The notes below the pieces were generated by a model. That model did not search any database. It saw only the letters and a list, made by a program, of their open reading frames with translations, and was not told the DNA's origin. A stretch of 64,000 nucleotides of DNA from an uncultured Bacteroidota bacterium (lineage in GTDB: Bacteria; Bacteroidota; Bacteroidia; Bacteroidales; P3), in NCBI GenBank assembly GCA_902800395.1, contig CADCEC010000012.1, positions 46,008 through 110,007 of the forward strand, read 5' to 3'. This document shows, piece after piece, positions 1 through 64,000 of this stretch. Numbering within the stretch: the stretch's first letter is position 1; each line of letters starts with the position of its first letter. Made by a program: the position numbers and the translations under genes.

Positions 1-119
1 TTCCGCAAAGACTCATAGGTGTTCAACGTAATCTCCAGCAGATACCCCACACCGCCGCAGTCAACGACCGCCTGCGTGGGTTCCAACATAGCCAGTTTTC
101 CTTCAAAGTATTCGTACAT
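1..119 (-). CDS. ruvA: Holliday junction branch migration protein RuvA (5' part only)
   Basis: The first 39 codons of RuvA are present; the rest lies beyond the left edge of the window. The start MYEYFEGKLA and the following V-D-C-G-G-V-G-Y-L-L segment match the N-terminal OB-fold of RuvA, which binds four-way DNA junctions as a tetramer and loads the RuvB motor. It is the last gene of a leftward run (M64 peptidase, beta-helix lipoprotein, ruvA), 29 bp downstream of the lipoprotein stop. That gap is filled by a 9-bp tandem repeat. Identification is from the N-terminus only but the match is characteristic. Confidence 0.85.
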   Translation of the reverse strand, partial: MYEYFEGKLAMLEPTQAVVDCGGVGYLLEITLNTYESLR

Positions 120-134
120 TTTTTGAGTGTTTTT

Positions 135-158
135 TTCGCTTAATTCGCTTAATTCGCC
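135..158. repeat. 9-bp tandem micro-repeat (ttcgcttaa) between lipoprotein gene and ruvA
   Basis: About 2.7 copies of ttcgcttaa. The repeat includes the stop codon of the upstream lipoprotein gene. It is one of many site-specific micro-repeats in this window. Confidence 0.8.
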
Positions 159-1435
159 GACGGGAACTGATACCCAATCCCTTCCGCCGGACTCCCTTCC
201 TGCAGCGTGTAGTCGTCCTCCTGCGGATTGGTGAACATCGGATCCTCATCCCAATCGCCGCCCTTCACAATGCTGTGCAGGAAACGGTGGTTGAATGAAT
301 AACCTTCTATCTCGCTCAGCAACACCTCGCCGTTGTAGTAGGTACCCCAGATGATACAATCCGTAAAGTCGGCTTTCTCCAAGTTTCCTCCCACCACTTC
401 GCCGTTCATATACATGTTGTTGCTCAGTACCAAGGTCTCCAACTTACGGCTGCTGTAAGTCCAGTAGTTAGCGAAGGTACAGCGCCGGAAGTCGTAATTG
501 CCACCTATCAAGGACGTAAAGCTTGCCAAGCAGTCGTATACCAGCAGGTTGCGTCCAGTGATAGTCGCTCCTTGCCCGACGATGCCGCAGTCGCTCATAT
601 TACGGATGATGCTGTTGGTCACCGTCAACTGCGACCCCGGGTAGCCGCGCAGGCCACCCGTGCCGTTTTCTATCATCGCATGGTCTATCACGTTGCCCGT
701 GCTATAGTTGTAGAACCATATCGTCTGCCATTGTCCCGGAAGGAAGCTGTACCAGCCGTCGTGGCGCAGCGAGGTGAAAAGTATCGGCTTCTCCGCCGTC
801 CCTTGCGCCACCAGACGCGCCGCAGAGTCGATAATCAGCATGGCGTTGTCACCGAAATAGACCTCTGTGCCTGCCGTCAACCGCAGCATGCAGTCCTCGC
901 TCACCAGGATATTGCCCAGCACGATATGCGGCAGACTATCGCTCCAGGTCTCGTTGCCGATGCGCAGCCACACCGAGTCCTTGGGCGTGATGTGGTATAC
1001 CGCATTGCGGCCCCATGCTGACAGCGGCAGCCGTTGCCCATTGCTGAAACTGATGGCGTCCTCCACCAGGAAGGGCTGCAAGTCGTCGTTGGGATTGATG
1101 TTCGCCTGCACGAAGATGAAGATGCTGTCGCCAGCTTCTATCTCTACGTCACGCGCCACCAGCGAGGTGTCGCCGTCGACATTCAGGCGGAAGCGGCTCG
1201 CACGGCCTTTCTCAAGAGTCACCAAACTCAGCAGCAGGTTGTCGTCCGTGCGGTTGTACACCGTCACACGCTTCGTCGCCGTCCCCACGGTGGTGAACAC
1301 CGTATCGAAGGCCAGCGTGTCGGCCGAGAACTCCAGCCGCACCTCTCCCCCATCGCGCACAAACGACTCCTTCTCACACCCTATAAGGCTCACTAGACCC
1401 ATCAGGCCTATAAGACCCATCAATATCCTTTTCAT
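149..1435 (-). CDS. Lipoprotein with right-handed beta-helix domain
   Basis: A 428-aa exported lipoprotein. The signal peptide is followed by a lipobox L-I-G-C with the modified Cys at residue 20. From about residue 170 the sequence turns into short parallel beta-helix rungs (IVSEDCMLRLTAGTEVYFG, then repeated L-x-V-x-x-S-x-I / C-x-F-x-N-Y turns), a fold common in polysaccharide-binding or surface proteins. Residues 30-150 look like a beta-sandwich domain. The signal sequence has the repeated peptide GLIGLMGL seen in several other genes here. Its start overlaps the stop of the upstream peptidase gene by 4 bp (ATGA), so the two are co-transcribed. The ligand or substrate is not known. Confidence 0.75.
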   Translation of the reverse strand: MKRILMGLIGLMGLVSLIGCEKESFVRDGGEVRLEFSADTLAFDTVFTTVGTATKRVTVYNRTDDNLLLSLVTLEKGRASRFRLNVDGDTSLVARDVEIEAGDSIFIFVQANINPNDDLQPFLVEDAISFSNGQRLPLSAWGRNAVYHITPKDSVWLRIGNETWSDSLPHIVLGNILVSEDCMLRLTAGTEVYFGDNAMLIIDSAARLVAQGTAEKPILFTSLRHDGWYSFLPGQWQTIWFYNYSTGNVIDHAMIENGTGGLRGYPGSQLTVTNSIIRNMSDCGIVGQGATITGRNLLVYDCLASFTSLIGGNYDFRRCTFANYWTYSSRKLETLVLSNNMYMNGEVVGGNLEKADFTDCIIWGTYYNGEVLLSEIEGYSFNHRFLHSIVKGGDWDEDPMFTNPQEDDYTLQEGSPAEGIGYQFPSAN

Positions 1436-2649
1436 CTTGTATACATTTTAATCACCTCTTCCAGCCGCTGCCGACACACCGGGCAGAACGGCGCATAGTC
1501 GCGCATCATGCAATGCATCGCAGGGCGGTAGACGTCCTTGCTGCTGTAGCCCGCGCCCTCGTAGGCTCCCAGCGGCCCATTCTCCGTGCGCGGCACCTCG
1601 GCATCGGGCGTCGGCACCAGCGTGCCGGCAGGCAGCAGCGACTGCCACTTGCTTGGGAAATCCACCAAGTTTGTGATGTTCGGTTCCAACGGCTCATACT
1701 GAGTGCGATGCAGGTCGGCATAGCTGAGGTCCTCGTCGACATACTCGTCCGCCAACCCGCCAATACCGTGACCCAATTCGTGCGGAAGCACATTCTCGGC
1801 CATCTTATGCAACGACGTGACAGAGTAGAAGTTATAGATGGCACCGCCGCCGTACTTCTCATTGTTCAGCACGATGATGATATGGTCGCAAGGCGTCGTA
1901 CCCAACACATCGTGCAACTGCCATACCTTGAAGGTCATGGCGTAGCGGTCGGCACCGAAAGTGTTGTACTCCACCCCCGCGTCGCCCTTCACAAAATAGA
2001 GGTTGAAATCCTCGCGGTGGCTTTTGAACGGTTCCTTGCCGAACAGCACACCTCTCATGCGCTCGCAGACTTTCTGATACTCCTCCTCGCCCACACCGTC
2101 AAACCCCTGCATCACAAAGGCCACATCGAACTTGGTAGCCAGTTCTCCACTTTCCACTTTCCACTTTCCACTTTCCACTCCCTCATACACCACCACCGTC
2201 TGGTCGTAGAGTTTCATATCTTTGTCACGCTTCTGGAAGGCTATCAGCACCTTACCCTTCGGCATAGGCACCAACAGTGTCTCCTCGAAGCGCTTGCTCT
2301 CGTTGCGTCCCTCGGGGGTATCTTTGTATTCGCGGAAAAGGTTGCTGTAACCACGGGAAAAAAGCTCGCGGCCCGTCTCCGCATCACGCATCACCACGCG
2401 GTAGTCGCCGTTGTCGAAGGGGTCAATCAGCTGAGTGCGAGAGCCGTGCCAAGCTGCCTGCCGGTCGTACCAACGCTCCACCCACACGGTGTCGCCCTGG
2501 GCCGACCCCTCGCGCAGACAGTTCACCCGCAGCGTCCCGCCAGTGAACCACTCCTCAAAGCGCACATTCTGAGCTCCAGCCTCTGCCACACCTAAAATCA
2601 CAAGCGCCACAAACGCCATCATCTTGAATACCGTTATTTTCATACCCAT
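1432..2649 (-). CDS. Exported M64-family (IgA-type) zinc metallopeptidase
   Basis: A 405-aa protein with an N-terminal signal peptide. The zinc motif H-E-L-G-H-G-I-G-G-L-A-D-E-Y begins near residue 290 and matches HExxHxxGxxxxEY of peptidase family M64. An upstream segment resembles the conserved M64 core (FVMQGF near 180 and the I-I-V-L-N-N strand near 260). A C-terminal MHCMMRDYAPFCPVCR stretch supplies cysteines often seen in the family. Family members cleave proteins outside the cell; the substrate here is unknown. A 7-bp repeat is inserted in frame near residue 160 and encodes GVESGKWKVESGE. The start could also be the second Met at 2643. It leads the operon running to ruvA. Confidence 0.85.
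   Translation of the reverse strand: MGMKITVFKMMAFVALVILGVAEAGAQNVRFEEWFTGGTLRVNCLREGSAQGDTVWVERWYDRQAAWHGSRTQLIDPFDNGDYRVVMRDAETGRELFSRGYSNLFREYKDTPEGRNESKRFEETLLVPMPKGKVLIAFQKRDKDMKLYDQTVVVYEGVESGKWKVESGELATKFDVAFVMQGFDGVGEEEYQKVCERMRGVLFGKEPFKSHREDFNLYFVKGDAGVEYNTFGADRYAMTFKVWQLHDVLGTTPCDHIIIVLNNEKYGGGAIYNFYSVTSLHKMAENVLPHELGHGIGGLADEYVDEDLSYADLHRTQYEPLEPNITNLVDFPSKWQSLLPAGTLVPTPDAEVPRTENGPLGAYEGAGYSSKDVYRPAMHCMMRDYAPFCPVCRQRLEEVIKMYTR
2146..2181. repeat. 7-bp tandem repeat inside the M64 peptidase gene
   Basis: Five copies of a ccacttt-type heptamer, translated in frame as repeated E-S-G-K-W-K-V. The peptide lies between the N-terminal beta domain and the peptidase core, probably a loop. 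Confidence 0.85.
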
Positions 2650-2889
2650 TTAACGAAGTCTACCCCATTTTATTGCATCTCCATAATGTCATTCTATAAA
2701 AAAGTACAAGAGGAGGTATTCATTCTTCCTTCCACTTTTTTGAAGCTCATGCACCCCATTTGAGCCAAAATTTACTATTTTAACACTTGTTATGAAAGTT
2801 TAATCATCTTTTACTAAAGTAAAGTTTAATAAAAAGTATATTAGAATTTGATAAGAACTTGATAAGAAGATGATGTCTTTTATATGCTG

Positions 2890-2947
2890 ATTGACAGTAT
2901 TTTAGCCAATCATGTTCTACCAAATGGCTAAAATACAGATTGTCAAT
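2890..2947. repeat. Long imperfect inverted repeat in divergent intergenic region
   Basis: The left arm (2890-2908) is attgaca-gtattttagcca. The right arm (2925-2947) is its reverse complement with four extra bases. The loop is 16 nt. There is no T-tract on either side, so it is not a standard terminator. It may be an operator, a small palindromic element or an RNA structure. Confidence 0.65.
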
Positions 2948-3100
2948 GCATTATATTTCTTAAAATTTGTTAAATTGAAAATCCGGGGAAAATAGCGAAA
3001 GGTCGAGTTGAGAGGGTGTGTTTAACAACCATTAACAATTACGAATTCCAATAATTCGTCGTTTTTTTCGTGTTATTATATTTATGTCGGAAAATTTATG

Positions 3101-3109
3101 TACTTTTGC
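3101..3109 (+). promoter_or_regulatory. -7 promoter box TACTTTTGC for the YciO-like operon
   Basis: TACTTTTGC matches the Bacteroidota TAnnTTTG -7 consensus, 22 bp before the chosen start codon at 3132. Its position rules out the in-frame ATG at 3084, which lies upstream of it. Confidence 0.65.
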
Positions 3110-3131
3110 AGTTTCAATTTTACACATTAGT

Positions 3132-3749
3132 ATGATACTAAAACTCTACAACGGGAATCCTAACGTGCGCGATGTGAGGCGTGTAGCCGATGTGCTGCGT
3201 GACGGCGGCATCGTCATCCTGCCCACCGACACCCTCTATTGTTTCGCCTGCAGCCTCGAGCACAAGAAAGCCGCCGAGAGCATTGCCCAGCTCAAAGGCT
3301 TCCGCCTGAAGCAGGCCAAATACTCGATGCTCTGCGACAGCCTCAGCCAGGCTTCGGAGTATGTCCGCGCCATGGACAAGGACACTTTCGCCCTCCTCAA
3401 GGGCTGCCTTCCCGGTCCCTACACTTTCATCCTCGAAGCCAGCGGCAACCTGCCCCGCAATTTCCAGAATGCCAACAAGACCATCGGCATCCGTGTGCCC
3501 GACAACGACATCACCCTGGCCATCATCTCCGAGGTGGGTATGCCGCTTATCTGCACCTCCGTGCGTCCCCTCGGCGAGGAAGATGAGCCCGAGAACTATA
3601 CCGACCCCGACCTCATCCACGACCGCTTCGGTGCGCGCGTCGACCTCGTCGTTGACGGCGGCATCGCCGACCCAGCACCCTCCACCGTCGTCGACTGCAG
3701 CGACGGCATTGAGGTCGTCCGCCAAGGAAAAGGAACTATCGAGATATGA
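3132..3749 (+). CDS. YciO/Sua5/YrdC-family protein (threonylcarbamoyl-AMP synthase-like)
   Basis: A 205-aa, single-domain protein. V-I-L-P-T-D-T-L-Y near residue 30, PGPYTFIL near 105, KTIGIRVP near 130 and the S-T-V-V-D end motif are the YrdC fold. The family makes threonylcarbamoyl-AMP for the t6A modification of ANN-decoding tRNAs. The sequence tracks more closely with the YciO subgroup (short, with F-T-L-M-C-like and GPYTFIL segments) than with TsaC, and YciO has an uncertain physiological role. It overlaps the next gene by 4 bp (ATGA), so translation is coupled. Confidence 0.8.
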   Translation: MILKLYNGNPNVRDVRRVADVLRDGGIVILPTDTLYCFACSLEHKKAAESIAQLKGFRLKQAKYSMLCDSLSQASEYVRAMDKDTFALLKGCLPGPYTFILEASGNLPRNFQNANKTIGIRVPDNDITLAIISEVGMPLICTSVRPLGEEDEPENYTDPDLIHDRFGARVDLVVDGGIADPAPSTVVDCSDGIEVVRQGKGTIEI

Positions 3750-4228
3750 AAGTCACAGTCAATAACGGAGGCAATTTCTACACCAGCCAGGGAGGCTGCC
3801 TGATGCGCCTCGTGGTGCTCTCCATCGCCGTCATGGTGGGAGCCTGGCTCCTGCCGGGCATCGCCGTAGAGAGCTCCGGCGCCGTTATCCTTACCGCCCT
3901 CGTCATCTCCATCCTCAACAACACCCTCCGTCCCATCCTTATCGTCATCGCCCTCCCCTCCAACCCCGTCACCCTCGGCCTACTGCTCTTCGTCATCAAC
4001 GCGCTCATCATCCTCCTGGCCTCCGAACTGGTCTCCGGTTTCCATGTCGACCACATCGGAACTGCCGTCCTCTTCAGCCTCATCATCATGGCCGTCAACT
4101 ACCTCCTCGAACTCCCCAACCGTCTACTCAACCGCAAGACACTCAATCAATCGAGCAATCAGACATTCAGACAATCTGACGACAACACCGACGACGAAGG
4201 GTTCACCCCCTACGAAGAAGTAGAATAG
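3746..4228 (+). CDS. Phage-holin-4-2-like (YvlD-type) four-TM membrane protein
   Basis: A 160-aa protein with about four hydrophobic segments (residues 20-40, 45-70, 72-95 and 105-125). It includes NNTLRPILIVIALP and a G-L-L-L-F-V-I-N-A motif typical of the YvlD / holin superfamily IV group. These are chromosomal membrane proteins, not evidence of a prophage, and their role is unclear. The C-terminal tail (about residue 130 on) is hydrophilic and contains an in-frame Gln/Ser/Asn repeat encoded by an octamer repeat. It sits between the YciO-like gene and panC in one rightward operon. Confidence 0.75.
   Translation: MKVTVNNGGNFYTSQGGCLMRLVVLSIAVMVGAWLLPGIAVESSGAVILTALVISILNNTLRPILIVIALPSNPVTLGLLLFVINALIILLASELVSGFHVDHIGTAVLFSLIIMAVNYLLELPNRLLNRKTLNQSSNQTFRQSDDNTDDEGFTPYEEVE
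4140..4182. repeat. Octamer-type micro-repeat in holin-like gene tail
   Basis: Degenerate copies of caatcaat / caatcaga encode N-Q-S-S-N-Q-T-F-R-Q-S. It is the same unit family that appears in the T9SS sorting domains at 15.9, 17.0 and 20.1 kb. Confidence 0.75.
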
Positions 4229-4245
4229 AAAAAAAAATCAAAGAT

Positions 4246-5178
4246 ATGAAGCAGATTATTAAGGCTGCCGAACTCACGGCAGCGGTAGAAGAAGCCAAGA
4301 AACAAGGACTCGAGATAGGCCTCGTGCCCACCATGGGTGCTCTCCACGAGGGGCACCTCTCGCTCATCGAGCGCGCCCTCAAGGAGAACGACCTTGTCGT
4401 CGTCTCCCTCTTCGTCAACCCCATCCAGTTCAACAACAAGGAAGACCTGGAGAAATACCCCCGCACCATTGACAAAGACCTTGAACTAATTAGGAATTTG
4501 GAATTAGGAATTAGGAATTCCCAACAAAACACAATTCCTAATTCCTCATTGCTAATTCCTAATTTGATTGCCTTCTCACCCACCGTCGACGAAATGTATC
4601 CTCAGGGCGAACCTAAGGAGGTCTACCATTTCGGCCCCATAGAGGAAGTGATGGAAGGACCGCGTCGTCCCGGCCATTTCAGTGGTGTCGCCGTGGTGGT
4701 GCGCCGCCTCTTCGACCTGGCGCAGCCCCGTCGTGCCTATTTCGGCGAGAAAGACTACCAGCAGATTGCCGTCATCCGCTCGCTCCTCGAGCAGATTAAA
4801 TATCCCATCGAGCTCATCCCCTGCCCCATCGTCCGCGCCGACGACGGCCTGGCCCTCAGCAGCCGCAATATGCGTCTCTCCCCCGAGGCCCGCGCTATGG
4901 CTCCCGCCATCAACGCCACCCTCGAGCAGGCCGCCGAGATGGCCGAATACGAGGAGGTCGACGACGTCAAGGAGTGGGTCCTCGACACCCTCAGCTCCTA
5001 CCACGAGGTAAACGACAGCCCCAACGGTCTGAAGTTCGAGCCCGAATACTTTGAGATTGTCGATGCCATCACTCTCCAGCCCATCGCCGAATGGTCCGAG
5101 GCTGGGAAGGACGGTGCTGTAGGCTGCATCGCCGTCTGGCTCGACGGCGTCCGCCTGATAGATATTGTGAAGTTTTAG
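4246..5178 (+). CDS. panC: Pantothenate synthetase (pantoate-beta-alanine ligase) with repeat-encoded insert
   Basis: It makes pantothenate from pantoate, beta-alanine and ATP for CoA synthesis. The HIGH-type motif (PTMGALHEGH, residues 28-37), F-V-N-P-I-Q-F-N, FGEKDYQQ and the KMSKS-equivalent LALSSRNMRLS are all present. The protein is 310 aa against about 280 usual. The excess is an insert at residues about 81-108 between the DLEKYPRT segment and the FSPTVDEMYP strand. It is encoded by an 80-bp inverted repeat of a 7-bp unit and remains in frame. Active-site motifs are unaffected, so the enzyme is probably functional. It follows the holin-like gene by 17 bp and converges on aroQ. Confidence 0.95.
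   Translation: MKQIIKAAELTAAVEEAKKQGLEIGLVPTMGALHEGHLSLIERALKENDLVVVSLFVNPIQFNNKEDLEKYPRTIDKDLELIRNLELGIRNSQQNTIPNSSLLIPNLIAFSPTVDEMYPQGEPKEVYHFGPIEEVMEGPRRPGHFSGVAVVVRRLFDLAQPRRAYFGEKDYQQIAVIRSLLEQIKYPIELIPCPIVRADDGLALSSRNMRLSPEARAMAPAINATLEQAAEMAEYEEVDDVKEWVLDTLSSYHEVNDSPNGLKFEPEYFEIVDAITLQPIAEWSEAGKDGAVGCIAVWLDGVRLIDIVKF
4485..4566. repeat. In-frame palindromic heptamer repeat within panC
   Basis: The left arm (4485-4519) has copies of aattagg; the right arm (4533-4566) has copies of the complement aattcct. Arms pair at roughly 29 of 33 positions around a 13-nt loop. The element encodes the extra 25-28 residues of PanC. Confidence 0.85.
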
Positions 5179-5221
5179 GAAAGCCTAGGAGAACCTAGGA
5201 GGGCCTAGGAGGGCCTAGGCA
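5178..5221. repeat. Tandem CCTAGG-containing repeat between panC and aroQ
   Basis: Four copies of cctagg within about 40 bp, in units near 11 bp (gaacctagg, gggcctagg). The last copy supplies the aroQ stop codon. It fills the whole convergent gap and could fold, but it has no T-tract. Confidence 0.8.
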
Positions 5222-5655
5222 AGCAACGCTTGTAGCGCCAACTCGTAGCCCTTGAGGCCGAGGCCGCAGACCATACCGCGGCAGGCGGAGGTGATGAGAG
5301 AATGGTGTCGGTAGTCCTCGCGGGCGAAGATATTGCTTAGGTGTACCTCTATCTTGGGAGCCGGCACCGCCAGCAAGGCGTCGCGCAGAGCCACGGAGGT
5401 GTGGCTGTAGCCGCCCAAATTGACGATAAGGCCGTCGGCAACTGTACTCCCCATAGCAGGGACGCAGCCTACCTGCTGGATGTGGTCGATAAGTTCTCCC
5501 TCCACATTACTCTGATAATAGCCAATCTCGACCTCGGGGAACTGCTTGCGCAGGCTTTCGAGGTACTCCTCCATGGTGGTGGTGCCGTAAACCTCCGGCT
5601 CACGCTTCCCCGTGAGATTCAGGTTGGGACCGTTGATAATCTCGATGTGCTTCAT
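5215..5655 (-). CDS. aroQ: Type II 3-dehydroquinate dehydratase
   Basis: A 146-aa cytosolic enzyme of the shikimate pathway converting 3-dehydroquinate to 3-dehydroshikimate. I-I-N-G-P-N-L-N-L-T-G-K-R-E at the N-terminus carries the flexible lid with its Arg, Tyr23 is the expected catalytic Tyr, and Q-S-N-x-E-G-E and N-L-G-G-Y-S-H-T-S-V-A-L-R-D-A-L are the other family motifs, with a later E-V-H-L-S-N. Length is normal. Its ATG overlaps the stop of the upstream YugP-like gene by 4 bp, so the pair is an operon. Confidence 0.95.
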   Translation of the reverse strand: MKHIEIINGPNLNLTGKREPEVYGTTTMEEYLESLRKQFPEVEIGYYQSNVEGELIDHIQQVGCVPAMGSTVADGLIVNLGGYSHTSVALRDALLAVPAPKIEVHLSNIFAREDYRHHSLITSACRGMVCGLGLKGYELALQALLA

Positions 5656-6371
5656 TTTCGTTCCCCAAGATAAATCATCACATAGTAGGCCAGCGTGGCC
5701 AGCGAAGTGAGGGCTGCCATCACATAGGTATAGGCGGCGGAGCGCAGAGCGCCAACAGCGTAGCTGTGAGTTTCGGGGGAAGTGATGTCACGGTGCTGAA
5801 TCCACTTCAGGGCGCGCGACGAAGCGTTGATTTCCACCGGCAGTGTGATGATGGAGAAGAGTGTGGTGAGGGCGAAGAGCCCTATGCCTACTAGCAGCAG
5901 CTGGGGGAAGGTCTTGACGAGCAGCAGTCCGCCGAGAAGCACCCAGGAGACCCACTTGCTGGAGAAGGAGACCACCGGGACGAGTGCCGAGCGCATGCCC
6001 AGCGGGGCATAGCCCACAGCATGCTGGACGGCGTGGCCGCACTCGTGGGCGGCAACAGCGGCAGCGGCCACGGAGGTGCCGTTGTAGACCTCGGGGCTGA
6101 GATTGAGGGTGCGGTCGGCAGGATTGTAGTGGTCGGTAAGCGTACCCTTCACCATGTTGATTTGCACGTCGCAAATATCGTTGTCGCGCAGCATCATCTC
6201 GGCTACCTCGCGGCCTGTGAGGCCTCCTTCGGTGCGGATGGAGGCATATTTCTTGAATTTGCGTTTCACGTTGCTGCTGGCCAACATTGAGATGAGCGTC
6301 AGCGCAATGAAGAGCACCCACATGAGGGTCGATTCCGAGGTGCCACCAAAATACATCATCAGAGTCTGCAT
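5652..6371 (-). CDS. YugP-type membrane zinc metallopeptidase
   Basis: A 239-aa membrane protein of the neutral zinc metallopeptidase family (YugP, DUF2268-like). The HExxH motif is H-E-C-G-H at residues 109-113, in the conserved A-A-H-E-C-G-H-A-V-Q-H. TM segments lie near residues 15-32, 130-175 and 215-235. LPVEINASSRALKW follows, a family signature. Physiological substrates are unknown. It is translationally coupled to aroQ downstream. Confidence 0.88.
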   Translation of the reverse strand: MQTLMMYFGGTSESTLMWVLFIALTLISMLASSNVKRKFKKYASIRTEGGLTGREVAEMMLRDNDICDVQINMVKGTLTDHYNPADRTLNLSPEVYNGTSVAAAAVAAHECGHAVQHAVGYAPLGMRSALVPVVSFSSKWVSWVLLGGLLLVKTFPQLLLVGIGLFALTTLFSIITLPVEINASSRALKWIQHRDITSPETHSYAVGALRSAAYTYVMAALTSLATLAYYVMIYLGERK

Positions 6372-6450
6372 AAGATTTCTCTTTTAGGTTTTAAATGGTC
6401 TTTTTAGTCTTATAGCAAATAACGTGCCAAATAGTTTTTTATTGTACAAA

Positions 6451-6483
6451 AAAGAAGGCTGTCCAATTGGACAACCTTCTTTT
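6451..6483 (-). terminator. Rho-independent terminator downstream of gdhA
   Basis: A 14-bp stem (aaagaaggctgtcc with its partner, one mismatch) and a tiny AATT loop, followed on the minus strand by TTTTTT. Confidence 0.85.
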
Positions 6484-6501
6484 CTATAGATATCTCTAAA
6501 G

Positions 6502-6566
6502 ATTAGATGATACCCTCTTTAGGCGTTCACTCGCTTACGCTCGTGTTCACCATTAGATGATACCCT
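6502..6566. repeat. 15-bp direct repeat of the gdhA 3' end
   Basis: attagatgataccct occurs at 6502-6516 and 6552-6566, exactly 50 bp apart. The second copy includes the gdhA stop codon. The 35 bp between look inserted. Confidence 0.8.
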
Positions 6567-7808
6567 GAGCAACCATGGCGTTAGCGACGCGCATGAAGCC
6601 GGCGATGTTGGCACCCTTCACGTAGTTGATGGTGCCGTCTTTCTCCTTGCCGTGCTCGACGCACATATCATAGATGTTGTTCATGATGGTGTGGAGGTTC
6701 TTGTCGACCTCTTCAGCGGTCCAGTTGCGGTGCTCAGCGTTCTGGCAGATTTCGAGGCCAGAGGTGGCAACACCACCAGCGTTGACAGCCTTACCGGGAC
6801 CGAAGGGCACTTTGGCCTTCTGGATGGCGGCGATAGCGGCGGGCTGGCAGCCCATGTTGGAGACCTCAGCAACGTATTTCACGCCGTTCTTGAGAAGCAT
6901 CTTGGCATCCTTCTCATCGAGCTCGTTCTGGAAAGCGCAAGGCATAGCGATGTCGCACTTCACAGTCCAAGCCTTCTTACCGGCGGTGAACTTGGCGAGT
7001 TTCGGGAACTTGGTGGCCATATCCTCAACTTTGTTGCGGTTGCTGGCGCGCATCTCGAGCATGTAGTCAATCATCTTCTTGTTGATACCGCCCTCGATCT
7101 CGCAGACGCCGTCGGGACCAGAGATAGCGACAACCTTGGCACCCAGCTCGGTGGCCTTGGTGGCAGCACCCCAAGCCACGTTACCGAAGCCAGAGAGAGC
7201 AATGCGTTTGCCCTTCATGGTGTCACCCTGCTGTTTCACCATGCGCTCGACATAGTAGATGGCGCCGAAACCAGTGGCCTCGGGACGGATGAGGGAACCA
7301 CCCCAGCCGTAGCTCTTGCCGGTCAGAGCACCAGTGGAGTGCTCGCGGGCGAGTTTCTTGTAAGCACCGTACATATAGCCGATCTCACGACCGCCGACAC
7401 CCACGTCACCAGCGGGGCTGTCCTGATCGGGACCGATGTTGCGCCACAGCTCATACATGAAGGCCTGGCAGAAACGCATGATTTCAGCGTCGCTCTTTCC
7501 AACGGGGTCGAGACGTTCACAGCCTTGTGGAAGCGGAGACCACCCTTGTAGGCGCCGAGAGCGGCGTTGAACTGCACGCGGTAGCCGAGGTTGGTGCACA
7601 CCTCACCCTTATCGTTGACCCAGGTCACACGGAAGGTGAAGATACGGTCGGGCTCAACAATACGCTCAACGATTTTGTTCTTCTCGAACTCGGGGTGTTT
7701 GTTGTATTCTTCCTCGATGGTCTCAAGAACCTCGCGAACAGCCTGCAAGTACTCGTTTTCGCCCGGATGTTTGGCTTCCAGGTTAGCCATAATTTCATTT
7801 ACTTTCAT
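6553..7808 (-). pseudogene. gdhA: NADP-type glutamate dehydrogenase, frameshifted by an internal deletion
   Basis: The two reading frames together match hexameric GdhA, which interconverts 2-oxoglutarate plus ammonia with glutamate. The first frame (from 7808) runs to G-G-L-R-F-H-K-A-V-N near 7512. The second resumes at P-V-G-K-S-D-A-E-I-M-R-F and continues to the normal C-terminus. Between them about 30 codons expected in the family are absent, including the conserved P-M-G-G-G-K-G-G segment with the substrate-binding and catalytic lysine. The missing length is not a multiple of three. As written the gene cannot make active enzyme. Either it is a recent pseudogene or the assembly has a deletion; the rest of both halves is well conserved, with no other lesion. 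It is monocistronic, with its own promoter and terminator. Confidence 0.85.
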
Positions 7809-7852
7809 GATATTTAATAAATTAGGTTAAACTTAATTTTTTTTTCAGTTCA

Positions 7853-7861
7853 GCAAATGTA
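7853..7861 (-). promoter_or_regulatory. -7 promoter box TACATTTGC for gdhA
   Basis: On the minus strand TACATTTGC fits TAnnTTTG about 45 bp before the gdhA start, within an AT-rich leader. Confidence 0.6.
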
Positions 7862-7944
7862 CAAAATAAATTTTATACAAAAAAATATTTTTTATAACTT
7901 TTTGATAAATTATACTAAACCAACATCTTATACATCCTGAGAAT

Positions 7945-8754
7945 CTAATAAAAACAGGTATCGACGAAGTTCTTGATGCGTGGCTTCACATACTCACGCT
8001 CCTCCATGAAGGACATGTGGCCAACGTGGTCGAGGAGCAGTATCTCGGAATGGCTTGGAATCATGGCCTGCGAGATGGCTATTTCAATGGGGATACGCTT
8101 GTCGTTCTTGCCATAAACAAAGAGCACAGGCACCTCCAGTTGTTGAAGGACACCGATGCGCGACGGGCGGTTCATCATGCCCATCTGAGCGGCAATAATA
8201 GAATCGGCACGGGTCTCCAGACACTGGTCCTGAAGGTCCTTGATATCCTGCGAGAGGGCGGCGCGGTTGGAATCGTCGAAGAGCGTGGGAACAAAGTTGA
8301 CGATATAGGAGGCACGGTTTTCCATCACCTGCTCACAGACAGCCTGGCGACTTTCGCGGTGCGAGTCGCTGTCGCAGAGGGCATGGGAGTTCACCAAACC
8401 CAAGCCACGCAGGCTGTAAGGGTATTTCTCCGCGAAAGCAAGGGCCACGTAACCGCCCATGGAATGACCCACCATAACGCACTGGTTGACACCAGCCTCA
8501 TCAAGGACCGTCTTCACTACACGAGCCATCATATCCATCGAATGAACCTCGCCAAAGGTATCCGTGTGACCGTGACCGGGCAGGTCGATGGTCAGCACAC
8601 GGAAGTCGTGCATGTAGCTAAGCACATAAGAACTCCAGACATCAAGGTTCTGGAGAAAGCCGTGGAGCAGTACCACTGTCTTCTTGTTGTTGCGACCCTC
8701 GTCACGGTAGTGTACCATGTGGCCGTCGACCATAATTGTACGGTGTTGTTCCAT
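7945..8754 (-). CDS. Alpha/beta-fold hydrolase
   Basis: A 269-aa cytosolic hydrolase with no signal peptide. The oxyanion-hole motif is L-L-H-G-F near residue 30. The nucleophile elbow is V-G-H-S-M-G-G with Ser98; the likely acid is Asp218 (Y-G-K-N-D-K-R-I-P) and the base His246 (D-H-V-G-H-M-S). The complete triad argues for activity, as an esterase, lipase or C-C hydrolase; the substrate cannot be read from the sequence. It lies 11 bp downstream of the PD40/OmpA-like gene and probably ends that leftward transcription unit. Confidence 0.85.
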   Translation of the reverse strand: MEQHRTIMVDGHMVHYRDEGRNNKKTVVLLHGFLQNLDVWSSYVLSYMHDFRVLTIDLPGHGHTDTFGEVHSMDMMARVVKTVLDEAGVNQCVMVGHSMGGYVALAFAEKYPYSLRGLGLVNSHALCDSDSHRESRQAVCEQVMENRASYIVNFVPTLFDDSNRAALSQDIKDLQDQCLETRADSIIAAQMGMMNRPSRIGVLQQLEVPVLFVYGKNDKRIPIEIAISQAMIPSHSEILLLDHVGHMSFMEEREYVKPRIKNFVDTCFY

Positions 8755-8765
8755 GTTCGTCTATA

Positions 8766-11540
8766 TTATTTTTCTCTGAATCGAACCGACACACCCATTC
8801 CCTCCCCTTTCTTGGCGTTGACGTTGCCGTAAGGCGAGACAATGATGCGAGCATCTTCGATTCCGTTATGATTCATAAAATTACGTATCGCATCTCCCTG
8901 CTCTACAGAGCGAAGGTAGCATTCTCTGTCGTCCATTCCAGCCACATCAAGACAGAACTCGATAACAGCAGAAGGATGAAGCTGCAGGTAGCGGGCAAGC
9001 TGCGAGAGTTGCTGTTGTGCCACCGGCAGAAGCACCGGCGCCAGGGTGTCGAACCCGACAACCGACAGCGGCATTGGACGCTCCATCCGCACCAGTTCAT
9101 TGAACGAATAGCCCCTCAAGGTGGCACGCTCACGCGAGTGGGGAGCCACAACGATGGCAGGGGCGAAAAAGCGTCCTGCATCGGCGATAACGGCACACTT
9201 CCGGTCGCTGAAAACATTGACGGTAATACTGTTCAGCGAATCCGAGCAATCGAGCACCTGCGTCACCGACTGCTGCTCCAAATCGGCCACACGCACTCGC
9301 GACAGAGACTCCTCCCACCCCAGGAGTTCAAGGGTCAGAGGTCTTACCGTGGCGGCACTGTTATGCGACGTGGGAAAGCTGTAGCATGAATAGTTGCCGA
9401 GATTCGGATCGGCATTGACGGCCATGTAGATGGTCTTCTCGTCGGACGAGAAACTAAGGCCCGACTCATTATGACCTGAGTTAATCTCTTTGCCCACATT
9501 CTTCGGCGTGGACCACGAAGTCCAATCACCGAGGTCGGTACGGGTAGCCACATAAACATCGCCAAAGCCCAATCCTCCACGGCCGTCGGTGACGAAATAG
9601 AGGGTCTTGAGGTTGCGGCTCAGCAGAGGGCTACGCTCCGAATAAGGGGTATTGACAACATTGCCGAGATTCACCGCAGCACCCCAGCTACCGCCGGAAT
9701 AAGGGATGAAATAAAGGTCGGTAGCCAACGCATGGTCGCCGTGGAAATAAACGCCCGAAGTCTGGAGGTTGTGTCCACCAGGACGGTCGGAAGCCAGCAG
9801 CATTCCACTGCCGTCGGGCAGCATATAGGCGTCGGTCTCGATATAGTCGGTATTGACAGGATAAGGCGGTATGTCGGTCACTCGCCAGAGGCTATCGTCG
9901 ACCTCGGCAATCATAATGTTTCCGTCTGCGCCCAGCAGCATGCGGGAGCCTCCGTCATAGAAGCCGAAGAGCGTGAGACCCTCGTTGGCGACGGGGCCGT
10001 CGAAAAGCACCTCCCCTGCCGGCCTCCACTGCTTGCCCTCCTTGACAGCATAACAGATACTGCTCATATCACCTGCCACACGGGTATAATAGAGGCGACC
10101 GTCGGCCTCGTTGACGGCAGGGTTCATCACGCTGGAAGTCTCCGAAAACTCTCGCACGGCTCTCTGGCCGGTGAGAGGAGCGGAGAGAATGTTCTGCAAC
10201 TCCTGATACTCCTCCATATCCTCGAACGACAGCTCAAATTTATGCACTCGTTCCACTGCCGCCGGATATTTGCGTTCGTCCACCAGCACCTGCAGCATGC
10301 GCTGCAATGGAACGAGGGCAATCTTCTTGCCCGTCATGTGACGCACATAGTCGGCATAACGCTCATATTCCGCCTCGAAATAGTTGCCCGTCAGGTTGAT
10401 ATGGTCGATGGCCCTGGAATTGAGCAGGTCGTCTTCGACGATACCGATATACGGGTAGTCGGGATGCTCGGCAAGGAAACGCTTGATGGGTTCGCCGTTG
10501 CCTTCGGCAGAATGCCACGAATAATAAAGACCGAAGACCTCATTGCGGTAGCCGTCGAGAGGGAAATGCTCCAAATAGTAACGGGCTGCGGGGATATCGT
10601 GCTTCTCGGCAATCAGCCGCCGCGCCTCCGCCAACGCCTTGTCGGCCAAAGAGAAATCGGGGTAGGTGTTGACGAAGCGCACATAATCCATCGCCGTGCG
10701 GCATCCCACATAATTCCACTCGACGAAATACTCAATCCTTTCGCGAGCCTGCTGACTCTCGTTACTGGAGGGGTAGCGGGCGAGGAAAGCCTTGTAGGAT
10801 TCCAGCGTATTCTGTTGGACGGCCTCGGCATAGGCCAACCGGCTCTTGCATTTCTGCGACGCCCTCTGCACCGAAGGACTCAATGGATAACGGGCTGCCA
10901 CGGAGTCGGCCTCCTTCTCGGAAGTCACCTCCGCAAAGAGCCCCTGTGCCAACGGCGCCAGTCGTTCTTCCATCAGTTCGGCCTCATGGGTGCCCGGATA
11001 CTGCTTGATATAGTGGTAGTAGGACTCCACAGTGCCTGCCTGCAGGTCTTCATCATAAATACACTGGATGCGGAACTGCTGCAAACGGCTCACCATAGCC
11101 ATATCGAATCCGAAGACCTCGAGGTAGCGGTCGATTTCCTCTTTGGGCATATCCTTACGCATCGCCACAGTGTTTTGCGCGGCAGTGACAATGGCCTGCC
11201 GCTGCTGACGGAGGGTGGTGATGGTGATGCCACTTTTCAACAGACGGCGCAAATCACTGTTTTTGTTGTTTTCTATCAGCCACACATGGCGCTCCTCGGC
11301 ACGCTGGATATATTCCATCGCCAACGGCAGGTTGCGCATGGGATTGGAGTTGTCGAAATAGAACATCGCGAGATTGCTCAATGCCTCCACATCGTCGGGA
11401 GACAAAGCATAGGCTCTGTGGAACTGCGTGAAGCGCGCATCAAAATCCACCTCCCCGGTCACAGCCTCCTGCGCCCGCACATTGCCCATAAGACCCATTA
11501 GTCCTATAAGTCCTAAAAGTCTTATTATCCCTTTGTTCAT
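8766..11540 (-). CDS. Exported PD40 beta-propeller / OmpA-like envelope protein
   Basis: A 924-aa protein with a signal peptide. Residues about 30-110 and 170-420 are helical TPR-like repeats (ARFTQFHRAYALSPDDVEALSNLAMFYF). Residues about 470-740 hold PD40 (WD40-like) beta-propeller strands such as F-V-T-D-G-R-G-G-L-G-F-G-D-V-Y-V-A and NSGHNESGLSFSSDEKTIYMA. The C-terminus is an OmpA-C-like domain that may bind peptidoglycan but lacks the canonical Asp/Arg pair I would expect. The order TPR-propeller-OmpA resembles PorE of the T9SS, but there is no lipobox and no carboxypeptidase-like domain that I see, so I do not name it PorE. Its start overlaps the upstream gene's stop by one base. Confidence 0.75.
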   Translation of the reverse strand: MNKGIIRLLGLIGLMGLMGNVRAQEAVTGEVDFDARFTQFHRAYALSPDDVEALSNLAMFYFDNSNPMRNLPLAMEYIQRAEERHVWLIENNKNSDLRRLLKSGITITTLRQQRQAIVTAAQNTVAMRKDMPKEEIDRYLEVFGFDMAMVSRLQQFRIQCIYDEDLQAGTVESYYHYIKQYPGTHEAELMEERLAPLAQGLFAEVTSEKEADSVAARYPLSPSVQRASQKCKSRLAYAEAVQQNTLESYKAFLARYPSSNESQQARERIEYFVEWNYVGCRTAMDYVRFVNTYPDFSLADKALAEARRLIAEKHDIPAARYYLEHFPLDGYRNEVFGLYYSWHSAEGNGEPIKRFLAEHPDYPYIGIVEDDLLNSRAIDHINLTGNYFEAEYERYADYVRHMTGKKIALVPLQRMLQVLVDERKYPAAVERVHKFELSFEDMEEYQELQNILSAPLTGQRAVREFSETSSVMNPAVNEADGRLYYTRVAGDMSSICYAVKEGKQWRPAGEVLFDGPVANEGLTLFGFYDGGSRMLLGADGNIMIAEVDDSLWRVTDIPPYPVNTDYIETDAYMLPDGSGMLLASDRPGGHNLQTSGVYFHGDHALATDLYFIPYSGGSWGAAVNLGNVVNTPYSERSPLLSRNLKTLYFVTDGRGGLGFGDVYVATRTDLGDWTSWSTPKNVGKEINSGHNESGLSFSSDEKTIYMAVNADPNLGNYSCYSFPTSHNSAATVRPLTLELLGWEESLSRVRVADLEQQSVTQVLDCSDSLNSITVNVFSDRKCAVIADAGRFFAPAIVVAPHSRERATLRGYSFNELVRMERPMPLSVVGFDTLAPVLLPVAQQQLSQLARYLQLHPSAVIEFCLDVAGMDDRECYLRSVEQGDAIRNFMNHNGIEDARIIVSPYGNVNAKKGEGMGVSVRFREK

Positions 11541-12064
11541 TATTTTACCGACCCCAAAATATCCTTAAACTCGAAGTCCATCTGCTCGAAGGTGTCCTTC
11601 GTTGTCTCCAGGCGGAACTCCACGAAAGCCTTCTTGTCTTTGAAATAGGTCATATAGAACTGGTAGTCCCGTTCGTCGTTGGGATTGGTGTAGGCCCCGA
11701 TATAGCCTAGGCCACCGGAAGCCGGCAAACCCTGTCCCTCGGAGAACTCCCACAGCGACTGATACGGCTGGCGCTCATAGCGGTCGTACACGAACTCAAA
11801 GAGGTCACCGTCGTAATTCTTGTTCACATAGATGCGCAATTGTGGCAGCACGGTGTCGCCCTGTGCGCCGGTAATCACCTCGCCCACATAACAGTAGAGG
11901 TACACGTCGCCTCCCTCCTTCAACTCGAAGGTACGCAGGTAGCGCCAGTCCTCACTATTCAGACGGAAGGTCACATTCGTCCCTGGAATAGTCAACTGAG
12001 CCTGCACAGAATGGCTCACCAGACCCATGAGTCCCATCAGTCCTATCAAAAAAAACTTTTTCAT
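11540..12064 (-). CDS. Small exported protein of unknown function
   Basis: 174 aa with a signal peptide (GLMGLMGL type, cleavage near V-Q-A-Q, residue 22). The mature part is beta-rich (N-V-T-F-R-L-N, DVYLYCYVGEV, LRIYVNKNYDGDLFEFVYDRYER) and ends in an alternating acidic and aromatic segment. I do not recognise a family. It is translationally coupled to the PD40/OmpA-like gene downstream (TAATG) and overlaps the glycosyltransferase gene upstream by 4 bp, so it is probably an envelope partner of the former. Confidence 0.6.
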   Translation of the reverse strand: MKKFFLIGLMGLMGLVSHSVQAQLTIPGTNVTFRLNSEDWRYLRTFELKEGGDVYLYCYVGEVITGAQGDTVLPQLRIYVNKNYDGDLFEFVYDRYERQPYQSLWEFSEGQGLPASGGLGYIGAYTNPNDERDYQFYMTYFKDKKAFVEFRLETTKDTFEQMDFEFKDILGSVK

Positions 12065-13260
12065 ATCTCCAATCTTTTGTTGTAAAATTCAATCAGTTCC
12101 TCTGCCAGTTTCTTCCTGTCGTATTGGTCGGCCACCAACTGTGCGGCAGCCTCCCCCACCCTGCTGCAGAAAGCGTCGTCATCCAGACAGCGCTTGATCT
12201 GCCGTGCAAACTGCTCGGGGGTGTCGGCGATGAGGATATTCTCGCCGTCGGTATAGTCGATACCCTGGGCGCCCACAGTGGTGGTAATCACCGTCTTGCC
12301 TATCGACATCGCCTCGATAATCTTCACTCTGATGCCGCTACCGCTGAGCAACGGCACCACGTTAATCTTCTTGCTTCCGATAAAGTACATTGCATCGGGC
12401 ACCTCGCCAATCACCGAGACGCCTTCTATCGTGGCATTCATCCATTGCGACGGCATCTTGCGTCCCGCCAGATAGAGCTTTGCCTGTGGTACCTCGCGGT
12501 GTACCACGGGCCAGACCTCTTCGAGCAGCCAACGGATGCTCTCCTGGTTCGGCAACCAATCCATAGCACCGATATGAAACAGCGAATCGGGCTCCACCTC
12601 CACACTAGGCACCTCGCCGGAGTCCACCCCGAAAGGAATGCTCACTACAGGCTTCCTGCATCCTGCCTGACGGAACACTTCGGCATCGTTCTTCGTGATG
12701 CAGACCACTCCGTCGTAATCGTTCAGATGCTCCAATTCGTAGGCTCGTAGCGTCAGCGACAAATGCTTCAGATACCACCGCTTCAGCGAGTTCGTGCAAC
12801 TCTGCGCCACTTGACGCCAGATGAGATGCTCCACATTGTGGGCCCGCAGGATAATCTTCGCGTCAGAATACTTCCTGATGAGCGGCACATACGGCGTGAG
12901 GAAGATGCTCTCCACATGCACGATGTCGAAAGATTCCTTCTCCAGTATCTCGCGCAACTTGGCAGCAAAAGCCTCGCTGACATAGCGCTTCACATGGTAC
13001 GACTCGCCACACAGCATGGCAAAAATAGCAGGCAGGGGTTTCACCCTGAGGTCCACATATACCGACTCCAATCCTGTCTGCTTAAGATACTCGGCGGGTA
13101 TCAATTCTCTCCGTACCGGGTGCTTGTCGGTCTCCACCGTCAGCACCTTCACCTTACAACCCTGAGACAGCAACCCCTGGGTGATGCTGTTCATCGCCAT
13201 TGTACCGCCATCTACCGACGGATAAGGGGGTTTGTTGCAGAGCTGGAGTATCTTCATCAT
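12061..13260 (-). CDS. Family 4-type glycosyltransferase (GT-B fold)
   Basis: A 399-aa cytosolic enzyme. N-terminal M-K-I-L-Q-L-C-N-K-P-P-Y-P followed by D-G-G-T is the GT-B acceptor-domain entry. The C-terminal half carries PLLSGSGIRVKIIEAMSIGK, with the retaining-GT E-x7-E-like motif, and V-G-A-Q-G-I, typical of GT4 nucleotide-sugar binding. The middle W-L-P-N-Q-E-S-I is the domain linker of the same subfamily. It probably adds a sugar to a surface glycan; donor and acceptor are unknown. It overlaps the next gene by 4 bp. Confidence 0.85.
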   Translation of the reverse strand: MMKILQLCNKPPYPSVDGGTMAMNSITQGLLSQGCKVKVLTVETDKHPVRRELIPAEYLKQTGLESVYVDLRVKPLPAIFAMLCGESYHVKRYVSEAFAAKLREILEKESFDIVHVESIFLTPYVPLIRKYSDAKIILRAHNVEHLIWRQVAQSCTNSLKRWYLKHLSLTLRAYELEHLNDYDGVVCITKNDAEVFRQAGCRKPVVSIPFGVDSGEVPSVEVEPDSLFHIGAMDWLPNQESIRWLLEEVWPVVHREVPQAKLYLAGRKMPSQWMNATIEGVSVIGEVPDAMYFIGSKKINVVPLLSGSGIRVKIIEAMSIGKTVITTTVGAQGIDYTDGENILIADTPEQFARQIKRCLDDDAFCSRVGEAAAQLVADQYDRKKLAEELIEFYNKRLEI

Positions 13261-13285
13261 TCAAGCATTCAAACATTCAAGCATT
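13259..13285. repeat. 8-bp tandem repeat in the YitT/glycosyltransferase gap
   Basis: Units attcaagc, attcaaac, attcaagc. They fill the entire spacer between the YitT-family stop codon and the glycosyltransferase start codon, contributing bases to both. Confidence 0.85.
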
Positions 13286-14243
13286 ACTCTTTCGGCAATG
13301 CTTTAAATCCCATGCCGAGGATTTCGCTGCTGTCCATAATATTCACGAAAGCCTTCGGGTCGATCAGATGCAGAGTGCTTCTCAGTTTCACCATATCGGC
13401 GCGGTCAAGGGTGACATAAATCATCTTGCGCTCATTGCCTTGATAGAGGCCGGTGCCGGTAAGACAGGTGCCGCCACGCTTGAGGTCGTTGAGGATATAG
13501 TTGCGCACGGCCTCCATCTCGTCGGTGACGATGAACATGGTCTTGTAACTCTTCATGCCGTCGACCACGAGGTCAATGACCTTGCCCTCGATGTAGATGA
13601 TGATGATGGAGTAGATAGGCAGACGGATGTCGCCAAAGGCGATGAATGTGCTGATGGTGATGATACCGTCGACAATCATGACAAGGGTACCGAGAGAGAT
13701 TTTGGTGTACTTGTGGAGAATCATGGAGATGATATCCGAGCCGCCACTGGTGGCGCCGCTGCGGAAAATCATGCCGATGGCCACGCCGTAGATGAGGCCG
13801 GCAACCACAGTGTTGAGGATGTAGTCGGGTTTGAACCAGACACCATGTTCCTTCAACGCTACCAAACCATCCGTACTGGCGGGTTCAGAAAAAAGCACCG
13901 TACCATCATGGATGACAGGAGTATAACCCCACACCAATTCAAGCAGATAGGTAAAGCCGAAGATGAGGAAGGTGGAGATAATGGTCTTCAGACCGAACTT
14001 CGGACCAAGTATCCAGGTGCCGATAATCAGCAGGGGGATATCCATGCAGATGGCGTAGAGGGCAATTCTGCCACCCCAAAGGCTGCTGAAGACGTTGGAA
14101 AGACCATAGGTACCGCCAGGAGCCATCAGATAGGGATTCACGAACATCACATCGCCAATGGCGAACAGTGCACTACCCACAATCAGCAACAGATAAGAGA
14201 CAACCTCTTGTCTAAACTTGCTTTTCGAGTCGAAATTTGTCAT
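13284..14243 (-). CDS. YitT-family (DUF161/DUF2179) membrane protein
   Basis: A 319-aa protein with five or six TM helices between residues about 15 and 205 (VSYLLLIVGSALFAIGDVMF, LLIIGTWILG and others) and the conserved APGGTYGLSNV and GATSGGSDIISMILHKYTKISLG loops. The C-terminal about 90 residues form the soluble DUF2179 domain (KSYKTMFIVTDEMEAVRNYI). The transported substrate is not established for this family. It has its own promoter upstream and lies next to the tRNA-Gly terminator. Confidence 0.88.
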   Translation of the reverse strand: MTNFDSKSKFRQEVVSYLLLIVGSALFAIGDVMFVNPYLMAPGGTYGLSNVFSSLWGGRIALYAICMDIPLLIIGTWILGPKFGLKTIISTFLIFGFTYLLELVWGYTPVIHDGTVLFSEPASTDGLVALKEHGVWFKPDYILNTVVAGLIYGVAIGMIFRSGATSGGSDIISMILHKYTKISLGTLVMIVDGIITISTFIAFGDIRLPIYSIIIIYIEGKVIDLVVDGMKSYKTMFIVTDEMEAVRNYILNDLKRGGTCLTGTGLYQGNERKMIYVTLDRADMVKLRSTLHLIDPKAFVNIMDSSEILGMGFKALPKE

Positions 14244-14294
14244 AACTCTCTTATTGTTTTTATTTTAGTACAAATATAGTTAAACATTAAAATT

Positions 14295-14303
14295 GCAAAA
14301 ATA
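14295..14303 (-). promoter_or_regulatory. -7 box TATTTTTGC for the YitT-family gene
   Basis: A minus-strand TATTTTTGC, 52 bp upstream of the start codon, matching TAnnTTTG. Confidence 0.55.
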
Positions 14304-14311
14304 CAAAAGAA

Positions 14312-14349
14312 AAGAGACATGGCAAAATTATTTTTTTTCCATGTCTCTT
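14312..14349 (-). terminator. Terminator hairpin downstream of tRNA-Gly
   Basis: A perfect 11-bp stem (aagagacatgg with its complement), a loop with an A8/T-rich run, and a T-rich tail on the minus strand. Confidence 0.75.
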
Positions 14350-14356
14350 CTCTGAG

Positions 14357-14429
14357 AGCGACAAACGGGGCTCGAACCCGCGACCTGCGGCTTGGGAAGC
14401 CGCCGCTCTACCAACTGAGCTATTGTCGC
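14357..14429 (-). tRNA. tRNA-Gly, anticodon CCC
   Basis: A 73-nt cloverleaf. The acceptor stem GCGACAA pairs with TTGTCGC, the discriminator is U, and no CCA is encoded. The D-arm is GCTC-AGTTGGTA-GAGC, the anticodon stem is GCGGC/GCCGC with loop TTCCCAA giving anticodon CCC, and the T-arm is GCGGG-TTCGAGC-CCCGT. It reads GGG glycine codons. Confidence 0.97.
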
Positions 14430-14527
14430 TTAGTGCACGACCAACGTGGAGCAAACTAGCCACAACGTCGCATTATGCACCCTAAAAACGGAGGTGCATT
14501 ATTTTTATTGCATACGGATAAAAAAAA

Positions 14528-15700
14528 TTATCCGAAATACTCAAACACACCGTTCTCGCTCTTCACCGTCACCTGGGCTTTTGGAGCAGCTTCGACGCGT
14601 CCGATAATCTGAGCGTCAACATTGAAACTCTTGGCGATATCGATGATGCCGCGGGCGGTCTCCTCGTCGGTGTAGAGTTCCATTCGGTGACCCATATTGA
14701 AGACCTTGTACATCTCCTGCCAGTCGGTCTTGCTCTCTTCGTGAATCATCTTGAAGAGCGGCGGCACAGGGAAAAGGTTATCCTTCACCACATGCAGCGG
14801 GCGGCCACCAATGAAGTGGAGCACCTTGGTTTGGGCGCCACCGGAGCAGTGAATCATACCGTCGATTTTGGGGCGATATTCATCTAAAACCTTGCGGATG
14901 ATAGGTGCATAGGTACGTGTCGGCGAGAGCACCATGTGGCCGGCATCGACGCCAGGCACTTCCGTGGGGTCAGTCAATAACTTGCTTCCGCAGAAGACCA
15001 CACTGTCGGGCAGATTCCTGTCGTAGCACATGGGGTATTTCTCAGCGTATACATGCGAGAAGACGTCGTGGCGAGCCGAAGTGAGGCCGTTGCTGCCCAT
15101 GCCACCATTGTAGGCCGTCTCGTAGGTAGCCTGGCCATAAGATGCCAAAGCCACAATGACATTGCCGGCCTTGATATTGGCATTGTCAATAACATCGGCG
15201 CGGCGCATGCGGGCCGTCACCGTGCTGTCCACGATGATGGTGCGCACCAGGTCGCCCACGTCGGCCGTCTCGCCACCGGTGAGGACGATATCGATACCCA
15301 TGTCGCGCATCGTCTGGCAGAACTCCTCAGTGCCATTGATGACGGCAGAGATAACCTCGCCGGGCACCAGCTGCTTGTTGCGGCCGATGGTGGAACTCAG
15401 CAGGATATGGTCGAGGGCACCGACGCACAGCAGGTCGTCGGTATTCATCACGATAGCATCGATGGAGATGCCTTTCCATACGCTGAGGTCACCCGTCTCC
15501 TTCCAGTACATATAGGCCAGCGAGCTCTTGGTGCCAGCGCCGTCGGCGTGCATGATATTGCAGTAGGCAGGGTCGCCGCCCAGCAAGTCGGGGATAATCT
15601 TGCAGAAAGCATTGGGATAAAGTCCCTTGTCGATATTCTTGATGGCGTTGTGAACGTCCTCTTTCGAAGCGGAAACCCCGCGCTGATTATATTTGTCCAT
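14528..15700 (-). CDS. purM: Phosphoribosylformylglycinamidine cyclo-ligase (AIR synthetase)
   Basis: A 390-aa, fifth step of purine synthesis, closing FGAM to AIR with ATP. H-A-D-G-A-G-T-K-S-S-L-A, D-A-I-V-M-N-T-D-D-L-L-C-V-G-A and L-T-G-G-E-T-A-D-V-G-D-L-V-R-T are the AIRS-family ATP and metal motifs. This is the longer Bacteroidota-type PurM (about 390 aa, against 345 for E. coli). Single-gene unit with a strong canonical promoter. Confidence 0.95.
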   Translation of the reverse strand: MDKYNQRGVSASKEDVHNAIKNIDKGLYPNAFCKIIPDLLGGDPAYCNIMHADGAGTKSSLAYMYWKETGDLSVWKGISIDAIVMNTDDLLCVGALDHILLSSTIGRNKQLVPGEVISAVINGTEEFCQTMRDMGIDIVLTGGETADVGDLVRTIIVDSTVTARMRRADVIDNANIKAGNVIVALASYGQATYETAYNGGMGSNGLTSARHDVFSHVYAEKYPMCYDRNLPDSVVFCGSKLLTDPTEVPGVDAGHMVLSPTRTYAPIIRKVLDEYRPKIDGMIHCSGGAQTKVLHFIGGRPLHVVKDNLFPVPPLFKMIHEESKTDWQEMYKVFNMGHRMELYTDEETARGIIDIAKSFNVDAQIIGRVEAAPKAQVTVKSENGVFEYFG

Positions 15701-15708
15701 ATCGTTGG

Positions 15709-15740
15709 TTGATACGTTGATATGTTAATACGTTGATATG
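15709..15740. repeat. 8-bp tandem repeat in purM leader
   Basis: Four consecutive units: ttgatacg, ttgatatg, ttaatacg, ttgatatg. They lie between the promoter and the purM start, so they are transcribed as the 5' UTR. Confidence 0.85.
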
Positions 15741-15750
15741 CTATTAAAAT

Positions 15751-15782
15751 GCAAAAGTACGAACTTTTTCCGAACTGGCAAA
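15751..15782 (-). promoter_or_regulatory. purM promoter (TTTG-N19-TACTTTTG)
   Basis: The minus-strand -7 box TACTTTTGC is at 15751-15759 with a TTTTTG element 19 nt upstream. The spacer is nearly the same as that of the rpsO promoter at 32.26 kb. Confidence 0.75.
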
Positions 15783-15830
15783 AATAAGTTATCAAACAGC
15801 AGCACCGCAGCTACAGGGATTTTCTCAGTT

Positions 15831-18800
15831 TTAACGCAGTATAAGTTTCTTGACGATGGCGCCACTGTCGGTAACGATGCGGACGAAGTAGGTGCCGGCG
15901 GCCCATCGGCTGACGTCGATGGTGATTGTCTGATTGCTTGATTGTTTGATTGCTTGAGTGAAGACACAGCGGCCTTGCTGGTCGAGAACCTGAAGCGAGG
16001 TGTTCGCATCCATTGACTCATCAAGCACAATCGTCACCGTCGTAGTGGCAGGATTAGGATAAATAAGGAAGTCACTGCCTTCAACATCGTCGATACCGAC
16101 ATTCTGGCTAAAGTAGGCGGTGATGATACGGTCGGAATGGATAACGAAGCTGTAGGGATTGTCGAAGATGGTGTCGCCCGTTTCGAGAATCCAAAAGTCG
16201 AAGCTGACGCCTTCTCCCTGCACAAGTCCCTCGAGGCTCACTGTATCCCCTTCCTCATAGCGGCCTTCGCCGACAACATAGTCGGCAGGGATATTCTCCC
16301 CGCAGCTGCGGCAGACACGGTTGATATAGACAGTGAACGTGTCGAGCACCGGCGGAATACGCGCGCTGTCAAGCTCCACCTTGACATTATCGAGATGCAA
16401 GTAGACGTTATCCGTATTTAGTCCTGTTTGCACGAAGAATCCGAGGCGTATATTACCCATAGCCTCTGCCGGCAGAGTTATGGTGGGGTGCCAATTCAGC
16501 GAATCCAAGCTCTGCATGAGATTGCCACCAGCAGCACCGCCCCAGTCGGCGAGCACCTGCCACGAGGAGCCATTGTCGGCCGTAAAGGCGACGCCAAAGC
16601 GGGTTTCGTCGGAGAGACTGTCGGGGGAACTTTCGCCCATACCGCGTGTCATCCTGATGTCGAACGAGAGCTTGGCCGAGTCGCTCACAGCAATCAGCGG
16701 CGAGATGAGCCACTCATGCTCATTGTAGAAATCCACCGTCACCCGCATCGCGGCGAGGCTTCCGTAAACATTGTAGATACTCCACTGGGAGGCATATCGA
16801 TAATCGAGCGCATAGCCGGGATAGTCAAGACTGTCGACCCATCCTCTGGCGCGGTTCCAGCACGAGGCTTCTGCCATGTTGATATAACCGTCGAACGACT
16901 CGTAGTAAGGCAACGGCGCAGGGTTGCAGTCGGTGGTGAAGCTGCCGATATACAGCCATTCCGAGGTATCGGTGGCGCCACATAGTGAACGCACCCAGGC
17001 GTGATAGGTGGTGTTGCCGCTGAGGCCGTGGAGGGTGATTGTCTGATTGCTTGAGTGTATAATTGCTTGAGTGGCTGAGGGGATGCTGTCGGTACCATAG
17101 CATATCTGGTAGGCGTCGCCCATGCCGCTCCAACCGAGGGTGATACTGTCGTAGCTCAAGTCGGTCACCGTGGGTTGCGAGGGTCGGAGACACGTGGGCA
17201 TCGCTTCGACAAGGAGGTCATCGACATCGAGCGAGGCGCCGTTGATGCTGAAGAATGCCACACAGACGGTGTCGGCACCCGGCAAGCTGTCGATATAAAA
17301 CTCGTGTTCACTCCACGAGGAACTGCTCCACTGATCCGCCCCGTTGAAGACCCACAACGGCACCATTGTCGAGAGGTCCGACACATCGGTCATCAGTCCC
17401 ACGACGATGGCCGAGTCGCGGTAATAATGGCTCTCCCAGAAGCGGATATGAAGACCACTCTCCGGGAAGGCGAAGCGCGGCGTTTGTGCCAAACTCTGCT
17501 CGCCGTCGAAGCCCCAAAAATCGAGCACCCCGGTGCCGCTATGGGCATCAGTGGGCCTCTGCGCCACACGGGGATAGTTGCTGCTATTGAGCACAGCCAT
17601 CCAGCAGGCAGGAAGGGTCTCCCCGAGGGCTATGGTCTCGAAGTCCTCCTCGATGGGCAATGCTGTGGCCACACAAGGCGTGGTGAAGTCCACTTCATGC
17701 AAATCACCCAATGAGCCGTCGCTGCACACCGCGCGCACGGCAGCAGTGTAGTTCTGCTGCGGGGTAAGGCCGGTAATCAAATAGTGTGTATTCGACACCG
17801 AAGAGGCCACCACTGCTCCGTCGAGCAGCACCTGGTATTGTCCACCCTCGCTGCTGGCATCCCATGCCAGCTCGGCAGAGACCGATGTAACGTTGCGCAT
17901 TCGGACATCTATCGGTTGCGGACAGTTGAAGGTAGAGCCAATCTCGATGTCGTCGATGTAGAGGTACCCAGCCGTCTTCACCCGAAGCACAAAGCACACG
18001 GTGTCGGGCAACGCCGTGGAGAGCGTGTCGGTGTATATCTCAACATGTTTCCACACAAACTCTCCGCTGCTGTTGAGCCTGGGCGACGAGTAAAAGGGCG
18101 TGAACGAGGCGGTGTCGGTAGGCGACGTCTGGAAGCCCGCCTGAAAGTATCCGGCAGTGAAATAGCCTTTGGGCATATACCAAAAGTCGACGTGCAGCGC
18201 ATTGGCGGGGGTGGTGATGATGGGGGTGGCTATATAAATCACCTGTTGGTCACCCTGACCCACCCTAAGCATAGCGCTACCGCTGTGGGTTCCTGTACCA
18301 TAGCCCCCAGGTCCGCTCACAATGGGGTTCTCTGGGTCGTGGCTGCTGCGCGGTGATTGTTCGGTGACCGTCAGGCAGGGGTGTGTGGCACCGATGGCCA
18401 GGTCATCGAAACCTTCGCTCCAGGGTAAGCGCATCACGCTGTCGCAGAGGGTGCGGAACTCGGTATTGAGGGCTTGCGAGGTGTCGCCCAAAGGAGAGAG
18501 GGTGCGCACCGAGAGTGTATAGTGCTGCGAGGGCACGAGGCCGGAGAGGGAGACCACGGTGTCGGTGGTGGTCATCCTTTGCCTACCGTTAAGGCTCAGA
18601 ATCATCGTAGCCCCACTGTCGGCGGGGGTGAGGCGCGCCCTTGCGGTGGTAGCGGTGATGCTATCGACCGTGGCGGCCAGCGGCCGCGGGCAGTAAGGCA
18701 CCCGCTCGATGGAGAGGTTGTCGATGGAGAAGATGTCGCTCGTCTGAAAGTGGAAGGCCAGCCGCACCGGCCCGGCAATATTCATTGTGTCGGTATAGAA

Positions 18801-19988
18801 GTCGGCCAGGCGCCAATCGTAGTAGTAGTCGTCCTCCACCGCAAACTGTCTGGCCAGATGGAACACTCCGGCGGTGTCCACAAGGCCTACTTCGATGGGT
18901 TCCTCATCGAAGGAGGTGCTCATGTACCAGAAACTCACGTGCAGTTCCCTCGAGGCCGCTGGCAGCGGAGCCGTCATCAAACCCGTGGGACCGCAGCCGT
19001 TGCCGAACCGCAGCACATGTGTCCCCTCGTAGCCGTAAGAGTCCGAGGCCTCTATCACCGCCGGGCGCACCCCCGCATAGGTAGTGCACGAGTCGGTGCG
19101 CTGCCACCAAGTGGGAAGCCCGTTGGGTTGGGGAGTCTCGAAGTCACAGTAGTAAGGTAGCCACAGGGCCGTCGAGGTATCGACGGTGAGGAAGTCGAGG
19201 GATTGCGACACCAGCGTATCGCCCGAGGTGCATATGGAGCTCACACTCAAGGTGTACATCCGGTTCGACACAAGGCCGCTTAGGCTAATGCTCGTATCTG
19301 TCTGCAGGGGATAGTCCTCCCCGTCGAGGGTCACGAAATAGCCCGTCGTGTTGGTTGCCGCATTCCAGTGGAGGGTTGCCGTGCTGCCGCCCACACTGTC
19401 GAGCGTCAGCGCTGTCGGGCGCCCACAGATGGTGCTGCCGTAGGTGAAGGTCAGCTTCGGCAGGAAACTCTGCCGCTGCGTGTAGGGGGTGTAGCTGTCC
19501 ACGAAATAGCACGAAGCGTTGCTCCGCGTGATGCCGTAGTACCAGAAATAGGTCGAGCTGCTGAAACCGCCCATCGTGATGTCCAGCAGCAGGTCGCCAC
19601 CATTGTAGAGGTAGGGCTGGTCGAGCACCAGCACATAGCCCCCAGCGACAGATTGAAAAGGCCCCACCAGCACCTGCGTCAGCTCGGAAGTGGTAATCAG
19701 GCTGTTGCCACTGAAGCTACTGTAGGGAGACGTACCCATACGGACGGTGAAGTTCACCGGCCACTGGAAGTTCGACGAGGTGCTGTAGAAGCGCAGCTCG
19801 GTGATATACTGCCCCACGAGCGGCGTCAGCATCGATGCTGGATAAATCATCTGCGTGTGCATCGGCGCATTCATCGTCTGCATGGGGACATACATGTTCT
19901 GCTGCGTGCCGTCGGACACGGTGAGCTGGCTAGCACGAAGGGGCACCATCGCCACCAGCAACAAAAGGCTGAAAAGTATCTTTTTCAT
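15831..19988 (-). CDS. Large T9SS cargo adhesin (FN3 / MAM-like repeats, type A sorting domain)
   Basis: About 1385 aa, starting at M-K-K-I-L-F-S-L-L-L-L-V (signal peptide). An N-terminal beta domain of about 150 aa is followed by four alternating pairs: a fibronectin type III module (each starting C-x-R/Q-P with an L-x-W strand) and a cleaved-adhesin/MAM-like jelly roll (each starting LPYYCDFE, LPWSEGFD, LPIEEDFE or LPYYESFD). The C-terminus is a T9SS type A sorting domain: Y-P-N-P-A-T-T, A-A-G-T-Y-F-V-R-I-V and a final K-K-L-I-L-R. Predicted role: surface-anchored or secreted adhesin. Octamer-repeat peptides interrupt one FN3 module and the sorting domain. It lies 25 bp downstream of the larger adhesin gene, in the same operon. 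Confidence 0.88.
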   Translation of the reverse strand: MKKILFSLLLLVAMVPLRASQLTVSDGTQQNMYVPMQTMNAPMHTQMIYPASMLTPLVGQYITELRFYSTSSNFQWPVNFTVRMGTSPYSSFSGNSLITTSELTQVLVGPFQSVAGGYVLVLDQPYLYNGGDLLLDITMGGFSSSTYFWYYGITRSNASCYFVDSYTPYTQRQSFLPKLTFTYGSTICGRPTALTLDSVGGSTATLHWNAATNTTGYFVTLDGEDYPLQTDTSISLSGLVSNRMYTLSVSSICTSGDTLVSQSLDFLTVDTSTALWLPYYCDFETPQPNGLPTWWQRTDSCTTYAGVRPAVIEASDSYGYEGTHVLRFGNGCGPTGLMTAPLPAASRELHVSFWYMSTSFDEEPIEVGLVDTAGVFHLARQFAVEDDYYYDWRLADFYTDTMNIAGPVRLAFHFQTSDIFSIDNLSIERVPYCPRPLAATVDSITATTARARLTPADSGATMILSLNGRQRMTTTDTVVSLSGLVPSQHYTLSVRTLSPLGDTSQALNTEFRTLCDSVMRLPWSEGFDDLAIGATHPCLTVTEQSPRSSHDPENPIVSGPGGYGTGTHSGSAMLRVGQGDQQVIYIATPIITTPANALHVDFWYMPKGYFTAGYFQAGFQTSPTDTASFTPFYSSPRLNSSGEFVWKHVEIYTDTLSTALPDTVCFVLRVKTAGYLYIDDIEIGSTFNCPQPIDVRMRNVTSVSAELAWDASSEGGQYQVLLDGAVVASSVSNTHYLITGLTPQQNYTAAVRAVCSDGSLGDLHEVDFTTPCVATALPIEEDFETIALGETLPACWMAVLNSSNYPRVAQRPTDAHSGTGVLDFWGFDGEQSLAQTPRFAFPESGLHIRFWESHYYRDSAIVVGLMTDVSDLSTMVPLWVFNGADQWSSSSWSEHEFYIDSLPGADTVCVAFFSINGASLDVDDLLVEAMPTCLRPSQPTVTDLSYDSITLGWSGMGDAYQICYGTDSIPSATQAIIHSSNQTITLHGLSGNTTYHAWVRSLCGATDTSEWLYIGSFTTDCNPAPLPYYESFDGYINMAEASCWNRARGWVDSLDYPGYALDYRYASQWSIYNVYGSLAAMRVTVDFYNEHEWLISPLIAVSDSAKLSFDIRMTRGMGESSPDSLSDETRFGVAFTADNGSSWQVLADWGGAAGGNLMQSLDSLNWHPTITLPAEAMGNIRLGFFVQTGLNTDNVYLHLDNVKVELDSARIPPVLDTFTVYINRVCRSCGENIPADYVVGEGRYEEGDTVSLEGLVQGEGVSFDFWILETGDTIFDNPYSFVIHSDRIITAYFSQNVGIDDVEGSDFLIYPNPATTTVTIVLDESMDANTSLQVLDQQGRCVFTQAIKQSSNQTITIDVSRWAAGTYFVRIVTDSGAIVKKLILR
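15921..15960. repeat. Octamer repeat inside a T9SS sorting domain
   Basis: Five units of tgattgct type, in frame as TQAIKQSSNQTI, placed immediately before an I-D-V beta strand of the sorting domain. Confidence 0.85.
17036..17074. repeat. Octamer repeat inside an FN3 module
   Basis: The same unit family as at 15.92 kb, encoding TQAIIHSSNQTI before the L-H-G-L-S strand of the fourth FN3 module. Confidence 0.8.
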
Positions 19989-20013
19989 GTTTCTCATTAT
20001 TCCTTTCTCATTT

Positions 20014-23000
20014 CTACTGGATAACAAGTTTCTTAACCACACTGCCGATACGCACATAGTAGACACCTCGCGGCAAGGAGCTGATGTCGATGGTGATTGC
20101 TTGAGTGCTTGAGTGTCTGATTGCTTGAGTGTAGACCACACGACCGTGGAGGTCGAGAATGGTGATTGCTTGATTGTCTGATTGCTTGATTGCTTGAGTG
20201 AGGATGGTAACCTCGGTGGTGGCCGGATTGGGGAAGATTTCCACTTTCCACTTTGAACTTTCCACTTCGTCGATGCCGACGGGCAGGGGTGCGTAGACAG
20301 CGGTGATGAGGGTGTCACAGGTGACAATGAAGCGGAAGGGGTTGCTGCTGATGGTGTCGCCGGCAGTGGTCACCCAGCCGTAGAACAGGGGGGTGTCAGC
20401 GTAGTGTGCCGTGAGAGTCACCATGGTGCTGTCCATATATCGACCGGCACCTTCGACATACACCACATCGCTTTCCTCAATGGTGTTGCCGGTGGCGAGG
20501 TCGACCAGGCGGACGGTAACGGTGCGCCACACGGTGTCCGTCACCGGGTCGGTCACCCACTCGAAGAGGGCCACCACGGCGGTATCGGAGGTAACGACAA
20601 GGGTGCGGGGGTTGCCGCTTGCGCCATCGCTCCAGCCAAGGAACTCCCAATGCCCACCCTGAGGCAGGGTGTCGAGCAAGCGGTAGCCAATCACGACGCT
20701 GCTGCCGTCGGCATAGATGCCGCTGCCGTAGGTCTCACACACCCCTTCCTCATTGGCCGTCACCGTTACGGTGTGACCCTCAGGGAGGGCGGTGACAAAG
20801 AGCGAGTCGAGCGAACCGGAGCCCTCGGAGGCCCAGCGGAAGGCGACGGCGAATTGCGAGTTGAGGCTGTCGAGCCCCTCGGTGGTGAACTCATACCAGG
20901 CGAGGCCACGGTTGTTGTAGGTGATGGTGGCCATCGGGATGAAGGTGGAGGCATCCGTGGGATCGGTCATGATGCCGGCGGTGACGACATCGTCGTGGCC
21001 GGTCTGCCCTTTGAAGCGAATGCGTGCACCCTGCGAGGGGATGTTGAGTAAGGGTGTGGCGAGGTAGCTGGTGTAGGGACCCGTGTAGTCCTCGAAACTA
21101 TAGAAAGTCATCACGGTGAGGGCACCGCCCGAGAAGCTGCTGAAGGAGATGTGGGAATAGCCGATGGAATCCCAGCAAGGAGGCAGGCCAATGGTGTCAC
21201 CATAGAGGTCGCTGCTGTAGTCGAACTCCTCGAAATAGGGCAGGTCGGTCGTGGGGGTGCACTGGGTGCGGAAATAGCGGGTAGCGGCAGCGGCGGTGTC
21301 GCCGGCGCCACAGATCTCGCGCACTGCGGCCAGATAGCGGGTACGGGGAGCGAGACCCGTGAAGGAATAGGTGGTGGCAGAGGTGACAGTTTGCAACACA
21401 TCGTCGAGGTAGACGGCGAAGGTGTGGCCGCTAGCGTTTGCGGTCCATTGCAGCACCGCCGACGAGTCGGTAATTGCGGTGGCCTCCACGTTCTGCGCGG
21501 GGATGCAGAAGTCGACATAATCGAGAGCGAACTCCCTCAGGTCGAGGAGGCCCGATACGATTTTGACGATAATGTGGTCGCCCATGCCACTATAGTTGTT
21601 GAAGTAGACGGTGTGCTGGTGGTTGCCGTACTGGGTGGAGAGGAGAATGGTGTCGACCCACACGGGGTTGCTGCCGTCGGCGTTGCAGATACCCACGGCG
21701 TAGCTCTCGGGGTAGGAAGAGGAGCTGCCGCCATAGGTGGTGATGGTGGCATAGAGACGGGCGATGCTGTCGTCCACCAAGGGAGAGATGGCCCATTCGC
21801 CAGAATACATATTGAGTCCGTAGGAGGAACTGTGGGAAACTCCGGTATGGATGGTCCAGCAGGGGATTTCGTTGTTACGGAAGTCGATGTGATAGGGCAG
21901 CGAGATTTCGCCACAGGGGGTGGTGGCTGTGAGGGTGGAGCCATACTGCAGGCCGCCGTCGCAGATGGAGGCCACGCGGAACTCGTAGGTGGTCATTGCA
22001 TGGAGACCACCGACGGTGTAGCTGTTGGCGCTGGTGGTGTCGGCCACCGTCCAAGCCGTTTGGCCAGCGGGGCGGTATTCCACCTGCCAGAGGCCTTCGG
22101 AGCCACGTGCCACCCATTGTAGCTCAACATGGTGGGTGTCGACAGCGGAGATGGCTGCCACCGGTGCCAGGCAGAGACTGCTGCTGCAGCCGCCCAGCAG
22201 ACGGATGTCGGGGATGTCGGTGGTGATGTCCCAGTCGAAGTTGAGGGTGGAGGGATTGGTGTAGTAATGGTTTTCTGTCGACTGCACGAAGTGGGTGCAT
22301 GAGGCATCGGTATGGACGCCGTAGTGGCGTCCGCTGTAGGCGCTACTGGTGCGTTCGACCAAAGTAACGATGAGGTTGCCCGTGGGGTTGCATGGGTAGA
22401 CGCTGTCGAAGGGGATTTCAATCCAGCCAGCCGAGCGGATGGTGATGCGCTTGTTGAAGGCCACCTGGGTGAGACTATCGGAAGTGAGCGGCGCCGAGAG
22501 GGTGGCCGAGTCGGTCTGTCCTAAGAATATGTCGTAGTTGTAGTTTGCCGTATCGGCGAAGGGCTGGCTGAACTGCGACACACGCAGGGCTATGCCGAAG
22601 AGGGTGTCGATACCCGCGGCAAACGAGGCGGGGTAGATGATTTGGCTGTAGTTACGGCTCCAGAAGTTGTCCATGAAGCGCTCGTTGGTGGCGGTGCTGC
22701 TGCCTGCGGATTCGGCGCAGACACTGGCGGGTATCTGGAGGGGGATGGTGAGGGTGGTATGGGCCTCAGCGTTGCCGCAGAGGGTGCGGGCGGTGAGGCT
22801 ATAGCGGTGGCCGATGGCGAAGGGATAGACGAGGCTGTCGCCCAGCACGGTGTCGGCCCACATGGCGCCGTTGGTTACGTCGGCAATCTCGAGTGCCACT
22901 CCAGTACCCATGGCCTCACCGGTGGTATCGTACTGCCAGCGGACGATGCCGTCCACGTTGGCACTGAGGGAGGCGAGGGGCATGCAGTAGAGGAGGGTGT

Positions 23001-26000
23001 GGAATGGGTGGAGGCCGGAGAAGTGGCCCACCTCGTCGCCCACATGGGCGTAGACACCGAAGCCGTAGTCGCTGTCCTCGTCCAATCCGCAGACGGAGAG
23101 GGCGGTGTCGGCCAAGAGGGTGTCAACGATGCCGGGGAGGATGAGGTGGTAAGCGGTAGCGCCTGTCACCGCGTTCCAACGGAGGGTGGCGCAGGAGGCT
23201 GTGATGTTGTCAGCCGTGAGTCCAGCGGGTGCTGGGATATTGTTGTCGACAAAGACATGGATGTTGTCGATAGCAAGAGCATAGTATGAGTTGCTGTTGG
23301 TCCAGCGCATCGCTATCTGTGCATCGAGCAGGGGGACGGAAGAGAAGACGACGGTGTCGCGACGATAGGCGCCGGCGTAGGGCGAGAGATTCCTGACGGT
23401 GACGAATGTGCCCGTGGTGTCATAGTAGCCCACAGAAAGAACGCCCCACGAAGAGGCCTCGAAGCGGTAGTCGAAGGCGAAGGAGAGGTGCTGGAGGCTG
23501 TCGGCGAAGCGCGGCAGGACGACTTCGGCTTGGTTGCTGTAGCCGGAGGCGTTGCCAGCCAACATCAGAAAGGATTTGCTGGGCAAGTTGCTCAAATAGG
23601 GATAGCCTCCGACGGGGATTACATGGGGAGCGAAAGCGGTGTTGCTGCCGTTCCAGGTGCGATTCCAGCAGAGGGGCAACTGGCCGGCGACATTGTAGTT
23701 GGTGGCGGTCACATCCTCGAAGTCCATAAAGTAAGGCACAGCCACATTGCCGCAGTCGTAGACACGCACGATGGCGAGAACGGTGTCGGCGCCATAGGCG
23801 TTGGAGGCAATGAGGGTGAGGGTGTCGACTCCCGAATGGGAGTAGTTAAGAGTTAAGAGATTAGAGTTAAGAGTTATAGTACTGTCGAGGAGGGAGGAGT
23901 GGAGAGTGAGGGAGAGAGCGTTGCGGGAGCAGTTATTGAGAGTAGCGGCGAGGGTCACACTGTCGCCCAGGGGGATTTCGGCGGGAGCCGAGAGGGTGAC
24001 CTGCGGCAGGGGGTGACTGAACACATTGACATAGGCCACAGCGGTGTCGCTGCCGTAAGCATTGATAGCGGCAAGGGTGAGGGTGTCGTAGCCCTCGATG
24101 TCGTAGACTATAGTGAGGAGAGGGGCTGTGGTGACTATAATGGTATCCATCAGCGAAGAGTGCCAGTGGTAGCTGAGACTATCGGTGAGACCGTTCTGGA
24201 ATTGGGCGGTGATGGTGGTGGTGTCGCCCAGATAACCCGTCCAATAGTTGGGTACGATAGCTATCATGGGCACACTGTCGGGCTCGCCGACACGGATGTC
24301 GTCGAGGATTGCACCATACCAATAGGCATTGCATTTCCACCGGAAGGCTATCCGGTTGACATCGGAGGGCAAGCTGTCCAATCGCACATATCTGGTACGG
24401 CCGGTAGTCGACGGCTCCACCTGGGCGAAGCTCACGAAGTCAGCGTTCTGCATGTAACCCACCGTGAGCTCACCACGCACCGCCGCTTCAAACATATAGT
24501 AGAAGGAGAGCTGCTTGCCCGCCAGCGGCACATCGAAAACCGGGGTTTCGACAAGGGCGACACTGTCATAGCCGCTGTCGGTTCCCGCCAGCATCACCAG
24601 CGCGTTGTTGTTCTGCACGTATGTGTTGATATTTGTGGCGCTCTGATAATAGCTGTTGATGACATGCGGTTCATAGCTGGTGCTGCCCTCCCAGTAGCGG
24701 TGCCAGCAGTTGGGAACATATCCACCCGACGAGTAGTTGTAGGGTAGAGGGTACACGTCATTGAAGGTCTCCTCGTAAGGCAGGGTGGCGATGGGGCTGC
24801 AGTTGGTGACAAGGACCACTGCGGTAGCGGAGGAGGAACCATAGATATTCGAGGCGGTGACGGTAATGGTGTCTCTACCGCCAAGGGTATAGGTCAAATT
24901 GAAAGTTGAGAATTGAAAATTGAAAGTTGAGTCGACCCAGGTCGTATCCATCAGCGAGGAGTGCCATGTGACCGTCATGCCGTTCGGCGACCCTTCGGTG
25001 AGGGTGGCGCTATATGTCACCGGCTCATGACTGTCCACCATGGACGAAGCCTCCAAGCTCACTATGGGCAAGGCCGTCGAGCGGACAACGACATTGTCGA
25101 TATACATCGCAATTACGCTGCTGTTCATTTTCATTTTGCGGAATGCTACATGAATGGTCTGCCCAGCGTAGGACACAAGCGAAGTGCTGAGGTGGTCGAA
25201 GGTGCGATAAACCGAGTGTTTGGCAGTATCGATGTAGAGCATGGTGTAGTTGGCGGTATCGGTATAGTCCTCGCTGGTGGTCACCCAGACGCTATAATTC
25301 AGCGGGTAATTGGCATTCGAGGAGCTGACATCCCAGAAGAGGCGCACGGCAAGAGCGGTGTCGGCAGGGACGTCGACAGCTTTAGACATAATCCAGTGCG
25401 GCACTGAGTCGTTGACACGTCCCGATGTCATGCATTTGGGGTCGTAGCCATAGTATGTAGAGGCTGCCCAGTTGCTGCCCTCGGGTTTGTACCAGCAGGC
25501 AATGCCTTCGGTGAAGGTCTCCACCCACGGCAGGGTGTCGGCGGGCAGACAATCGATAATCCGTATGGCGCGGCGGGTGGTGTAACTGCAGTAACTGTTG
25601 GTGACCGTTACGCTGACGGTGTCGTTCAGCCCCGTGATGCCGGCGCCGTAGGTCACCCAGGCGCTGTCGCCGGCGGCGTTGGTGGTGAAGGTGCCGCCCA
25701 CCTGCGACTGCCAGCTGTAGCTGAGGCTGGTGTTGAAACCACGCAGCTGCTGGGCGACAAAGAGGGTGGCGCTGTCGGTGGTGGTCTTCTCCTGTGCCGA
25801 GAGGACAACCACAGGCACCGTGTCGTAGTCCACGCGTATGCGGTCCACCAGCGACTCGGCGTAGGAAGCGTGGCTGCTGTTGTTCAGCAGCCGCACGCGG
25901 ATAGTCTGTCCGGCATAGGGCAGCAGCGAGATGGGACGGCGGCGCATGGTCATCTCCCTGCTGTCGAGGGAATAGACGGTGTCGGCATTACCCTCTTCGG

Positions 26001-27762
26001 TCTCCACGATAGCCATCAGGCTGTAGAAATGCTCCACCCACAGCGAGAGGTTCTTCTCCAGTACAGCGGGCACCGCGATGGGCGGCGTGAGCATGTAGTC
26101 CCACCGCGTGGAGGACCTCATGAAGTCATGCCTGTTGATGCTGCCAGACTGGCTGCCGTCCTCCTCGTCGAAGCCATAGCCGTAGTTGTCGGGCAAACGG
26201 TAGTAGCCGACAATCTCCCAGCAGGCGTTGTAGCTGGCGACGCTGCCGGTCTCCACAAAACCCTCGCTCCAAGGGAACACGTTGATGGTGTCGCATCCGT
26301 ACACTCCGAGGCTCTTCTCCAGCGTGAGCGTGCCATGGGCGTTGCTGGCCGTGGCCGTCAGTGTCTCGCTGCCAGGGAAGGGATAGACGATAGAAACCAT
26401 AGAATCGATAGTAGTGATAGAGGTGTCGAGGAGGGCACTGTACCAGCTGTAGCTCACGCTGTCGCCCTGCGTCAGGTGCAGGGTGTAGCGCACCGTGTCA
26501 CCAGTAGCCACGGCGTAGGTGGGAGCCTCGAGCGTGCCCAGCGGCACCAGGGCGTTGTACATCCTCACATCGCTGATTTGTATGTTGCGAGAGTTCTGGT
26601 CTTTCTGGCGGAAAGCGATATAGACCGTGTCGCCTGCATAGTCGGCCAGCGATACGCTACGTTGCGCCTGCGTAGTGTTCTGCGACGCGGAGAAGAGGGT
26701 GTCGTAGCTGCCGATGTTGAAGCGGTCGGTGGTGGTAACCAACACCTGATAGGTGACGGAGCCGCTCCAGGCATTGTTCTTGGCTTTCCAATAGAGGCGC
26801 AAACCGGTACTGTCGGCAGGCAGCACCACGGCCGGCGAGGTGAAGATCTTGTCACCGTCATTATAGGCTGTGATGCTGTTCCCGCTCCTGTTCCATCTGC
26901 CAGCGCCGATGCTGCGCCAGCAGTCGTATTCGGTCTCGAAGTTCACTATCCAGGGGTGTGCGGTGATAACCCCCTGGCAGTCGTACACCTGAATCACATT
27001 CACCACGGTGTCGCTACCATAGGCGTTGCTGGCCACCATGGTCACGGTGTCCACGCCTGCTGCGCTGTAGGTCATCGTCACGCTGTCGCCCGTCAGGGTC
27101 TGCCCCATGAGCGAGCTGTGCCAGGTGTAGGTAAGTCCCGTGTGCGAACCCAGGTTGAGGCCTGCCCGCCACACCGTCGGCTCGCCCACAAACGACCTCT
27201 CGGTCACGGTGGCCCATGCCTGCGGCGGATTGAGCGATAGTAATCGGATGCCGCCCACGATGAGGTTCCAGCTCACATCCGGGTTCGGGCATCCGTCGGT
27301 GAAATAGTTGTAGTCGCTGCTGAGCCCGTGGCGGCAGAACACAATCCTTATCATCTGCCCGGCATAGGCACCCAGATAGAGGGTGTCGCCCTTGTAGGAG
27401 GCCTCTGCTGCATCTCTCAGCTCGCGCCGCAGGGTGTCGTAGGTCACCCCGTCGGTGGTGACGCACACGCTGAGGTCGGCTTTGCATACTACCGTTGTAC
27501 CATAGCGAACCACCACCGAGTCGATAGCCGCCGTCGCCGGTATCTCTATCCATGGCGACAACAGCCGGTGGTCGGCCGTGGTGTCGAAGTCGCTGACGTA
27601 CTGGCTGTACTCTCCCTCCCAGTTGCTGCCCGGCGCCACCGTCCAGCAGCTGTTTTCGAAGGCTATCGAGGTACCCCACGGCACCGTATCCAGGCATTGT
27701 GCCTGCGTTTGATGATACATCAGCCCCATCAGGGCCATCAATGCAAAGAATACTTTTTTCAT
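20014..27762 (-). CDS. Giant T9SS cargo adhesin (PKD-like and FN3/MAM-like repeats, type A sorting domain)
   Basis: 2582 aa, the largest gene here. A signal peptide (MALMGLMYHQTQAQ) precedes alternating jelly-roll domains and about six PKD-like domains, each with a W-H-S-S-L-M/L-D-x-T core and a T-L-T-x-x-A-S-N-A-Y-G-S-D strand in the first half. The second half has FN3 modules and further LPY-x-x-x-F jelly rolls. It ends in a Y-A-P-L-P-V-G-I-D linker and a type A sorting domain (F-P-N-P-A-T-T-E, final K-K-L-V-I-Q). Several micro-repeat inserts are in frame. Likely a long surface fibre or adhesin exported by T9SS. It probably shares the sigma-factor operon upstream (51 bp after the 161-aa gene). 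Confidence 0.88.
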   Translation of the reverse strand: MKKVFFALMALMGLMYHQTQAQCLDTVPWGTSIAFENSCWTVAPGSNWEGEYSQYVSDFDTTADHRLLSPWIEIPATAAIDSVVVRYGTTVVCKADLSVCVTTDGVTYDTLRRELRDAAEASYKGDTLYLGAYAGQMIRIVFCRHGLSSDYNYFTDGCPNPDVSWNLIVGGIRLLSLNPPQAWATVTERSFVGEPTVWRAGLNLGSHTGLTYTWHSSLMGQTLTGDSVTMTYSAAGVDTVTMVASNAYGSDTVVNVIQVYDCQGVITAHPWIVNFETEYDCWRSIGAGRWNRSGNSITAYNDGDKIFTSPAVVLPADSTGLRLYWKAKNNAWSGSVTYQVLVTTTDRFNIGSYDTLFSASQNTTQAQRSVSLADYAGDTVYIAFRQKDQNSRNIQISDVRMYNALVPLGTLEAPTYAVATGDTVRYTLHLTQGDSVSYSWYSALLDTSITTIDSMVSIVYPFPGSETLTATASNAHGTLTLEKSLGVYGCDTINVFPWSEGFVETGSVASYNACWEIVGYYRLPDNYGYGFDEEDGSQSGSINRHDFMRSSTRWDYMLTPPIAVPAVLEKNLSLWVEHFYSLMAIVETEEGNADTVYSLDSREMTMRRRPISLLPYAGQTIRVRLLNNSSHASYAESLVDRIRVDYDTVPVVVLSAQEKTTTDSATLFVAQQLRGFNTSLSYSWQSQVGGTFTTNAAGDSAWVTYGAGITGLNDTVSVTVTNSYCSYTTRRAIRIIDCLPADTLPWVETFTEGIACWYKPEGSNWAASTYYGYDPKCMTSGRVNDSVPHWIMSKAVDVPADTALAVRLFWDVSSSNANYPLNYSVWVTTSEDYTDTANYTMLYIDTAKHSVYRTFDHLSTSLVSYAGQTIHVAFRKMKMNSSVIAMYIDNVVVRSTALPIVSLEASSMVDSHEPVTYSATLTEGSPNGMTVTWHSSLMDTTWVDSTFNFQFSTFNLTYTLGGRDTITVTASNIYGSSSATAVVLVTNCSPIATLPYEETFNDVYPLPYNYSSGGYVPNCWHRYWEGSTSYEPHVINSYYQSATNINTYVQNNNALVMLAGTDSGYDSVALVETPVFDVPLAGKQLSFYYMFEAAVRGELTVGYMQNADFVSFAQVEPSTTGRTRYVRLDSLPSDVNRIAFRWKCNAYWYGAILDDIRVGEPDSVPMIAIVPNYWTGYLGDTTTITAQFQNGLTDSLSYHWHSSLMDTIIVTTAPLLTIVYDIEGYDTLTLAAINAYGSDTAVAYVNVFSHPLPQVTLSAPAEIPLGDSVTLAATLNNCSRNALSLTLHSSLLDSTITLNSNLLTLNYSHSGVDTLTLIASNAYGADTVLAIVRVYDCGNVAVPYFMDFEDVTATNYNVAGQLPLCWNRTWNGSNTAFAPHVIPVGGYPYLSNLPSKSFLMLAGNASGYSNQAEVVLPRFADSLQHLSFAFDYRFEASSWGVLSVGYYDTTGTFVTVRNLSPYAGAYRRDTVVFSSVPLLDAQIAMRWTNSNSYYALAIDNIHVFVDNNIPAPAGLTADNITASCATLRWNAVTGATAYHLILPGIVDTLLADTALSVCGLDEDSDYGFGVYAHVGDEVGHFSGLHPFHTLLYCMPLASLSANVDGIVRWQYDTTGEAMGTGVALEIADVTNGAMWADTVLGDSLVYPFAIGHRYSLTARTLCGNAEAHTTLTIPLQIPASVCAESAGSSTATNERFMDNFWSRNYSQIIYPASFAAGIDTLFGIALRVSQFSQPFADTANYNYDIFLGQTDSATLSAPLTSDSLTQVAFNKRITIRSAGWIEIPFDSVYPCNPTGNLIVTLVERTSSAYSGRHYGVHTDASCTHFVQSTENHYYTNPSTLNFDWDITTDIPDIRLLGGCSSSLCLAPVAAISAVDTHHVELQWVARGSEGLWQVEYRPAGQTAWTVADTTSANSYTVGGLHAMTTYEFRVASICDGGLQYGSTLTATTPCGEISLPYHIDFRNNEIPCWTIHTGVSHSSSYGLNMYSGEWAISPLVDDSIARLYATITTYGGSSSSYPESYAVGICNADGSNPVWVDTILLSTQYGNHQHTVYFNNYSGMGDHIIVKIVSGLLDLREFALDYVDFCIPAQNVEATAITDSSAVLQWTANASGHTFAVYLDDVLQTVTSATTYSFTGLAPRTRYLAAVREICGAGDTAAAATRYFRTQCTPTTDLPYFEEFDYSSDLYGDTIGLPPCWDSIGYSHISFSSFSGGALTVMTFYSFEDYTGPYTSYLATPLLNIPSQGARIRFKGQTGHDDVVTAGIMTDPTDASTFIPMATITYNNRGLAWYEFTTEGLDSLNSQFAVAFRWASEGSGSLDSLFVTALPEGHTVTVTANEEGVCETYGSGIYADGSSVVIGYRLLDTLPQGGHWEFLGWSDGASGNPRTLVVTSDTAVVALFEWVTDPVTDTVWRTVTVRLVDLATGNTIEESDVVYVEGAGRYMDSTMVTLTAHYADTPLFYGWVTTAGDTISSNPFRFIVTCDTLITAVYAPLPVGIDEVESSKWKVEIFPNPATTEVTILTQAIKQSDNQAITILDLHGRVVYTQAIRHSSTQAITIDISSLPRGVYYVRIGSVVKKLVIQ
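20092..20266. repeat. Three micro-repeat inserts in the giant adhesin sorting domain
   Basis: Octamer (tgattgct) arrays lie at 20092-20132 and 20161-20200; a ccacttt heptamer array lies at about 20240-20266. All are in frame, giving TQAIRHSSTQAI, TQAIKQSDNQAI and S-S-K-W-K-V-E. Confidence 0.85.
23844..23880. repeat. gagttaaga-type micro-repeat in giant adhesin
   Basis: Degenerate 7-9 bp copies (gagttaaga, gattagagttaag) translated in frame as L-N-S-N-L-L-T-L-N within a PKD-like domain. Confidence 0.7.
24896..24932. repeat. gaaagttgag-type micro-repeat in giant adhesin
   Basis: Copies of attgaaa/gttgaga, in frame as S-T-F-N-F-Q-F-S-T-F-N-L within another PKD-like domain. Confidence 0.75.
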
Positions 27763-27813
27763 TATAATTATACTTACTTTATATTTTATAACGCAGTTAT
27801 TGTTGTTTTATTG

Positions 27814-28299
27814 TTAGTTGATGACTGCATCCAATTCTTCGTCTGAAGTTGCATGGTATACCGCCAACCAGCGGTAGTGGGGCGAGGCTAGGTTGCAGTC
27901 CACACTGTTGCCCAACACATTCGAGTCTCCCTGCACCTCGGGGTGGAAGCGCTTGCTCTGCCATAAGTCAATTGTATTGGCGCAATCCTCCTCAGATATT
28001 CCCGATGCGAGATTGATGGAGTCGAAGAAGGCATCCATCTCAGCCGTACTCCTCACTCCCAAGCTGTCCAGCATCCACTCCCAGCCTTCGTCGGTCAACG
28101 CCTCGAAGGTAGTGACGTCGCAGGTGATTGTGTCGTTAATCGGGAAGTCTTTGATGAAGCCTACGCGCACACCAGGTACGTCCTTGCACCGCTGGTACAG
28201 CTCGCTGCCTTCCACCGGCTCGGGACGCATTCTCCATGCTGTCACCGCCGCCAGCAGCAGTAGCAAGATACCCATAAATATGATCGCGTTGCGCTTCAT
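27814..28299 (-). CDS. Membrane-anchored protein of unknown function
   Basis: 161 aa. One N-terminal hydrophobic segment (residues 5-22) anchors a soluble periplasmic domain with several acidic stretches and two Cys (C-K-D and D-C-N). No family recognised. It sits between the putative sigma regulator and the giant adhesin in a leftward operon, suggesting a role in regulation or assembly of that surface system; this is inference from position only. Confidence 0.55.
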   Translation of the reverse strand: MKRNAIIFMGILLLLLAAVTAWRMRPEPVEGSELYQRCKDVPGVRVGFIKDFPINDTITCDVTTFEALTDEGWEWMLDSLGVRSTAEMDAFFDSINLASGISEEDCANTIDLWQSKRFHPEVQGDSNVLGNSVDCNLASPHYRWLAVYHATSDEELDAVIN

Positions 28300-28311
28300 C
28301 GTCTATTTTTG

Positions 28312-28641
28312 TTATCTTTCCATTTTAAATTTTACCACATTCGGGTCGTTGCATGTGCCCAAGGCGCTGCAGGCGCGGTTGAGCACCAGCATCTCTCCGC
28401 CCTGCTGGTTGCAGAGCACATGCCGGTCGTCCACCCGCTGGGGCAGCAGCAGGGCGTAAACTCCCGGCAGCAGGATTATCAACACCATGGCGGCAGTACG
28501 CAGCACCAGCCGGCGATGCGAGCAGAAGCCTTCCGCATCGCCTGCCAGTCCACGCGACAGCTGCCGCACGTGCTCGGCGTCGGCCCTGCGTCGGCGGGCT
28601 TGCTCTGCCTCAAGGAGTCTTATTATATCTTTTTCGTTCAT
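28312..28641 (-). CDS. Small single-TM protein, possible anti-sigma partner
   Basis: 109 aa. The N-terminal about 45 residues are charged and helical (EKDIIRLLEAEQARRRRADA), then one TM segment (V-L-R-T-A-A-M-V-L-I-I-L-L-P-G-V-Y-A), then a short periplasmic tail with three Cys. A cytosolic helical domain plus one TM, directly after an ECF-like sigma gene (4-bp overlap), is the usual layout of an anti-sigma factor. No recognised anti-sigma motif is visible, so the role is inferred. Confidence 0.5.
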   Translation of the reverse strand: MNEKDIIRLLEAEQARRRRADAEHVRQLSRGLAGDAEGFCSHRRLVLRTAAMVLIILLPGVYALLLPQRVDDRHVLCNQQGGEMLVLNRACSALGTCNDPNVVKFKMER

Positions 28642-29138
28642 ATTCTATTGGCATTACGTTTCATCTTATCAATCACTTGGGCATGGAGACGCCCCGTCTC
28701 ATTCTCACCAATGTGCAGCAAGAGTGCAATCTCGCCGTCGGTATAGTCGTCGAGAATGAGTTCCAGCACACGGTGCTCCTGATGGGTGAGATTGGCGGCC
28801 AGCCGGTCGATAAGCTCGGCATGACTTCCTTCGTCGGAGGCCACCAGCGCGGCTTCCTCCAGCGGAACCACCTCCACCTCACGCTCCCCTTTGCGTCCCC
28901 TGTGGGCAAAGACACTGCGGCAGTGGAACCGAACCCACTCACGTTCCTCGCCGGGGGTGGCATCGGGGCGCAGCTTGTGGCGGTAGCGCCACAACTGCGT
29001 TGTCACCTCCTGCATCAGTTCGGACATGAGCCACGCCTGTCCGCCGGCCTTCCACCAGCAGAGGCCACGAATCAACTTCCGATGGCGTGCCACCAGCGCG
29101 TCGAAGTCGTCGTATCGGTTCCTGTCCTTTTGGGTCAT
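28638..29138 (-). CDS. ECF-like sigma-70 family RNA polymerase sigma factor
   Basis: 166 aa. Residues about 10-60 (FDALVARHRKLIRGLC, then M-Q-E-V-T-T-Q-L-W-R-Y) match sigma region 2. Residues about 110-160 (L-T-H-Q-E-H-R-V-L-E-L-I-L-D-D-Y-T-D-G-E-I-A-L-L-L-H-I) match the region 4 helix-turn-helix. Short ECF-type sigma factors direct polymerase to a small regulon, often including their own operon. As first gene before the two giant T9SS cargo genes, it is a candidate regulator of them. The region 2 part is divergent (tryptophan-rich). Confidence 0.75.
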   Translation of the reverse strand: MTQKDRNRYDDFDALVARHRKLIRGLCWWKAGGQAWLMSELMQEVTTQLWRYRHKLRPDATPGEEREWVRFHCRSVFAHRGRKGEREVEVVPLEEAALVASDEGSHAELIDRLAANLTHQEHRVLELILDDYTDGEIALLLHIGENETGRLHAQVIDKMKRNANRI

Positions 29139-29238
29139 CTTTTTTGTGGGTCTCTACCTATATAATAACCCAGAAAAATGAAATAGCACTATCGCCAATG
29201 TGTATTTTATGATTTTTTAACACTCGAGGGTAAACCAT

Positions 29239-29257
29239 GGGTTGTATTTTTACACCC
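29239..29257. promoter_or_regulatory. Inverted repeat upstream of the sigma-factor operon
   Basis: gggttgta-tttt-tacaccc, an operator-like dyad about 100 bp before the sigma start. A related gggtaaa half-site lies just to its left. A possible binding site for autoregulation; not tested by any comparison. Confidence 0.4.
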
Positions 29258-29274
29258 GTAAAAGCACCATAACG

Positions 29275-29307
29275 AAAAGAGGATGCCCGACGGGACACCC
29301 TCTTTTT
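29275..29307 (-). terminator. Rho-independent terminator downstream of pnp
   Basis: The stem aaaagaggatgcccg pairs with cgggacaccctctttt (one mismatch, short loop), and a T-run follows on the minus strand. Confidence 0.75.
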
Positions 29308-29316
29308 CTACTTATT

Positions 29317-29347
29317 TATCTGTTAACTTTTATCTGTTAACTATCTG
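29317..29347. repeat. tatctgttaac tandem repeat at the 3' end of pnp
   Basis: Two full copies of tatctgttaac and a partial third (tatctg) span the pnp stop codon. Confidence 0.8.
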
Positions 29348-31617
29348 CGACGGCCACCGCCGTTGCCGGAGCTGCGGCGTTCGCCACCGTTACCGCCTTC
29401 ACGACGGCCGTGACCGTGGTCGCCACCATCGCGGCGCGGGCCATTGCCACCCTCGCGGCGCGGGCCACGGGCGGGTTTCTCCTCGACATAGCCCTCGGGT
29501 TTGGGCAGGAGAGCCTTGCGGCTGAGCTTAATCTTGCCGTTCTTCTCGTCGAAGGCGATGACCTTCACTTCGAACTCGTCGCCCACATGGATGAGGCCTT
29601 CGAGGGTCTCGGGGTGACCCCACTCATACTCGCTAATGTGCATCAGACCTTCTTTGCCGGGCAGGAACTCCAAGAAAGCACCGAATTCAACGATGCTGAC
29701 GACCTTGGCGTTGAAGATATCACCCACCTCGGGAACGGTGCAGATATCCTTAATCCACTTGAGAGCAGCAGCAATATCCTCCTTGTTCGACGAGGCGACA
29801 TCGACAATGCCGAACTCGCCCTCTTCTTCGATATTGATGATGGTGTTGGTCTCGGCCTGAATCTTCTGGATGACCTCGCCACCCTTGCCGATGACGGCAC
29901 CGATGAAGTCTTTCGGAATCTTGATTTGCTCGATGCGGGGCACGAAGTCCTTGTAGTCCTGACGGGGCTCGGGGATGGTCTCGAGGATCTTGTCGAGGAT
30001 GTAGAGACGACCTTGGCGAGCCTGCTCGAGGGCCTTGGCCAGCACGTCGTAGCTGAGGCCGTCGACCTTGATATCCATCTGGCAGGCGGTGATACCGTCG
30101 CGGGTGCCGCAGACCTTGAAGTCCATGTCGCCGAGATGGTCCTCGTCGCCGAGGATGTCGCTCAGCACGGCCCACTTGTCACCCTTCGAGATAAGACCCA
30201 TGGCGATACCGGCCACAGGCTTGCGCAGTTTGACGCCGGCATCCATCAGCGCCATGCAGCCGGCACAGACGGTAGCCATCGAGCTGGAACCATTGGATTC
30301 GAGGATGTCGGAAACGACGCGGATGGTGTAGGGGCACTCTTCCTCAGTGGGCAGAACCTCCTTAAGGGCGCGCCAGGCCAAGTGGCCGTGACCCACCTCG
30401 CGGCGGCTGGTGCTGCCGGAGCGTTTGACCTCGCCGGTGGCGAAGCCGGGGAAGTTGTAGTGCAACAGGAAGCGACGCATGCCCTCGATGACGGCACCGT
30501 CAATCTTCTGCTCGTCGAGCTTGGTGCCCAACGTGCAGGTGCTGAGAGACTGGGTCTCACCACGGGTGAAGATAGCGCTACCATGCACGGAAGGCAGGTA
30601 GTCGGTCTCGCACCAAATGGGGCGGATCTCGTCGAGCTGACGGCCGTCGAGACGGGTGCGCTCGTTGAGCACCATGTCGCGCATGGCCTCGCGCTCCGTA
30701 TCGTGATAGTAGCGGTCAATCATAAACTTGATCTCGTCGGTGAGGGTCTCCTCGGTATAGTTGGCATCGATAAACTCCTGCTTGATGGCGGCGAAGCCGT
30801 CTTCGCGCTGGTGTTTGTTGGCGATGCCCTGTTTGCTGAAGTCGTAGCATTTCTGGTAGACGGCGTCATGGAGGCGCTGGCGCAGCTCCTCGTCGTTCAC
30901 CTCGTGGCAGTACTCGCGCTTCTCGGTCTTGCCAGCCTCGACGGTCAACTCGTCGAGCACGCGGCACTGAATCTTGATGGCCTCATGGGCAGCCTTGAGG
31001 GCGTTGAGCATCACGTCCTCGGAGACCTCCTTCATCTCACCCTCCACCATCATGATATTATCGGCGGTGGCAGCCACGATAAGGTCGAGGTCTGCACGCT
31101 CGATATCCTCCATCGGAGTGTTGATGACATACTTGCCGTCGAGATAGCTCACGCGCACCTCGCTGACGGGGCCGTTGAAGGGGATGTCGCTCACAGCGAG
31201 GGCCGAAGCAGCGGCCAGAGCGGCCAGCTGGTCGGGCATGGTGTCTTTGTCGCCACTGATGAGGGTGATGTTCACCTGCACCTCGGCGTGAAAGTTGTCG
31301 GGGAAGAGGGGACGCAGAGCGCGGTCGACCAGACGGGCGATGAGGATCTCATGCTCGGAGGGACGGGCCTCACGCTTGAAGAAACCGCCGGGGAAACGAC
31401 CCATGGCGGCATATTTTTCCTGATAGTCAACGGTGAGGGGCATGAAGTCGACGTTCTCGCCCACTTCTTTCTTTGAACAGACGGTGGCCAGAAGCATCGT
31501 GTCGTTCATGCGGACCACGGCAGAGCCGTCGGCCTGTTTGGCCAGCTTGCCGGTCTCGATTTCGATCATGCGGCCATCGCCGAGATCGAAACGCTTAGTG
31601 ATAATGTGTTCATTCAT
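29341..31617 (-). CDS. pnp: Polynucleotide phosphorylase with Arg/Gly-rich tail
   Basis: About 758 aa from M-N-E-H-I (a second Met four codons upstream, at 31629, is possible). Phosphorolytic 3'-5' exoribonuclease and RNA-decay enzyme. Two RNase PH-like cores are present ([19 protein letters not shown]; later [13 protein letters not shown]), the second with GETQ and [11 protein letters not shown] domain ([11 protein letters not shown]) lies near residue 575 and an S1 domain ([17 protein letters not shown]) near 635. After the S1 domain comes a 45-residue R/G/H-rich low-complexity tail, probably an RNA-binding extension. The upstream leader of about 200 nt carries a hairpin (31739-31757). Confidence 0.96.
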
Positions 31618-31828
31618 GTTGTTTAACATTCTTGTTCGTTTTCTCGCCTCGGGAAAGTGAGCAAGCTCCCTCTCAGCTCGGCTTATCGAAAACGTTCGTT
31701 CATTTGTTTTTTATTGTTTTCGTTTACTTTACCGCAGCCTTGGGGACCGTCCCCAAGACCCATAAAAGTGTTAATATTCAAATCTCTATCTCCATCGTCG
31801 GGCATCTAAAGACCGGCAAAAAGAAAGT

Positions 31829-31837
31829 GCAAAAATA
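31829..31837 (-). promoter_or_regulatory. -7 box TATTTTTGC for pnp
   Basis: Minus strand, TAnnTTTG match, about 210 bp before the pnp start codon. Confidence 0.55.
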
Positions 31838-31885
31838 CAATAATTTTCTGATATACAGAAATTAAATTTTGTATTTATCAAAAAA

Positions 31886-31912
31886 GGTCTTCCAGGAGAA
31901 CCCTGAAAGACC
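31886..31912 (-). terminator. Rho-independent terminator of rpsO
   Basis: The stem ggtctttcaggg pairs with its partner across a short loop and is followed by TTTTTT on the minus strand. Confidence 0.88.
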
Positions 31913-31939
31913 CAACCATAACCAAATAAATATGAAAAA

Positions 31940-32209
31940 CTATTTTCTAAGATTGAGTTCTTTGATGATGGCACGGTAGCGCTCGATGTCATTCTCTTTG
32001 AGGTAATCGAGCATCTTACGACGCTTACCGACGAGACCCACGAGGGCACGCTCAGAGACTTGATCTTTCTTATTCTGCTTCATCAGCTCGGTGAGGTGCT
32101 GGATGCGATAAGTGAACAAAGCAATCTGTCCCTCAGCGGAACCAGTGTCTTTGGCACTTTTACCATATTTGGCGAAAATCTCTTCTTTTTTCTCTTTTGT
32201 CAGATACAT
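31940..32209 (-). CDS. rpsO: 30S ribosomal protein S15
   Basis: 89 aa, the normal length. G-S-A-E-G-Q-I-A-L-F-T-Y-R-I near residue 25, then H-L-T-E-L-M-K-Q-N-K-K-D and L-V-G-L-V-G-K-R-R-K-M-L-D-Y-L are S15 signatures for binding the 16S rRNA central domain. The rpsO-then-pnp order is found in many bacteria, although a terminator separates the two here. It has its own strong promoter. Confidence 0.97.
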   Translation of the reverse strand: MYLTKEKKEEIFAKYGKSAKDTGSAEGQIALFTYRIQHLTELMKQNKKDQVSERALVGLVGKRRKMLDYLKENDIERYRAIIKELNLRK

Positions 32210-32257
32210 AACGTGTTATATTAACTTTTTCTTGTTTTTTCGTTCTCGAATTCGGGT

Positions 32258-32289
32258 GCAAAAATACATACTTTTTCCAAACTGGCAAA
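32258..32289 (-). promoter_or_regulatory. rpsO promoter (TTTG-N19-TATTTTTG)
   Basis: The minus-strand -7 box TATTTTTGC is at 32258-32266 with TTTTTG exactly 19 nt upstream. It shares about 30 of 35 positions with the purM promoter. Confidence 0.78.
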
Positions 32290-32333
32290 ATATTTTTGCT
32301 TTTTTCACCGAATTTAACGTTTATTAAGAAAGT

Positions 32334-32729
32334 TTAAGCCTCGATAGCAGCAGCAATTTTGGCAGCAAGGGCTTTCAACTCCTCGGAAGACATCTCCACA
32401 TGATGCCCAAAATTGAGGTCACCGGGCTTGTTGAGCGGCATCAGGTGGATGTGGACGTGGGGCACGTCAATACCCACAACAGCCTCTCCAACCTTGATGC
32501 AAGGGCAGACCTTCTTTAGGCCTTTAGCCACTTTCTTGGAGAAGAGGTGCAGCTCACAGAAAAGGTCGTCGTCAAGGTCGAAGATATAGTCGACCTCTTG
32601 CTTAGGGATGCAGAGCACATGTCCTTTGACGACAGGATTAATGTCGAGAAAAGCGAAGCAGTGTTCGGTTTCGGCGACTTTATAGCAGGGTATTTCGCCT
32701 GCGACAATTTTACTGAAAATAGTAGCCAT
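32334..32729 (-). CDS. HIT-family (histidine triad) nucleotide-binding protein
   Basis: 131 aa. The active-site motif H-V-H-I-H-L-M-P-L is near residues 96-104, with an N-terminal F-S-K-I-V-A-G-E-I-P-C-Y-K-V. Family members hydrolyse adenosine phosphoramidates and related nucleotides. It lies 2 bp downstream of greA, in one leftward unit. Confidence 0.93.
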   Translation of the reverse strand: MATIFSKIVAGEIPCYKVAETEHCFAFLDINPVVKGHVLCIPKQEVDYIFDLDDDLFCELHLFSKKVAKGLKKVCPCIKVGEAVVGIDVPHVHIHLMPLNKPGDLNFGHHVEMSSEELKALAAKIAAAIEA

Positions 32730-32731
32730 AA

Positions 32732-33205
32732 CTATCTTTCTATTTTAGTGAGTTCAAAGGTCATCTTACCCGCGGGGACATTGACTTCGACAACATCACC
32801 GACTTTGTGTCCGAGGAAAGCCGAAGCAAAAGGCGAGGTGATACTGATTTTGCCCAGTTTGAGGTTGGCCTCACTTTCAGGAACAATGGTATACTTTTGG
32901 ACCATCTTGTTCTTGGTGTTGCGAATGGTGATGATGGAGAGGAGCAGCACCTTGGAGGTGTCAATCTTCGACTCGTCCAGAAGACGTGCGTTAGCCACCA
33001 GTTCCTGCAACTTGGAGATGCGTGCTTCAAGGTGTCCTTGGGCTTCCTTGGCGGCATCGTATTCTGCATTCTCAGAGAGGTCGCCTTTGTCGCGCGCTTC
33101 AGCGATAGCTGCGGAGGCTGCGGGACGGTCGACAACAATGAGATGGTGGAGCTCGTCTTTTAGCTTTTGGAGACCTTCCTCGCTATAATACTTGATTTCT
33201 GCCAT
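32732..33205 (-). CDS. greA: Transcript cleavage factor GreA
   Basis: 157 aa. The N-terminal coiled coil carries K-Y-Y-S-E-E-G-L-Q-K-L-K-D-E-L, then the acidic tip D-L-S-E-N-A-E-Y-D-A-A-K, which enters the polymerase channel and activates cleavage of backtracked RNA. The C-terminal FKBP-like domain includes S-P-F-A-S-A-F-L-G-H-K-V-G-D. Length is normal. Immediately upstream of the HIT gene. Confidence 0.96.
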   Translation of the reverse strand: MAEIKYYSEEGLQKLKDELHHLIVVDRPAASAAIAEARDKGDLSENAEYDAAKEAQGHLEARISKLQELVANARLLDESKIDTSKVLLLSIITIRNTKNKMVQKYTIVPESEANLKLGKISITSPFASAFLGHKVGDVVEVNVPAGKMTFELTKIER

Positions 33206-33240
33206 GATAAATAGTATGTTTTCTTAAGGTTTAAAAAGGT

Positions 33241-33266
33241 GGGAAAGGCTTCAAAAAAGCCTTTCC
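33241..33266 (-). terminator. Terminator of the TonB/PorV-like operon
   Basis: The perfect stem gggaaaggctt with its complement is followed on the minus strand by ACCTTTTTAAA. Confidence 0.75.
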
Positions 33267-33292
33267 CTACCCGGATTATGTGTCTTTCAGCT

Positions 33293-34357
33293 TTAGAATC
33301 TGAAGCTGGCTCCGATGGTGTGGGTGCCCTTGAGGTGCTGGGCGGCACGGTAGGAGTAGTCAATAGTGAGACCTGTCTTCTCATCCTTGGTGAAGGGGAT
33401 GTCGATAGAGGCACCGGCACAGATGCCATTGCTGGCGGTGGCGGAACTGCTGCCCCACATGCCCTCCTGGAAGATGTAGCCGGCACGGAGCTGGAATTTC
33501 TTCAACAGGCTGTATTCGAGACCGAGAGTGTAGTTGTCACGCAGGAAAGCGTTGGAGGTGAAGGCACCTGCAATGGTGAGTCTCTGATCCCACTTGTCAA
33601 ACAGAAAGTCGTAGGAGAGACCGATATTTAGGCAAGTGGGAAGCTCCATCTCGCCACGGCGTGTCTCAACCGTGAAGTCGTTGCCGTTGAGATCCATCTG
33701 GAGGGAGAGGCCAGAGCCATCGAAGCTCATAGAGGGACCCCAGTTCTTGAGGGAGATACCGAACTTCAATTCATCGTTCTCACCAGTGACATACTGGATA
33801 CCTGCGTCGATGCCGAAACCCGAACCAGAGACGTTATCTGTACTCTCGGTGACGACCTTGAGTACAGCACCGCCGTGGATACTACGGGTAAAGCTGTGAG
33901 CGTAGGCAACATTGATGTTCATGTATGAAGGCGAGAAGGTACCATTGGTATGGAGCTCGGGGCTATTCTCAGTGGTAATATCGATGTCGCCAAAGCCCAT
34001 GGACATCACGTAGACGCCGATGACACCAGCATCGAAGACACGGATACCAAGGCCGAAAGTGTTGATGCTGGCAGCACTGACGAGACCCGACTTGCCACCA
34101 TAAAGGAAGGTGTTGGTGTAGGCCACCTCGATATTCTCAATGAAAGCCAGACCAGCGACGTTGCCGAACATAGCGTCGAGACCACGCACATTGGAGATAT
34201 TGACGCCTCCCCAACCGGTACTGCGTGCCCACGGATTGATAAGCAACTCGGAGGCGCCAGCGGTACCACGGCGTTCGTCATTGCCAGCCTGGGCCGACGG
34301 GACGGAGAGCACCGTGAGAAGCACAACTACAGCAAATATTCTTAATATATTTTTCAT
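33293..34357 (-). CDS. PorV/PorQ-family outer-membrane beta-barrel protein
   Basis: 354 aa. The signal peptide ends near A-Q-A-G. T-A-G-A-S-E-L-L-I-N-P-W-A-R-S-T-G-W-G-G-V-N is the typical PorV/PorQ entry. Alternating beta strands follow, ending H-T-I-G-A-S-F-R-F with terminal Phe. In the T9SS, PorV shuttles cargo from the translocon to the attachment complex and PorQ works at the attachment complex; which role fits here is open. It is the last gene of an operon with a 1636-aa exported protein and a TonB-dependent receptor, so it may serve that protein specifically. Confidence 0.82.
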   Translation of the reverse strand: MKNILRIFAVVVLLTVLSVPSAQAGNDERRGTAGASELLINPWARSTGWGGVNISNVRGLDAMFGNVAGLAFIENIEVAYTNTFLYGGKSGLVSAASINTFGLGIRVFDAGVIGVYVMSMGFGDIDITTENSPELHTNGTFSPSYMNINVAYAHSFTRSIHGGAVLKVVTESTDNVSGSGFGIDAGIQYVTGENDELKFGISLKNWGPSMSFDGSGLSLQMDLNGNDFTVETRRGEMELPTCLNIGLSYDFLFDKWDQRLTIAGAFTSNAFLRDNYTLGLEYSLLKKFQLRAGYIFQEGMWGSSSATASNGICAGASIDIPFTKDEKTGLTIDYSYRAAQHLKGTHTIGASFRF

Positions 34358-34388
34358 CTCTGTAATATTTTAGTTGTTTCTTACACTA

Positions 34389-37300
34389 TTAGAATCCAAA
34401 CGAGTTGAGGTCGACGGGGCGCATGGTGCCGAACCACTTGACGACGCGTTCGCCAATACCTGGGACGCTGATATGGATCAGATACATACCACCGGCAATG
34501 GGGATACCGGCCTGGTTGTGGAGATCCCAGTCAACGTAGGTCTGGTTGACAGGCGTGGGTCCAAGGGTGCGGACGAGAGTACCGTCAACAGTGTAGATAC
34601 GGATGAGACAGCCTTGTTTCTGGTTATCCTCAAGACCGGTGGGCAGGTTAACAATGCGCACCTTGGTTTCGAGCTGGCTAGCAGTCTCATAAGAAGAATG
34701 GCTGTAGTAGGGGTTCGGGACAACGGCGATTTGTCCGAGGAGGGAATCAATGTACTCTTGACGAGCGTCACCGGCGGTGGCAAGTCCTTCGAGGACAGCA
34801 TCGGCGGCGGAGAGCACAAACTGGTAAGCAGGCATCTCGTGGTTGACGTTAGCGACATCAGCACTTACAGACTTGGTGCGGTTGGGCGATAGGAAAGCGC
34901 CATAGGGAGCACGGACGTCGATGTCAATGGTAACGTCGCAGGGGATATCCTCCATGGGGTTATTGATGGTGTAACGGCTGTTGACCATAGGCATGTTAAC
35001 CCAAGCCACAGAAGCATAGAGCATGGCAATGGAGTCGCGCTCCGGGATACCGTTATTAACATCAAAGCTCTTGGAGATACCGTGGGCAAGATAATCGAAA
35101 CCTGCCTTACGGGCATGCATATTCATAAATCTGTCAACGGAGCTAAGCATCTGCATGGCCCAACGACCAGCGTCATAAGACGGAGTAGTGTAAGTGGTGT
35201 AGGAAGTAACAACAGGACTGGCGTTGGGGTTGGTGGGAACAGATTTGAAATTGTAGTAGGGCTGACGTGTGGCATTCATCACATAGATGTAGTGACGACC
35301 GCCAAAGACATAGTTACCCGTACCTTCAACAGTAACGTTGCCAGGGTTCCACATCATGTCGCGGCCATTGTGCTGCACATAGCGGGAATCCTCACCAAAC
35401 ATAATGTTGAGACGCTCACCTGTAGCGGTGTTGATGGCATAGCCGGGGAACCAACCCATACCGTTGGCGGAGATGTAAGCGGGGTTATTCGGGTCATTGA
35501 CATTAGGAGCAACGCCGAGTTCGGAGCAGGTCTTGCCTTCCTTGTTGACGGAAGCATGTTTACGGGCACTGAACTTGCGGGCATTACCCTCGGCCTGAGT
35601 ATGATCATCGCACATCTCGATGACCGGGCAACGAGTCCACTTGGAAGTGTCGGCGGTGAGAACGACATGGACACTGGGCAGCAAGGAGAAGTCGTGATAG
35701 TTAATAGCCTTGTTGTAGATGCTAACCAGCAGTTCACGCTCAAGTTTGTTCTTGTATTCACCAGAAGCATAGGTGGAACCGCCGATAGCATTCAGAGTAT
35801 CGTCGTCAGCCATGTAGAAGGAATAGTTGAAACCGGGATGGAAAGGCTGGAGGGAAACGAGTCCGTAGGGCGACCAGAAACCATTAACCACGTCTTCAAG
35901 CTCCTGATTCTTGTCAAGAGCCTCCGTCTGGGTCTTCGAGCTCATCGAATTGGGATTAGCAAATCCTCTGAAGTAGTCTTCGTCGAGGTAAGCCTCACCC
36001 GGATTGTATTTGGTCTTCAGGGAGGAGAAAGAGGAGTAGGAATTCTCCGAATACTGGGAACCAGAGTGAATCCAGTTATAGATGTAGTAGTTGTCGTTGT
36101 CGGGGATACCGCTCAACCACTGCTTATTCTCATCAGCAAAGTACATCTCGGAGTTCAAGAGGGCACCTTTCGTGATGAAACCACCATAGAAACGTCCGGA
36201 GAAGCTGTTGCCCGAAGTACCATAGAATTCGAGTTCGGTAGCGACTGCCGCAGGATTGACCAGTGTAACAGCAATACCGAGTTCAAGGAACAACTGTTCG
36301 TTGTAGCGGCCGATAGTGAAGTCGGACCAAATGGTGTCGTGAACCAAACCGTCCGTGCGGACAATATACCAACGAGTCTTTGCATCAATGGTTGTAGTAT
36401 CGGTGGCATTATAATTATTGAAGAAAATAGTGAATCGTCCTTCCTTAATCTTCAGAGGATCGATGACGCGCACATTGACAGGGCCATTATTCTCCGTATA
36501 AGTGGGATTAGCAACGATGCAGGGATTGGTCATACTGAAGTTGTCAGTACCATTGCTATTAAGACGGCCGGTCATCGTGCCAGGGTTCTTGGCGGGCTCG
36601 CCAGGAAGACCCATTAACTCGGTGATGGAAGCGGTGTCGAGACGGAGGACACCACCGCCGTTACCGAAACCGCCAAGTCGGATAATCTGGGGGCACATGC
36701 CGAACAAAGCCTGGGCCTGCTTACCACCATCCTCGGCAGCGGGGCTGTGGGGGATAACCGTAATGGGAACGATGCTACCACCATCTTTTTCACGTTTACG
36801 GCCAGCGAGGTAAGGCTCTTTCTGACCATCGAGGAAAGAAGGATCAGTCTGAGAATACTCTTTATAACGGTTCTGGGCGTAAGCAATGGCGATGAAATAG
36901 TATTCCTTATTGTTTACGAGGTTGGTGTTCACACCAGAGGCGAACTGGTCCTTGGTAATGCGGAATACATGCTGGATACCCTTGTTGGCACCCTCGACCA
37001 TAACCTTGCCGGAAAGAATACCAGTACGGGTGTCCATGGTGTAGTTTTTGAGGGTTCCAATGGGCAAACTCGGGGCGGTATTGATGGTAGTGTCTTCGCC
37101 ATCAATGAGAATAGAGTCGTAGTAGTTCTCTATATCGCACTGGGCCACAAGAATAGCCTTGGTCTCATCATCGATATCAGCGACAGAGCAACTAGCATCC
37201 TTCAACTGATAGATTTGATAACCCTCAAAATGGTAGTTAACATCATAAGAATGGACATTACCCTCATCATCGGTGTAGAAACTGGGGATGGAGGGAGAAG

Positions 37301-39299
37301 CCTCGCAATAGCCCTCACCATAGTTGTTGGAATTGGGGTTCTCGTAGGTGAGATAAAGGATTACCTCGTTGCTAAGTTCCTGAGCAGTCAGTGTGGGGGC
37401 ATCAGGACCGTCGAGGACCTTGAAGCAGTTCTCGAAGAGGCGCTGACAGACGTCATCAATCTGACGGAGGAGCTGGACAGACGACCAGTTGTTACCCGAG
37501 GAGGCCTGAGCGAAGGGGATACCCACGGTGATGTAGTTCAAAGCACCGGGCTTCAAGGTGAAGGGACCTGCGGACTGCATGAAACGGCGGTCTGCAGGGC
37601 TGTTACCGGCGGTGATTTCGTTCCAGTCGTCGGGATTGACGGTAGGAACAACACCATTGGTGCCCCAATGCCACGGGTCACTGTTGTCCGGGAACATAAA
37701 GTCGCAATTGATTTGAGCAGGGTCAACACCATCGTTCATGGCGTTACCACCATACAACATGCGCTGATTGTTCTTCCAATAGCCACGCAGGTAGTTGTAG
37801 TAGTCGCTAGCTTTAGCAGGCTCGGTATTATTACCGCTGGAACCATTATTGTAGAACACGAAGCGACGCATACCGAAACGCTCGTCATCGACAATGCCGT
37901 TACCAAAGTTCACACCATTGATAGCGCAGTTGCCAACGGTGTCGCCAGCATGGAAGTACCAGCTCATGGGGTCGAGGGCGAAGAAGTCGTCAGCATGATA
38001 GGAGATATCGACAGTATCGTAACCAGCAAAGTTACCATTCGCATCAGTTCTGGCATAGCCTTCGAGAAGTTTCTTCAGAGGCACGGAGCCATAGTTCTGG
38101 ATGTAGGGGATATCAATCTTGGGATTATCCAAACCATCGGGATCCATATAAGGTCCCTGGAAGAAGTCGATACCGACTGCAGGAGGAATACCAGAGTAGG
38201 AACCAGAACCAGGAGTATCCTGAGACTTACCATTGTAGCAGTAGCCGAGACCACGGCGCACATCGCAACCCACAAAGTCGTCCCAAGCATAACCCAGGTC
38301 GGCATCGACCCACTGGCTAAAGTAGGTTTGGGCAAGTTCATAGGTGGAACGGTTGATAATCTCGTAAGAGTAGAAAGTCATGTCGTTAATCCTGTCATTG
38401 GTGGAGAAGGCGAAAGCCTGAGCACGAATTTCAAGACCGATAGGCTGACCCTGGGACTCGGTGTGGGTGTTACCCATGTCGTTGAAGACCCACCAGATGG
38501 TCTGGTCACCTTTCAGCACCTGGTCAGAGAGAATACCACCCGTGACGATGCCAGCCTGTTCTTCCATTGTGGGGAGTCGGACACTCGACGCGGTAGGATT
38601 ACGCTGTTTGAGGGTGCGGGGGCAGAGGTCGTTGTTGAAGTCGTACCAAGGATAGTCACCATTGTAGGGATTGTAGACACCATCACCATCGGCATCATAG
38701 AAAGGAGCCAGATATTGGGTGAGGTCGTCACCATCACCACTGGCGGGCCAGTTAATGATGACATCTGGCACATCCGTGAGGTCTGCGACTTGCACAGGAG
38801 TGGGGCCAGAGTAATCGAAGTGCTCCATAAAAGAGAGGACCTCGGCTTTGGTGATGATATAATGCTTGTCGTAGCGGTTACATGTGGGGAGGTCAATCGA
38901 GGCCGTTCCATCAATTTTCAGGGGACCGGGCCAGTAATCGTCACCATTGGAACCGAAGGTCAAAGCGGCGAGACGCAGCTGATCATTGACATCCATACCG
39001 CCAATCCAAAGGGCAGCACAGAACAGCGGGCAGGTGTTCATGTTTTTGGGCAGGTGATACTGAGCCACACTACCATCGTACCACATGTTGCCGTAACCGT
39101 TAATCAGAGCGCGGACATTGTTGATGTTAAGCTCCGCAGTACTCTGAGCACGCTTACACTTTGCGGCCTCTTTGGAATTTACAGCATGGCCATTTGCCCT
39201 GGCTCTATTGCACTCGATGCACTCACGGGCCGACACCGACGCCGAGAAGGAGACGAGCAGCAAGGAGACCAATACCAATTTGCTATATATACTTTTCAT
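34389..39299 (-). CDS. Very large exported protein with T9SS-like C-terminal domain
   Basis: 1636 aa with a signal peptide (cleavage near S-V-S-A-R). It is rich in Tyr, Asn, Asp and Gly. Motifs such as D-A-D-G-D-G-V-Y-N-P-Y-N-G-D (about residue 215) look like Ca-binding loops. The C-terminal about 90 residues carry V-V-P-N-P-Y-Y, V-R-I-V-N-L-P, I-R-I-Y-T-V-D-G-T-L-V-R-T-L, W-D-L-H-N-Q-A-G-I-P-I-A-G-G-M-Y and end V-K-W-F-G-T-M-R-P-V-D-L-N. This is a FlgD-/T9SS-type C-terminal fold, but the last residues differ from the ordinary type A signal. The middle has no family I can name. It lies between the PorV-like and TonB receptor genes. Confidence 0.7.
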   Translation of the reverse strand: MKSIYSKLVLVSLLLVSFSASVSARECIECNRARANGHAVNSKEAAKCKRAQSTAELNINNVRALINGYGNMWYDGSVAQYHLPKNMNTCPLFCAALWIGGMDVNDQLRLAALTFGSNGDDYWPGPLKIDGTASIDLPTCNRYDKHYIITKAEVLSFMEHFDYSGPTPVQVADLTDVPDVIINWPASGDGDDLTQYLAPFYDADGDGVYNPYNGDYPWYDFNNDLCPRTLKQRNPTASSVRLPTMEEQAGIVTGGILSDQVLKGDQTIWWVFNDMGNTHTESQGQPIGLEIRAQAFAFSTNDRINDMTFYSYEIINRSTYELAQTYFSQWVDADLGYAWDDFVGCDVRRGLGYCYNGKSQDTPGSGSYSGIPPAVGIDFFQGPYMDPDGLDNPKIDIPYIQNYGSVPLKKLLEGYARTDANGNFAGYDTVDISYHADDFFALDPMSWYFHAGDTVGNCAINGVNFGNGIVDDERFGMRRFVFYNNGSSGNNTEPAKASDYYNYLRGYWKNNQRMLYGGNAMNDGVDPAQINCDFMFPDNSDPWHWGTNGVVPTVNPDDWNEITAGNSPADRRFMQSAGPFTLKPGALNYITVGIPFAQASSGNNWSSVQLLRQIDDVCQRLFENCFKVLDGPDAPTLTAQELSNEVILYLTYENPNSNNYGEGYCEASPSIPSFYTDDEGNVHSYDVNYHFEGYQIYQLKDASCSVADIDDETKAILVAQCDIENYYDSILIDGEDTTINTAPSLPIGTLKNYTMDTRTGILSGKVMVEGANKGIQHVFRITKDQFASGVNTNLVNNKEYYFIAIAYAQNRYKEYSQTDPSFLDGQKEPYLAGRKREKDGGSIVPITVIPHSPAAEDGGKQAQALFGMCPQIIRLGGFGNGGGVLRLDTASITELMGLPGEPAKNPGTMTGRLNSNGTDNFSMTNPCIVANPTYTENNGPVNVRVIDPLKIKEGRFTIFFNNYNATDTTTIDAKTRWYIVRTDGLVHDTIWSDFTIGRYNEQLFLELGIAVTLVNPAAVATELEFYGTSGNSFSGRFYGGFITKGALLNSEMYFADENKQWLSGIPDNDNYYIYNWIHSGSQYSENSYSSFSSLKTKYNPGEAYLDEDYFRGFANPNSMSSKTQTEALDKNQELEDVVNGFWSPYGLVSLQPFHPGFNYSFYMADDDTLNAIGGSTYASGEYKNKLERELLVSIYNKAINYHDFSLLPSVHVVLTADTSKWTRCPVIEMCDDHTQAEGNARKFSARKHASVNKEGKTCSELGVAPNVNDPNNPAYISANGMGWFPGYAINTATGERLNIMFGEDSRYVQHNGRDMMWNPGNVTVEGTGNYVFGGRHYIYVMNATRQPYYNFKSVPTNPNASPVVTSYTTYTTPSYDAGRWAMQMLSSVDRFMNMHARKAGFDYLAHGISKSFDVNNGIPERDSIAMLYASVAWVNMPMVNSRYTINNPMEDIPCDVTIDIDVRAPYGAFLSPNRTKSVSADVANVNHEMPAYQFVLSAADAVLEGLATAGDARQEYIDSLLGQIAVVPNPYYSHSSYETASQLETKVRIVNLPTGLEDNQKQGCLIRIYTVDGTLVRTLGPTPVNQTYVDWDLHNQAGIPIAGGMYLIHISVPGIGERVVKWFGTMRPVDLNSFGF

Positions 39300-39325
39300 C
39301 TTTATAATTTTTTTTCGCGTTGAGA

Positions 39326-42300
39326 TTAGAAGTTATACGAGACAGAGAGACGGATAGTGCGGGGGCTGGAATAGTTCCAGGTGCCGTTGCGGAGAACAAT
39401 AGTGTAAATGTCGCGGAAAGCCTGCGGGTCGAGGTAGGCGTTAATGACCTGCTGCGACTCGGGATCGGTAAGGTAGCCGTTGTCCTCGGGGTTGCCGGTA
39501 ACGGGCCATACGCCGAGAACGTTGCGGATATCAAAGAGGTTATTAATCGTGATGGCAGCGGTGATGTAGGTGTCACGCTTGCCGACCTTGATGGGCCATA
39601 CCTTGTCGATGACGACATTGAAATAGAAGCCCCAAGGCAGACGGGCACCGCGGTAGCCACCGACGATGGTGCTCTGCGAGTTGGAGAAAGCACGGGTATA
39701 AGGACGACCCGACTGTGCAACAGCCAAGAAGTTAATACCGAAGTTCTCGAGGAGCTTGATTTCTTTCTTACGCTTCTCACCGGTGGAGTCGGTGACAATG
39801 CGGGTGATGACGGGACCATTGTATTGAGCACCGGAACCATAACGGAAGTCGACATTGGCTTTGAACTCATGACGACGGTCGTCGGAGATGGGGTTGAGCA
39901 TCTTCAGGGTGGTGTAACCTTCCTTGATAAGCTCAGTCATGGTTGTGGAACTCAGACCAGTACCCTCAGCATACTGGAGAGTGTAGTTGGCATTGACACG
40001 AATGTTTTTGGTTGAACGAAGATCATAAGCCAGCGTGACACCCTTGATGGTACGGAAGTCCTTGTTGTCGTAGCTGTAGTAGTTGGGGTTGGGGTCAGCA
40101 CCAGCATACTGGACGAGCTGAATCAGGTCGCGGGTCTCTTTGTAGTAGGCGGAGGCGCTGATTGCAGAAGTCTCCGTAAGAGCCTGCTGGAATCCCAACT
40201 CATAGTTGGTGATGCGCTCAGGTTTCAGGTTGGGGTTGTTGATACTTGAAATCTGAGACATGAAGAGGTATTTGGTGTACTCAGCCTCCCAACCACTGGA
40301 GGGACGGCGAGCGATAATGTCATAACTGGCCTTGAACTGTGATTTCTCACCCACGGGGAAGGAGAAAGCGATACGAGGCATGGCCACAATCTGGGGAGTG
40401 TAGCGCTCGAAAGCCTCAGTGCCAACGGTACGGTTGGCAATGGCATTGACACCATTGGCGGTATAATAAGGAATGGGTTTACCCGTGTTACCGTTGACAG
40501 CGCTCGGACTGGCCACCTCAACACCGTCGGCGTTGTACCATTTGCCGGACTGGTCGCGGTAACCGACAATTCTAATGCTGCTGGCATTAGTGATGGCACC
40601 ATTTTCGCCCACGGTGGGAGTCTGGTTGATATAGGGCACCCAATCATCACCGGCATTGTTGAGATACTGTGCGCCACCGTTAACGTAAGCGGTGGGATTA
40701 TTGCGTATTTCTGCAACAGAGTAGCTCTCATACAGCAGGTAAGGATCCTTCATCACATACTGGTTGCCGTTGAAGTAGTCGACACGGACACCGACGTTGA
40801 AAATAAGGTCTTGGAAGAAGAACTTATCCTGGATATAGCCTGCGGCATAGATGGGCGAGAAGGCAGGAAGGTAACGATACTTGCCATCGCTGGGATTGAA
40901 GAATTTCTCAAGGCTCCAGTTGGCACCATCGTATTTTTCACCTGTATGATCGAAACCATAGAAGGCGACGGCGGAGTTACCACTATTGAAGAGCTCGTCG
41001 GTGGAGAACATGCTGAGACCGCCGGCTTTAACATAATCTTCAGGCAGGTAGCGGTCGATGTCAATCCAAGTGAGGTTGTCGATGGGACTACCGTCGGTAT
41101 TGGTGGCACCAGAGGAAATCAGATAGTCACGGAAGGCTCTGTCAAAGTAGGTCTGCTGAGACTCATTGAGTTTGCGGTTGTAGTTGACATAGAGCTGGGA
41201 ACCACGGATTTCGTAAATAGGATTATCGATATCCATCTGAGAGATATGGACGTTAGCGTTGTTACGCATGAGAGTCCACAGATAAGATGCGGAGAGTTGA
41301 TAGTAGGAGTTCCACATCTGGTCGTACTGGATACCGATTTCGATTTCATGACCCAGAATGTCGGCCGAGGCCTTGGCCTGCAGGTAGAGGTAGTCATTCT
41401 GGCTGGCTGCATAAGTGCTGCCCTGAACACCGACATTGGAGATAAGACCATAGATGGGCAAGGGAGAGTCGCCATTGTACAAGCCCTTATAGGCACGAAC
41501 ATAGTCCATAGTGGTCAAGTAGGGACGGATATCTTCAAACTCATCGGTTCCAAAGTTCTCCATGTTATAATCATGGTTAAAGAGCAGTTCGTTATAGTTG
41601 GCCAGAACGGGATTGTAGATACCGCTACCAGGGACATAAGTCACTTTGTCGTACCAGTTGTTCTGTACCATAGCCCAACGCTGGGTGCCCTGATAGTCGA
41701 TAAGTTTGCTCTCATAGCTGGGAATCTTCTCAGTGATGAACTGACCGATGTAGCCATATTTGAACACGTCGTCAATACTGCTGCCAAAGTTCTCGTTATA
41801 GGACTTGGCAGTGGCGCGGTTCACCATACCAGTGATATTGTACATCACATTCTTGATGGGAGAGGAGGCCCTTGCTTCGTCCTCGTTGGATACTTCAGCG
41901 TCCTTGAAACGCTGAGTGAAGTCAACGGTGAGAACCATGTTCATCGACTCACTGACGGTGGAACCCGAATAGGGCATATTCAGCGGGGAGATGGAAGCGC
42001 TGGGATTGTGGGCAGCGCTGAATTCACCCGTAATCACCAAACTCGTATACTCCGAGAAACGGAAGTCCAAAGCGCCCTCCATTGCAACGGAATAGTATTG
42101 CAGGTCAGGGACACGACTGGCAGAAGTGAAGTCGCTCGAAGTCAAACGGGTGATTTCATGGAACGACTCCTTGCGCAATTCGGTCTCAGCCGTATAGTTG
42201 ATGGCACCGGTGACAGGATCATACGACAGGGGTTTAGTCTCAAAATAACGAACAATATCATCTTTAACAATTTGATAACGATACCCTTTCACACGGTAAA

Positions 42301-43165
42301 ACGGAGAATTCTCATAAGCGGCCTGACCGGTAAAGCGGAAGCCCACCAAAGTACGGTCGCCCGTAACATTGCCGTTCTCATCTTTAATCTTCTGTTTATA
42401 GACAGGGCCAGTGAGGTAGACCACCAAGGAGTTGTAGAGACGGTAGTCAAGATACCCTTCCCAACGAACCATACCCATAAACTGGCTGGTCGGGGGTTTC
42501 AGGGTGATAATCTGAGTACCGCCGATAGCCTCACCGATACTTGCAGGAGTACCGCCCAAGATGACCTGGATTTCTCCGATAGCCTCCTTAGGCACGTTGA
42601 TACCGGTACGCTTGCGGACGTTACCCTGCATGGTGACCATACCGCCCTCACCACGAGCGGAACTGGTACCACCGTCACTGTAGCCCATACCGCCGACGGC
42701 GGCGACGATAGCGTCGACTGAGTTACCAGGCATGTGCGCGATATCCTCGGAAGAAATGCGCGCGCCCTGCTCAGGAGAGCCAATCTCGATGATGGGCACT
42801 TTCTCTGCCTCGATGACGATCTCCTCGAGGTTGGTGGCAGTGGGGTTGAGCTGGATATCGACGACAGTGAAGCCAGAAGCCTTCACCTGGACACCAGTCT
42901 TCATGTAGCGGCCATAACCCGTTGCGGACACCTCAATGTCATACTTACCCACATTGAGAGGCTTGATGGTATAGATACCATCGAAGTCGGTAGCACCGCC
43001 ATGCACCTGTTTGCCGTCTTGCTTGACGATAACGTTGACGAAGGGAAGGGTTTCCCCCGTTTTCGAGTCGGTAATGACACCCTTCAGCGTTCCTTGGGCC
43101 AGGGCGACCATTTCCGCCATCAGCAAGAGTCCGAATGTCAATAGTACTTTTCTAAACATTCTCAT
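39326..43165 (-). CDS. TonB-dependent outer-membrane receptor with carboxypeptidase-regulatory-like domain
   Basis: 1279 aa. After the signal peptide, residues 25-110 form a CarboxypepD-reg-like beta-sandwich (T-L-K-G-V-I-T-D-S-K-T-G-E-T-L-P-F-V-N-V). Then comes a plug domain (about 125-235, with V-D-A-I-V-A-A-V-G-G-M) and a long beta-barrel ending R-L-S-V-S-Y-N-F. Such receptors use the proton-motive force through TonB/ExbBD to move ligands across the outer membrane. No SusD-like gene is adjacent, so it is not a classical SusCD pair. The partners are the 1636-aa protein and the PorV-like protein, making an unusual three-gene module. The start might also be the second Met (43159). Confidence 0.9.
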   Translation of the reverse strand: MRMFRKVLLTFGLLLMAEMVALAQGTLKGVITDSKTGETLPFVNVIVKQDGKQVHGGATDFDGIYTIKPLNVGKYDIEVSATGYGRYMKTGVQVKASGFTVVDIQLNPTATNLEEIVIEAEKVPIIEIGSPEQGARISSEDIAHMPGNSVDAIVAAVGGMGYSDGGTSSARGEGGMVTMQGNVRKRTGINVPKEAIGEIQVILGGTPASIGEAIGGTQIITLKPPTSQFMGMVRWEGYLDYRLYNSLVVYLTGPVYKQKIKDENGNVTGDRTLVGFRFTGQAAYENSPFYRVKGYRYQIVKDDIVRYFETKPLSYDPVTGAINYTAETELRKESFHEITRLTSSDFTSASRVPDLQYYSVAMEGALDFRFSEYTSLVITGEFSAAHNPSASISPLNMPYSGSTVSESMNMVLTVDFTQRFKDAEVSNEDEARASSPIKNVMYNITGMVNRATAKSYNENFGSSIDDVFKYGYIGQFITEKIPSYESKLIDYQGTQRWAMVQNNWYDKVTYVPGSGIYNPVLANYNELLFNHDYNMENFGTDEFEDIRPYLTTMDYVRAYKGLYNGDSPLPIYGLISNVGVQGSTYAASQNDYLYLQAKASADILGHEIEIGIQYDQMWNSYYQLSASYLWTLMRNNANVHISQMDIDNPIYEIRGSQLYVNYNRKLNESQQTYFDRAFRDYLISSGATNTDGSPIDNLTWIDIDRYLPEDYVKAGGLSMFSTDELFNSGNSAVAFYGFDHTGEKYDGANWSLEKFFNPSDGKYRYLPAFSPIYAAGYIQDKFFFQDLIFNVGVRVDYFNGNQYVMKDPYLLYESYSVAEIRNNPTAYVNGGAQYLNNAGDDWVPYINQTPTVGENGAITNASSIRIVGYRDQSGKWYNADGVEVASPSAVNGNTGKPIPYYTANGVNAIANRTVGTEAFERYTPQIVAMPRIAFSFPVGEKSQFKASYDIIARRPSSGWEAEYTKYLFMSQISSINNPNLKPERITNYELGFQQALTETSAISASAYYKETRDLIQLVQYAGADPNPNYYSYDNKDFRTIKGVTLAYDLRSTKNIRVNANYTLQYAEGTGLSSTTMTELIKEGYTTLKMLNPISDDRRHEFKANVDFRYGSGAQYNGPVITRIVTDSTGEKRKKEIKLLENFGINFLAVAQSGRPYTRAFSNSQSTIVGGYRGARLPWGFYFNVVIDKVWPIKVGKRDTYITAAITINNLFDIRNVLGVWPVTGNPEDNGYLTDPESQQVINAYLDPQAFRDIYTIVLRNGTWNYSSPRTIRLSVSYNF

Positions 43166-43182
43166 TGCGTTTACATGTTAAA

Positions 43183-43545
43183 TTATTGATTATATTGATT
43201 TATTTCGTCCAAATATCTATTGTTCAATATCACTTGGCCGATGACAGCCTGCCGGAGGTCGAACTGCGGACGTGCCACAGGTTCAGCGACGGGAGCCACG
43301 GATGTTACAGGAGTCTGACGCTGAGTTTTGGGAGCCGTATGCGTTCTGGCTATTTCCTCAGCGTCGGACTCATAGGTAAAATAGGGGGATTCACCCTCCC
43401 CGAAAGGCTCGATACCACCATCATCCTGACCGGGAGTGACAGGATGGCCCTGAGGAGCAGCTTGCTCTTCCATCGCCTTCTTGGCCTTCGAGAAGAAGGA
43501 GAGGGTAAGGAAGAGAACTACAAGCAATATGGTGCCGATACTCAT
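43183..43545 (-). CDS. Small single-TM protein between secDF and the TonB receptor
   Basis: 120 aa. One N-terminal TM (M-S-I-G-T-I-L-L-V-V-L-F-L-T-L-S-F-F) precedes a Gly/Pro/Glu-rich cytosolic or periplasmic linker and a C-terminal amphipathic helix (FDLRQAVIGQVILNNRYLDEI). No family recognised. The position suggests an envelope role. Confidence 0.6.
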   Translation of the reverse strand: MSIGTILLVVLFLTLSFFSKAKKAMEEQAAPQGHPVTPGQDDGGIEPFGEGESPYFTYESDAEEIARTHTAPKTQRQTPVTSVAPVAEPVARPQFDLRQAVIGQVILNNRYLDEINQYNQ

Positions 43546-43598
43546 TTTGTTTTACCTATTATAAATATTGTATACAATATATATTATATTCTCACAAA

Positions 43599-46553
43599 CT
43601 ATTTCTCCAATTCTTTGGCTCTCTGCTTGCGCGAAATCTCATAGACCACAGCGCAGGCAATGCAGAGCGAGGAGAAGACGCCGACGACGACACCCACAAG
43701 GAGAGCGAAGATAAATCCGCGAATCACCTCACCGCCGAAGATGAACATCATCAGCAGGGTGACAAAAGTGGTGCCGGAGGTGTTGACCGTACGGGCGAGA
43801 GTGGAGTTGATGGCATCGTTCATGTGAGTCATCAAGTCACGCTTCGGGTAGAGTTTACGATACTCGCGGACACGGTCGAAGATAACCACGGTGGCGTTGA
43901 TGGAGTAACCGATAACCGTCAGTACGGCAGACACGAAGTACTGGTCAACCTCGAGGTTGAAGGGCAGCAGACCGTAGAGCAGCGAGAAGATACCAATAAC
44001 CAGGATGGTGTCGTGAGCCAGAGCGGTGACAGAACCGATACCGAAGCGCCAGCTGCGGAAACGGAGACCAATGTACACAAACATCACAACCAGACCACCG
44101 ATGAGAGCCCAGATGGAGTGGACCAAGTTGTCGTGGGCCACGCCCTTGCCGAACTGGTCGGCCTGGAGCACACCACGCTTGATGTTCTCATCCGACGAAC
44201 TGGGTTTGAATTCAGTGGTATCTATAGCGGTAGCGAAGAATCCCTTCGTTCCGTCATACAGTTTCATAAGAATGTCGCGACTCACGTCTTCACCTTCCTC
44301 GTCGGCACGATACTTGGTGGTAATCTTCAACTGGTTGCTGGAGCCATAAGTCTTCACCTCGGGAGTCTCAGGGAACTGCTTGGCCATAGCGGAACGAACG
44401 GCCTCCTCATCGACGGGTTTGTCGAAGCGAACCACATAGGTGCGGCCACCGGTGAAGTCGATACCGAAGCTCAATCCACGGAGGGCAAAGCTACCGACAC
44501 AGATGACGATGGCGATGGCGGCAACGGCATAGAACATTTTGCGCTTGCCAAGGAAATCGAAGTGAACATTGCGCAGGAAGTTCTCGGAGAAGGAGAAGGA
44601 GAAACTCATCTTGCGACGGTTGTTCTGGACAGCCGAGTCGATAATCAAACGGGTGATGAAGATGGAGGTAAAGAGGGAGGTAGCGATACCGATGCAGAGG
44701 GTGACTGCGAAGCCCTGGACAGCACCGGAACCGAACATAATCAGCACGAGACCCAGAAGGAAGGTGGTCACCTGACCGTCGATGATGGCGGAGTAAGCAT
44801 TCTTGAAACCGTTCTGAACAGCGTTGGCCACGCTGGATCCGGCACGAAGCTCTTCCTTGATACGCTCGTAGATAATCACGTTACCGTCGACAGCCATAGC
44901 CATGGTGAGGACTATACCCGCGATACCAGGGAGGGTGAGCACGGCGCCGAGGGCGGCGAGGACACCCATGAGAAGGAATATATTAGTAATAAGGGCAATC
45001 ACGGAAACCCAACCGGCACGATTGTAGAAGACAACCATGTAGATGAGCACCACGATGAATGCCAGGATGAACGAGATAAGGCCATTGTGGATAGACTCCT
45101 GACCCAGCGAAGGTCCGACGACAGTGTCGGAAACAATGCGGGCGGGTGCGGGAAGCTTACCGGACTTCAGCACGTTGGCAAGGTCCTGAGCCTCTTCAAT
45201 GGTGAAGCGGCCAGTAATCTGCGAGCGGCCACCGGCGATTTCGCCGTTAACATTGGGAGCGGAATACACTTGGTCGTCGAGCACAATGGCAATGCAGCGT
45301 CCCACGTTCTCACCAGTGATACGCTTCCATTCACGCGCGCCCGTACTATTCATTTTCATATTCACCTCATTGCCCTGATTTCCCACATCGTGGGAGGCAT
45401 CGGTGATGCAACCGCCGTCGAGCAGCGGAGAACCGTCTTTCGTGGTCACCTCGATGGCATAGAGGGCGATGATGTCGGCCGTGTCTGGTTTGTTACCCCA
45501 CATGAACTTAACCTCACGCTTGGGGTCATAGACATTCTTCCTGGCAGCATCGCGGAGGATATTGTTGATACTGGAGGTATCGGCCAGTCTGGCCATACCG
45601 GCAACAGCACCAGAGGAGGCATAAACGCTAAGTTTGTCATACAGCTTCACGCCGCCATTGGCGACGACAGCTTCGGTGCTGTCAGTACTGTCAGCCACCT
45701 GGCTCATGTCGGAGAACTCGTTGATGTCATCAAGGAACTTCTTGGCATCTTTACTTTCATAGGTCAGCCAGAACTCGAGCTGGGCGGTACCACGAAGGAG
45801 TTTGCGGACACGGTCCTGATCCTTCACACCAGGGAGCTCCACGAGGATACGCTCGGAAGCGGGGAGTTTCTGAATGGTGGGCTGTGCAACGCCGAAACGG
45901 TCGATACGGCGGCTAATAATCTGGTAGGTACGCTCGTAAGCTTCGGAAGTCTCTTTTTTAATAGCATCGATAACCTCTTTGTTGGTAGCATTCGGCTTGA
46001 TTTTGTCGCGCAAATCGCCGCTGCCGAACTTCTGATAGAGAGAAACGTTCTTGTCAAGTTTAGTAATCTCCTCTTCGAACAGCGTAACAAAATCGGTGTT
46101 GGTCGAACGCTTTTGGGCCTTGAGGGCAGAGTCAATAGCGCTGTTAACGAGAGGATCGTTGGGGTTGTTGGCCAGAGCGCGAACCACGTCGGAAGTGGAG
46201 ACTTCGAGCATCACGTTCATACCGCCCTTCAGGTCGAGGCCAAGGTTGATTTCACGAGACTGGCACTCACGGTAGGTGTAGCCCAGGTAGACAGTCTTAT
46301 TAGCCTTGTCATTGAGGTATTTGGCCTCTTCGACTTTCACGATGGAGTCCTTAATTTCCTCCACGGTCAATTTACTGCCGGCCTGCTTCAGGCTCTGAAT
46401 TTCATTCTGTGCAGTTTTACTGTTAGCATAGGTTTCTGCATGAGTTTTTGCTTTGCTTTCCACCACGCTTGTCACAACCGTAAACGACAATTGGAACAAA
46501 CAAGCGAGGCCGAAAGTCCAAGTCAAGAATTTGATAAGTCCTTTATTCTGCAT
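43599..46553 (-). CDS. secDF: Fused protein-export subunit SecDF
   Basis: 984 aa, 12 TM segments expected. The N-terminal SecD half (residues 1-640) has the periplasmic P1 domain and L-G-L-D-L-K-G-G-M-N. The SecF half (from about 665) has G-L-S-F-G-I-D-F-T-G-G-R-T-Y. The TM4 motif GIVLTMAMAVDGNVIIYERI-K-E-E-L and its SecF counterpart Y-S-I-N-A-T-V-V-I-F-D-R-V-R-E are the proton-relay segments. It uses the proton gradient to complete Sec-dependent export across the inner membrane. It has its own promoter (46599-46607) and diverges from radC. Confidence 0.96.
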   Translation of the reverse strand: MQNKGLIKFLTWTFGLACLFQLSFTVVTSVVESKAKTHAETYANSKTAQNEIQSLKQAGSKLTVEEIKDSIVKVEEAKYLNDKANKTVYLGYTYRECQSREINLGLDLKGGMNVMLEVSTSDVVRALANNPNDPLVNSAIDSALKAQKRSTNTDFVTLFEEEITKLDKNVSLYQKFGSGDLRDKIKPNATNKEVIDAIKKETSEAYERTYQIISRRIDRFGVAQPTIQKLPASERILVELPGVKDQDRVRKLLRGTAQLEFWLTYESKDAKKFLDDINEFSDMSQVADSTDSTEAVVANGGVKLYDKLSVYASSGAVAGMARLADTSSINNILRDAARKNVYDPKREVKFMWGNKPDTADIIALYAIEVTTKDGSPLLDGGCITDASHDVGNQGNEVNMKMNSTGAREWKRITGENVGRCIAIVLDDQVYSAPNVNGEIAGGRSQITGRFTIEEAQDLANVLKSGKLPAPARIVSDTVVGPSLGQESIHNGLISFILAFIVVLIYMVVFYNRAGWVSVIALITNIFLLMGVLAALGAVLTLPGIAGIVLTMAMAVDGNVIIYERIKEELRAGSSVANAVQNGFKNAYSAIIDGQVTTFLLGLVLIMFGSGAVQGFAVTLCIGIATSLFTSIFITRLIIDSAVQNNRRKMSFSFSFSENFLRNVHFDFLGKRKMFYAVAAIAIVICVGSFALRGLSFGIDFTGGRTYVVRFDKPVDEEAVRSAMAKQFPETPEVKTYGSSNQLKITTKYRADEEGEDVSRDILMKLYDGTKGFFATAIDTTEFKPSSSDENIKRGVLQADQFGKGVAHDNLVHSIWALIGGLVVMFVYIGLRFRSWRFGIGSVTALAHDTILVIGIFSLLYGLLPFNLEVDQYFVSAVLTVIGYSINATVVIFDRVREYRKLYPKRDLMTHMNDAINSTLARTVNTSGTTFVTLLMMFIFGGEVIRGFIFALLVGVVVGVFSSLCIACAVVYEISRKQRAKELEK

Positions 46554-46598
46554 ACTTTATATATAAATTTATGTTTTTTATTATATTCTTTTGAACAT

Positions 46599-46607
46599 GC
46601 AAAAATA
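46599..46607 (-). promoter_or_regulatory. -7 box TATTTTTGC for secDF
   Basis: A minus-strand TAnnTTTG match 46 bp upstream of the secDF start. Confidence 0.6.
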
Positions 46608-46650
46608 ATAAAAAATATTGACATAGCAAACAAAATCGAAAAAAAACATG

Positions 46651-46659
46651 TATCTTTGC
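46651..46659 (+). promoter_or_regulatory. -7 box TATCTTTGC for radC
   Basis: A plus-strand TAnnTTTG match 28 bp before the radC start. Confidence 0.65.
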
Positions 46660-46686
46660 ACCAAAATTCTAGAATAACAGAGAGAT

Positions 46687-47400
46687 ATGGACGAATATTT
46701 TTCGCTGACACTCAAAGAGTGGGCCGACGAGGACAAACCTCGCGAAAAAATGCTTTCCAAAGGTAAAAAAGAGCTCACCAATGCCGAGTTGATAGCCATC
46801 TTGCTGCGCAGCGGCTTACAGGGAAAAACCGTTGTCGAGGTAGCCAAGGAGGTATTGACCCGTTCGAGCAATAGCCTAACCGCTCTTTCTCAAATGGATT
46901 TCAAGCAGTTAAGCACTATCAAAGGCGTTGGTGAAGCCAAAGCCACCACACTCATGGCAGCACTGGAGTTGGGTTGGCGTATGCAAAGTGAAATATCAAA
47001 TAGCAAAGAGCTGATAATCAGCAATAGCAAAGACCTATTCTCCTATATCACACCCTTACTTGTCGATCTCGACCACGAGGAATTCTGGGCCATCTATCTC
47101 AGCAACCGGAACAAGGTGCTTGGACGACAGCGCATCTCCATGGGCGGACAGACGAATGTGTCTGTAGACATGCGCATTATCTTCCGTGGGGCTATCGAAT
47201 GCAAAGCCGTCAGTCTCATGGTGGCCCACAATCATCCTTCGGGTTCTCTCATTGCAAGCCGGGAAGACAAAAATCTTACCCACGGCATCATGGAAGCAGG
47301 TAAGATTCTTGATATTAAACTTTTGGAGCACATCGTTATCGGCATCAATTCCTTAGGGAAAGCCGATTACTTCAGTTTTCACGACAACGGTTTAATCTAA
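46687..47400 (+). CDS. radC: RadC-family JAB1/MPN-domain protein
   Basis: 237 aa. The N-terminal helix-hairpin-helix part (residues 20-95, with A-I-L-L-R-S-G-L-Q-G-K and I-K-G-V-G-E-A-K-A) is followed by the JAMM-type domain (115-235) with V-A-H-N-H-P-S-G-S and a downstream Asp. A short repeat-encoded linker (S-N-S-K-E-L twice) joins the two domains. The name comes from an old DNA-repair link that is no longer well supported; the biochemical role is uncertain. It overlaps the folB stop by 3 bp tail to tail. Confidence 0.92.
   Translation: MDEYFSLTLKEWADEDKPREKMLSKGKKELTNAELIAILLRSGLQGKTVVEVAKEVLTRSSNSLTALSQMDFKQLSTIKGVGEAKATTLMAALELGWRMQSEISNSKELIISNSKDLFSYITPLLVDLDHEEFWAIYLSNRNKVLGRQRISMGGQTNVSVDMRIIFRGAIECKAVSLMVAHNHPSGSLIASREDKNLTHGIMEAGKILDIKLLEHIVIGINSLGKADYFSFHDNGLI
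46985..47035. repeat. In-frame micro-repeat in the radC linker
   Basis: Copies of aatagcaaaga / agcaatagcaaaga encode I-S-N-S-K-E-L-I-I-S-N-S-K-D between the HhH and JAMM domains. Confidence 0.7.
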
Positions 47401-47753
47401 CGTTCCATTTCAATTTCAACACTCACAGAGTCCATCTGCCCCCCCAATGGAGGGTTCAACTTACTGATTTTCACCGTAACATATTCCACTGCCGGGAAAT
47501 CCGACAGCACTCGCTCCCCTACCCTACGGGCCACATGCTCCAACAGATGGGAGGGAGTCTTCATCTCGGCTTTCACCACCTGGTAGACATCCAGATAACT
47601 CACTGTATCAGCTATGTTATCAGACACTTCAGCCTTTGAAGTGTCTGTTCTGAACGTCAAATCGACACGGAAATGGGTTCCAATGACACGTTCCTGCTCA
47701 AAACAGCCGTGATGAGCGTAGAAACGCATGTCATTGATGGTGATAAGTGCCAT
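47397..47753 (-). CDS. folB: Dihydroneopterin aldolase
   Basis: 118 aa from M-A-L-I-T-I-N-D-M-R-F; an in-frame ATG further upstream (47798) would overlap pheS and add a sequence unlike the family. F-Y-A-H-H-G-C-F-E-Q-E-R-V-I-G is the signature with the catalytic Glu, and a C-terminal V-K-I-S-K-L-N-P-P-L-G-G holds the catalytic Lys. It releases 6-hydroxymethyl-dihydropterin and glycolaldehyde in folate synthesis. Follows pheS by 4 bp. Confidence 0.93.
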   Translation of the reverse strand: MALITINDMRFYAHHGCFEQERVIGTHFRVDLTFRTDTSKAEVSDNIADTVSYLDVYQVVKAEMKTPSHLLEHVARRVGERVLSDFPAVEYVTVKISKLNPPLGGQMDSVSVEIEMER

Positions 47754-47757
47754 ACTA

Positions 47758-48801
47758 TCAGATAATATTGTCGAACTGATGCAGGAAGCGGAGGTCATTT
47801 TCGAAATAGAGACGCAGGTCGCGAATTTGGTACTTCAACATCGCCATACGCTCCACACCCATACCGAAAGCAAAACCCGTATATTCCTTACTATCAATAC
47901 CGCAGGCATCAAGAACATTGGGATCTACCATGCCGCACCCTAGGATTTCGAGCCAGCCGGTACCCTTGCATATATTGCATCCCTTACCGCCACAGATGTT
48001 GCACGAGACATCCATCTCGGCGCTGGGTTCCGTAAAGGGGAAGTAACTTGGTCTCAGTCGAATCTGGGTTTCAGGGCCGAACATCTCCTTGGCAAAATAG
48101 AGCAGTGTCTGCTTCAGGTCGGCAAAGGTCACTTTCTTATCAACATATAGTCCTTCCACCTGATGGAAAATACAATGGGCGCGGGCGCTAATAGCCTCAT
48201 TCCTAAACACTCGCCCTGGTGCGATGATACGGATGGGGGGCTTGTGGGTCTCCATCACACGCACCTGCACCGACGAGGTATGGGTACGGAGAGCGACATC
48301 CATCTTACCCTCTTCTTTTTGAACAAAAAAGGTATCCTGCATATCGCGCGCAGGATGGTCGGGGGGAAAATTCAACGCCGAGAAGAGATGCCAGTCGTCC
48401 TCTATCTCCACCGACTCCTCGATAGTGAAGCCGATGCGAGCAAAAATCTCAGCTATCTCGTTCATCGTCACCGATAATACATGACGGCTACCGCGGTTGG
48501 CGAAATCGGCCGGGAGGGTTAGGTCGTGACGGTCTTCAGCCTCCGCACGCTCTTCAACGAAGTTCTTAAACTCCTCCACCTTGGCCAATGCCGCATTTTT
48601 TAGATTGTTAAGAGCCACACCCATCTCCTTTTTCTGCTCGTTGGGGAGGGCCTTGAACTGCTCGAACAACTCATTCATCACACCCTTACGTCCCAGAAAA
48701 CGGATGCGGAATTTTTCCACCTCTGCGGCACGGTCCTCGAACTCCTCGATGTGCGCCGCATTGATTTCTTCAATGTACTTAGAAATAAGATCTTTAAGCA
48801 T
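47758..48801 (-). CDS. pheS: Phenylalanyl-tRNA synthetase alpha subunit
   Basis: 347 aa, the normal length. An N-terminal coiled coil (residues 1-90) binds tRNA. The class II catalytic core has motif 2 (F-R-N-E-A-I-S-A-R-H-like, here V-F-R-N-E-A-I-S-A-R-A-H) and motif 3 (GFAFGMGVERMAML). The segment F-P-F-T-E-P-S-A-E-M-D-V is also diagnostic. It charges tRNA-Phe together with PheT, which is encoded elsewhere. Leads a unit with folB. Confidence 0.96.
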   Translation of the reverse strand: MLKDLISKYIEEINAAHIEEFEDRAAEVEKFRIRFLGRKGVMNELFEQFKALPNEQKKEMGVALNNLKNAALAKVEEFKNFVEERAEAEDRHDLTLPADFANRGSRHVLSVTMNEIAEIFARIGFTIEESVEIEDDWHLFSALNFPPDHPARDMQDTFFVQKEEGKMDVALRTHTSSVQVRVMETHKPPIRIIAPGRVFRNEAISARAHCIFHQVEGLYVDKKVTFADLKQTLLYFAKEMFGPETQIRLRPSYFPFTEPSAEMDVSCNICGGKGCNICKGTGWLEILGCGMVDPNVLDACGIDSKEYTGFAFGMGVERMAMLKYQIRDLRLYFENDLRFLHQFDNII

Positions 48802-48809
48802 ATATCAGT

Positions 48810-49496
48810 TTACTTTTTTATCAATTTAGTACCGACAATTTTGATATCCTCCAGTGGACGGTCAAATTGGTCTCGTTTGGCGGCAGCAATTTTATCCACA
48901 ACATCCATACCTTCAATCACTTCACCATACACGGTATAGCTGCCGTCAAGGTGCGGGGCGCCACCCACGGTATGGTAGACCCTACGCTGCTCTTCCGTAA
49001 ATTGAATACCATAACGCTTCGACATCCTTTCGAGATCTGCATCGTTCCATACCCGTCCCTGAACAATATAGAATTGGGAAGAGGAGGACTCCTTCTCGGG
49101 GTTGACATCGTCGCCCTCCCGTGCGGCAGCAAGCGCGCCGCGCTTATGGAAGAGGTTCGGCCTGAATTCTGCCGGGATATTGTAGCCGAGGTTCCCCTCA
49201 CCGAGCATCTGACCCGGCTTAGCATTCTTCGAGTCGGGGTCACCACCCTGAATCATAAAGCCTTCGATGACGCGATGGAAAAGAAGTCCATCATAGATAC
49301 CTTCATTAACCAATTTTATGAAATTATCGCGATGCAAAGGGGTATCATCGTATAGCAGAATCACAATATTACCGTAGGTTGTCTGCATTTCGACATAAGT
49401 ACTTCCCATAGTATTTTCTTTTTGTAAATCAATAAACTGCGATTGGACAGAAAGCGCCGCAAATAAAAAAAACACTAAAAATGATATTTTTTTCAT
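48810..49496 (-). CDS. Exported cyclophilin-type peptidyl-prolyl isomerase
   Basis: 228 aa. A signal peptide (residues 1-19, ending V-Q-S-Q-F) precedes a cyclophilin fold: G-N-I-V-I-L-L-Y-D-D-T-P near 45, F-H-R-V-I-E-G-F-M-I-Q-G-G-D (the catalytic Arg and Phe segment) near 75, S-S-S-Q-F-Y-I-V near 140, and V-Y-G-E-V-I-E-G-M-D-V-V. It probably assists periplasmic protein folding. Diverges from the lipoprotein gene over a shared promoter pair. Confidence 0.93.
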   Translation of the reverse strand: MKKISFLVFFLFAALSVQSQFIDLQKENTMGSTYVEMQTTYGNIVILLYDDTPLHRDNFIKLVNEGIYDGLLFHRVIEGFMIQGGDPDSKNAKPGQMLGEGNLGYNIPAEFRPNLFHKRGALAAAREGDDVNPEKESSSSQFYIVQGRVWNDADLERMSKRYGIQFTEEQRRVYHTVGGAPHLDGSYTVYGEVIEGMDVVDKIAAAKRDQFDRPLEDIKIVGTKLIKK

Positions 49497-49516
49497 CCTA
49501 TATAGAATATTTTTAC

Positions 49517-49536
49517 TAATTTTGCATGCAAAAATA
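49517..49536. promoter_or_regulatory. Face-to-face divergent -7 boxes
   Basis: The plus-strand TAATTTTGC (49517-49525) and minus-strand TATTTTTGC (49528-49536) are separated by only two bases, making an overall near-palindrome. They would serve the lipoprotein (right) and cyclophilin (left) genes and could not be occupied by two polymerases at once. Confidence 0.6.
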
Positions 49537-49576
49537 AGAATAAAAATAGAAACGACAACCTAAAAAATAAAGATTT

Positions 49577-49957
49577 ATGAAGAAAAAAAATCTCTTTGCC
49601 TCCGCAATGTTGTTTTTCAGCATCTTACCATTAGCATTTTTTACTAGTTGCGACAAAGATACCAATAGTTATTTGGAGGTTTCTGTAACTGACGAGACCA
49701 CAAAATTACCAATTCCACTTGCAATTATTGACATTACACAAGCTGGTGGCGGCACCATCCATGTTTCCGGCATCACAGATGACGACGGCATCTTCAAAGC
49801 TACCTTCAAAGCCCCCGCCATCGTCAAAGTAAAAGCCTCCCTTCCGAGACCCGACGCTCAGGGTGGCGGCGAACGTCGTGGCGAGACACAGGTACGTCTG
49901 ATTGAGGGCGAGACTTTGACCGCCAAAATCGCACTGACCGACCAATACTTTTTCTAG
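49577..49957 (+). CDS. Small lipoprotein with CnaB-like beta domain
   Basis: 126 aa. The signal peptide ends with a lipobox-like F-F-T-S-C (Cys 25). The remainder has L-E-V-S-V-T-D-E-T-T-K-L-P-I-P-L-A-I-I-D and a G-I-T-D-D-D-G-I-F-K-A-T-F strand pair typical of carboxypeptidase-regulatory/CnaB-like sandwiches. Probably anchored in the envelope; function unknown. It lies 18 bp before the DUF4301 gene. Confidence 0.65.
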   Translation: MKKKNLFASAMLFFSILPLAFFTSCDKDTNSYLEVSVTDETTKLPIPLAIIDITQAGGGTIHVSGITDDDGIFKATFKAPAIVKVKASLPRPDAQGGGERRGETQVRLIEGETLTAKIALTDQYFF

Positions 49958-49975
49958 ACACAAATTTCTCGTAAC

Positions 49976-51502
49976 ATGATATTTAAACCCACTAAGCAGG
50001 ACCTCGAACAACTCTCTCAGATGGGTCTTACGCCCGAGGCCGTGCAGCACCAAATAGACAATTTCAAGGCCGGATTCCCCAAAAGTCAGCTCGATGCCGC
50101 CGCCACTCCCGACAACCACGGTATCCTATGCTTGAGCGACAAGGAAATTACCCGTTACGAGAAACAATATCGTTCACTCGCCCGCGGGAAGAAAATCTTG
50201 AAATTTGTCCCTGCCTCGGGAGCGGCAACGCGCATGTTCAAAGACCTTTACCGCTTCACCGCTACCTACTTCGGCGTAGCCAAAAACTTCGACAAAGAAT
50301 TTCCCGAAGTGAAGACCTTTCTTGAGAATCTGCGCACCTTTGCCTTCTTCAACGACCTGAAAGCCTGCATGGAAGCCTCCGACCTCGACATCGAAGAATA
50401 CCTTCGTCGCGGCGACTACAGCACCGTCATCAACTTCCTGCTGAAGGAGCAATACCTCGGCTACGGCAGCCTGCCAAAAGCGCTGCTGAAATTCCACCGC
50501 TACGGAGCCGTGCAACGCACTCCCCTCGAGGAACATATCGTCGAGGGGGCCCTCTACGCCCGTAACAGCGACGGCACTGTTAACCTGCACTTTACCATCT
50601 CTCCAGAACACAGAAAAGCTTTTCGTAAGAAGATTGCCGAAGTGAAACAGTATTATGAGAGCACCTTCGGCATCAAACTCAACATAAGCTTCTCTGAACA
50701 AAAGCATTACACAGACACTATTGCTGTCGACGAGCAAAACAATCCCACACGCGACGAAAACGGTCGCCTCATCTTCCGCCCAGGCGGACACGGCGCCCTT
50801 ATCGAGAATCTCAACGAGCAGCGCGCCGACCTCATCTTCGTCAAGAACATCGACAACGTCGTGCCCGACTGGATGAAGCATACTACCATGATTTACAAGC
50901 AGGTGCTTGCCGGAATGCTCCTCGAGCTGCGTGAGAAATGCTTCGAGATGCTCCGCACCCTCGACGACAAGCCCGACAATCGCACCCTTAACAAGATTAT
51001 CCGCTTCGCGAAAGAGAATCTTAATATCATGGTACCAGAAGGTTGCGATGCCAAGACACTCCACAATCTTCTCAATCGACCCATGCGCATCTGCGGCATG
51101 GTGAAGAACCTCGGAGAACCTGGCGGTGGACCTTTCTACACCATTGATACCATGGGACGTAGAAGTCTTCAGGTGGTCGAATCGGCACAGGTCAACCACA
51201 ACGACCCCAAACAGGAGAAAATCTTCCAATCGTCAACCCACTTCAACCCCGTCGACCTGGTGTGCAGCACCAAGAACTACCGCGGCCGTTATTTCGACCT
51301 CAGAAAATATGTCGACCCACAGACGGGATTCATCAGCAAAAAAACCAAGGGTGCCCTCACCGTCAAGTCGCAGGAGCTCCCTGGCCTCTGGAACGGCGCT
51401 ATGGCCGACTGGATTACCCTCTTCGTAGAGGTGCCCGTGGCCACCTTCAATCCTGTGAAGACCGTCAACGATTTGCTCCGCAAAGAACACCTGGAGAGCT
51501 AG
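49976..51502 (+). CDS. DUF4301-family protein
   Basis: 508 aa, cytosolic (no signal). The N-terminus F-K-P-T-K-Q-D-L-E-Q-L-S-Q-M-G and K-I-L-K-F-V-P-A-S-G-A-A-T-R-M-F-K-D-L match DUF4301, a Bacteroidota-enriched family. P-A-S-G-A-A-T-R-M resembles a nucleotide-binding loop of sugar-nucleotidyltransferase-like proteins, and F-R-P-G-G-H-G-A-L-I-E-N-L-N follows (near 262); this hints at nucleotide or sugar chemistry but no reaction is proven. Ends just before a micro-repeat. Confidence 0.82.
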   Translation: MIFKPTKQDLEQLSQMGLTPEAVQHQIDNFKAGFPKSQLDAAATPDNHGILCLSDKEITRYEKQYRSLARGKKILKFVPASGAATRMFKDLYRFTATYFGVAKNFDKEFPEVKTFLENLRTFAFFNDLKACMEASDLDIEEYLRRGDYSTVINFLLKEQYLGYGSLPKALLKFHRYGAVQRTPLEEHIVEGALYARNSDGTVNLHFTISPEHRKAFRKKIAEVKQYYESTFGIKLNISFSEQKHYTDTIAVDEQNNPTRDENGRLIFRPGGHGALIENLNEQRADLIFVKNIDNVVPDWMKHTTMIYKQVLAGMLLELREKCFEMLRTLDDKPDNRTLNKIIRFAKENLNIMVPEGCDAKTLHNLLNRPMRICGMVKNLGEPGGGPFYTIDTMGRRSLQVVESAQVNHNDPKQEKIFQSSTHFNPVDLVCSTKNYRGRYFDLRKYVDPQTGFISKKTKGALTVKSQELPGLWNGAMADWITLFVEVPVATFNPVKTVNDLLRKEHLES

Positions 51503-51552
51503 TTAATAGTTAATAGTTAAAAGATAATAGATAATAGTTAACAGATAATAGT
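51503..51552. repeat. ttaatag/gataatag tandem micro-repeat
   Basis: Degenerate 7-8 bp units (gttaata, gataata, with variants) fill the gap between the DUF4301 stop and the LemA start. Confidence 0.8.
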
Positions 51553-51559
51553 TCAAGAA

Positions 51560-52159
51560 ATGAAGAAATCAACCATCACTATTCTTGCCGTCGTCGGTGT
51601 CCTGGCCATCATCGTGCTGTGGGGCATCAGCGTGAACAACAAACTCGTCACCCTCGAAGAGAACGTCTCCAAAGCCTGGAGCCAGGTGGAGAACGCCTAC
51701 AAGCGTCGCATGGACCTCATCCCGCAGCTGGTGAACACCGTGCAGGGTGCCGCCAATTACGAAAAGAGTGTGCTCACCGAAGTCACCAACGCCCGTGCCG
51801 GCGTGCAGCAGACCCAGGTTGACCCCTCGCAGCTCAGCGAGGAGCAGATTGCCGCCTACCAGAAAGCGCAGGACAACCTCACCAAGGCGTTGGCCAACAC
51901 CATCAAGGTCACTGTTGAACGCTACCCCGAACTCACCGCCACGCAAGGCTTCCGCGACCTGCAGGCACAGCTCGAGGGCACCGAGAACCGTATCACCACG
52001 GAGCGTGGCAAGTTCAACGAAGCCGTCCAGGCCTACAACACCAAGCTGCGCCGCTTCCCGGCTAGCATCATCGCCGGTATGCTTGGCTTCGAGAAGAAAG
52101 GCTACTTCACCGCCCCCGAAGAGGCGGCAGAACCCGTCGATGTCAAGTTCGATTTCTAA
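51560..52159 (+). CDS. LemA-family membrane protein
   Basis: 199 aa. One N-terminal TM (residues 5-25), then a long helical domain with E-E-N-V-S-K-A-W-S-Q-V-E-N-A-Y-K-R-R-M-D-L-I-P-Q-L-V-N-T-V, the LemA hallmark. The function is unsettled; it is often paired with TPM/YgcG proteins, as here. Its stop abuts the TPM gene start with no gap, so they are co-translated. Confidence 0.93.
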   Translation: MKKSTITILAVVGVLAIIVLWGISVNNKLVTLEENVSKAWSQVENAYKRRMDLIPQLVNTVQGAANYEKSVLTEVTNARAGVQQTQVDPSQLSEEQIAAYQKAQDNLTKALANTIKVTVERYPELTATQGFRDLQAQLEGTENRITTERGKFNEAVQAYNTKLRRFPASIIAGMLGFEKKGYFTAPEEAAEPVDVKFDF

Positions 52160-52942
52160 ATGAAACGCCTAACAATCATCCTATTGGTGCTGCTGGCATT
52201 TGTGCCGGCAGCACTTTCTCAGTCGGAATGGACTCCGAAGAAATCCAACCGGCTGGTGAACGATTACTCCGGCATGCTCTCACAGGAGCAGCAGAACACG
52301 TTGGAACAGCGGCTGGTAGCCTTCAACGACTCCACCTCCAACCAAATAGTCATCGTCATCACCCCCACCCTGCAGGGCGACGCCTCCTGGGCCGTAGCCA
52401 CCCGCATCGGACAGACATGGGGCGTGGGACAGAAAGACTTCAACAACGGATTGGTAATCCTCATCAAGTCGAAGACCGAGGAGGAGCCCAGCGGCGATGT
52501 AGCCATCGCCACGGGCTATGGTGTCGAAGGGGCGTTGCCCGACGCCTTCTGCAAGCGCATCATCGACGACTACATGGTGGAACCACTGGGCAAAGGCGAC
52601 TACTACACAGCTCTGACAGAAGCACTTGACATCATCGAACCCGTGCTGCGTGGTGAATACAGCTATGCCGACTACAAGAAGAGCGAGCGCACCAGCGCGC
52701 TGATAGGCCTGCTGGTGGTGCTGGGATTCGTTGGCGTGCCAGCCGTGATAGCCTATTTCTACAACAAGAAACACCCCAACAATAAGGGTAACCACGGCGG
52801 CAACCGCAACCACACCTCCGGCAGCTACCCATGGTTCATGGGAAGCGGTTCCTCCGGCAGAAGCAGCGGATGGGGCGGCGGCGGATTCGGTGGATTCGGT
52901 GGCGGCAGTTTCGGTGGCGGCGGAGCGTCGGGAAAGTTCTGA
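52160..52942 (+). CDS. TPM-domain (YgcG-like) membrane protein
   Basis: 260 aa. A signal peptide precedes the TPM domain (residues 30-165, with VNDYSGMLSQEQQNTLEQRL and S-N-Q-I-V-I-V-I-T-P). One TM follows near 180-200, then a Gly/Ser/Phe-rich tail (G-G-G-G-F-G-G-F-G-G-G). TPM domains have been called phosphatase-like; the role here is inferred from pairing with LemA, perhaps in envelope stress. Confidence 0.9.
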   Translation: MKRLTIILLVLLAFVPAALSQSEWTPKKSNRLVNDYSGMLSQEQQNTLEQRLVAFNDSTSNQIVIVITPTLQGDASWAVATRIGQTWGVGQKDFNNGLVILIKSKTEEEPSGDVAIATGYGVEGALPDAFCKRIIDDYMVEPLGKGDYYTALTEALDIIEPVLRGEYSYADYKKSERTSALIGLLVVLGFVGVPAVIAYFYNKKHPNNKGNHGGNRNHTSGSYPWFMGSGSSGRSSGWGGGGFGGFGGGSFGGGGASGKF

Positions 52943-53045
52943 ACGACAGATTCTTTTTGTCGGCTAATTATGCGAATTGAGCGAATACTTTTGTTAAAAA
53001 ATATGTTAATTTTACCTTTTTAATTACCAGTTTTCAATTTTTTCG

Positions 53046-53054
53046 TATCTTTGC
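53046..53054 (+). promoter_or_regulatory. -7 box TATCTTTGC for the 45-aa basic protein gene
   Basis: TAnnTTTG match 75 bp before the start at 53129. It shows that a longer in-frame version starting at 53051 would lie upstream of the transcript. Confidence 0.65.
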
Positions 53055-53128
53055 AGCACGTTTGTTTTGAGCAAAATGCGAATTACAAGCTGACAATCAG
53101 AGAAATAAACAATAAAAAATTATACACC

Positions 53129-53266
53129 ATGGGTATCAATGCTAACAAAAAAGTGAAGAGAAGAAAGGTTCGCATCAACGGTAACAAGAACTCCACCAAC
53201 AACTGGGGTATCACCGCTGCCGGTTGGAACGCTGTCCACAAAGCCATCATTAACGCTGAGGACTAA
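53129..53266 (+). CDS. 45-aa highly basic small protein
   Basis: Begins M-G-I-N-A-N-K-K-V-K-R-R-K-V-R-I-N-G-N-K-N and ends W-N-A-V-H-K-A-I-I-N-A-E-D. The first half is strongly basic and the second contains a short amphipathic helix with two Trp. It looks like a nucleic-acid- or ribosome-associated mini-protein; I do not recognise the family. It has its own promoter, a leader of about 65 nt and a perfect terminator, so it is expressed independently. Confidence 0.7.
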   Translation: MGINANKKVKRRKVRINGNKNSTNNWGITAAGWNAVHKAIINAED

Positions 53267-53289
53267 TTCCAGAACTCTTCACCACAGTT

Positions 53290-53313
53290 AGGCCGACATG
53301 TCGGCCTTTTTTT
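53290..53313 (+). terminator. Rho-independent terminator after the 45-aa gene
   Basis: The perfect stem aggccgac/gtcggcct with an AT loop and T7. The T-run ends 4 bp before the NUDIX start codon. Confidence 0.93.
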
Positions 53314-53317
53314 GTAT

Positions 53318-53815
53318 ATGAAACAGACAACCCTCTGCTATATCGACAACGGCGACAGCTACCTGATGCTGCACCGCGTGAAGAAAGCCAACGATGCCAG
53401 CCACGGGAAGTGGATTGGCGTGGGTGGCAAATGTGAGGCCGACGAGAGTCCCGACGAATGTATGCTGCGCGAAGTGAAAGAGGAGACGGGGTTGGAGATA
53501 ACACAATGGCACTATCGTGGCATAGTAACTTTTATCTCAGACACTTGGCCAAACGAATACATGCACCTCTTCACCGCCACCTCATGGCGTGGCGAGCCCG
53601 ATATGAGCATCGACGACGAGGGTGAATTATCCTGGATTAAGAAAGCCGACCTTCCCGTGCTCCCGGGTGTCGGCGACCCCTCGATTACCCTCTGGGAAGG
53701 TGATAAAATCTTCCTCCGGCTTCTGCTGAACGAAGCCACCCCCTTCTTCTCCTTGAAGCTCGTCTACGAGAACGACATCATGACCTCCGCCCGCCTCAAC
53801 GGCCAGCCGATGTAG
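53318..53815 (+). CDS. NUDIX hydrolase (8-oxo-dGTP diphosphatase-like)
   Basis: 165 aa from M-K-Q-T-T-L-C-Y. The Nudix box G-x5-E-x7-R-E-V-x-E-E-x-G-L is complete at residues about 37-60, with metal-binding Glu residues present. The G-K-W-I-G-V-G-G-K-C-E and Y-M-H-L-F motifs match the MutT-type subgroup that cleans oxidised nucleotides. It begins 4 bp after the previous terminator's T-run, so expression may depend on read-through or an unseen start within the terminator region. The 3' end overlaps an antisense frame of the DUF6266 gene. Confidence 0.9.
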   Translation: MKQTTLCYIDNGDSYLMLHRVKKANDASHGKWIGVGGKCEADESPDECMLREVKEETGLEITQWHYRGIVTFISDTWPNEYMHLFTATSWRGEPDMSIDDEGELSWIKKADLPVLPGVGDPSITLWEGDKIFLRLLLNEATPFFSLKLVYENDIMTSARLNGQPM

Positions 53816-54487
53816 TTCACCAATATAGATGCTACTCGACATTCTTTCGCCGCTATCTTGCACAAAACCATAAAGATGCACCTCATCTCCGGCCCATGCC
53901 GCTGGCATCTCCACTGCGATGCTATGCATCCTGCGATACACCGGCAGTGACAGCACGGCCTCGCGACGTCTGGCATTCACCACCGCCACATACACCTTGT
54001 CGTTCCCGTTGCACTGCCTATGCTCAGGATTCCTCTCAAAGGGGATGGTGATAGCCAGTGCTCCTCCGCGCACCTCCACGCCACCCTGCATCACACCGAA
54101 GAACGCCACTGGTGCCACGGGGCCCTCGCTAAGCTTAAGATTTTCATAGTCAACCACAAACATCCCTGCCCCTTTCTCTGAAGAAGGCTGAGAGGAGGGC
54201 TCCCACGCCAGGCAGCCGTTGTTAATCTTCTGAAAATAGTTATACTCAGTCATTTGAGCCTTTCTGGACGAATGATAGAAACCCATAAGCAGTATATCGC
54301 GCAAGCGAGCGGCGAGCTTCACCGAAGAGCCGAAACGGTTCCGTTGATGCAACTGCAGCACCGTCTCGGGGTCGTGGAACACTGCCGGTATCGATCTCAC
54401 ACACCATATATCGCGCCAATTATAACCCACCTTGCATCCCACCCTTCCGAGGTACGGACCGTTGATGCCACCTATTTGTTTTGCCAT
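53627..54487 (-). CDS. DUF6266-family protein with antisense C-terminal extension
   Basis: 286 aa. The start M-A-K-Q-I-G-G-I-N-G-P-Y-L-G-R-V-G and Q-M-T-E-Y-N-Y-F-Q-K-I-N match DUF6266, a Bacteroidota family of unknown function, usually about 210-220 aa. The family-like part ends near S-I-Y-I-G-E-L. The remaining about 60 residues are the reverse strand of the NUDIX 3' end and look non-native (Gly/Glu-rich). The original stop was probably lost. Converges on NUDIX with a 189-bp overlap. Confidence 0.78.
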   Translation of the reverse strand: MAKQIGGINGPYLGRVGCKVGYNWRDIWCVRSIPAVFHDPETVLQLHQRNRFGSSVKLAARLRDILLMGFYHSSRKAQMTEYNYFQKINNGCLAWEPSSQPSSEKGAGMFVVDYENLKLSEGPVAPVAFFGVMQGGVEVRGGALAITIPFERNPEHRQCNGNDKVYVAVVNARRREAVLSLPVYRRMHSIAVEMPAAWAGDEVHLYGFVQDSGERMSSSIYIGELHRLAVEAGGGHDVVLVDELQGEEGGGFVQQKPEEDFITFPEGNRGVADTREHGKVGFLNPG

Positions 54488-54760
54488 AGTTATTTCCTTT
54501 TAAAACAGCGAATTAATCTAATTTCGCGAATAAAGTTAATTAGTATGATTAGAAGTTATATTAATCTATTTTTCTTATCATAACGTTATCAACTTTTATT
54601 TATTGTATACTGAATATAAATTTAATATTAAGAGAATAAGAAGAGGAGTAGAACATGATATTAGTAGCAAGTTATTTATCAGATAGTTACATGTCTCATT
54701 TTTCGGCCATATTTTTTGAAAAGATACAAAAAAAGAGCAGAATCTTTTGCGAATGCGGGA

Positions 54761-55330
54761 TTATTCTGAAACAACTTTGTCCCACATGAAGGAGTCGCCA
54801 AAGGCATCACGATAGACGAGCGACTCGTTGTCGACAAAGGTGACGACATACTGCCGCACCATGACGGCGCCGAAAGCCATAGTATACTTGAGGGTCAGAA
54901 AGTTGCTGTCCAGCGTCCAGGTAAAAACCTGAGCCTCGTCGCGCTGGATATCCTCGGAGGTGTCCCAGCGGCGGCCGGTGTTGTCGGCGAAATACTCCTC
55001 GTGCTCGGCGGCACGCAGCCATTCGCCCACCATCAGCGAGGGGCTGTAGATGGTGCGCTGCTTGCGTGCGAAGAGGCGCAAGTTGGTAATTTCGGGCGAC
55101 TCCTGCTGTAGGACATGCACCTTCTTAGACACTACCTCAGCGGTGTCGGCAACCACCTGTGGGATGGTGTCGACCTCCGCGACCACCTGTGTGTCGGCCA
55201 CACTTTCGCTGTCTGTTTCCTGCGACTCAGTACGGCTATGACATCCTGCCAATAGCAGCACGCAACCCAACACCAACCACCTCCCAGCAATCACTATATT
55301 GTTATTTATGGTCAATAACCTATAACCCAT
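54761..55330 (-). CDS. Lipoprotein of unknown function
   Basis: 189 aa. The lipobox L-L-L-A-G-C is near residue 30; a GTG start about 12 codons downstream would give a more usual signal peptide. The mature protein has an acidic, Val/Asp/Thr-rich linker (residues 35-70) and then a beta-rich C-terminal domain (E-A-Q-V-F-T-W-T-L-D-S-N-F-L-T-L-K-Y) resembling small lipocalin-like domains of Bacteroidota. It follows the transglutaminase-like gene by 13 bp. The start region overlaps a micro-repeat. Confidence 0.6.
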   Translation of the reverse strand: MGYRLLTINNNIVIAGRWLVLGCVLLLAGCHSRTESQETDSESVADTQVVAEVDTIPQVVADTAEVVSKKVHVLQQESPEITNLRLFARKQRTIYSPSLMVGEWLRAAEHEEYFADNTGRRWDTSEDIQRDEAQVFTWTLDSNFLTLKYTMAFGAVMVRQYVVTFVDNESLVYRDAFGDSFMWDKVVSE

Positions 55331-55345
55331 AACCTATAACCCCTC
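55313..55345. repeat. aacctataaccc tandem micro-repeat
   Basis: Units aacctataaccc and ataacc repeat across the boundary between two genes and include the ATG of the lipoprotein gene. Confidence 0.75.
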
Positions 55346-56837
55346 ATAGTTTCACCAGTTTCGCGCTGACCCCTTTGAACTGCGGCATCGTCTCGCCAAC
55401 GGGTGCTCCGATATAGGTGGGGTCGCACACCGTGTAACGGCGGCCGTCGACGGTAAAGTAGTCGCCGTCCACGGCCTCGGGAAAGGCTACCGCAGTCCCC
55501 AGGTGGCCGGGCCAGTTCACAAGCACTACGTCGAGACCCAGCAGGTCGCGCACCAGGATGCTGTAGAAGATGGAGCGGTCCTCACAGTCGTTCTTGGGGT
55601 AGAAAATGCTCTCGTCGGCGAAGAGGGGGCGCTCGTAGCCGAATTGTTCCTGGTCGGTGGCGTAGTCGAAGGCCGTCTGCACGAAGTCGAGCAGCATCCC
55701 GGCGGCTTTCTTCTTGCTCTTGCCTTCTATCTGGCTGCGGAGGGCGGGATAGAGCACGGCCTTCACACCGTCACTGAGGCCCGCCAGCGCGTAGTATTCC
55801 CAGGCGTCGCTCAACGGGTAGTCGCCCAGATAGTCTATCAGGCTCTGTGCCACCTCCACGGTGGCCTTCATGGTGCCGAATTGCTCGGCCTGCAGCGTGC
55901 GACGCTTCTTCTGCGTGCCGCCGAGGTCGGGCAACTGCCCCATCAGTATGTTGGCCGTCTGCTCGCGGGGGAAGGCCACATTGCAGACATATATGCCGTC
56001 CTTCCCCTTCGGAGCAAGCATATAGTACTTCGTACCATCGAGAGTGATAAAGGAGTAGTTATATAGAATCCTGTTGAAAGGCATCAGCAGCACCAGGTGG
56101 TTGTCACGCCGTGCGATGCGGACGTTGTAGCCCGACTGCGCCAGAAGGTACATCTGCAGTAAGGTGGCTTCGTTGCTGCCCTTGCCCAGCAGGCGTTCGC
56201 TCATGCTACCCAGCAGGCGCAGGTAGCCCCAGTCGGAGAGGTGCAGCGCTTCGCGCTGCGCTATGCAGTCGTGCAGCAGGCCGTCGTACTTCTTCTGTGA
56301 CAGCTGCTTCCATGCCGCGGCGATGCTCTTCTCCTCCAGCGACGGGAGCTTGAAGCGCAGCCCGTCGACGGCGGTATGTACGTCGCAGGTGGCGCCGTAA
56401 AAGGCGAACTGCATCGTCGGTGCCGCGGGCTCTGCCTCGGGGATGGCGGGCAGCGGCACAGGGTCGAGCTTGGCCGGCGGCGTCACTTCGCTCTGCGGCA
56501 GGGGGGTGGTGGTAGGGATCTTGTCCACCGGTGGTTTCGGAGGTTTGGGAGGTTCCGGCTCTTTGGGTTTGGGGATAGCAGTCTGCACGCCCATCTGCGC
56601 CCATGCCTGCTGTACCGCGGCGGCATACTCCTCGTTGGCCTTCTGGCGGAACGCCGCGAACTCCTCCTCAGCCTTGCGCCGTTCTTCGTTGTACTGCTGC
56701 TGCATCTGTCCTCGCTGCCGTTCATACTGCTCGCGCATCTGCTGCTGCCGTTTCCTGAAAGTTTCGGGGTCCACCTGCGCCGTGGCCGTTGCGGCCAGCA
56801 GCAAGGTCATTAGGAATAGTGCCGATTGTTTCATCAT
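55344..56837 (-). CDS. Exported transglutaminase-like protein with coiled coil
   Basis: About 497 aa from M-M-K-Q-S-A-L-F (56837); the upstream TTG at 56852 lies in a repeat and is less likely. Signal peptide, then a Gln/Glu/Arg coiled coil (about 25-80), a Pro-rich linker with repeated P-K-P-P and P-P-V-D (about 95-145), and a C-terminal transglutaminase-like domain with N-D-C-E-D-R-S (catalytic Cys), W-P-G-H-L-G-T-A-V (His) and C-D-P-T-Y-I-G (Asp). Probably a periplasmic or surface protease or crosslinker. Upstream are four copies of a 32-bp periodic motif. Confidence 0.8.
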   Translation of the reverse strand: MMKQSALFLMTLLLAATATAQVDPETFRKRQQQMREQYERQRGQMQQQYNEERRKAEEEFAAFRQKANEEYAAAVQQAWAQMGVQTAIPKPKEPEPPKPPKPPVDKIPTTTPLPQSEVTPPAKLDPVPLPAIPEAEPAAPTMQFAFYGATCDVHTAVDGLRFKLPSLEEKSIAAAWKQLSQKKYDGLLHDCIAQREALHLSDWGYLRLLGSMSERLLGKGSNEATLLQMYLLAQSGYNVRIARRDNHLVLLMPFNRILYNYSFITLDGTKYYMLAPKGKDGIYVCNVAFPREQTANILMGQLPDLGGTQKKRRTLQAEQFGTMKATVEVAQSLIDYLGDYPLSDAWEYYALAGLSDGVKAVLYPALRSQIEGKSKKKAAGMLLDFVQTAFDYATDQEQFGYERPLFADESIFYPKNDCEDRSIFYSILVRDLLGLDVVLVNWPGHLGTAVAFPEAVDGDYFTVDGRRYTVCDPTYIGAPVGETMPQFKGVSAKLVKL

Positions 56838-57240
56838 TACAACTTTTTTCAATTTTAAAAGCCTTTTTTCACAACTTTTTCCATTTTTATCGACCGCTTT
56901 TTACAACTTTTTCCATTTTTTTAGCTCAATATTCACAACTTTTTCCTTTCAGGCGGTTTTCCATAGAGGGAATCAACTAAGCGGGTTATTACTAACAAAA
57001 CACTTACTTTTTTCGATCCCTTTCTATTGTACACTACCAATCTCATTTTCTTTCAGGCGTTTCTCGATAAGAGAGAAGAGACATCTTTTTTACCCGACGG
57101 AGTCGTCGCCGCTGCATAAACTGCAACGGCTACCAACACCGACGGACGGGCGGTCTACAACCGTTCCTCTTCGTTTGAGGCCTCTCCCCAAACCCGACAT
57201 GAATGTGTTTACTACGACGAAATCCATCTATCATACTAAG
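56838..57240. other. Intergenic region between transglutaminase-like gene and paralogue A
   Basis: No convincing gene. The left half has four copies of caacttttt spaced exactly 32 bp. The right half (57000-57240) shows no coding signal, promoter box or template-repeat-like sequence that I can see; its last 37 bp form the left arm of an inverted repeat. Confidence 0.6.
56840..56965. repeat. Four 32-bp-spaced copies of caactttttcca
   Basis: Copies begin at 56840, 56872, 56904 and 56936; spacing is exactly 32 bp each time. The shared core is 11-17 bp and the intervening bases differ. It lies directly upstream of the transglutaminase-like start. Confidence 0.85.
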
Positions 57241-57243
57241 CTA
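57204..57243. repeat. Left arm of a 40-bp inverted repeat flanking paralogue A
   Basis: The reverse complement of this segment matches 58653-58692 at about 32 of 40 positions (19 of the first 20). It begins at paralogue A's stop codon. Confidence 0.8.
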
Positions 57244-58460
57244 ATGGAGCACAACACGGAACCCGATGCTGTTGTCGCGGCTGCCAGGAGAGGAGTTGAA
57301 CCGATACGCAACGCGGCAGATTCCCGCGCTGTTGTACCAGCCACCACCGCGCAGAACGCGGTCAGAGCCTGTGCTGGCACCCTTTGGGTTGTTATTGTCG
57401 TACTGCAGGTACTGGCTGCCGTACCAGTCCTCGCACCACTCGTCGAGCCGTTGCTGTTGCCACGGTACCACGCCACGTCGTCGATGCTCCAGCCGCCGGC
57501 GTATTTTGTCCCCTCGTTTTTCTTTCCCCCGCGGGCAGCATACTCCCATTCGGCCTCGGTGGGAAGGCTGTAATTGCGGCCCGTCTGACGGCTCAGGCGG
57601 GCGCAGAACTCCTTGGCCTCTTCCCAACTCACATAGTACATCGGGTAATCGGGGCCCTCACCATATAAATAATATCTTGTACTGACTCTGTCTCTTTGCT
57701 GGCGGACCGATGTGCCCATCACCTTCTCCCATTGGCTCTGCGTCACCTCGAGCATGCCGATATAAAACGAGCCCACGGTGGTCATGCGGTTGGGCGACTC
57801 GTCGCTTTCGCACTCGCCACCTTGGTCGCTGGTACAACCCATGGTGAAGGTGCCACCCTCGACATAGACCATCTTCATATTGATGCCGAAAGCCGTCTCT
57901 GTAAAGTCCTGCCCACGCTGAGCTGTGACATTGCCTCCTGATGGGGGAAATGGGGTGTAGGAGTTGCCCCCACCGGAACCTCCGACATAACCAATCAGTT
58001 CCTGCGCCAGATCCTGGCACAGTTGGAACAAGTTTGCGTATGTTCCGTCCTTCAACATTCCATACTGCGTTGCAGGATTGGAAATTTCACCTGTTTCCAC
58101 CTCAATCAGATATGCTTCCAAATAGAACTGTGTGTTGCTTTTGGTAAGAGTGGATACACAAATATAGTCGGCACCCGACATCTCTCCCAGTTTCTTTCTT
58201 TGTGCATCAGATACCATACCTGATTTCTGGAATCCATGTTCTTTCATCAACTGGTCAATATCTGTGCGCGTAAAAGCCTGGAATCCTGCTTGGTTACTTA
58301 CCGCCTTGCGCAGCTCTCCTCGCACCATATTCATTTCTATACCTTTAACCTGAACGCTCTTGTCCCCATTGAGGGTTTCAAGCAAGGCAATCTTCTTCGG
58401 CTGCGACATGACAATAAACGGGAGCAACAGCGCAGCAGCAAAAAATAGTAATCTTCTCAT
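57241..58460 (-). pseudogene. Paralogue A: CsgG-like + FGE-sulfatase protein with DGR-like variable region, frameshifted
   Basis: Start M-R-R-L-L-F-F-A-A. A signal peptide, then a CsgG/LpoB-like domain (about 20-150; Q-P-K-K-I-A-L-L-E-T-L, H-G-F-Q-K-S-G-M-V, G-A-D-Y-I-C, V-E-T-G-E-I). An FGE-sulfatase domain follows from about 200 (V-E-G-G-T-F-T-M-G-C-T, W-E-E-A-K-E-F-C, L-P-T-E-A-E-W-E-Y-A-A-R). After D-D-V-A-W-Y-R-G-N-S the frame breaks at 57441/57442: the usual H-P-V-G to Y-D-M-S-G-N-V segment is missing. A second frame resumes at E-W-C-E-D-W-Y-G and ends G-F-R-V-V-L-H. Without repair the product lacks its variable tip. FGE-fold tips of this kind are common DGR targets. Confidence 0.8.
57253..57342 (-). 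other. DGR-like variable region of paralogue A
   Basis: About 30 codons. Residues that differ from paralogue B are all encoded by NNC/NNT-type codons derivable from AAC or AAT by adenine change (TAC, AGC, ATC, TTC, TCC, GAC). Invariant codons (TGG, GCG, TGC CGC GTT GCG, CGG, CCT GGC, GGG TTC CGT) lack template adenines. Confidence 0.8.
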
Positions 58461-58652
58461 ATCATAATTTTTCTGTATTGTCTTATCATTTATGGAGTAC
58501 ATACCTCCAGGAAGCCTATAGTTCCATCATATTACCATATACTCAACTCTTCTTCATCTAATACTCGACACATTGCGGCTTAAATTCTCCAATCGCCCCC
58601 TCGAACACTCAGTTTCGCGGCATGCTTCGCTGCATTATAATAAACCGAGCCA

Positions 58653-58692
58653 TAGCTTAGTATGATGGATGGGTTACATCGTAGTGAAACTA
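58653..58692. repeat. Right arm of the 40-bp inverted repeat
   Basis: Matches 57204-57243 in inverted orientation. It ends at paralogue B's stop codon. Confidence 0.8.
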
Positions 58693-59825
58693 ATGGAGCA
58701 CAATACGGAACCCGTTGTAGTTGTAGCGGCTGCCAGGACTGTTGTAGCTCCGACGCGCAACGCGGCAGCTCCCCGCGTTGTCGCCCCAGCTACCACCGCG
58801 CAGAACGCGGTCAGAGCCTGTGCTGGCACCCTTTGGGTTGTTATTGTCGTACTGCAGGTACTGGCTGCCGTACCAGTCCTCGCACCACTCGCGTATTTTG
58901 TCCCCTCGTTTTTCTTTCCCCCGCGGGCGGCATACTCCCACTCGGCCTCGGTGGGCAGGCTGTAGTTGCGACCTGTCTGACGGCTCAAGCGGGCACAGAA
59001 CTCCTTGGCTTCCTCCCAGCTCACATAATACATCGGGTAGTCGGAGCCTGCACCTTTTATGGGCCACTCCGAGTTTGCCTTATTGCGCTGCTGGTAGATG
59101 GAAGTCCCCATCACCTTCTCCCACTGGCTCTGCGTCACCTCAAGCATCCCGATATAGAACGAGCCTACGGTGGTCATGCGGTTGGGTGACTCATCACTAT
59201 CGCATTCGTTGCCTTGGTCACCGGTGCAACCCATGGTGAACGTGCCACCCTCAACATACACCATCCGCATGTTGATGCCAAAGGCCGTCTCGGTGAAGTC
59301 CTGACCTCGCTGGGTATTGACACCCGACGGAGGACGCGTTGCGTACCCTCCGCCATTGGTCGATCCTAACAAATCCGCCACCAACGACATACATGCTTTA
59401 TCCATTTCGTCGTCAGTAGTGGCCTTATAAGGTTTCGTGGAGTTTTCAATGCGTCCGCTTTCGATATTGATTATCTTGGCTGCAATCTTGTAGACTCCGC
59501 TGGAGCTACGTACTGCTTCTGCCACCAATATGGAACTGGCACCTGTAAGTCTGCCGATTTCCTTGATGTCATCGTCGCTGACCATACCGGTTCGCTGGAA
59601 GTTCTGTTCCTTGTTGATTTGCGCCATATCCACTCGGTCGTATCCCTCATATCCCAGTGTTTTGTTCACGGCATCAGTGATATATGCCCTGATTTGAAAT
59701 TCCATGTCATAGTCGACCATGTCCATTTTGTCGACAGTCTCCAATATGGCCACCATCTTGATTTTCTGCGCCATAGATAGCAGCGGAAGTGCCAGCATGG
59801 CGACAATCATCAGAATTCTCTTCAT
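58690..59825 (-). pseudogene. Paralogue B: CsgG-like + FGE-sulfatase protein with DGR-like variable region, frameshifted
   Basis: Start M-K-R-I-L-M-I-V-A. Same architecture as A: a CsgG-like domain with N-F-Q-R-T-G-M-V and G-A-S-S-I-L, then an FGE domain with V-E-G-G-T-F-T-M-G-C-T-G and L-P-T-E-A-E-W-E-Y. The deletion is larger: after K-N-E-G-T-K-Y-A the sequence jumps at 58890/58891 to E-W-C-E-D-W-Y-G, losing about 45 family residues and shifting frame. The 201 bp from that point to the stop equal paralogue A's except at adenine-type codons; upstream of the junction region the two genes differ by scattered silent changes. It follows paralogue C by 10 bp. Confidence 0.8.
58702..58791 (-). other. 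DGR-like variable region of paralogue B
   Basis: Same 90-bp layout as in A. B carries AGC, GGC, GAC, AAC, AGC, CGT, AGC, TAC, AAC where A carries other NNC/NNT codons. About 15 codon differences in all, none at non-adenine sites. Confidence 0.8.
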
Positions 59826-59835
59826 CTTTCAGTAA

Positions 59836-61038
59836 CTATTTTTCAGATTCGTATATTTGCTTCACCTCGTCTGATGACAGTATATATCTGTCATATATTC
59901 GGACATTGTCGAGTTTCATGGCGGGACCGCCGGCACCGAAATAGAGTTTGGTGCTCCCTTCAAAGTAGCTGTGCCCGTCATAATTGGCATTACCCTGATC
60001 CACCAGACTTCCGTCTATATATAGTTTAGAATCGCCTTTATTCACTGACAGTACAAAATGGTGCCATCCGGAGGCGATGTAACTGGAGGCGGAACAGCTA
60101 AAGTTGTATTTGCACTCGTGATAGCCGTTGGTGCTGTAAATCTTGAACGAGAATGTCTTGTTATCCACTGCGAAGTTTACAAAATGATAGGTATCCTTGA
60201 ACATCTTCATCAGGTTGCCCGAACTGAAATCCTTTGCCCAGAACGAGACGGTGAAGATATCCGTGTTGAAGAGTTGCGGCGAGAAGAAATAACGGTCTTT
60301 GTTCCCGGGTCCTTTCAGTTGCAAGGCCTTACCGTACCCATTGGAAGTCTCGTTAATGTATTTCACATCACCCATGATGTTACCGCCCATGTCGTTTCCT
60401 GTAATGTCCTTGCAGGTCCCATCGTCGAACGTCCAATAGGCAGAGAGGCCGCCTCTCGCGGCAATATTCTTGTTCGGCTGCGGCAGTCCGACATTGCGAC
60501 CCGCGATGTAGGCCTCGGCATTGTCGTTGCCGGATGCCGGGGTTGATGGTGGCGGGGTGGTCATTTGTGGCAGGCTGCCGCCATGCAGCAGCTTGTATGC
60601 AAGGCTCTTGCAGCCGGCCTGCACGGCCACCGGGTTGTAGTCCATCAGTTCGTTGTCGGACATGTCGTATTGTCCGGTCTCCACATTGAGCACCTTGGCC
60701 GTGACAAACAGCTGCCTGCCGTCGAGCAGCACGGCCTCCGAAGCCAGCACGTAGTCCACCCCCGCCATCTTGCCCAGTTGACGAATTTCCTCGTCGTTCA
60801 CCATACCCGAACGCTGGAAGTTGTGTTCTTTCAGCAGCGTGGCAACCTGTGCGCGGTTGTAGGCCATATACTCCTTGTTGTTGATAATGCCAGTCTCAAG
60901 GTTGCTGCTAACCATGGTCAGGTAACCATTGGCGACGGAACCATCAGCGGAACGAGTCTCAAGGATGGCAATCTTCTTCTGCGCAGAAGCAGAAAAAGAG
61001 GCCGCCAGTAAAAACAATATGATAAAGATACGCCTCAT
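59836..61038 (-). CDS. Paralogue C: CsgG-like + LamG-like protein
   Basis: 400 aa with a signal peptide. The CsgG-like domain (about 20-150) has K-K-I-A-I-L-E-T-R, N-F-Q-R-S-G-M-V, G-V-D-Y-V-L-A and V-E-T-G-Q. After a Pro/Ser linker, the C-terminal about 200 residues form a LamG/concanavalin-like jelly roll (Y-W-T-F-D-D-G, F-T-V-S-F-W-A-K-D, G-W-H-H-F-V-L-S-V, L-Y-I-D-G-S-L-V, L-D-N-V-R-I-Y-D-R). LamG-3 domains bind glycans or proteins. The frame is intact. The end D-E-V-K-Q-I-Y-E-S-E-K is shared with D. It lies 12 bp after paralogue D's stop. Confidence 0.85.
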   Translation of the reverse strand: MRRIFIILFLLAASFSASAQKKIAILETRSADGSVANGYLTMVSSNLETGIINNKEYMAYNRAQVATLLKEHNFQRSGMVNDEEIRQLGKMAGVDYVLASEAVLLDGRQLFVTAKVLNVETGQYDMSDNELMDYNPVAVQAGCKSLAYKLLHGGSLPQMTTPPPSTPASGNDNAEAYIAGRNVGLPQPNKNIAARGGLSAYWTFDDGTCKDITGNDMGGNIMGDVKYINETSNGYGKALQLKGPGNKDRYFFSPQLFNTDIFTVSFWAKDFSSGNLMKMFKDTYHFVNFAVDNKTFSFKIYSTNGYHECKYNFSCSASSYIASGWHHFVLSVNKGDSKLYIDGSLVDQGNANYDGHSYFEGSTKLYFGAGGPAMKLDNVRIYDRYILSSDEVKQIYESEK

Positions 61039-61050
61039 GGCAAATAGTGT

Positions 61051-62265
61051 TTATTTCTCGGAGTTGTAGATTTGCTTGACTTCGGCATTGGTGAGTAGTC
61101 GACTGTAAAACCTTACATTGTCAAGTTTGAATGATGTGGGATTATAGCCAGCATCTAAAAAGCCTTCAACATGACCGCCAAATACTATTTTTGGATTGCT
61201 TCCATCATAAAACTGTATTTTATCGGTCATACGTCCATCTACATACAAGTAATGTATGCCTCCACTGAAACAATATGTGATGTGATGCCATCCGGAAGAC
61301 TGCAAAGTACTGGCATCACATGAAAAATTGTAGCCGTTAGCGACTGTGGCATATCCAGCCTCAAATAAAGCCAGAGTACTATTGGGCGAACAGCCAAATT
61401 TAATAGGGCTTGGTCCATCTCCTCCAGCGAATATTAACCCAGCACCAAAATCCTTAATCCAGAAGCACAGGCTCCAATTCCCATTGCTTTTTTCAATAAG
61501 ATTGTACGGTATCATCAGACGCTGTTTTTTCGAGGCTTGAAGAAAAACAGCCTTGCCATATCCATTGGGTGTCTCGTTTAAAAACTTGGGGCTCCCAACC
61601 AGGCTACCGTCATATCCGTTATCCGTAGCATCATCGGCGTTGTCGCCATCAAAGGTCCAATAGGCAACAAGCCCTGCCTTCACTGCAATATCTTTGTTGG
61701 GCTGAGGCAGACCGACGTTGCGGCCGCTGACGTTGGTTGCCTGGTAGTCGCTGTTGCTGATGGGATTGGTGCTTGGGGCGCGCACCTCCTGCGGCGTGCT
61801 CCCTTCTCCCAGCAGTTTGGCCGCCAGGTTCTGACAACCACGCTGAATGGCACTTGGATTGTAGTCCATCAGTTCATTGTCTGACATTTCATATTGACCC
61901 GTCACCACATTTAATACCTTGGCTGCCACAAACACCTGTTGCTCAAGCAATGCAACTTCAGAGGCCAGCACATAATCCACGCCTGCCATCTGACCCAAAC
62001 GACGTATGTCGTCATCCTTGACCAAGCCGGAACGTTGGAATTGATGTTCTGTCATCAAAGCTTTTACCTGTGCACGATTATATGCGGTGTACTGGGGGTT
62101 TTTAATAATCCCCGTCTCGAGATTGCTGCCAATCATCATCAGATATGAATTACTGAGTTTACCGTCGGAGCAGTATGTTTCAAGAATAGCCACAGATTTT
62201 GTCTGTGCCATAGCCGTCATTGATACGATTGACAGCAGTACAATAATAATAATGCTTTTATTCAT
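61051..62265 (-). CDS. Paralogue D: CsgG-like + LamG-like protein
   Basis: 404 aa, intact, closely similar to C in order and length. CsgG-like part: K-S-V-A-I-L-E-T-Y, Q-F-Q-R-S-G-L-V, G-V-D-Y-V-L-A. LamG part: Y-W-T-F-D-G-D-N-A-D-D, W-S-L-C-F-W-I-K-D, G-W-H-H-I-T-Y-C-F, L-Y-V-D-G-R, L-D-N-V-R-F-Y-S-R. A local duplication with C is likely. No variable-region signature is seen in its C-terminus. Confidence 0.85.
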   Translation of the reverse strand: MNKSIIIIVLLSIVSMTAMAQTKSVAILETYCSDGKLSNSYLMMIGSNLETGIIKNPQYTAYNRAQVKALMTEHQFQRSGLVKDDDIRRLGQMAGVDYVLASEVALLEQQVFVAAKVLNVVTGQYEMSDNELMDYNPSAIQRGCQNLAAKLLGEGSTPQEVRAPSTNPISNSDYQATNVSGRNVGLPQPNKDIAVKAGLVAYWTFDGDNADDATDNGYDGSLVGSPKFLNETPNGYGKAVFLQASKKQRLMIPYNLIEKSNGNWSLCFWIKDFGAGLIFAGGDGPSPIKFGCSPNSTLALFEAGYATVANGYNFSCDASTLQSSGWHHITYCFSGGIHYLYVDGRMTDKIQFYDGSNPKIVFGGHVEGFLDAGYNPTSFKLDNVRFYSRLLTNAEVKQIYNSEK

Positions 62266-62330
62266 AATTTGATACTCTTGTTATTGTGTATGAAATGAGA
62301 AATGACTAATAGACCATTATTAATTATAAA

Positions 62331-63554
62331 CTAAGGGACTAACACCACACGGAACCCGCTGTTGCTGCCGCGGAAGCCGGGACTGCTGAAGCTCCGATTC
62401 GCAACGCGGCAGATCCTCGCGTTGCCGCCCCAGCAGCCACCGCGCAGCACGCGGTCGTAGCCTGAGTTAGAACCCATCGGGTCGGTCTGGCTTGCACTGC
62501 CATAGTCACCATACCAATCCTGGCACCACTCACACACATTGCCGCTCATGTCGTAGACACCCAATTCGTTTGGGCGCAGGCGTCCTACAGGATGCGTCTG
62601 GCTGCCGCTATTGCCATCATACCATGCTACGGCAGCCACACTGGAGCCTCCACTGTATTTGGCATTAGTCGACTTTTTGCCGCCCCTCGCCGCATATTCC
62701 CATTCCGCCTCTGTGGGTAGGCTGAAACGACGACCCGTTATGCGGCTCAACTCGGCGCAGAAGTCCTGTGCATCGTTCCAACTCACATTCTCCACCGGCC
62801 GATCAAAAGCCTTCCAGTTGCTGGGGTTGACTCCCATTACCGCCTCATATAATTCTTGCGTTACCTCAAACTTGCCAATGTAGTAGTCCTGGGTGATGGT
62901 CACACGATGATAAGGACTCTCGCTGCCCCAACAATCACTCCCCTGCTCACTTGTACAGCCCATAACAAAGCTACCAGCTTCCACCTTCACCATGTCAAAA
63001 TTCACATTACCCACAGTGATGGTAATTACATTTTCCGCCTGCTTCTGAGGAGCTGCATTGCCCCCTTCAGAGCGAGTTGAGGTTTGGGAATTGCCTCCAG
63101 AACTGGAAAGCAGTCGTTTCGACATCTTTGTGCATGCGGACTTAATTTCGGGCACAGTATTTTGAGGTGTCTCTTGTACGGTACTTGATTTCCCGGACTC
63201 AACATCGAGAATCCTGACATTGAGTATAAAATACCCTTCTTCAATAGCACATTCGGGTACAATGACATACTGCACACCGGCCATTTTACCTGCTTGCTTC
63301 ATGTCTTCGTCTTCTACAGCCCCTGAAAGCTGGAAGTTATGTTCCGCGATAATGGCGTCGAACATAGCACGGTCGTATTTATTATAGCCAGGTGTATTGT
63401 CCACGGCCTCTTCTATGGCGCCACGCACCAATATGCACCTAGGCACCGAAATGTTATCACTCATACGCTGAACCTCCCACACGGCCACTTTCTTCTGGCC
63501 ATAACCCATAAATGCAATACTCACAAAGACAATCAAAAATAACGCTCTTTTCAT
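62331..63554 (-). CDS. Paralogue E: CsgG-like + FGE-sulfatase protein with DGR-like variable region (intact)
   Basis: 407 aa, uninterrupted. Signal peptide, CsgG-like domain (K-K-V-A-V-W-E-V, N-F-Q-L-S-G-A-V, G-V-Q-Y-V-I-V), Ser/Asn-rich linker, then a full FGE-sulfatase domain including the segment that A and B lack (Q-T-H-P-V-G-R-L-R-P-N-E-L-G, Y-D-M-S-G-N-V-C-E-W-C-Q-D-W-Y). It ends R-V-L-R-G-G-C-W-G-G-N-A, then C-R-V-A-N-R and G-F-R-V-V-L-V-P. Genuine FGE needs active-site cysteines; here the domain is more likely a ligand-binding scaffold. It is a reference for what A and B should look like. Confidence 0.88.
   Translation of the reverse strand: MKRALFLIVFVSIAFMGYGQKKVAVWEVQRMSDNISVPRCILVRGAIEEAVDNTPGYNKYDRAMFDAIIAEHNFQLSGAVEDEDMKQAGKMAGVQYVIVPECAIEEGYFILNVRILDVESGKSSTVQETPQNTVPEIKSACTKMSKRLLSSSGGNSQTSTRSEGGNAAPQKQAENVITITVGNVNFDMVKVEAGSFVMGCTSEQGSDCWGSESPYHRVTITQDYYIGKFEVTQELYEAVMGVNPSNWKAFDRPVENVSWNDAQDFCAELSRITGRRFSLPTEAEWEYAARGGKKSTNAKYSGGSSVAAVAWYDGNSGSQTHPVGRLRPNELGVYDMSGNVCEWCQDWYGDYGSASQTDPMGSNSGYDRVLRGGCWGGNARICRVANRSFSSPGFRGSNSGFRVVLVP
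62355..62435 (-). other. DGR-like variable region of paralogue E
   Basis: TGC, GGC, GGC, AAC, AGG, ATC, AAT, AGC, TTC, AGC, AGT, TTC, GGC, AGC, AAC, AGC at the positions variable in A and B, with the same invariant W, A, CRVA, R, PG, R and GFR scaffold. Confidence 0.75.
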
Positions 63555-63576
63555 TTGAAAAACGACATTAACAAAA

Positions 63577-64000
63577 TTAGAAATTCAATGTCAGGCCAAC
63601 ACCTGTGGGAGTGAAGCCAAGGCGGAGCATCATACTGTAATGGTTATTAGGGTTATTATATGTCTCTACGGCCTTTTTTATTTTGGAATTACCTATTGGG
63701 ACGGCGATACATTCAGTGACTAAAATATCAGCAAGAACAATGCCTACTGCCGCAATACCCACTTTCAGCCATTTTGAGTCCGGATTAAACATCTGAGGGT
63801 GGCCTTCTTCATCCTTATACTCATCACTCATCCATAACAAACCACATATCACGGCTCCACCAACTCCAATAGTAGCGACAATTGTCTCCGATCTTCTCCA
63901 TCCATCTCTAATGGCATGACCCGAATTAAATAACTGGTATGCTTCAGGACAAGTCTTCATTCTATCAAGAACCTGCGATTTTGACAGATCATCCCAGCTG
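63577..64000 (-). CDS. Membrane protein, 5' end cut by the window edge
   Basis: About 141 residues visible. An internal Met at 63960 is not the true start: the open frame continues to the right edge (D-D-L-S-K-S-Q-V-L-D-R-M). There are two TM segments (I-V-A-T-I-G-V-G-G-A-V-I-C-G-L-L-W and V-G-I-A-A-V-G-I-V-L-A-D-I-L-V-T). The C-terminus T-P-T-G-V-G-L-T-L-N-F ends in Phe. Family unknown. It is upstream of the CsgG-like array on the same strand and may be its first gene. Confidence 0.6.
   Translation of the reverse strand, partial: SWDDLSKSQVLDRMKTCPEAYQLFNSGHAIRDGWRRSETIVATIGVGGAVICGLLWMSDEYKDEEGHPQMFNPDSKWLKVGIAAVGIVLADILVTECIAVPIGNSKIKKAVETYNNPNNHYSMMLRLGFTPTGVGLTLNF

Follow-up and report, generated by a model that had tools for sequence, protein, structure and literature searches.

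Putative orphaned targets of an HRDC-type diversity-generating retroelement in a Bacteroidales genome, and complementary flanks of template and variable repeats in related loci

The HRDC-type diversity-generating retroelement (DGR) of Treponema denticola forms, according to the available text of PMC4891356, a compact cluster in which the HRDC accessory gene overlaps the reverse transcriptase (RT) gene and several targets bear variable regions (VRs), and the loci described here are built likewise. They differ in their FGE targets, their Bacteroidales lineage, the position of the template repeat (TR) after the RT gene (in the congeners G106 and G028) and the absence of the cassette from the window, that is, the whole 64,000-nucleotide stretch under analysis. 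The same text uses none of the words 'complementary', 'inverted' or 'hairpin' and makes no mention of complementarity between TR and VR flanks. The DGR of BPP-1 (NC_005357, 20,000 bases) shares the adenine-specific VR, a structured spacer after the TR and a homing-promoting element directly 3' of the VR, as far as the accessible portions of PMC3240598 and PMC12875486 describe it. It differs in having Avd rather than an HRDC protein and its TR before the RT; moreover, the element beside its VR folds on itself into a hairpin whose loop is sequence-specific, and the complementarity of its flanks is marginal (score 12.3, p about 0.01). Homing persists when the stem of this element is given another sequence, provided that a stem still forms (PMC3240598, in the part available), and pairing of the stem with TR RNA is therefore not required in BPP-1. 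In groups 2 and 3 of the DiGReF survey (PMC3521204), the TR lies downstream of the RT gene or overlaps it, as in the relatives studied here; the accessible text of the survey mentions a VR hairpin, and no flank complementarity. The FGE-sulfatase or sulfatase-modifying-factor-like domain (PF03781) serves in our loci as the scaffold for variation behind an N-terminal part.

Variable regions of two FGE paralogues

The window contains three FGE paralogues (A, B and E) for which the first-pass annotation, made from the letters of the sequence, had proposed DGR-type VRs:

57231-58502, minus strand: N-terminal portion of paralogue A with the beginning of its FGE domain; the frame is interrupted near 57441
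57241-57371, minus strand: VR of A, 131 nt including the stop codon, with the A/B differences in about 57253-57342
57441-57442, minus strand: junction of the deletion in A, which lacks 64 bp that the intact G106 target has, with a frameshift
58674-59825, minus strand: N-terminal portion of paralogue B with the beginning of its FGE domain; loss of 121 bp interrupts the frame near 58890
58690-58820, minus strand: VR of B, 131 nt
62331-63554, minus strand: paralogue E, unbroken FGE-domain protein with a VR-like C-terminus and no DGR flank

All three match PF03781 (FGE-sulfatase) in Pfam, which agrees, at the level of sequence family, with the FGE/C-type-lectin-type target suggested at their C-termini. 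The N-terminal part of A gave a weak LpoB match below the cut-off, and a structure model of E (mean pLDDT 50.5, built from 5 sequences) was too poor for use. Alignment to the intact G106 target located the frameshifts in A and B, unremarked before, at gaps of 64 bp and 121 bp, from which we infer that both are probably pseudogenes. The ends of the two gaps lie ≤2 nt apart, both beside the same GAGTGG, and each deletion is flanked on both sides by a block identical between the paralogues. We found no explanation for the near-identical 3' end of the two deletions; causation by the DGR was considered and is unsupported.

Over the last 201 nt, codons 1-33 of A and B are identical and 15 codons (21 nucleotides) differ within codons 34-63, confirming the earlier count of about 15 differing codons. 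When the TRs of five relatives are laid over this region, TR adenines hold 18 or 19 of the 21 differences versus 15-21 of the 108-110 A/B-identical positions (Fisher p 9e-9 to 2e-10); for one congener TR, the figures are 18/21 and 19/110 (p 2e-9). The claim that every difference falls on a template adenine, with all other positions unchanged, is therefore too strong: VR positions 49 and 116 (0-based) are non-adenine in all five TRs, and position 81 is so in four of the five. Compared with the G028 TR (locus L064), the mismatches of A number 19 at the 37 TR adenines and 6 at the 94 remaining sites, and those of B 16/37 and 7/94; E differs at 22/37 adenine sites but also at 14/94 others, and its 3' flank is neither TR-type nor VR-type. 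These comparisons with relatives' TRs support DGR variable regions at the ends of A and B, as proposed, whereas E would at best be a former target: because it has no DGR flank and more non-adenine differences, it was ruled out as a third active target.

A cassette missing from the locus

Among the congeners of the window lineage, which come from rumen samples, two carry an intact cassette at the same locus. In both G106 and G028, it consists of an FGE target, an HRDC accessory gene, a DGR RT gene (motifs IGNLTSQ, of the GxxxSQ form, and YMDD), an AAC-rich TR placed after the RT, and a spacer. It is bordered by the FGE target on one side and, on the other, by the counterpart of window gene 55344-56852. 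The G028 accessory matches PF00570 (E 4e-13), and PF03781 was found in the one G106 and one G028 target scanned. Mismatches between VR and TR in L063 (two VRs) and L064 fall on 17-18 adenines and on 0 other positions. In the window, the accessory gene, RT and TR are missing exactly where the relatives carry the cassette, and A runs on into the spacer of the TR:

55344-56852, minus strand: 502-aa protein without a Pfam match, similar to the product of a gene next to the intact cassette of G106 and G028
57093-57240, minus strand: what is left of the DGR spacer (Sp), which in relatives comes after the TR; it keeps its predicted hairpins, and its far end is approximate
57208-57240, minus strand: TR-type (not VR-type) 3' flank directly after the stop codon of A, matching the TR flanks of G106 and G028
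57240-57241, minus strand: join; at this point relatives have the VR flank, the genes for the HRDC accessory and the DGR RT, and the TR
58657-58689, minus strand: VR-type 3' flank of B, the reverse complement of the TR-type flank after A

The flanks of B and A pair over 33 nt ungapped with a score of 22.0 (maximum of 2000 shuffles, 15.0). A pattern built from these flanks was found at 7 places in 120 genomes of the genus, all of them known TR-side or VR-side flanks of the window's assembly (G000), G028 and G106, and the reversed pattern at 0 places. An Rfam search across 56800-58800 returned nothing up to E 1.

The window's assembly is 94.64% complete in 21 contigs. No DGR-type RT was found in the window or on any contig, the DGR-RT alignment being unmatched; there was no separate TR, the only three VR-like places being A, B and E. 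An HRDC accessory was likewise not found, the one resemblance being a 28%-identical stretch inside a 780-aa frame. The earlier statement that the window holds no RT or template therefore stands, and it extends to the whole 21-contig assembly. The single PF00078 match is excluded as the missing DGR RT by its motifs (QGAPTSP/YADD) and retron-type family matches. One full copy of the spacer is present, fused to A. Since a similar gene borders the cassette in both congeners, the gene at 55344-56852 probably marks the far edge of the loss. The relatives support placing the cassette at the window locus, and A and B appear to have been orphaned, through deletion or assembly collapse.

Complementary flanks in an RT clade

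In most members of a clade of HRDC-type DGRs, about 30 nt following the TR are reverse-complementary to about 30 nt following the VR of the same locus, and the sequences involved vary from locus to locus. The genome-contig search kept the best 80 of 334 relatives and the viral search the best 80 of 202. Scanning for VRs only within each locus, we obtained 94 TR-VR pairs from 109 loci and removed scores <44, minus-strand hits in genome-contig loci, one plus-strand L148 hit, sequence duplicates (several loci occurred twice) and flanks <60 nt. The resulting 76 pairs comprise 59 from the clade, 9 from outside it and 8 from loci not in the RT tree. In this set, which draws on the best 80 of 334 relatives, 41/76 pairs scored above the best of 200 shuffles, versus 2/70 phage-contig pairs (best 80 of 202). 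When the flanks were 48 nt long, the true partner took top rank among all 76 for 33 pairs and 38/76 pairs exceeded the 99% cross-locus level, a level passed by only 2/73 of 5' flanks, 5/76 in direct orientation and 6/70 phage-contig DGRs (best 80 of 202). Windows from -14 to +48 raised the count to 51/76. A further 15 order-level pairs were collected, of which 6 duplicating the first set were left out and 5/9 passed. With extended windows, 8/73 phage-contig pairs exceeded their own 99% level of 11.0. Flank pairing was accordingly rejected as a general DGR feature: phage-contig loci show it much less often, yet still in excess of the ~1% expected.

The RT tree comprised 147 distinct proteins, that of BPP-1 included, each from a locus in which a TR-VR pair had been identified (best 80 of 334 and best 80 of 202 relatives). 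At a pairing threshold of 15, 54/72 RTs in one clade (support 0.889) and 0/75 outside it had paired flanks; BPP-1, at 12.3 (p about 0.01), fell below. Among the clade members, 18/72 were under the threshold, 6 of them weak. An HRDC protein was encoded in the locus of 72/72 clade members versus 2/75 outside. Because phage-contig loci make up 65 of the outside set, the others being BPP-1 and 9 bacterial loci from the window's family, the effects of clade and habitat are partly confounded. One phage-contig locus, L167, lies inside the clade; it passes with extended windows and fails with 110-nt flanks. Pairing passed in 33/54 pairs with the TR after the RT and in 2/6 with the opposite order, and since the latter also include passing pairs, gene order was dismissed as the cause and RT clade or HRDC is the better predictor.

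The geometry of the match is tight. In the 38 clearest pairs, the segment starts at the TR end in 29 and 0-5 nt after the VR in 33, and it ends within -4 to +2 nt of an RAAC in 34. Matched bases average 87% of the segment. Transitions between the partners were wobble-compatible rather than not at 50:2, 31:0 and 12:4 in three subsets (score cut-offs 11.7, 15 and 9.5), summing to 93:6; the cross-locus control, at 143:70, is itself biased about 2:1 toward wobble, and the difference from it is significant (p 4e-8), with the order-level subset by itself at 12:4 (p 0.077). Mismatches were expected to concentrate in the GGAN loop and did not (0.19 versus 0.16, 38 clearest pairs). Self-folding is possible for both flanks: the TR flanks have on average 49% of bases paired in the predicted self-fold, and columns 2-32 of A2 also fold on themselves; the VR segments, where a BPP-1-like target would have a self-hairpin with a GRNA loop, fold weakly alone (0 to -10.6 kcal/mol, 38 pairs). 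In these 38 pairs, the predicted duplex (RNA parameters) reaches -24 to -63 kcal/mol versus 0 to -10.6 for either self-fold, and 24/50 wobble mismatches lie outside the TR self-fold.

Probable orphaned targets and a candidate RNA guide

We consider it likely that A and B are true targets of an HRDC-type DGR that formerly lay between A and 55344-56852 and is now lost, with flanks that in its relatives would pair. On the simplest route, A's VR (~130 bp) would have recombined with the TR; this would have joined that VR to the TR's spacer and deleted A's VR flank, the HRDC accessory and RT genes, and the TR itself, leaving A and B frozen. The loss is seen in one assembly, and its join lies inside the TR/VR repeat, where assemblers are prone to collapse. 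An assembler may thus have skipped from A's VR to the spacer of the TR although the organism itself retains the cassette, and the deletions in A and B would then be further assembly errors, a reading also favoured by the identical block on both sides of the deletions and their ends ≤2 nt apart. We hold this to be the lesser possibility, as no DGR RT, HRDC accessory, TR or second full spacer was found on the 21 contigs and the deletion ends show by eye no long shared repeat, unlike k-mer collapse. In addition, the TR-flank/VR-flank pair of the window has 3 non-wobble transitions and 1 wobble transition versus 6:93 in intact DGRs (p 0.002 on 4 events), mismatches that would fit release from selection. 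The first-pass annotation had read the paralogues as remote targets of a DGR elsewhere in the genome, and part of the genome is indeed missing from the 94.64% complete assembly; this is now very unlikely, given that the sole full spacer is joined to A, that RT and TR occupy this same locus in G106 and G028, and that the genome search proposed with that reading found neither RT nor template in an assembly that is not complete. Ordinary divergence of FGE paralogues could draw on the W..A..CRVA..R..PG..R..GFR scaffold, which recurs among such paralogues of the genus, but for A and B it is already refuted by the 18/21 versus 19/110 adenine contrast (p 2e-9) and the identity of the preceding 33 codons, and we give it practically no credence.

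For intact relatives, the most likely course is that of other DGRs: an adenine-error-prone RT copies the TR RNA and the cDNA replaces the VR. To this we would add a step in which the ~30 nt of TR RNA just past the TR pair with the coding strand just past the VR, which would dock template RNA and cDNA at the VR's 3' edge and single out the VR, not the TR, for rewriting. We infer both the RNA-target pairing and its role in homing from sequence comparison, and propose with modest confidence that HRDC-type DGRs find their targets by RNA guidance, with a ~30-nt guide behind the TR and its partner on the coding strand behind each VR. If priming occurs from a spacer adenosine as in BPP-1, the cDNA would start at the RAAC that ends the guide, and guide RNA and cDNA would then make up a single strand, collinear with the antisense strand of the target. 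Because VRs were scanned only within each locus, pairing within one transcript or with the target mRNA may also be involved.

Three other accounts of the flank match were weighed against guidance. A similar hairpin (cruciform or terminator) might be required at the TR and at the VR, the match being shared hairpin sequence with no pairing between the two, as the self-folding of the TR flanks (49% of bases paired on average) and the VR hairpin needed by BPP-1 (PMC3240598, accessible part) would allow; the low direct-orientation match (5/76 above the 99% level), a duplex far stronger than the self-folds (-24 to -63 versus 0 to -10.6 kcal/mol) and the 24/50 wobble mismatches outside the TR self-fold make this unlikely. 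An antisense regulator, in which TR RNA pairs with the end of the target mRNA, would use identical base pairs, and the wobble bias suits RNA-RNA pairing; we think it a little unlikelier still, as the close abutment to TR end, VR end and RAAC fits homing better. Finally, rewriting of the VR flank from the TR RNA flank during homing would likewise predict an inverted match beside every VR, as a by-product of copying; matched bases would then be near 100% rather than 87% on average, and copying alone does not explain differences that favour wobble pairs, so that we regard this account as improbable.

Returning to guidance, we found no earlier description of within-locus complementarity between TR and VR flanks in the portions of the literature available to us; it is apparently new, though an earlier account may exist. 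How mutagenised cDNA enters the variable repeat is incompletely understood (PMC12875486, in the text accessible), and for this RT clade the flank match gives a testable answer, including how VR is told from TR. If true, the guide would explain why the VR and not the TR is rewritten, how one template serves several targets and why the exchange has a fixed 3' edge, and guides would constitute a searchable targeting code. The match also provides a sequence rule for true targets and dead loci; applied to the window, the rule admits B as a target and excludes E. The window itself seems to offer a natural example of targets that have lost their DGR and still bear a legible scar.

Paralogues and their variable regions

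The window covers bases 46008-110007 of contig C12 (110,007 bases) and ends where the contig ends. Its minus strand carries five paralogues (A-E) whose N-terminal parts are visibly alike by eye, with an FGE-sulfatase domain (PF03781) forming the C-terminal end of A, B and E and a LamG-type domain that of C and D:

57231-58502, minus strand: A, FGE-sulfatase paralogue
58674-59825, minus strand: B, FGE-sulfatase paralogue
59836-62265, minus strand: C and D, N-terminal parts like those of the FGE targets, C-terminus LamG/ConA-like
62331-63554, minus strand: E, FGE-sulfatase paralogue

The binding domain of C and D looks as if it had been exchanged relative to the FGE targets. A and B are both broken, the FGE domain opening in one frame and closing in another. 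Relative to the intact target of G106, a congener, 64 bp are missing from A and 121 bp from B; the two deletions shift the frame alike, and their ends lie at most 2 nt apart beside the same GAGTGG. Because A and B are identical in sequence on either side of the deletions, gene conversion or duplication is suggested.

In the final 201 nt of A and B, a run of 33 identical codons is followed by 30 codons within which 15 differ, by 21 nucleotides in all. The first-pass annotation had derived every one of these differences from template adenines, which holds for most: depending on which of five relatives' template repeats (TRs) is used for comparison, 18 or 19 of the 21 differences coincide with a TR adenine, as do 15-21 of the 108-110 A/B-identical positions, but at two of the 21 none of the five TRs has an adenine. 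Paralogue E, also proposed to carry a variable region (VR) of the diversity-generating retroelement (DGR) type, agrees with that proposal in differing from the TR of a second congener, G028, at 22 of 37 adenines, but departs from it in differing at 14 of 94 other sites too.

The cassette in two congeners and its apparent loss in the window's assembly

Among 120 genus genomes, the window's own included, the closest relatives of A's tail occur in G106 and G028, where the order is FGE target, accessory gene, reverse transcriptase (RT), TR, structured spacer and the counterpart of the window gene at 55344-56852. The accessory protein is 156 aa long; that of G028 has an HRDC domain (Pfam) and that of G106 belongs to the same family. 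The RT carries the motifs IGNLTSQ and YMDD, and the TR reads ...RGGSWNNNA(K/R)NCRV(S/A)NRNNNTP(D/S)NRNNNNGFRVVLH.

A genome search for a DGR-type RT and its template, proposed in the first pass, found in the source assembly (2.4 Mb, 21 contigs, rated 94.64% complete) three VR-like places and one RT, of retron type; a DGR-RT alignment matched nowhere in these contigs. Nor was an HRDC accessory found in this assembly; the one similar stretch (28% identity) lies within a 780-aa frame that is presumably RecQ. One full spacer copy is present; the remaining matches are to B's flank and to stretches 14-22 nt long (E 0.2 or worse). The single RT (L001, G000:C1:141210-144767) is a long protein, with 832 residues within the locus and a 1003-residue open frame. 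It is extended at the N-terminus and has a long C-terminal part; its best PADLOC matches, RT-Protease_XI and RT-TIR_XII, span about residues 128-431.

Directly after A lie the TR's flank and spacer, not a VR-type flank. What is missing therefore runs from A's VR flank to the TR, and the loss ends within the TR/VR repeat. In the simplest history, VR-TR recombination would have removed the cassette; the main rival is that assembly collapse produced the apparent loss, which is known from one assembly. The predicted hairpins of the spacer behind A are still present. Beyond this spacer remnant, a short non-coding stretch (window 56840-56950) holds several near-copies of CAACTTTTTCC.

Complementarity of the TR and VR flanks

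The sequence flanking the TR on its 3' side in G106 and G028 is the reverse complement of that flanking each VR on its 3' side, and the window retains one half after A and its counterpart after B. A pattern search of the 120 genus genomes returned seven places (reversed control, 0): one TR-side and one VR-side copy in each of the window's assembly and G028, and one TR-side and two VR-side copies in G106. These matches follow by construction, as the pattern was read off those flanks; the informative part is the absence of any other place in the 120 genomes.

We then surveyed 109 loci (repeats included), comprising the best 80 of 334 RT relatives from named genomes, family loci and five further loci. 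A TR-VR pair, recognised by mismatches confined to adenines, was present in 86. Among 76 non-duplicate pairs, 41 exceeded the best of 200 shuffles. Using 48-nt flanks, the true partner was the top-ranked of 76 for 33 pairs, and 38 of 76 pairs exceeded the 99% cross-locus level, a measure passed by 2 of 73 pairs of 5' flanks, by 5 of 76 pairs when read in direct orientation, and by 6 of 70 phage-contig DGRs. Extended windows (-14 to +48) raised passing pairs to 51 of 76, and 5 of 9 further order-level pairs passed with them. One Verrucomicrobia MAG (L118) has a single TR and two VRs on opposite sides of the cassette, both with the complementary flank, and a named strain, Thermoflexibacter ruber DSM 9560 (L132), has an HRDC-type DGR with a flank match. 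Six phage-contig DGRs (L215, L217, L219, L220, L221 and L226) share a recurring complementarity of 12-16 nt, at about 14-42 of the TR flank and 19-54 of the VR flank, a geometry unlike that of the HRDC clade; none of the six singly exceeded the best of 200 shuffles.

Predicted duplexes (RNA parameters) range from -24 to -63 kcal/mol, far stronger than the self-folds. Scored between the TR sense strand and the VR coding strand, transitions between partners kept a wobble pair in 50/52, 31/31 and 12/16 cases in three subsets, versus 143/213 in cross-locus control alignments (p = 4e-8), although the bias was not significant in the order-level subset alone (p = 0.077). From its direction, the bias names TR RNA and the VR coding strand, or its mRNA, as the putative pairing strands. 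The window's own pair has 1 of 4 wobble-compatible transitions, which, small as the number is, is as it should be for a dead locus.

RT clade and a proposed model for priming

In a tree of 147 RTs, all 54 loci passing an extended-window score of >15 fall within one clade of 72 (support 0.889), and none of the 75 RTs outside it passes. Apart from BPP-1, those 75 come from 65 phage-contig loci and 9 bacterial loci of the window's family, so the clade effect is partly confounded with habitat. At the 48-nt level in the first set, 34 of 59 clade pairs passed versus 0 of 9 outside. An HRDC relative lies in the locus of 72/72 clade members versus 2/75 others.

Of the 38 clearest pairs, 29 have a TR segment beginning at the TR end and 33 a VR segment beginning 0-5 nt past the VR; in 34, an RAAC starts between -4 and +2 nt from the segment end (control: anywhere in 19 of 38 windows of 31 nt). 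In 36 of these pairs GGAN lies no further than 40 nt into the TR flank, compared with 16 of 38 inverted VR flanks and 14 of 38 control stretches.

In BPP-1, priming of the cDNA is from a spacer adenosine (PMC12875486). In the literature consulted, the closest statement to flank pairing is that the BPP-1 loop might contact a TR-containing RNA transcript (PMC3240598). The BPP-1 flank match itself is just marginal (score 12.3, p about 0.01). At this locus (L247, 1-20000), the match sets spacer nucleotides 22-41 against the VR hairpin's loop and 3' arm, as reverse complements.

We infer that HRDC-type DGRs may prime cDNA from the RAAC, in which case guide RNA and cDNA would together make a single strand that runs collinear with the antisense strand of the target across the edge of the VR. 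Because the TR's own flank would be incapable of such pairing, the TR would be spared.
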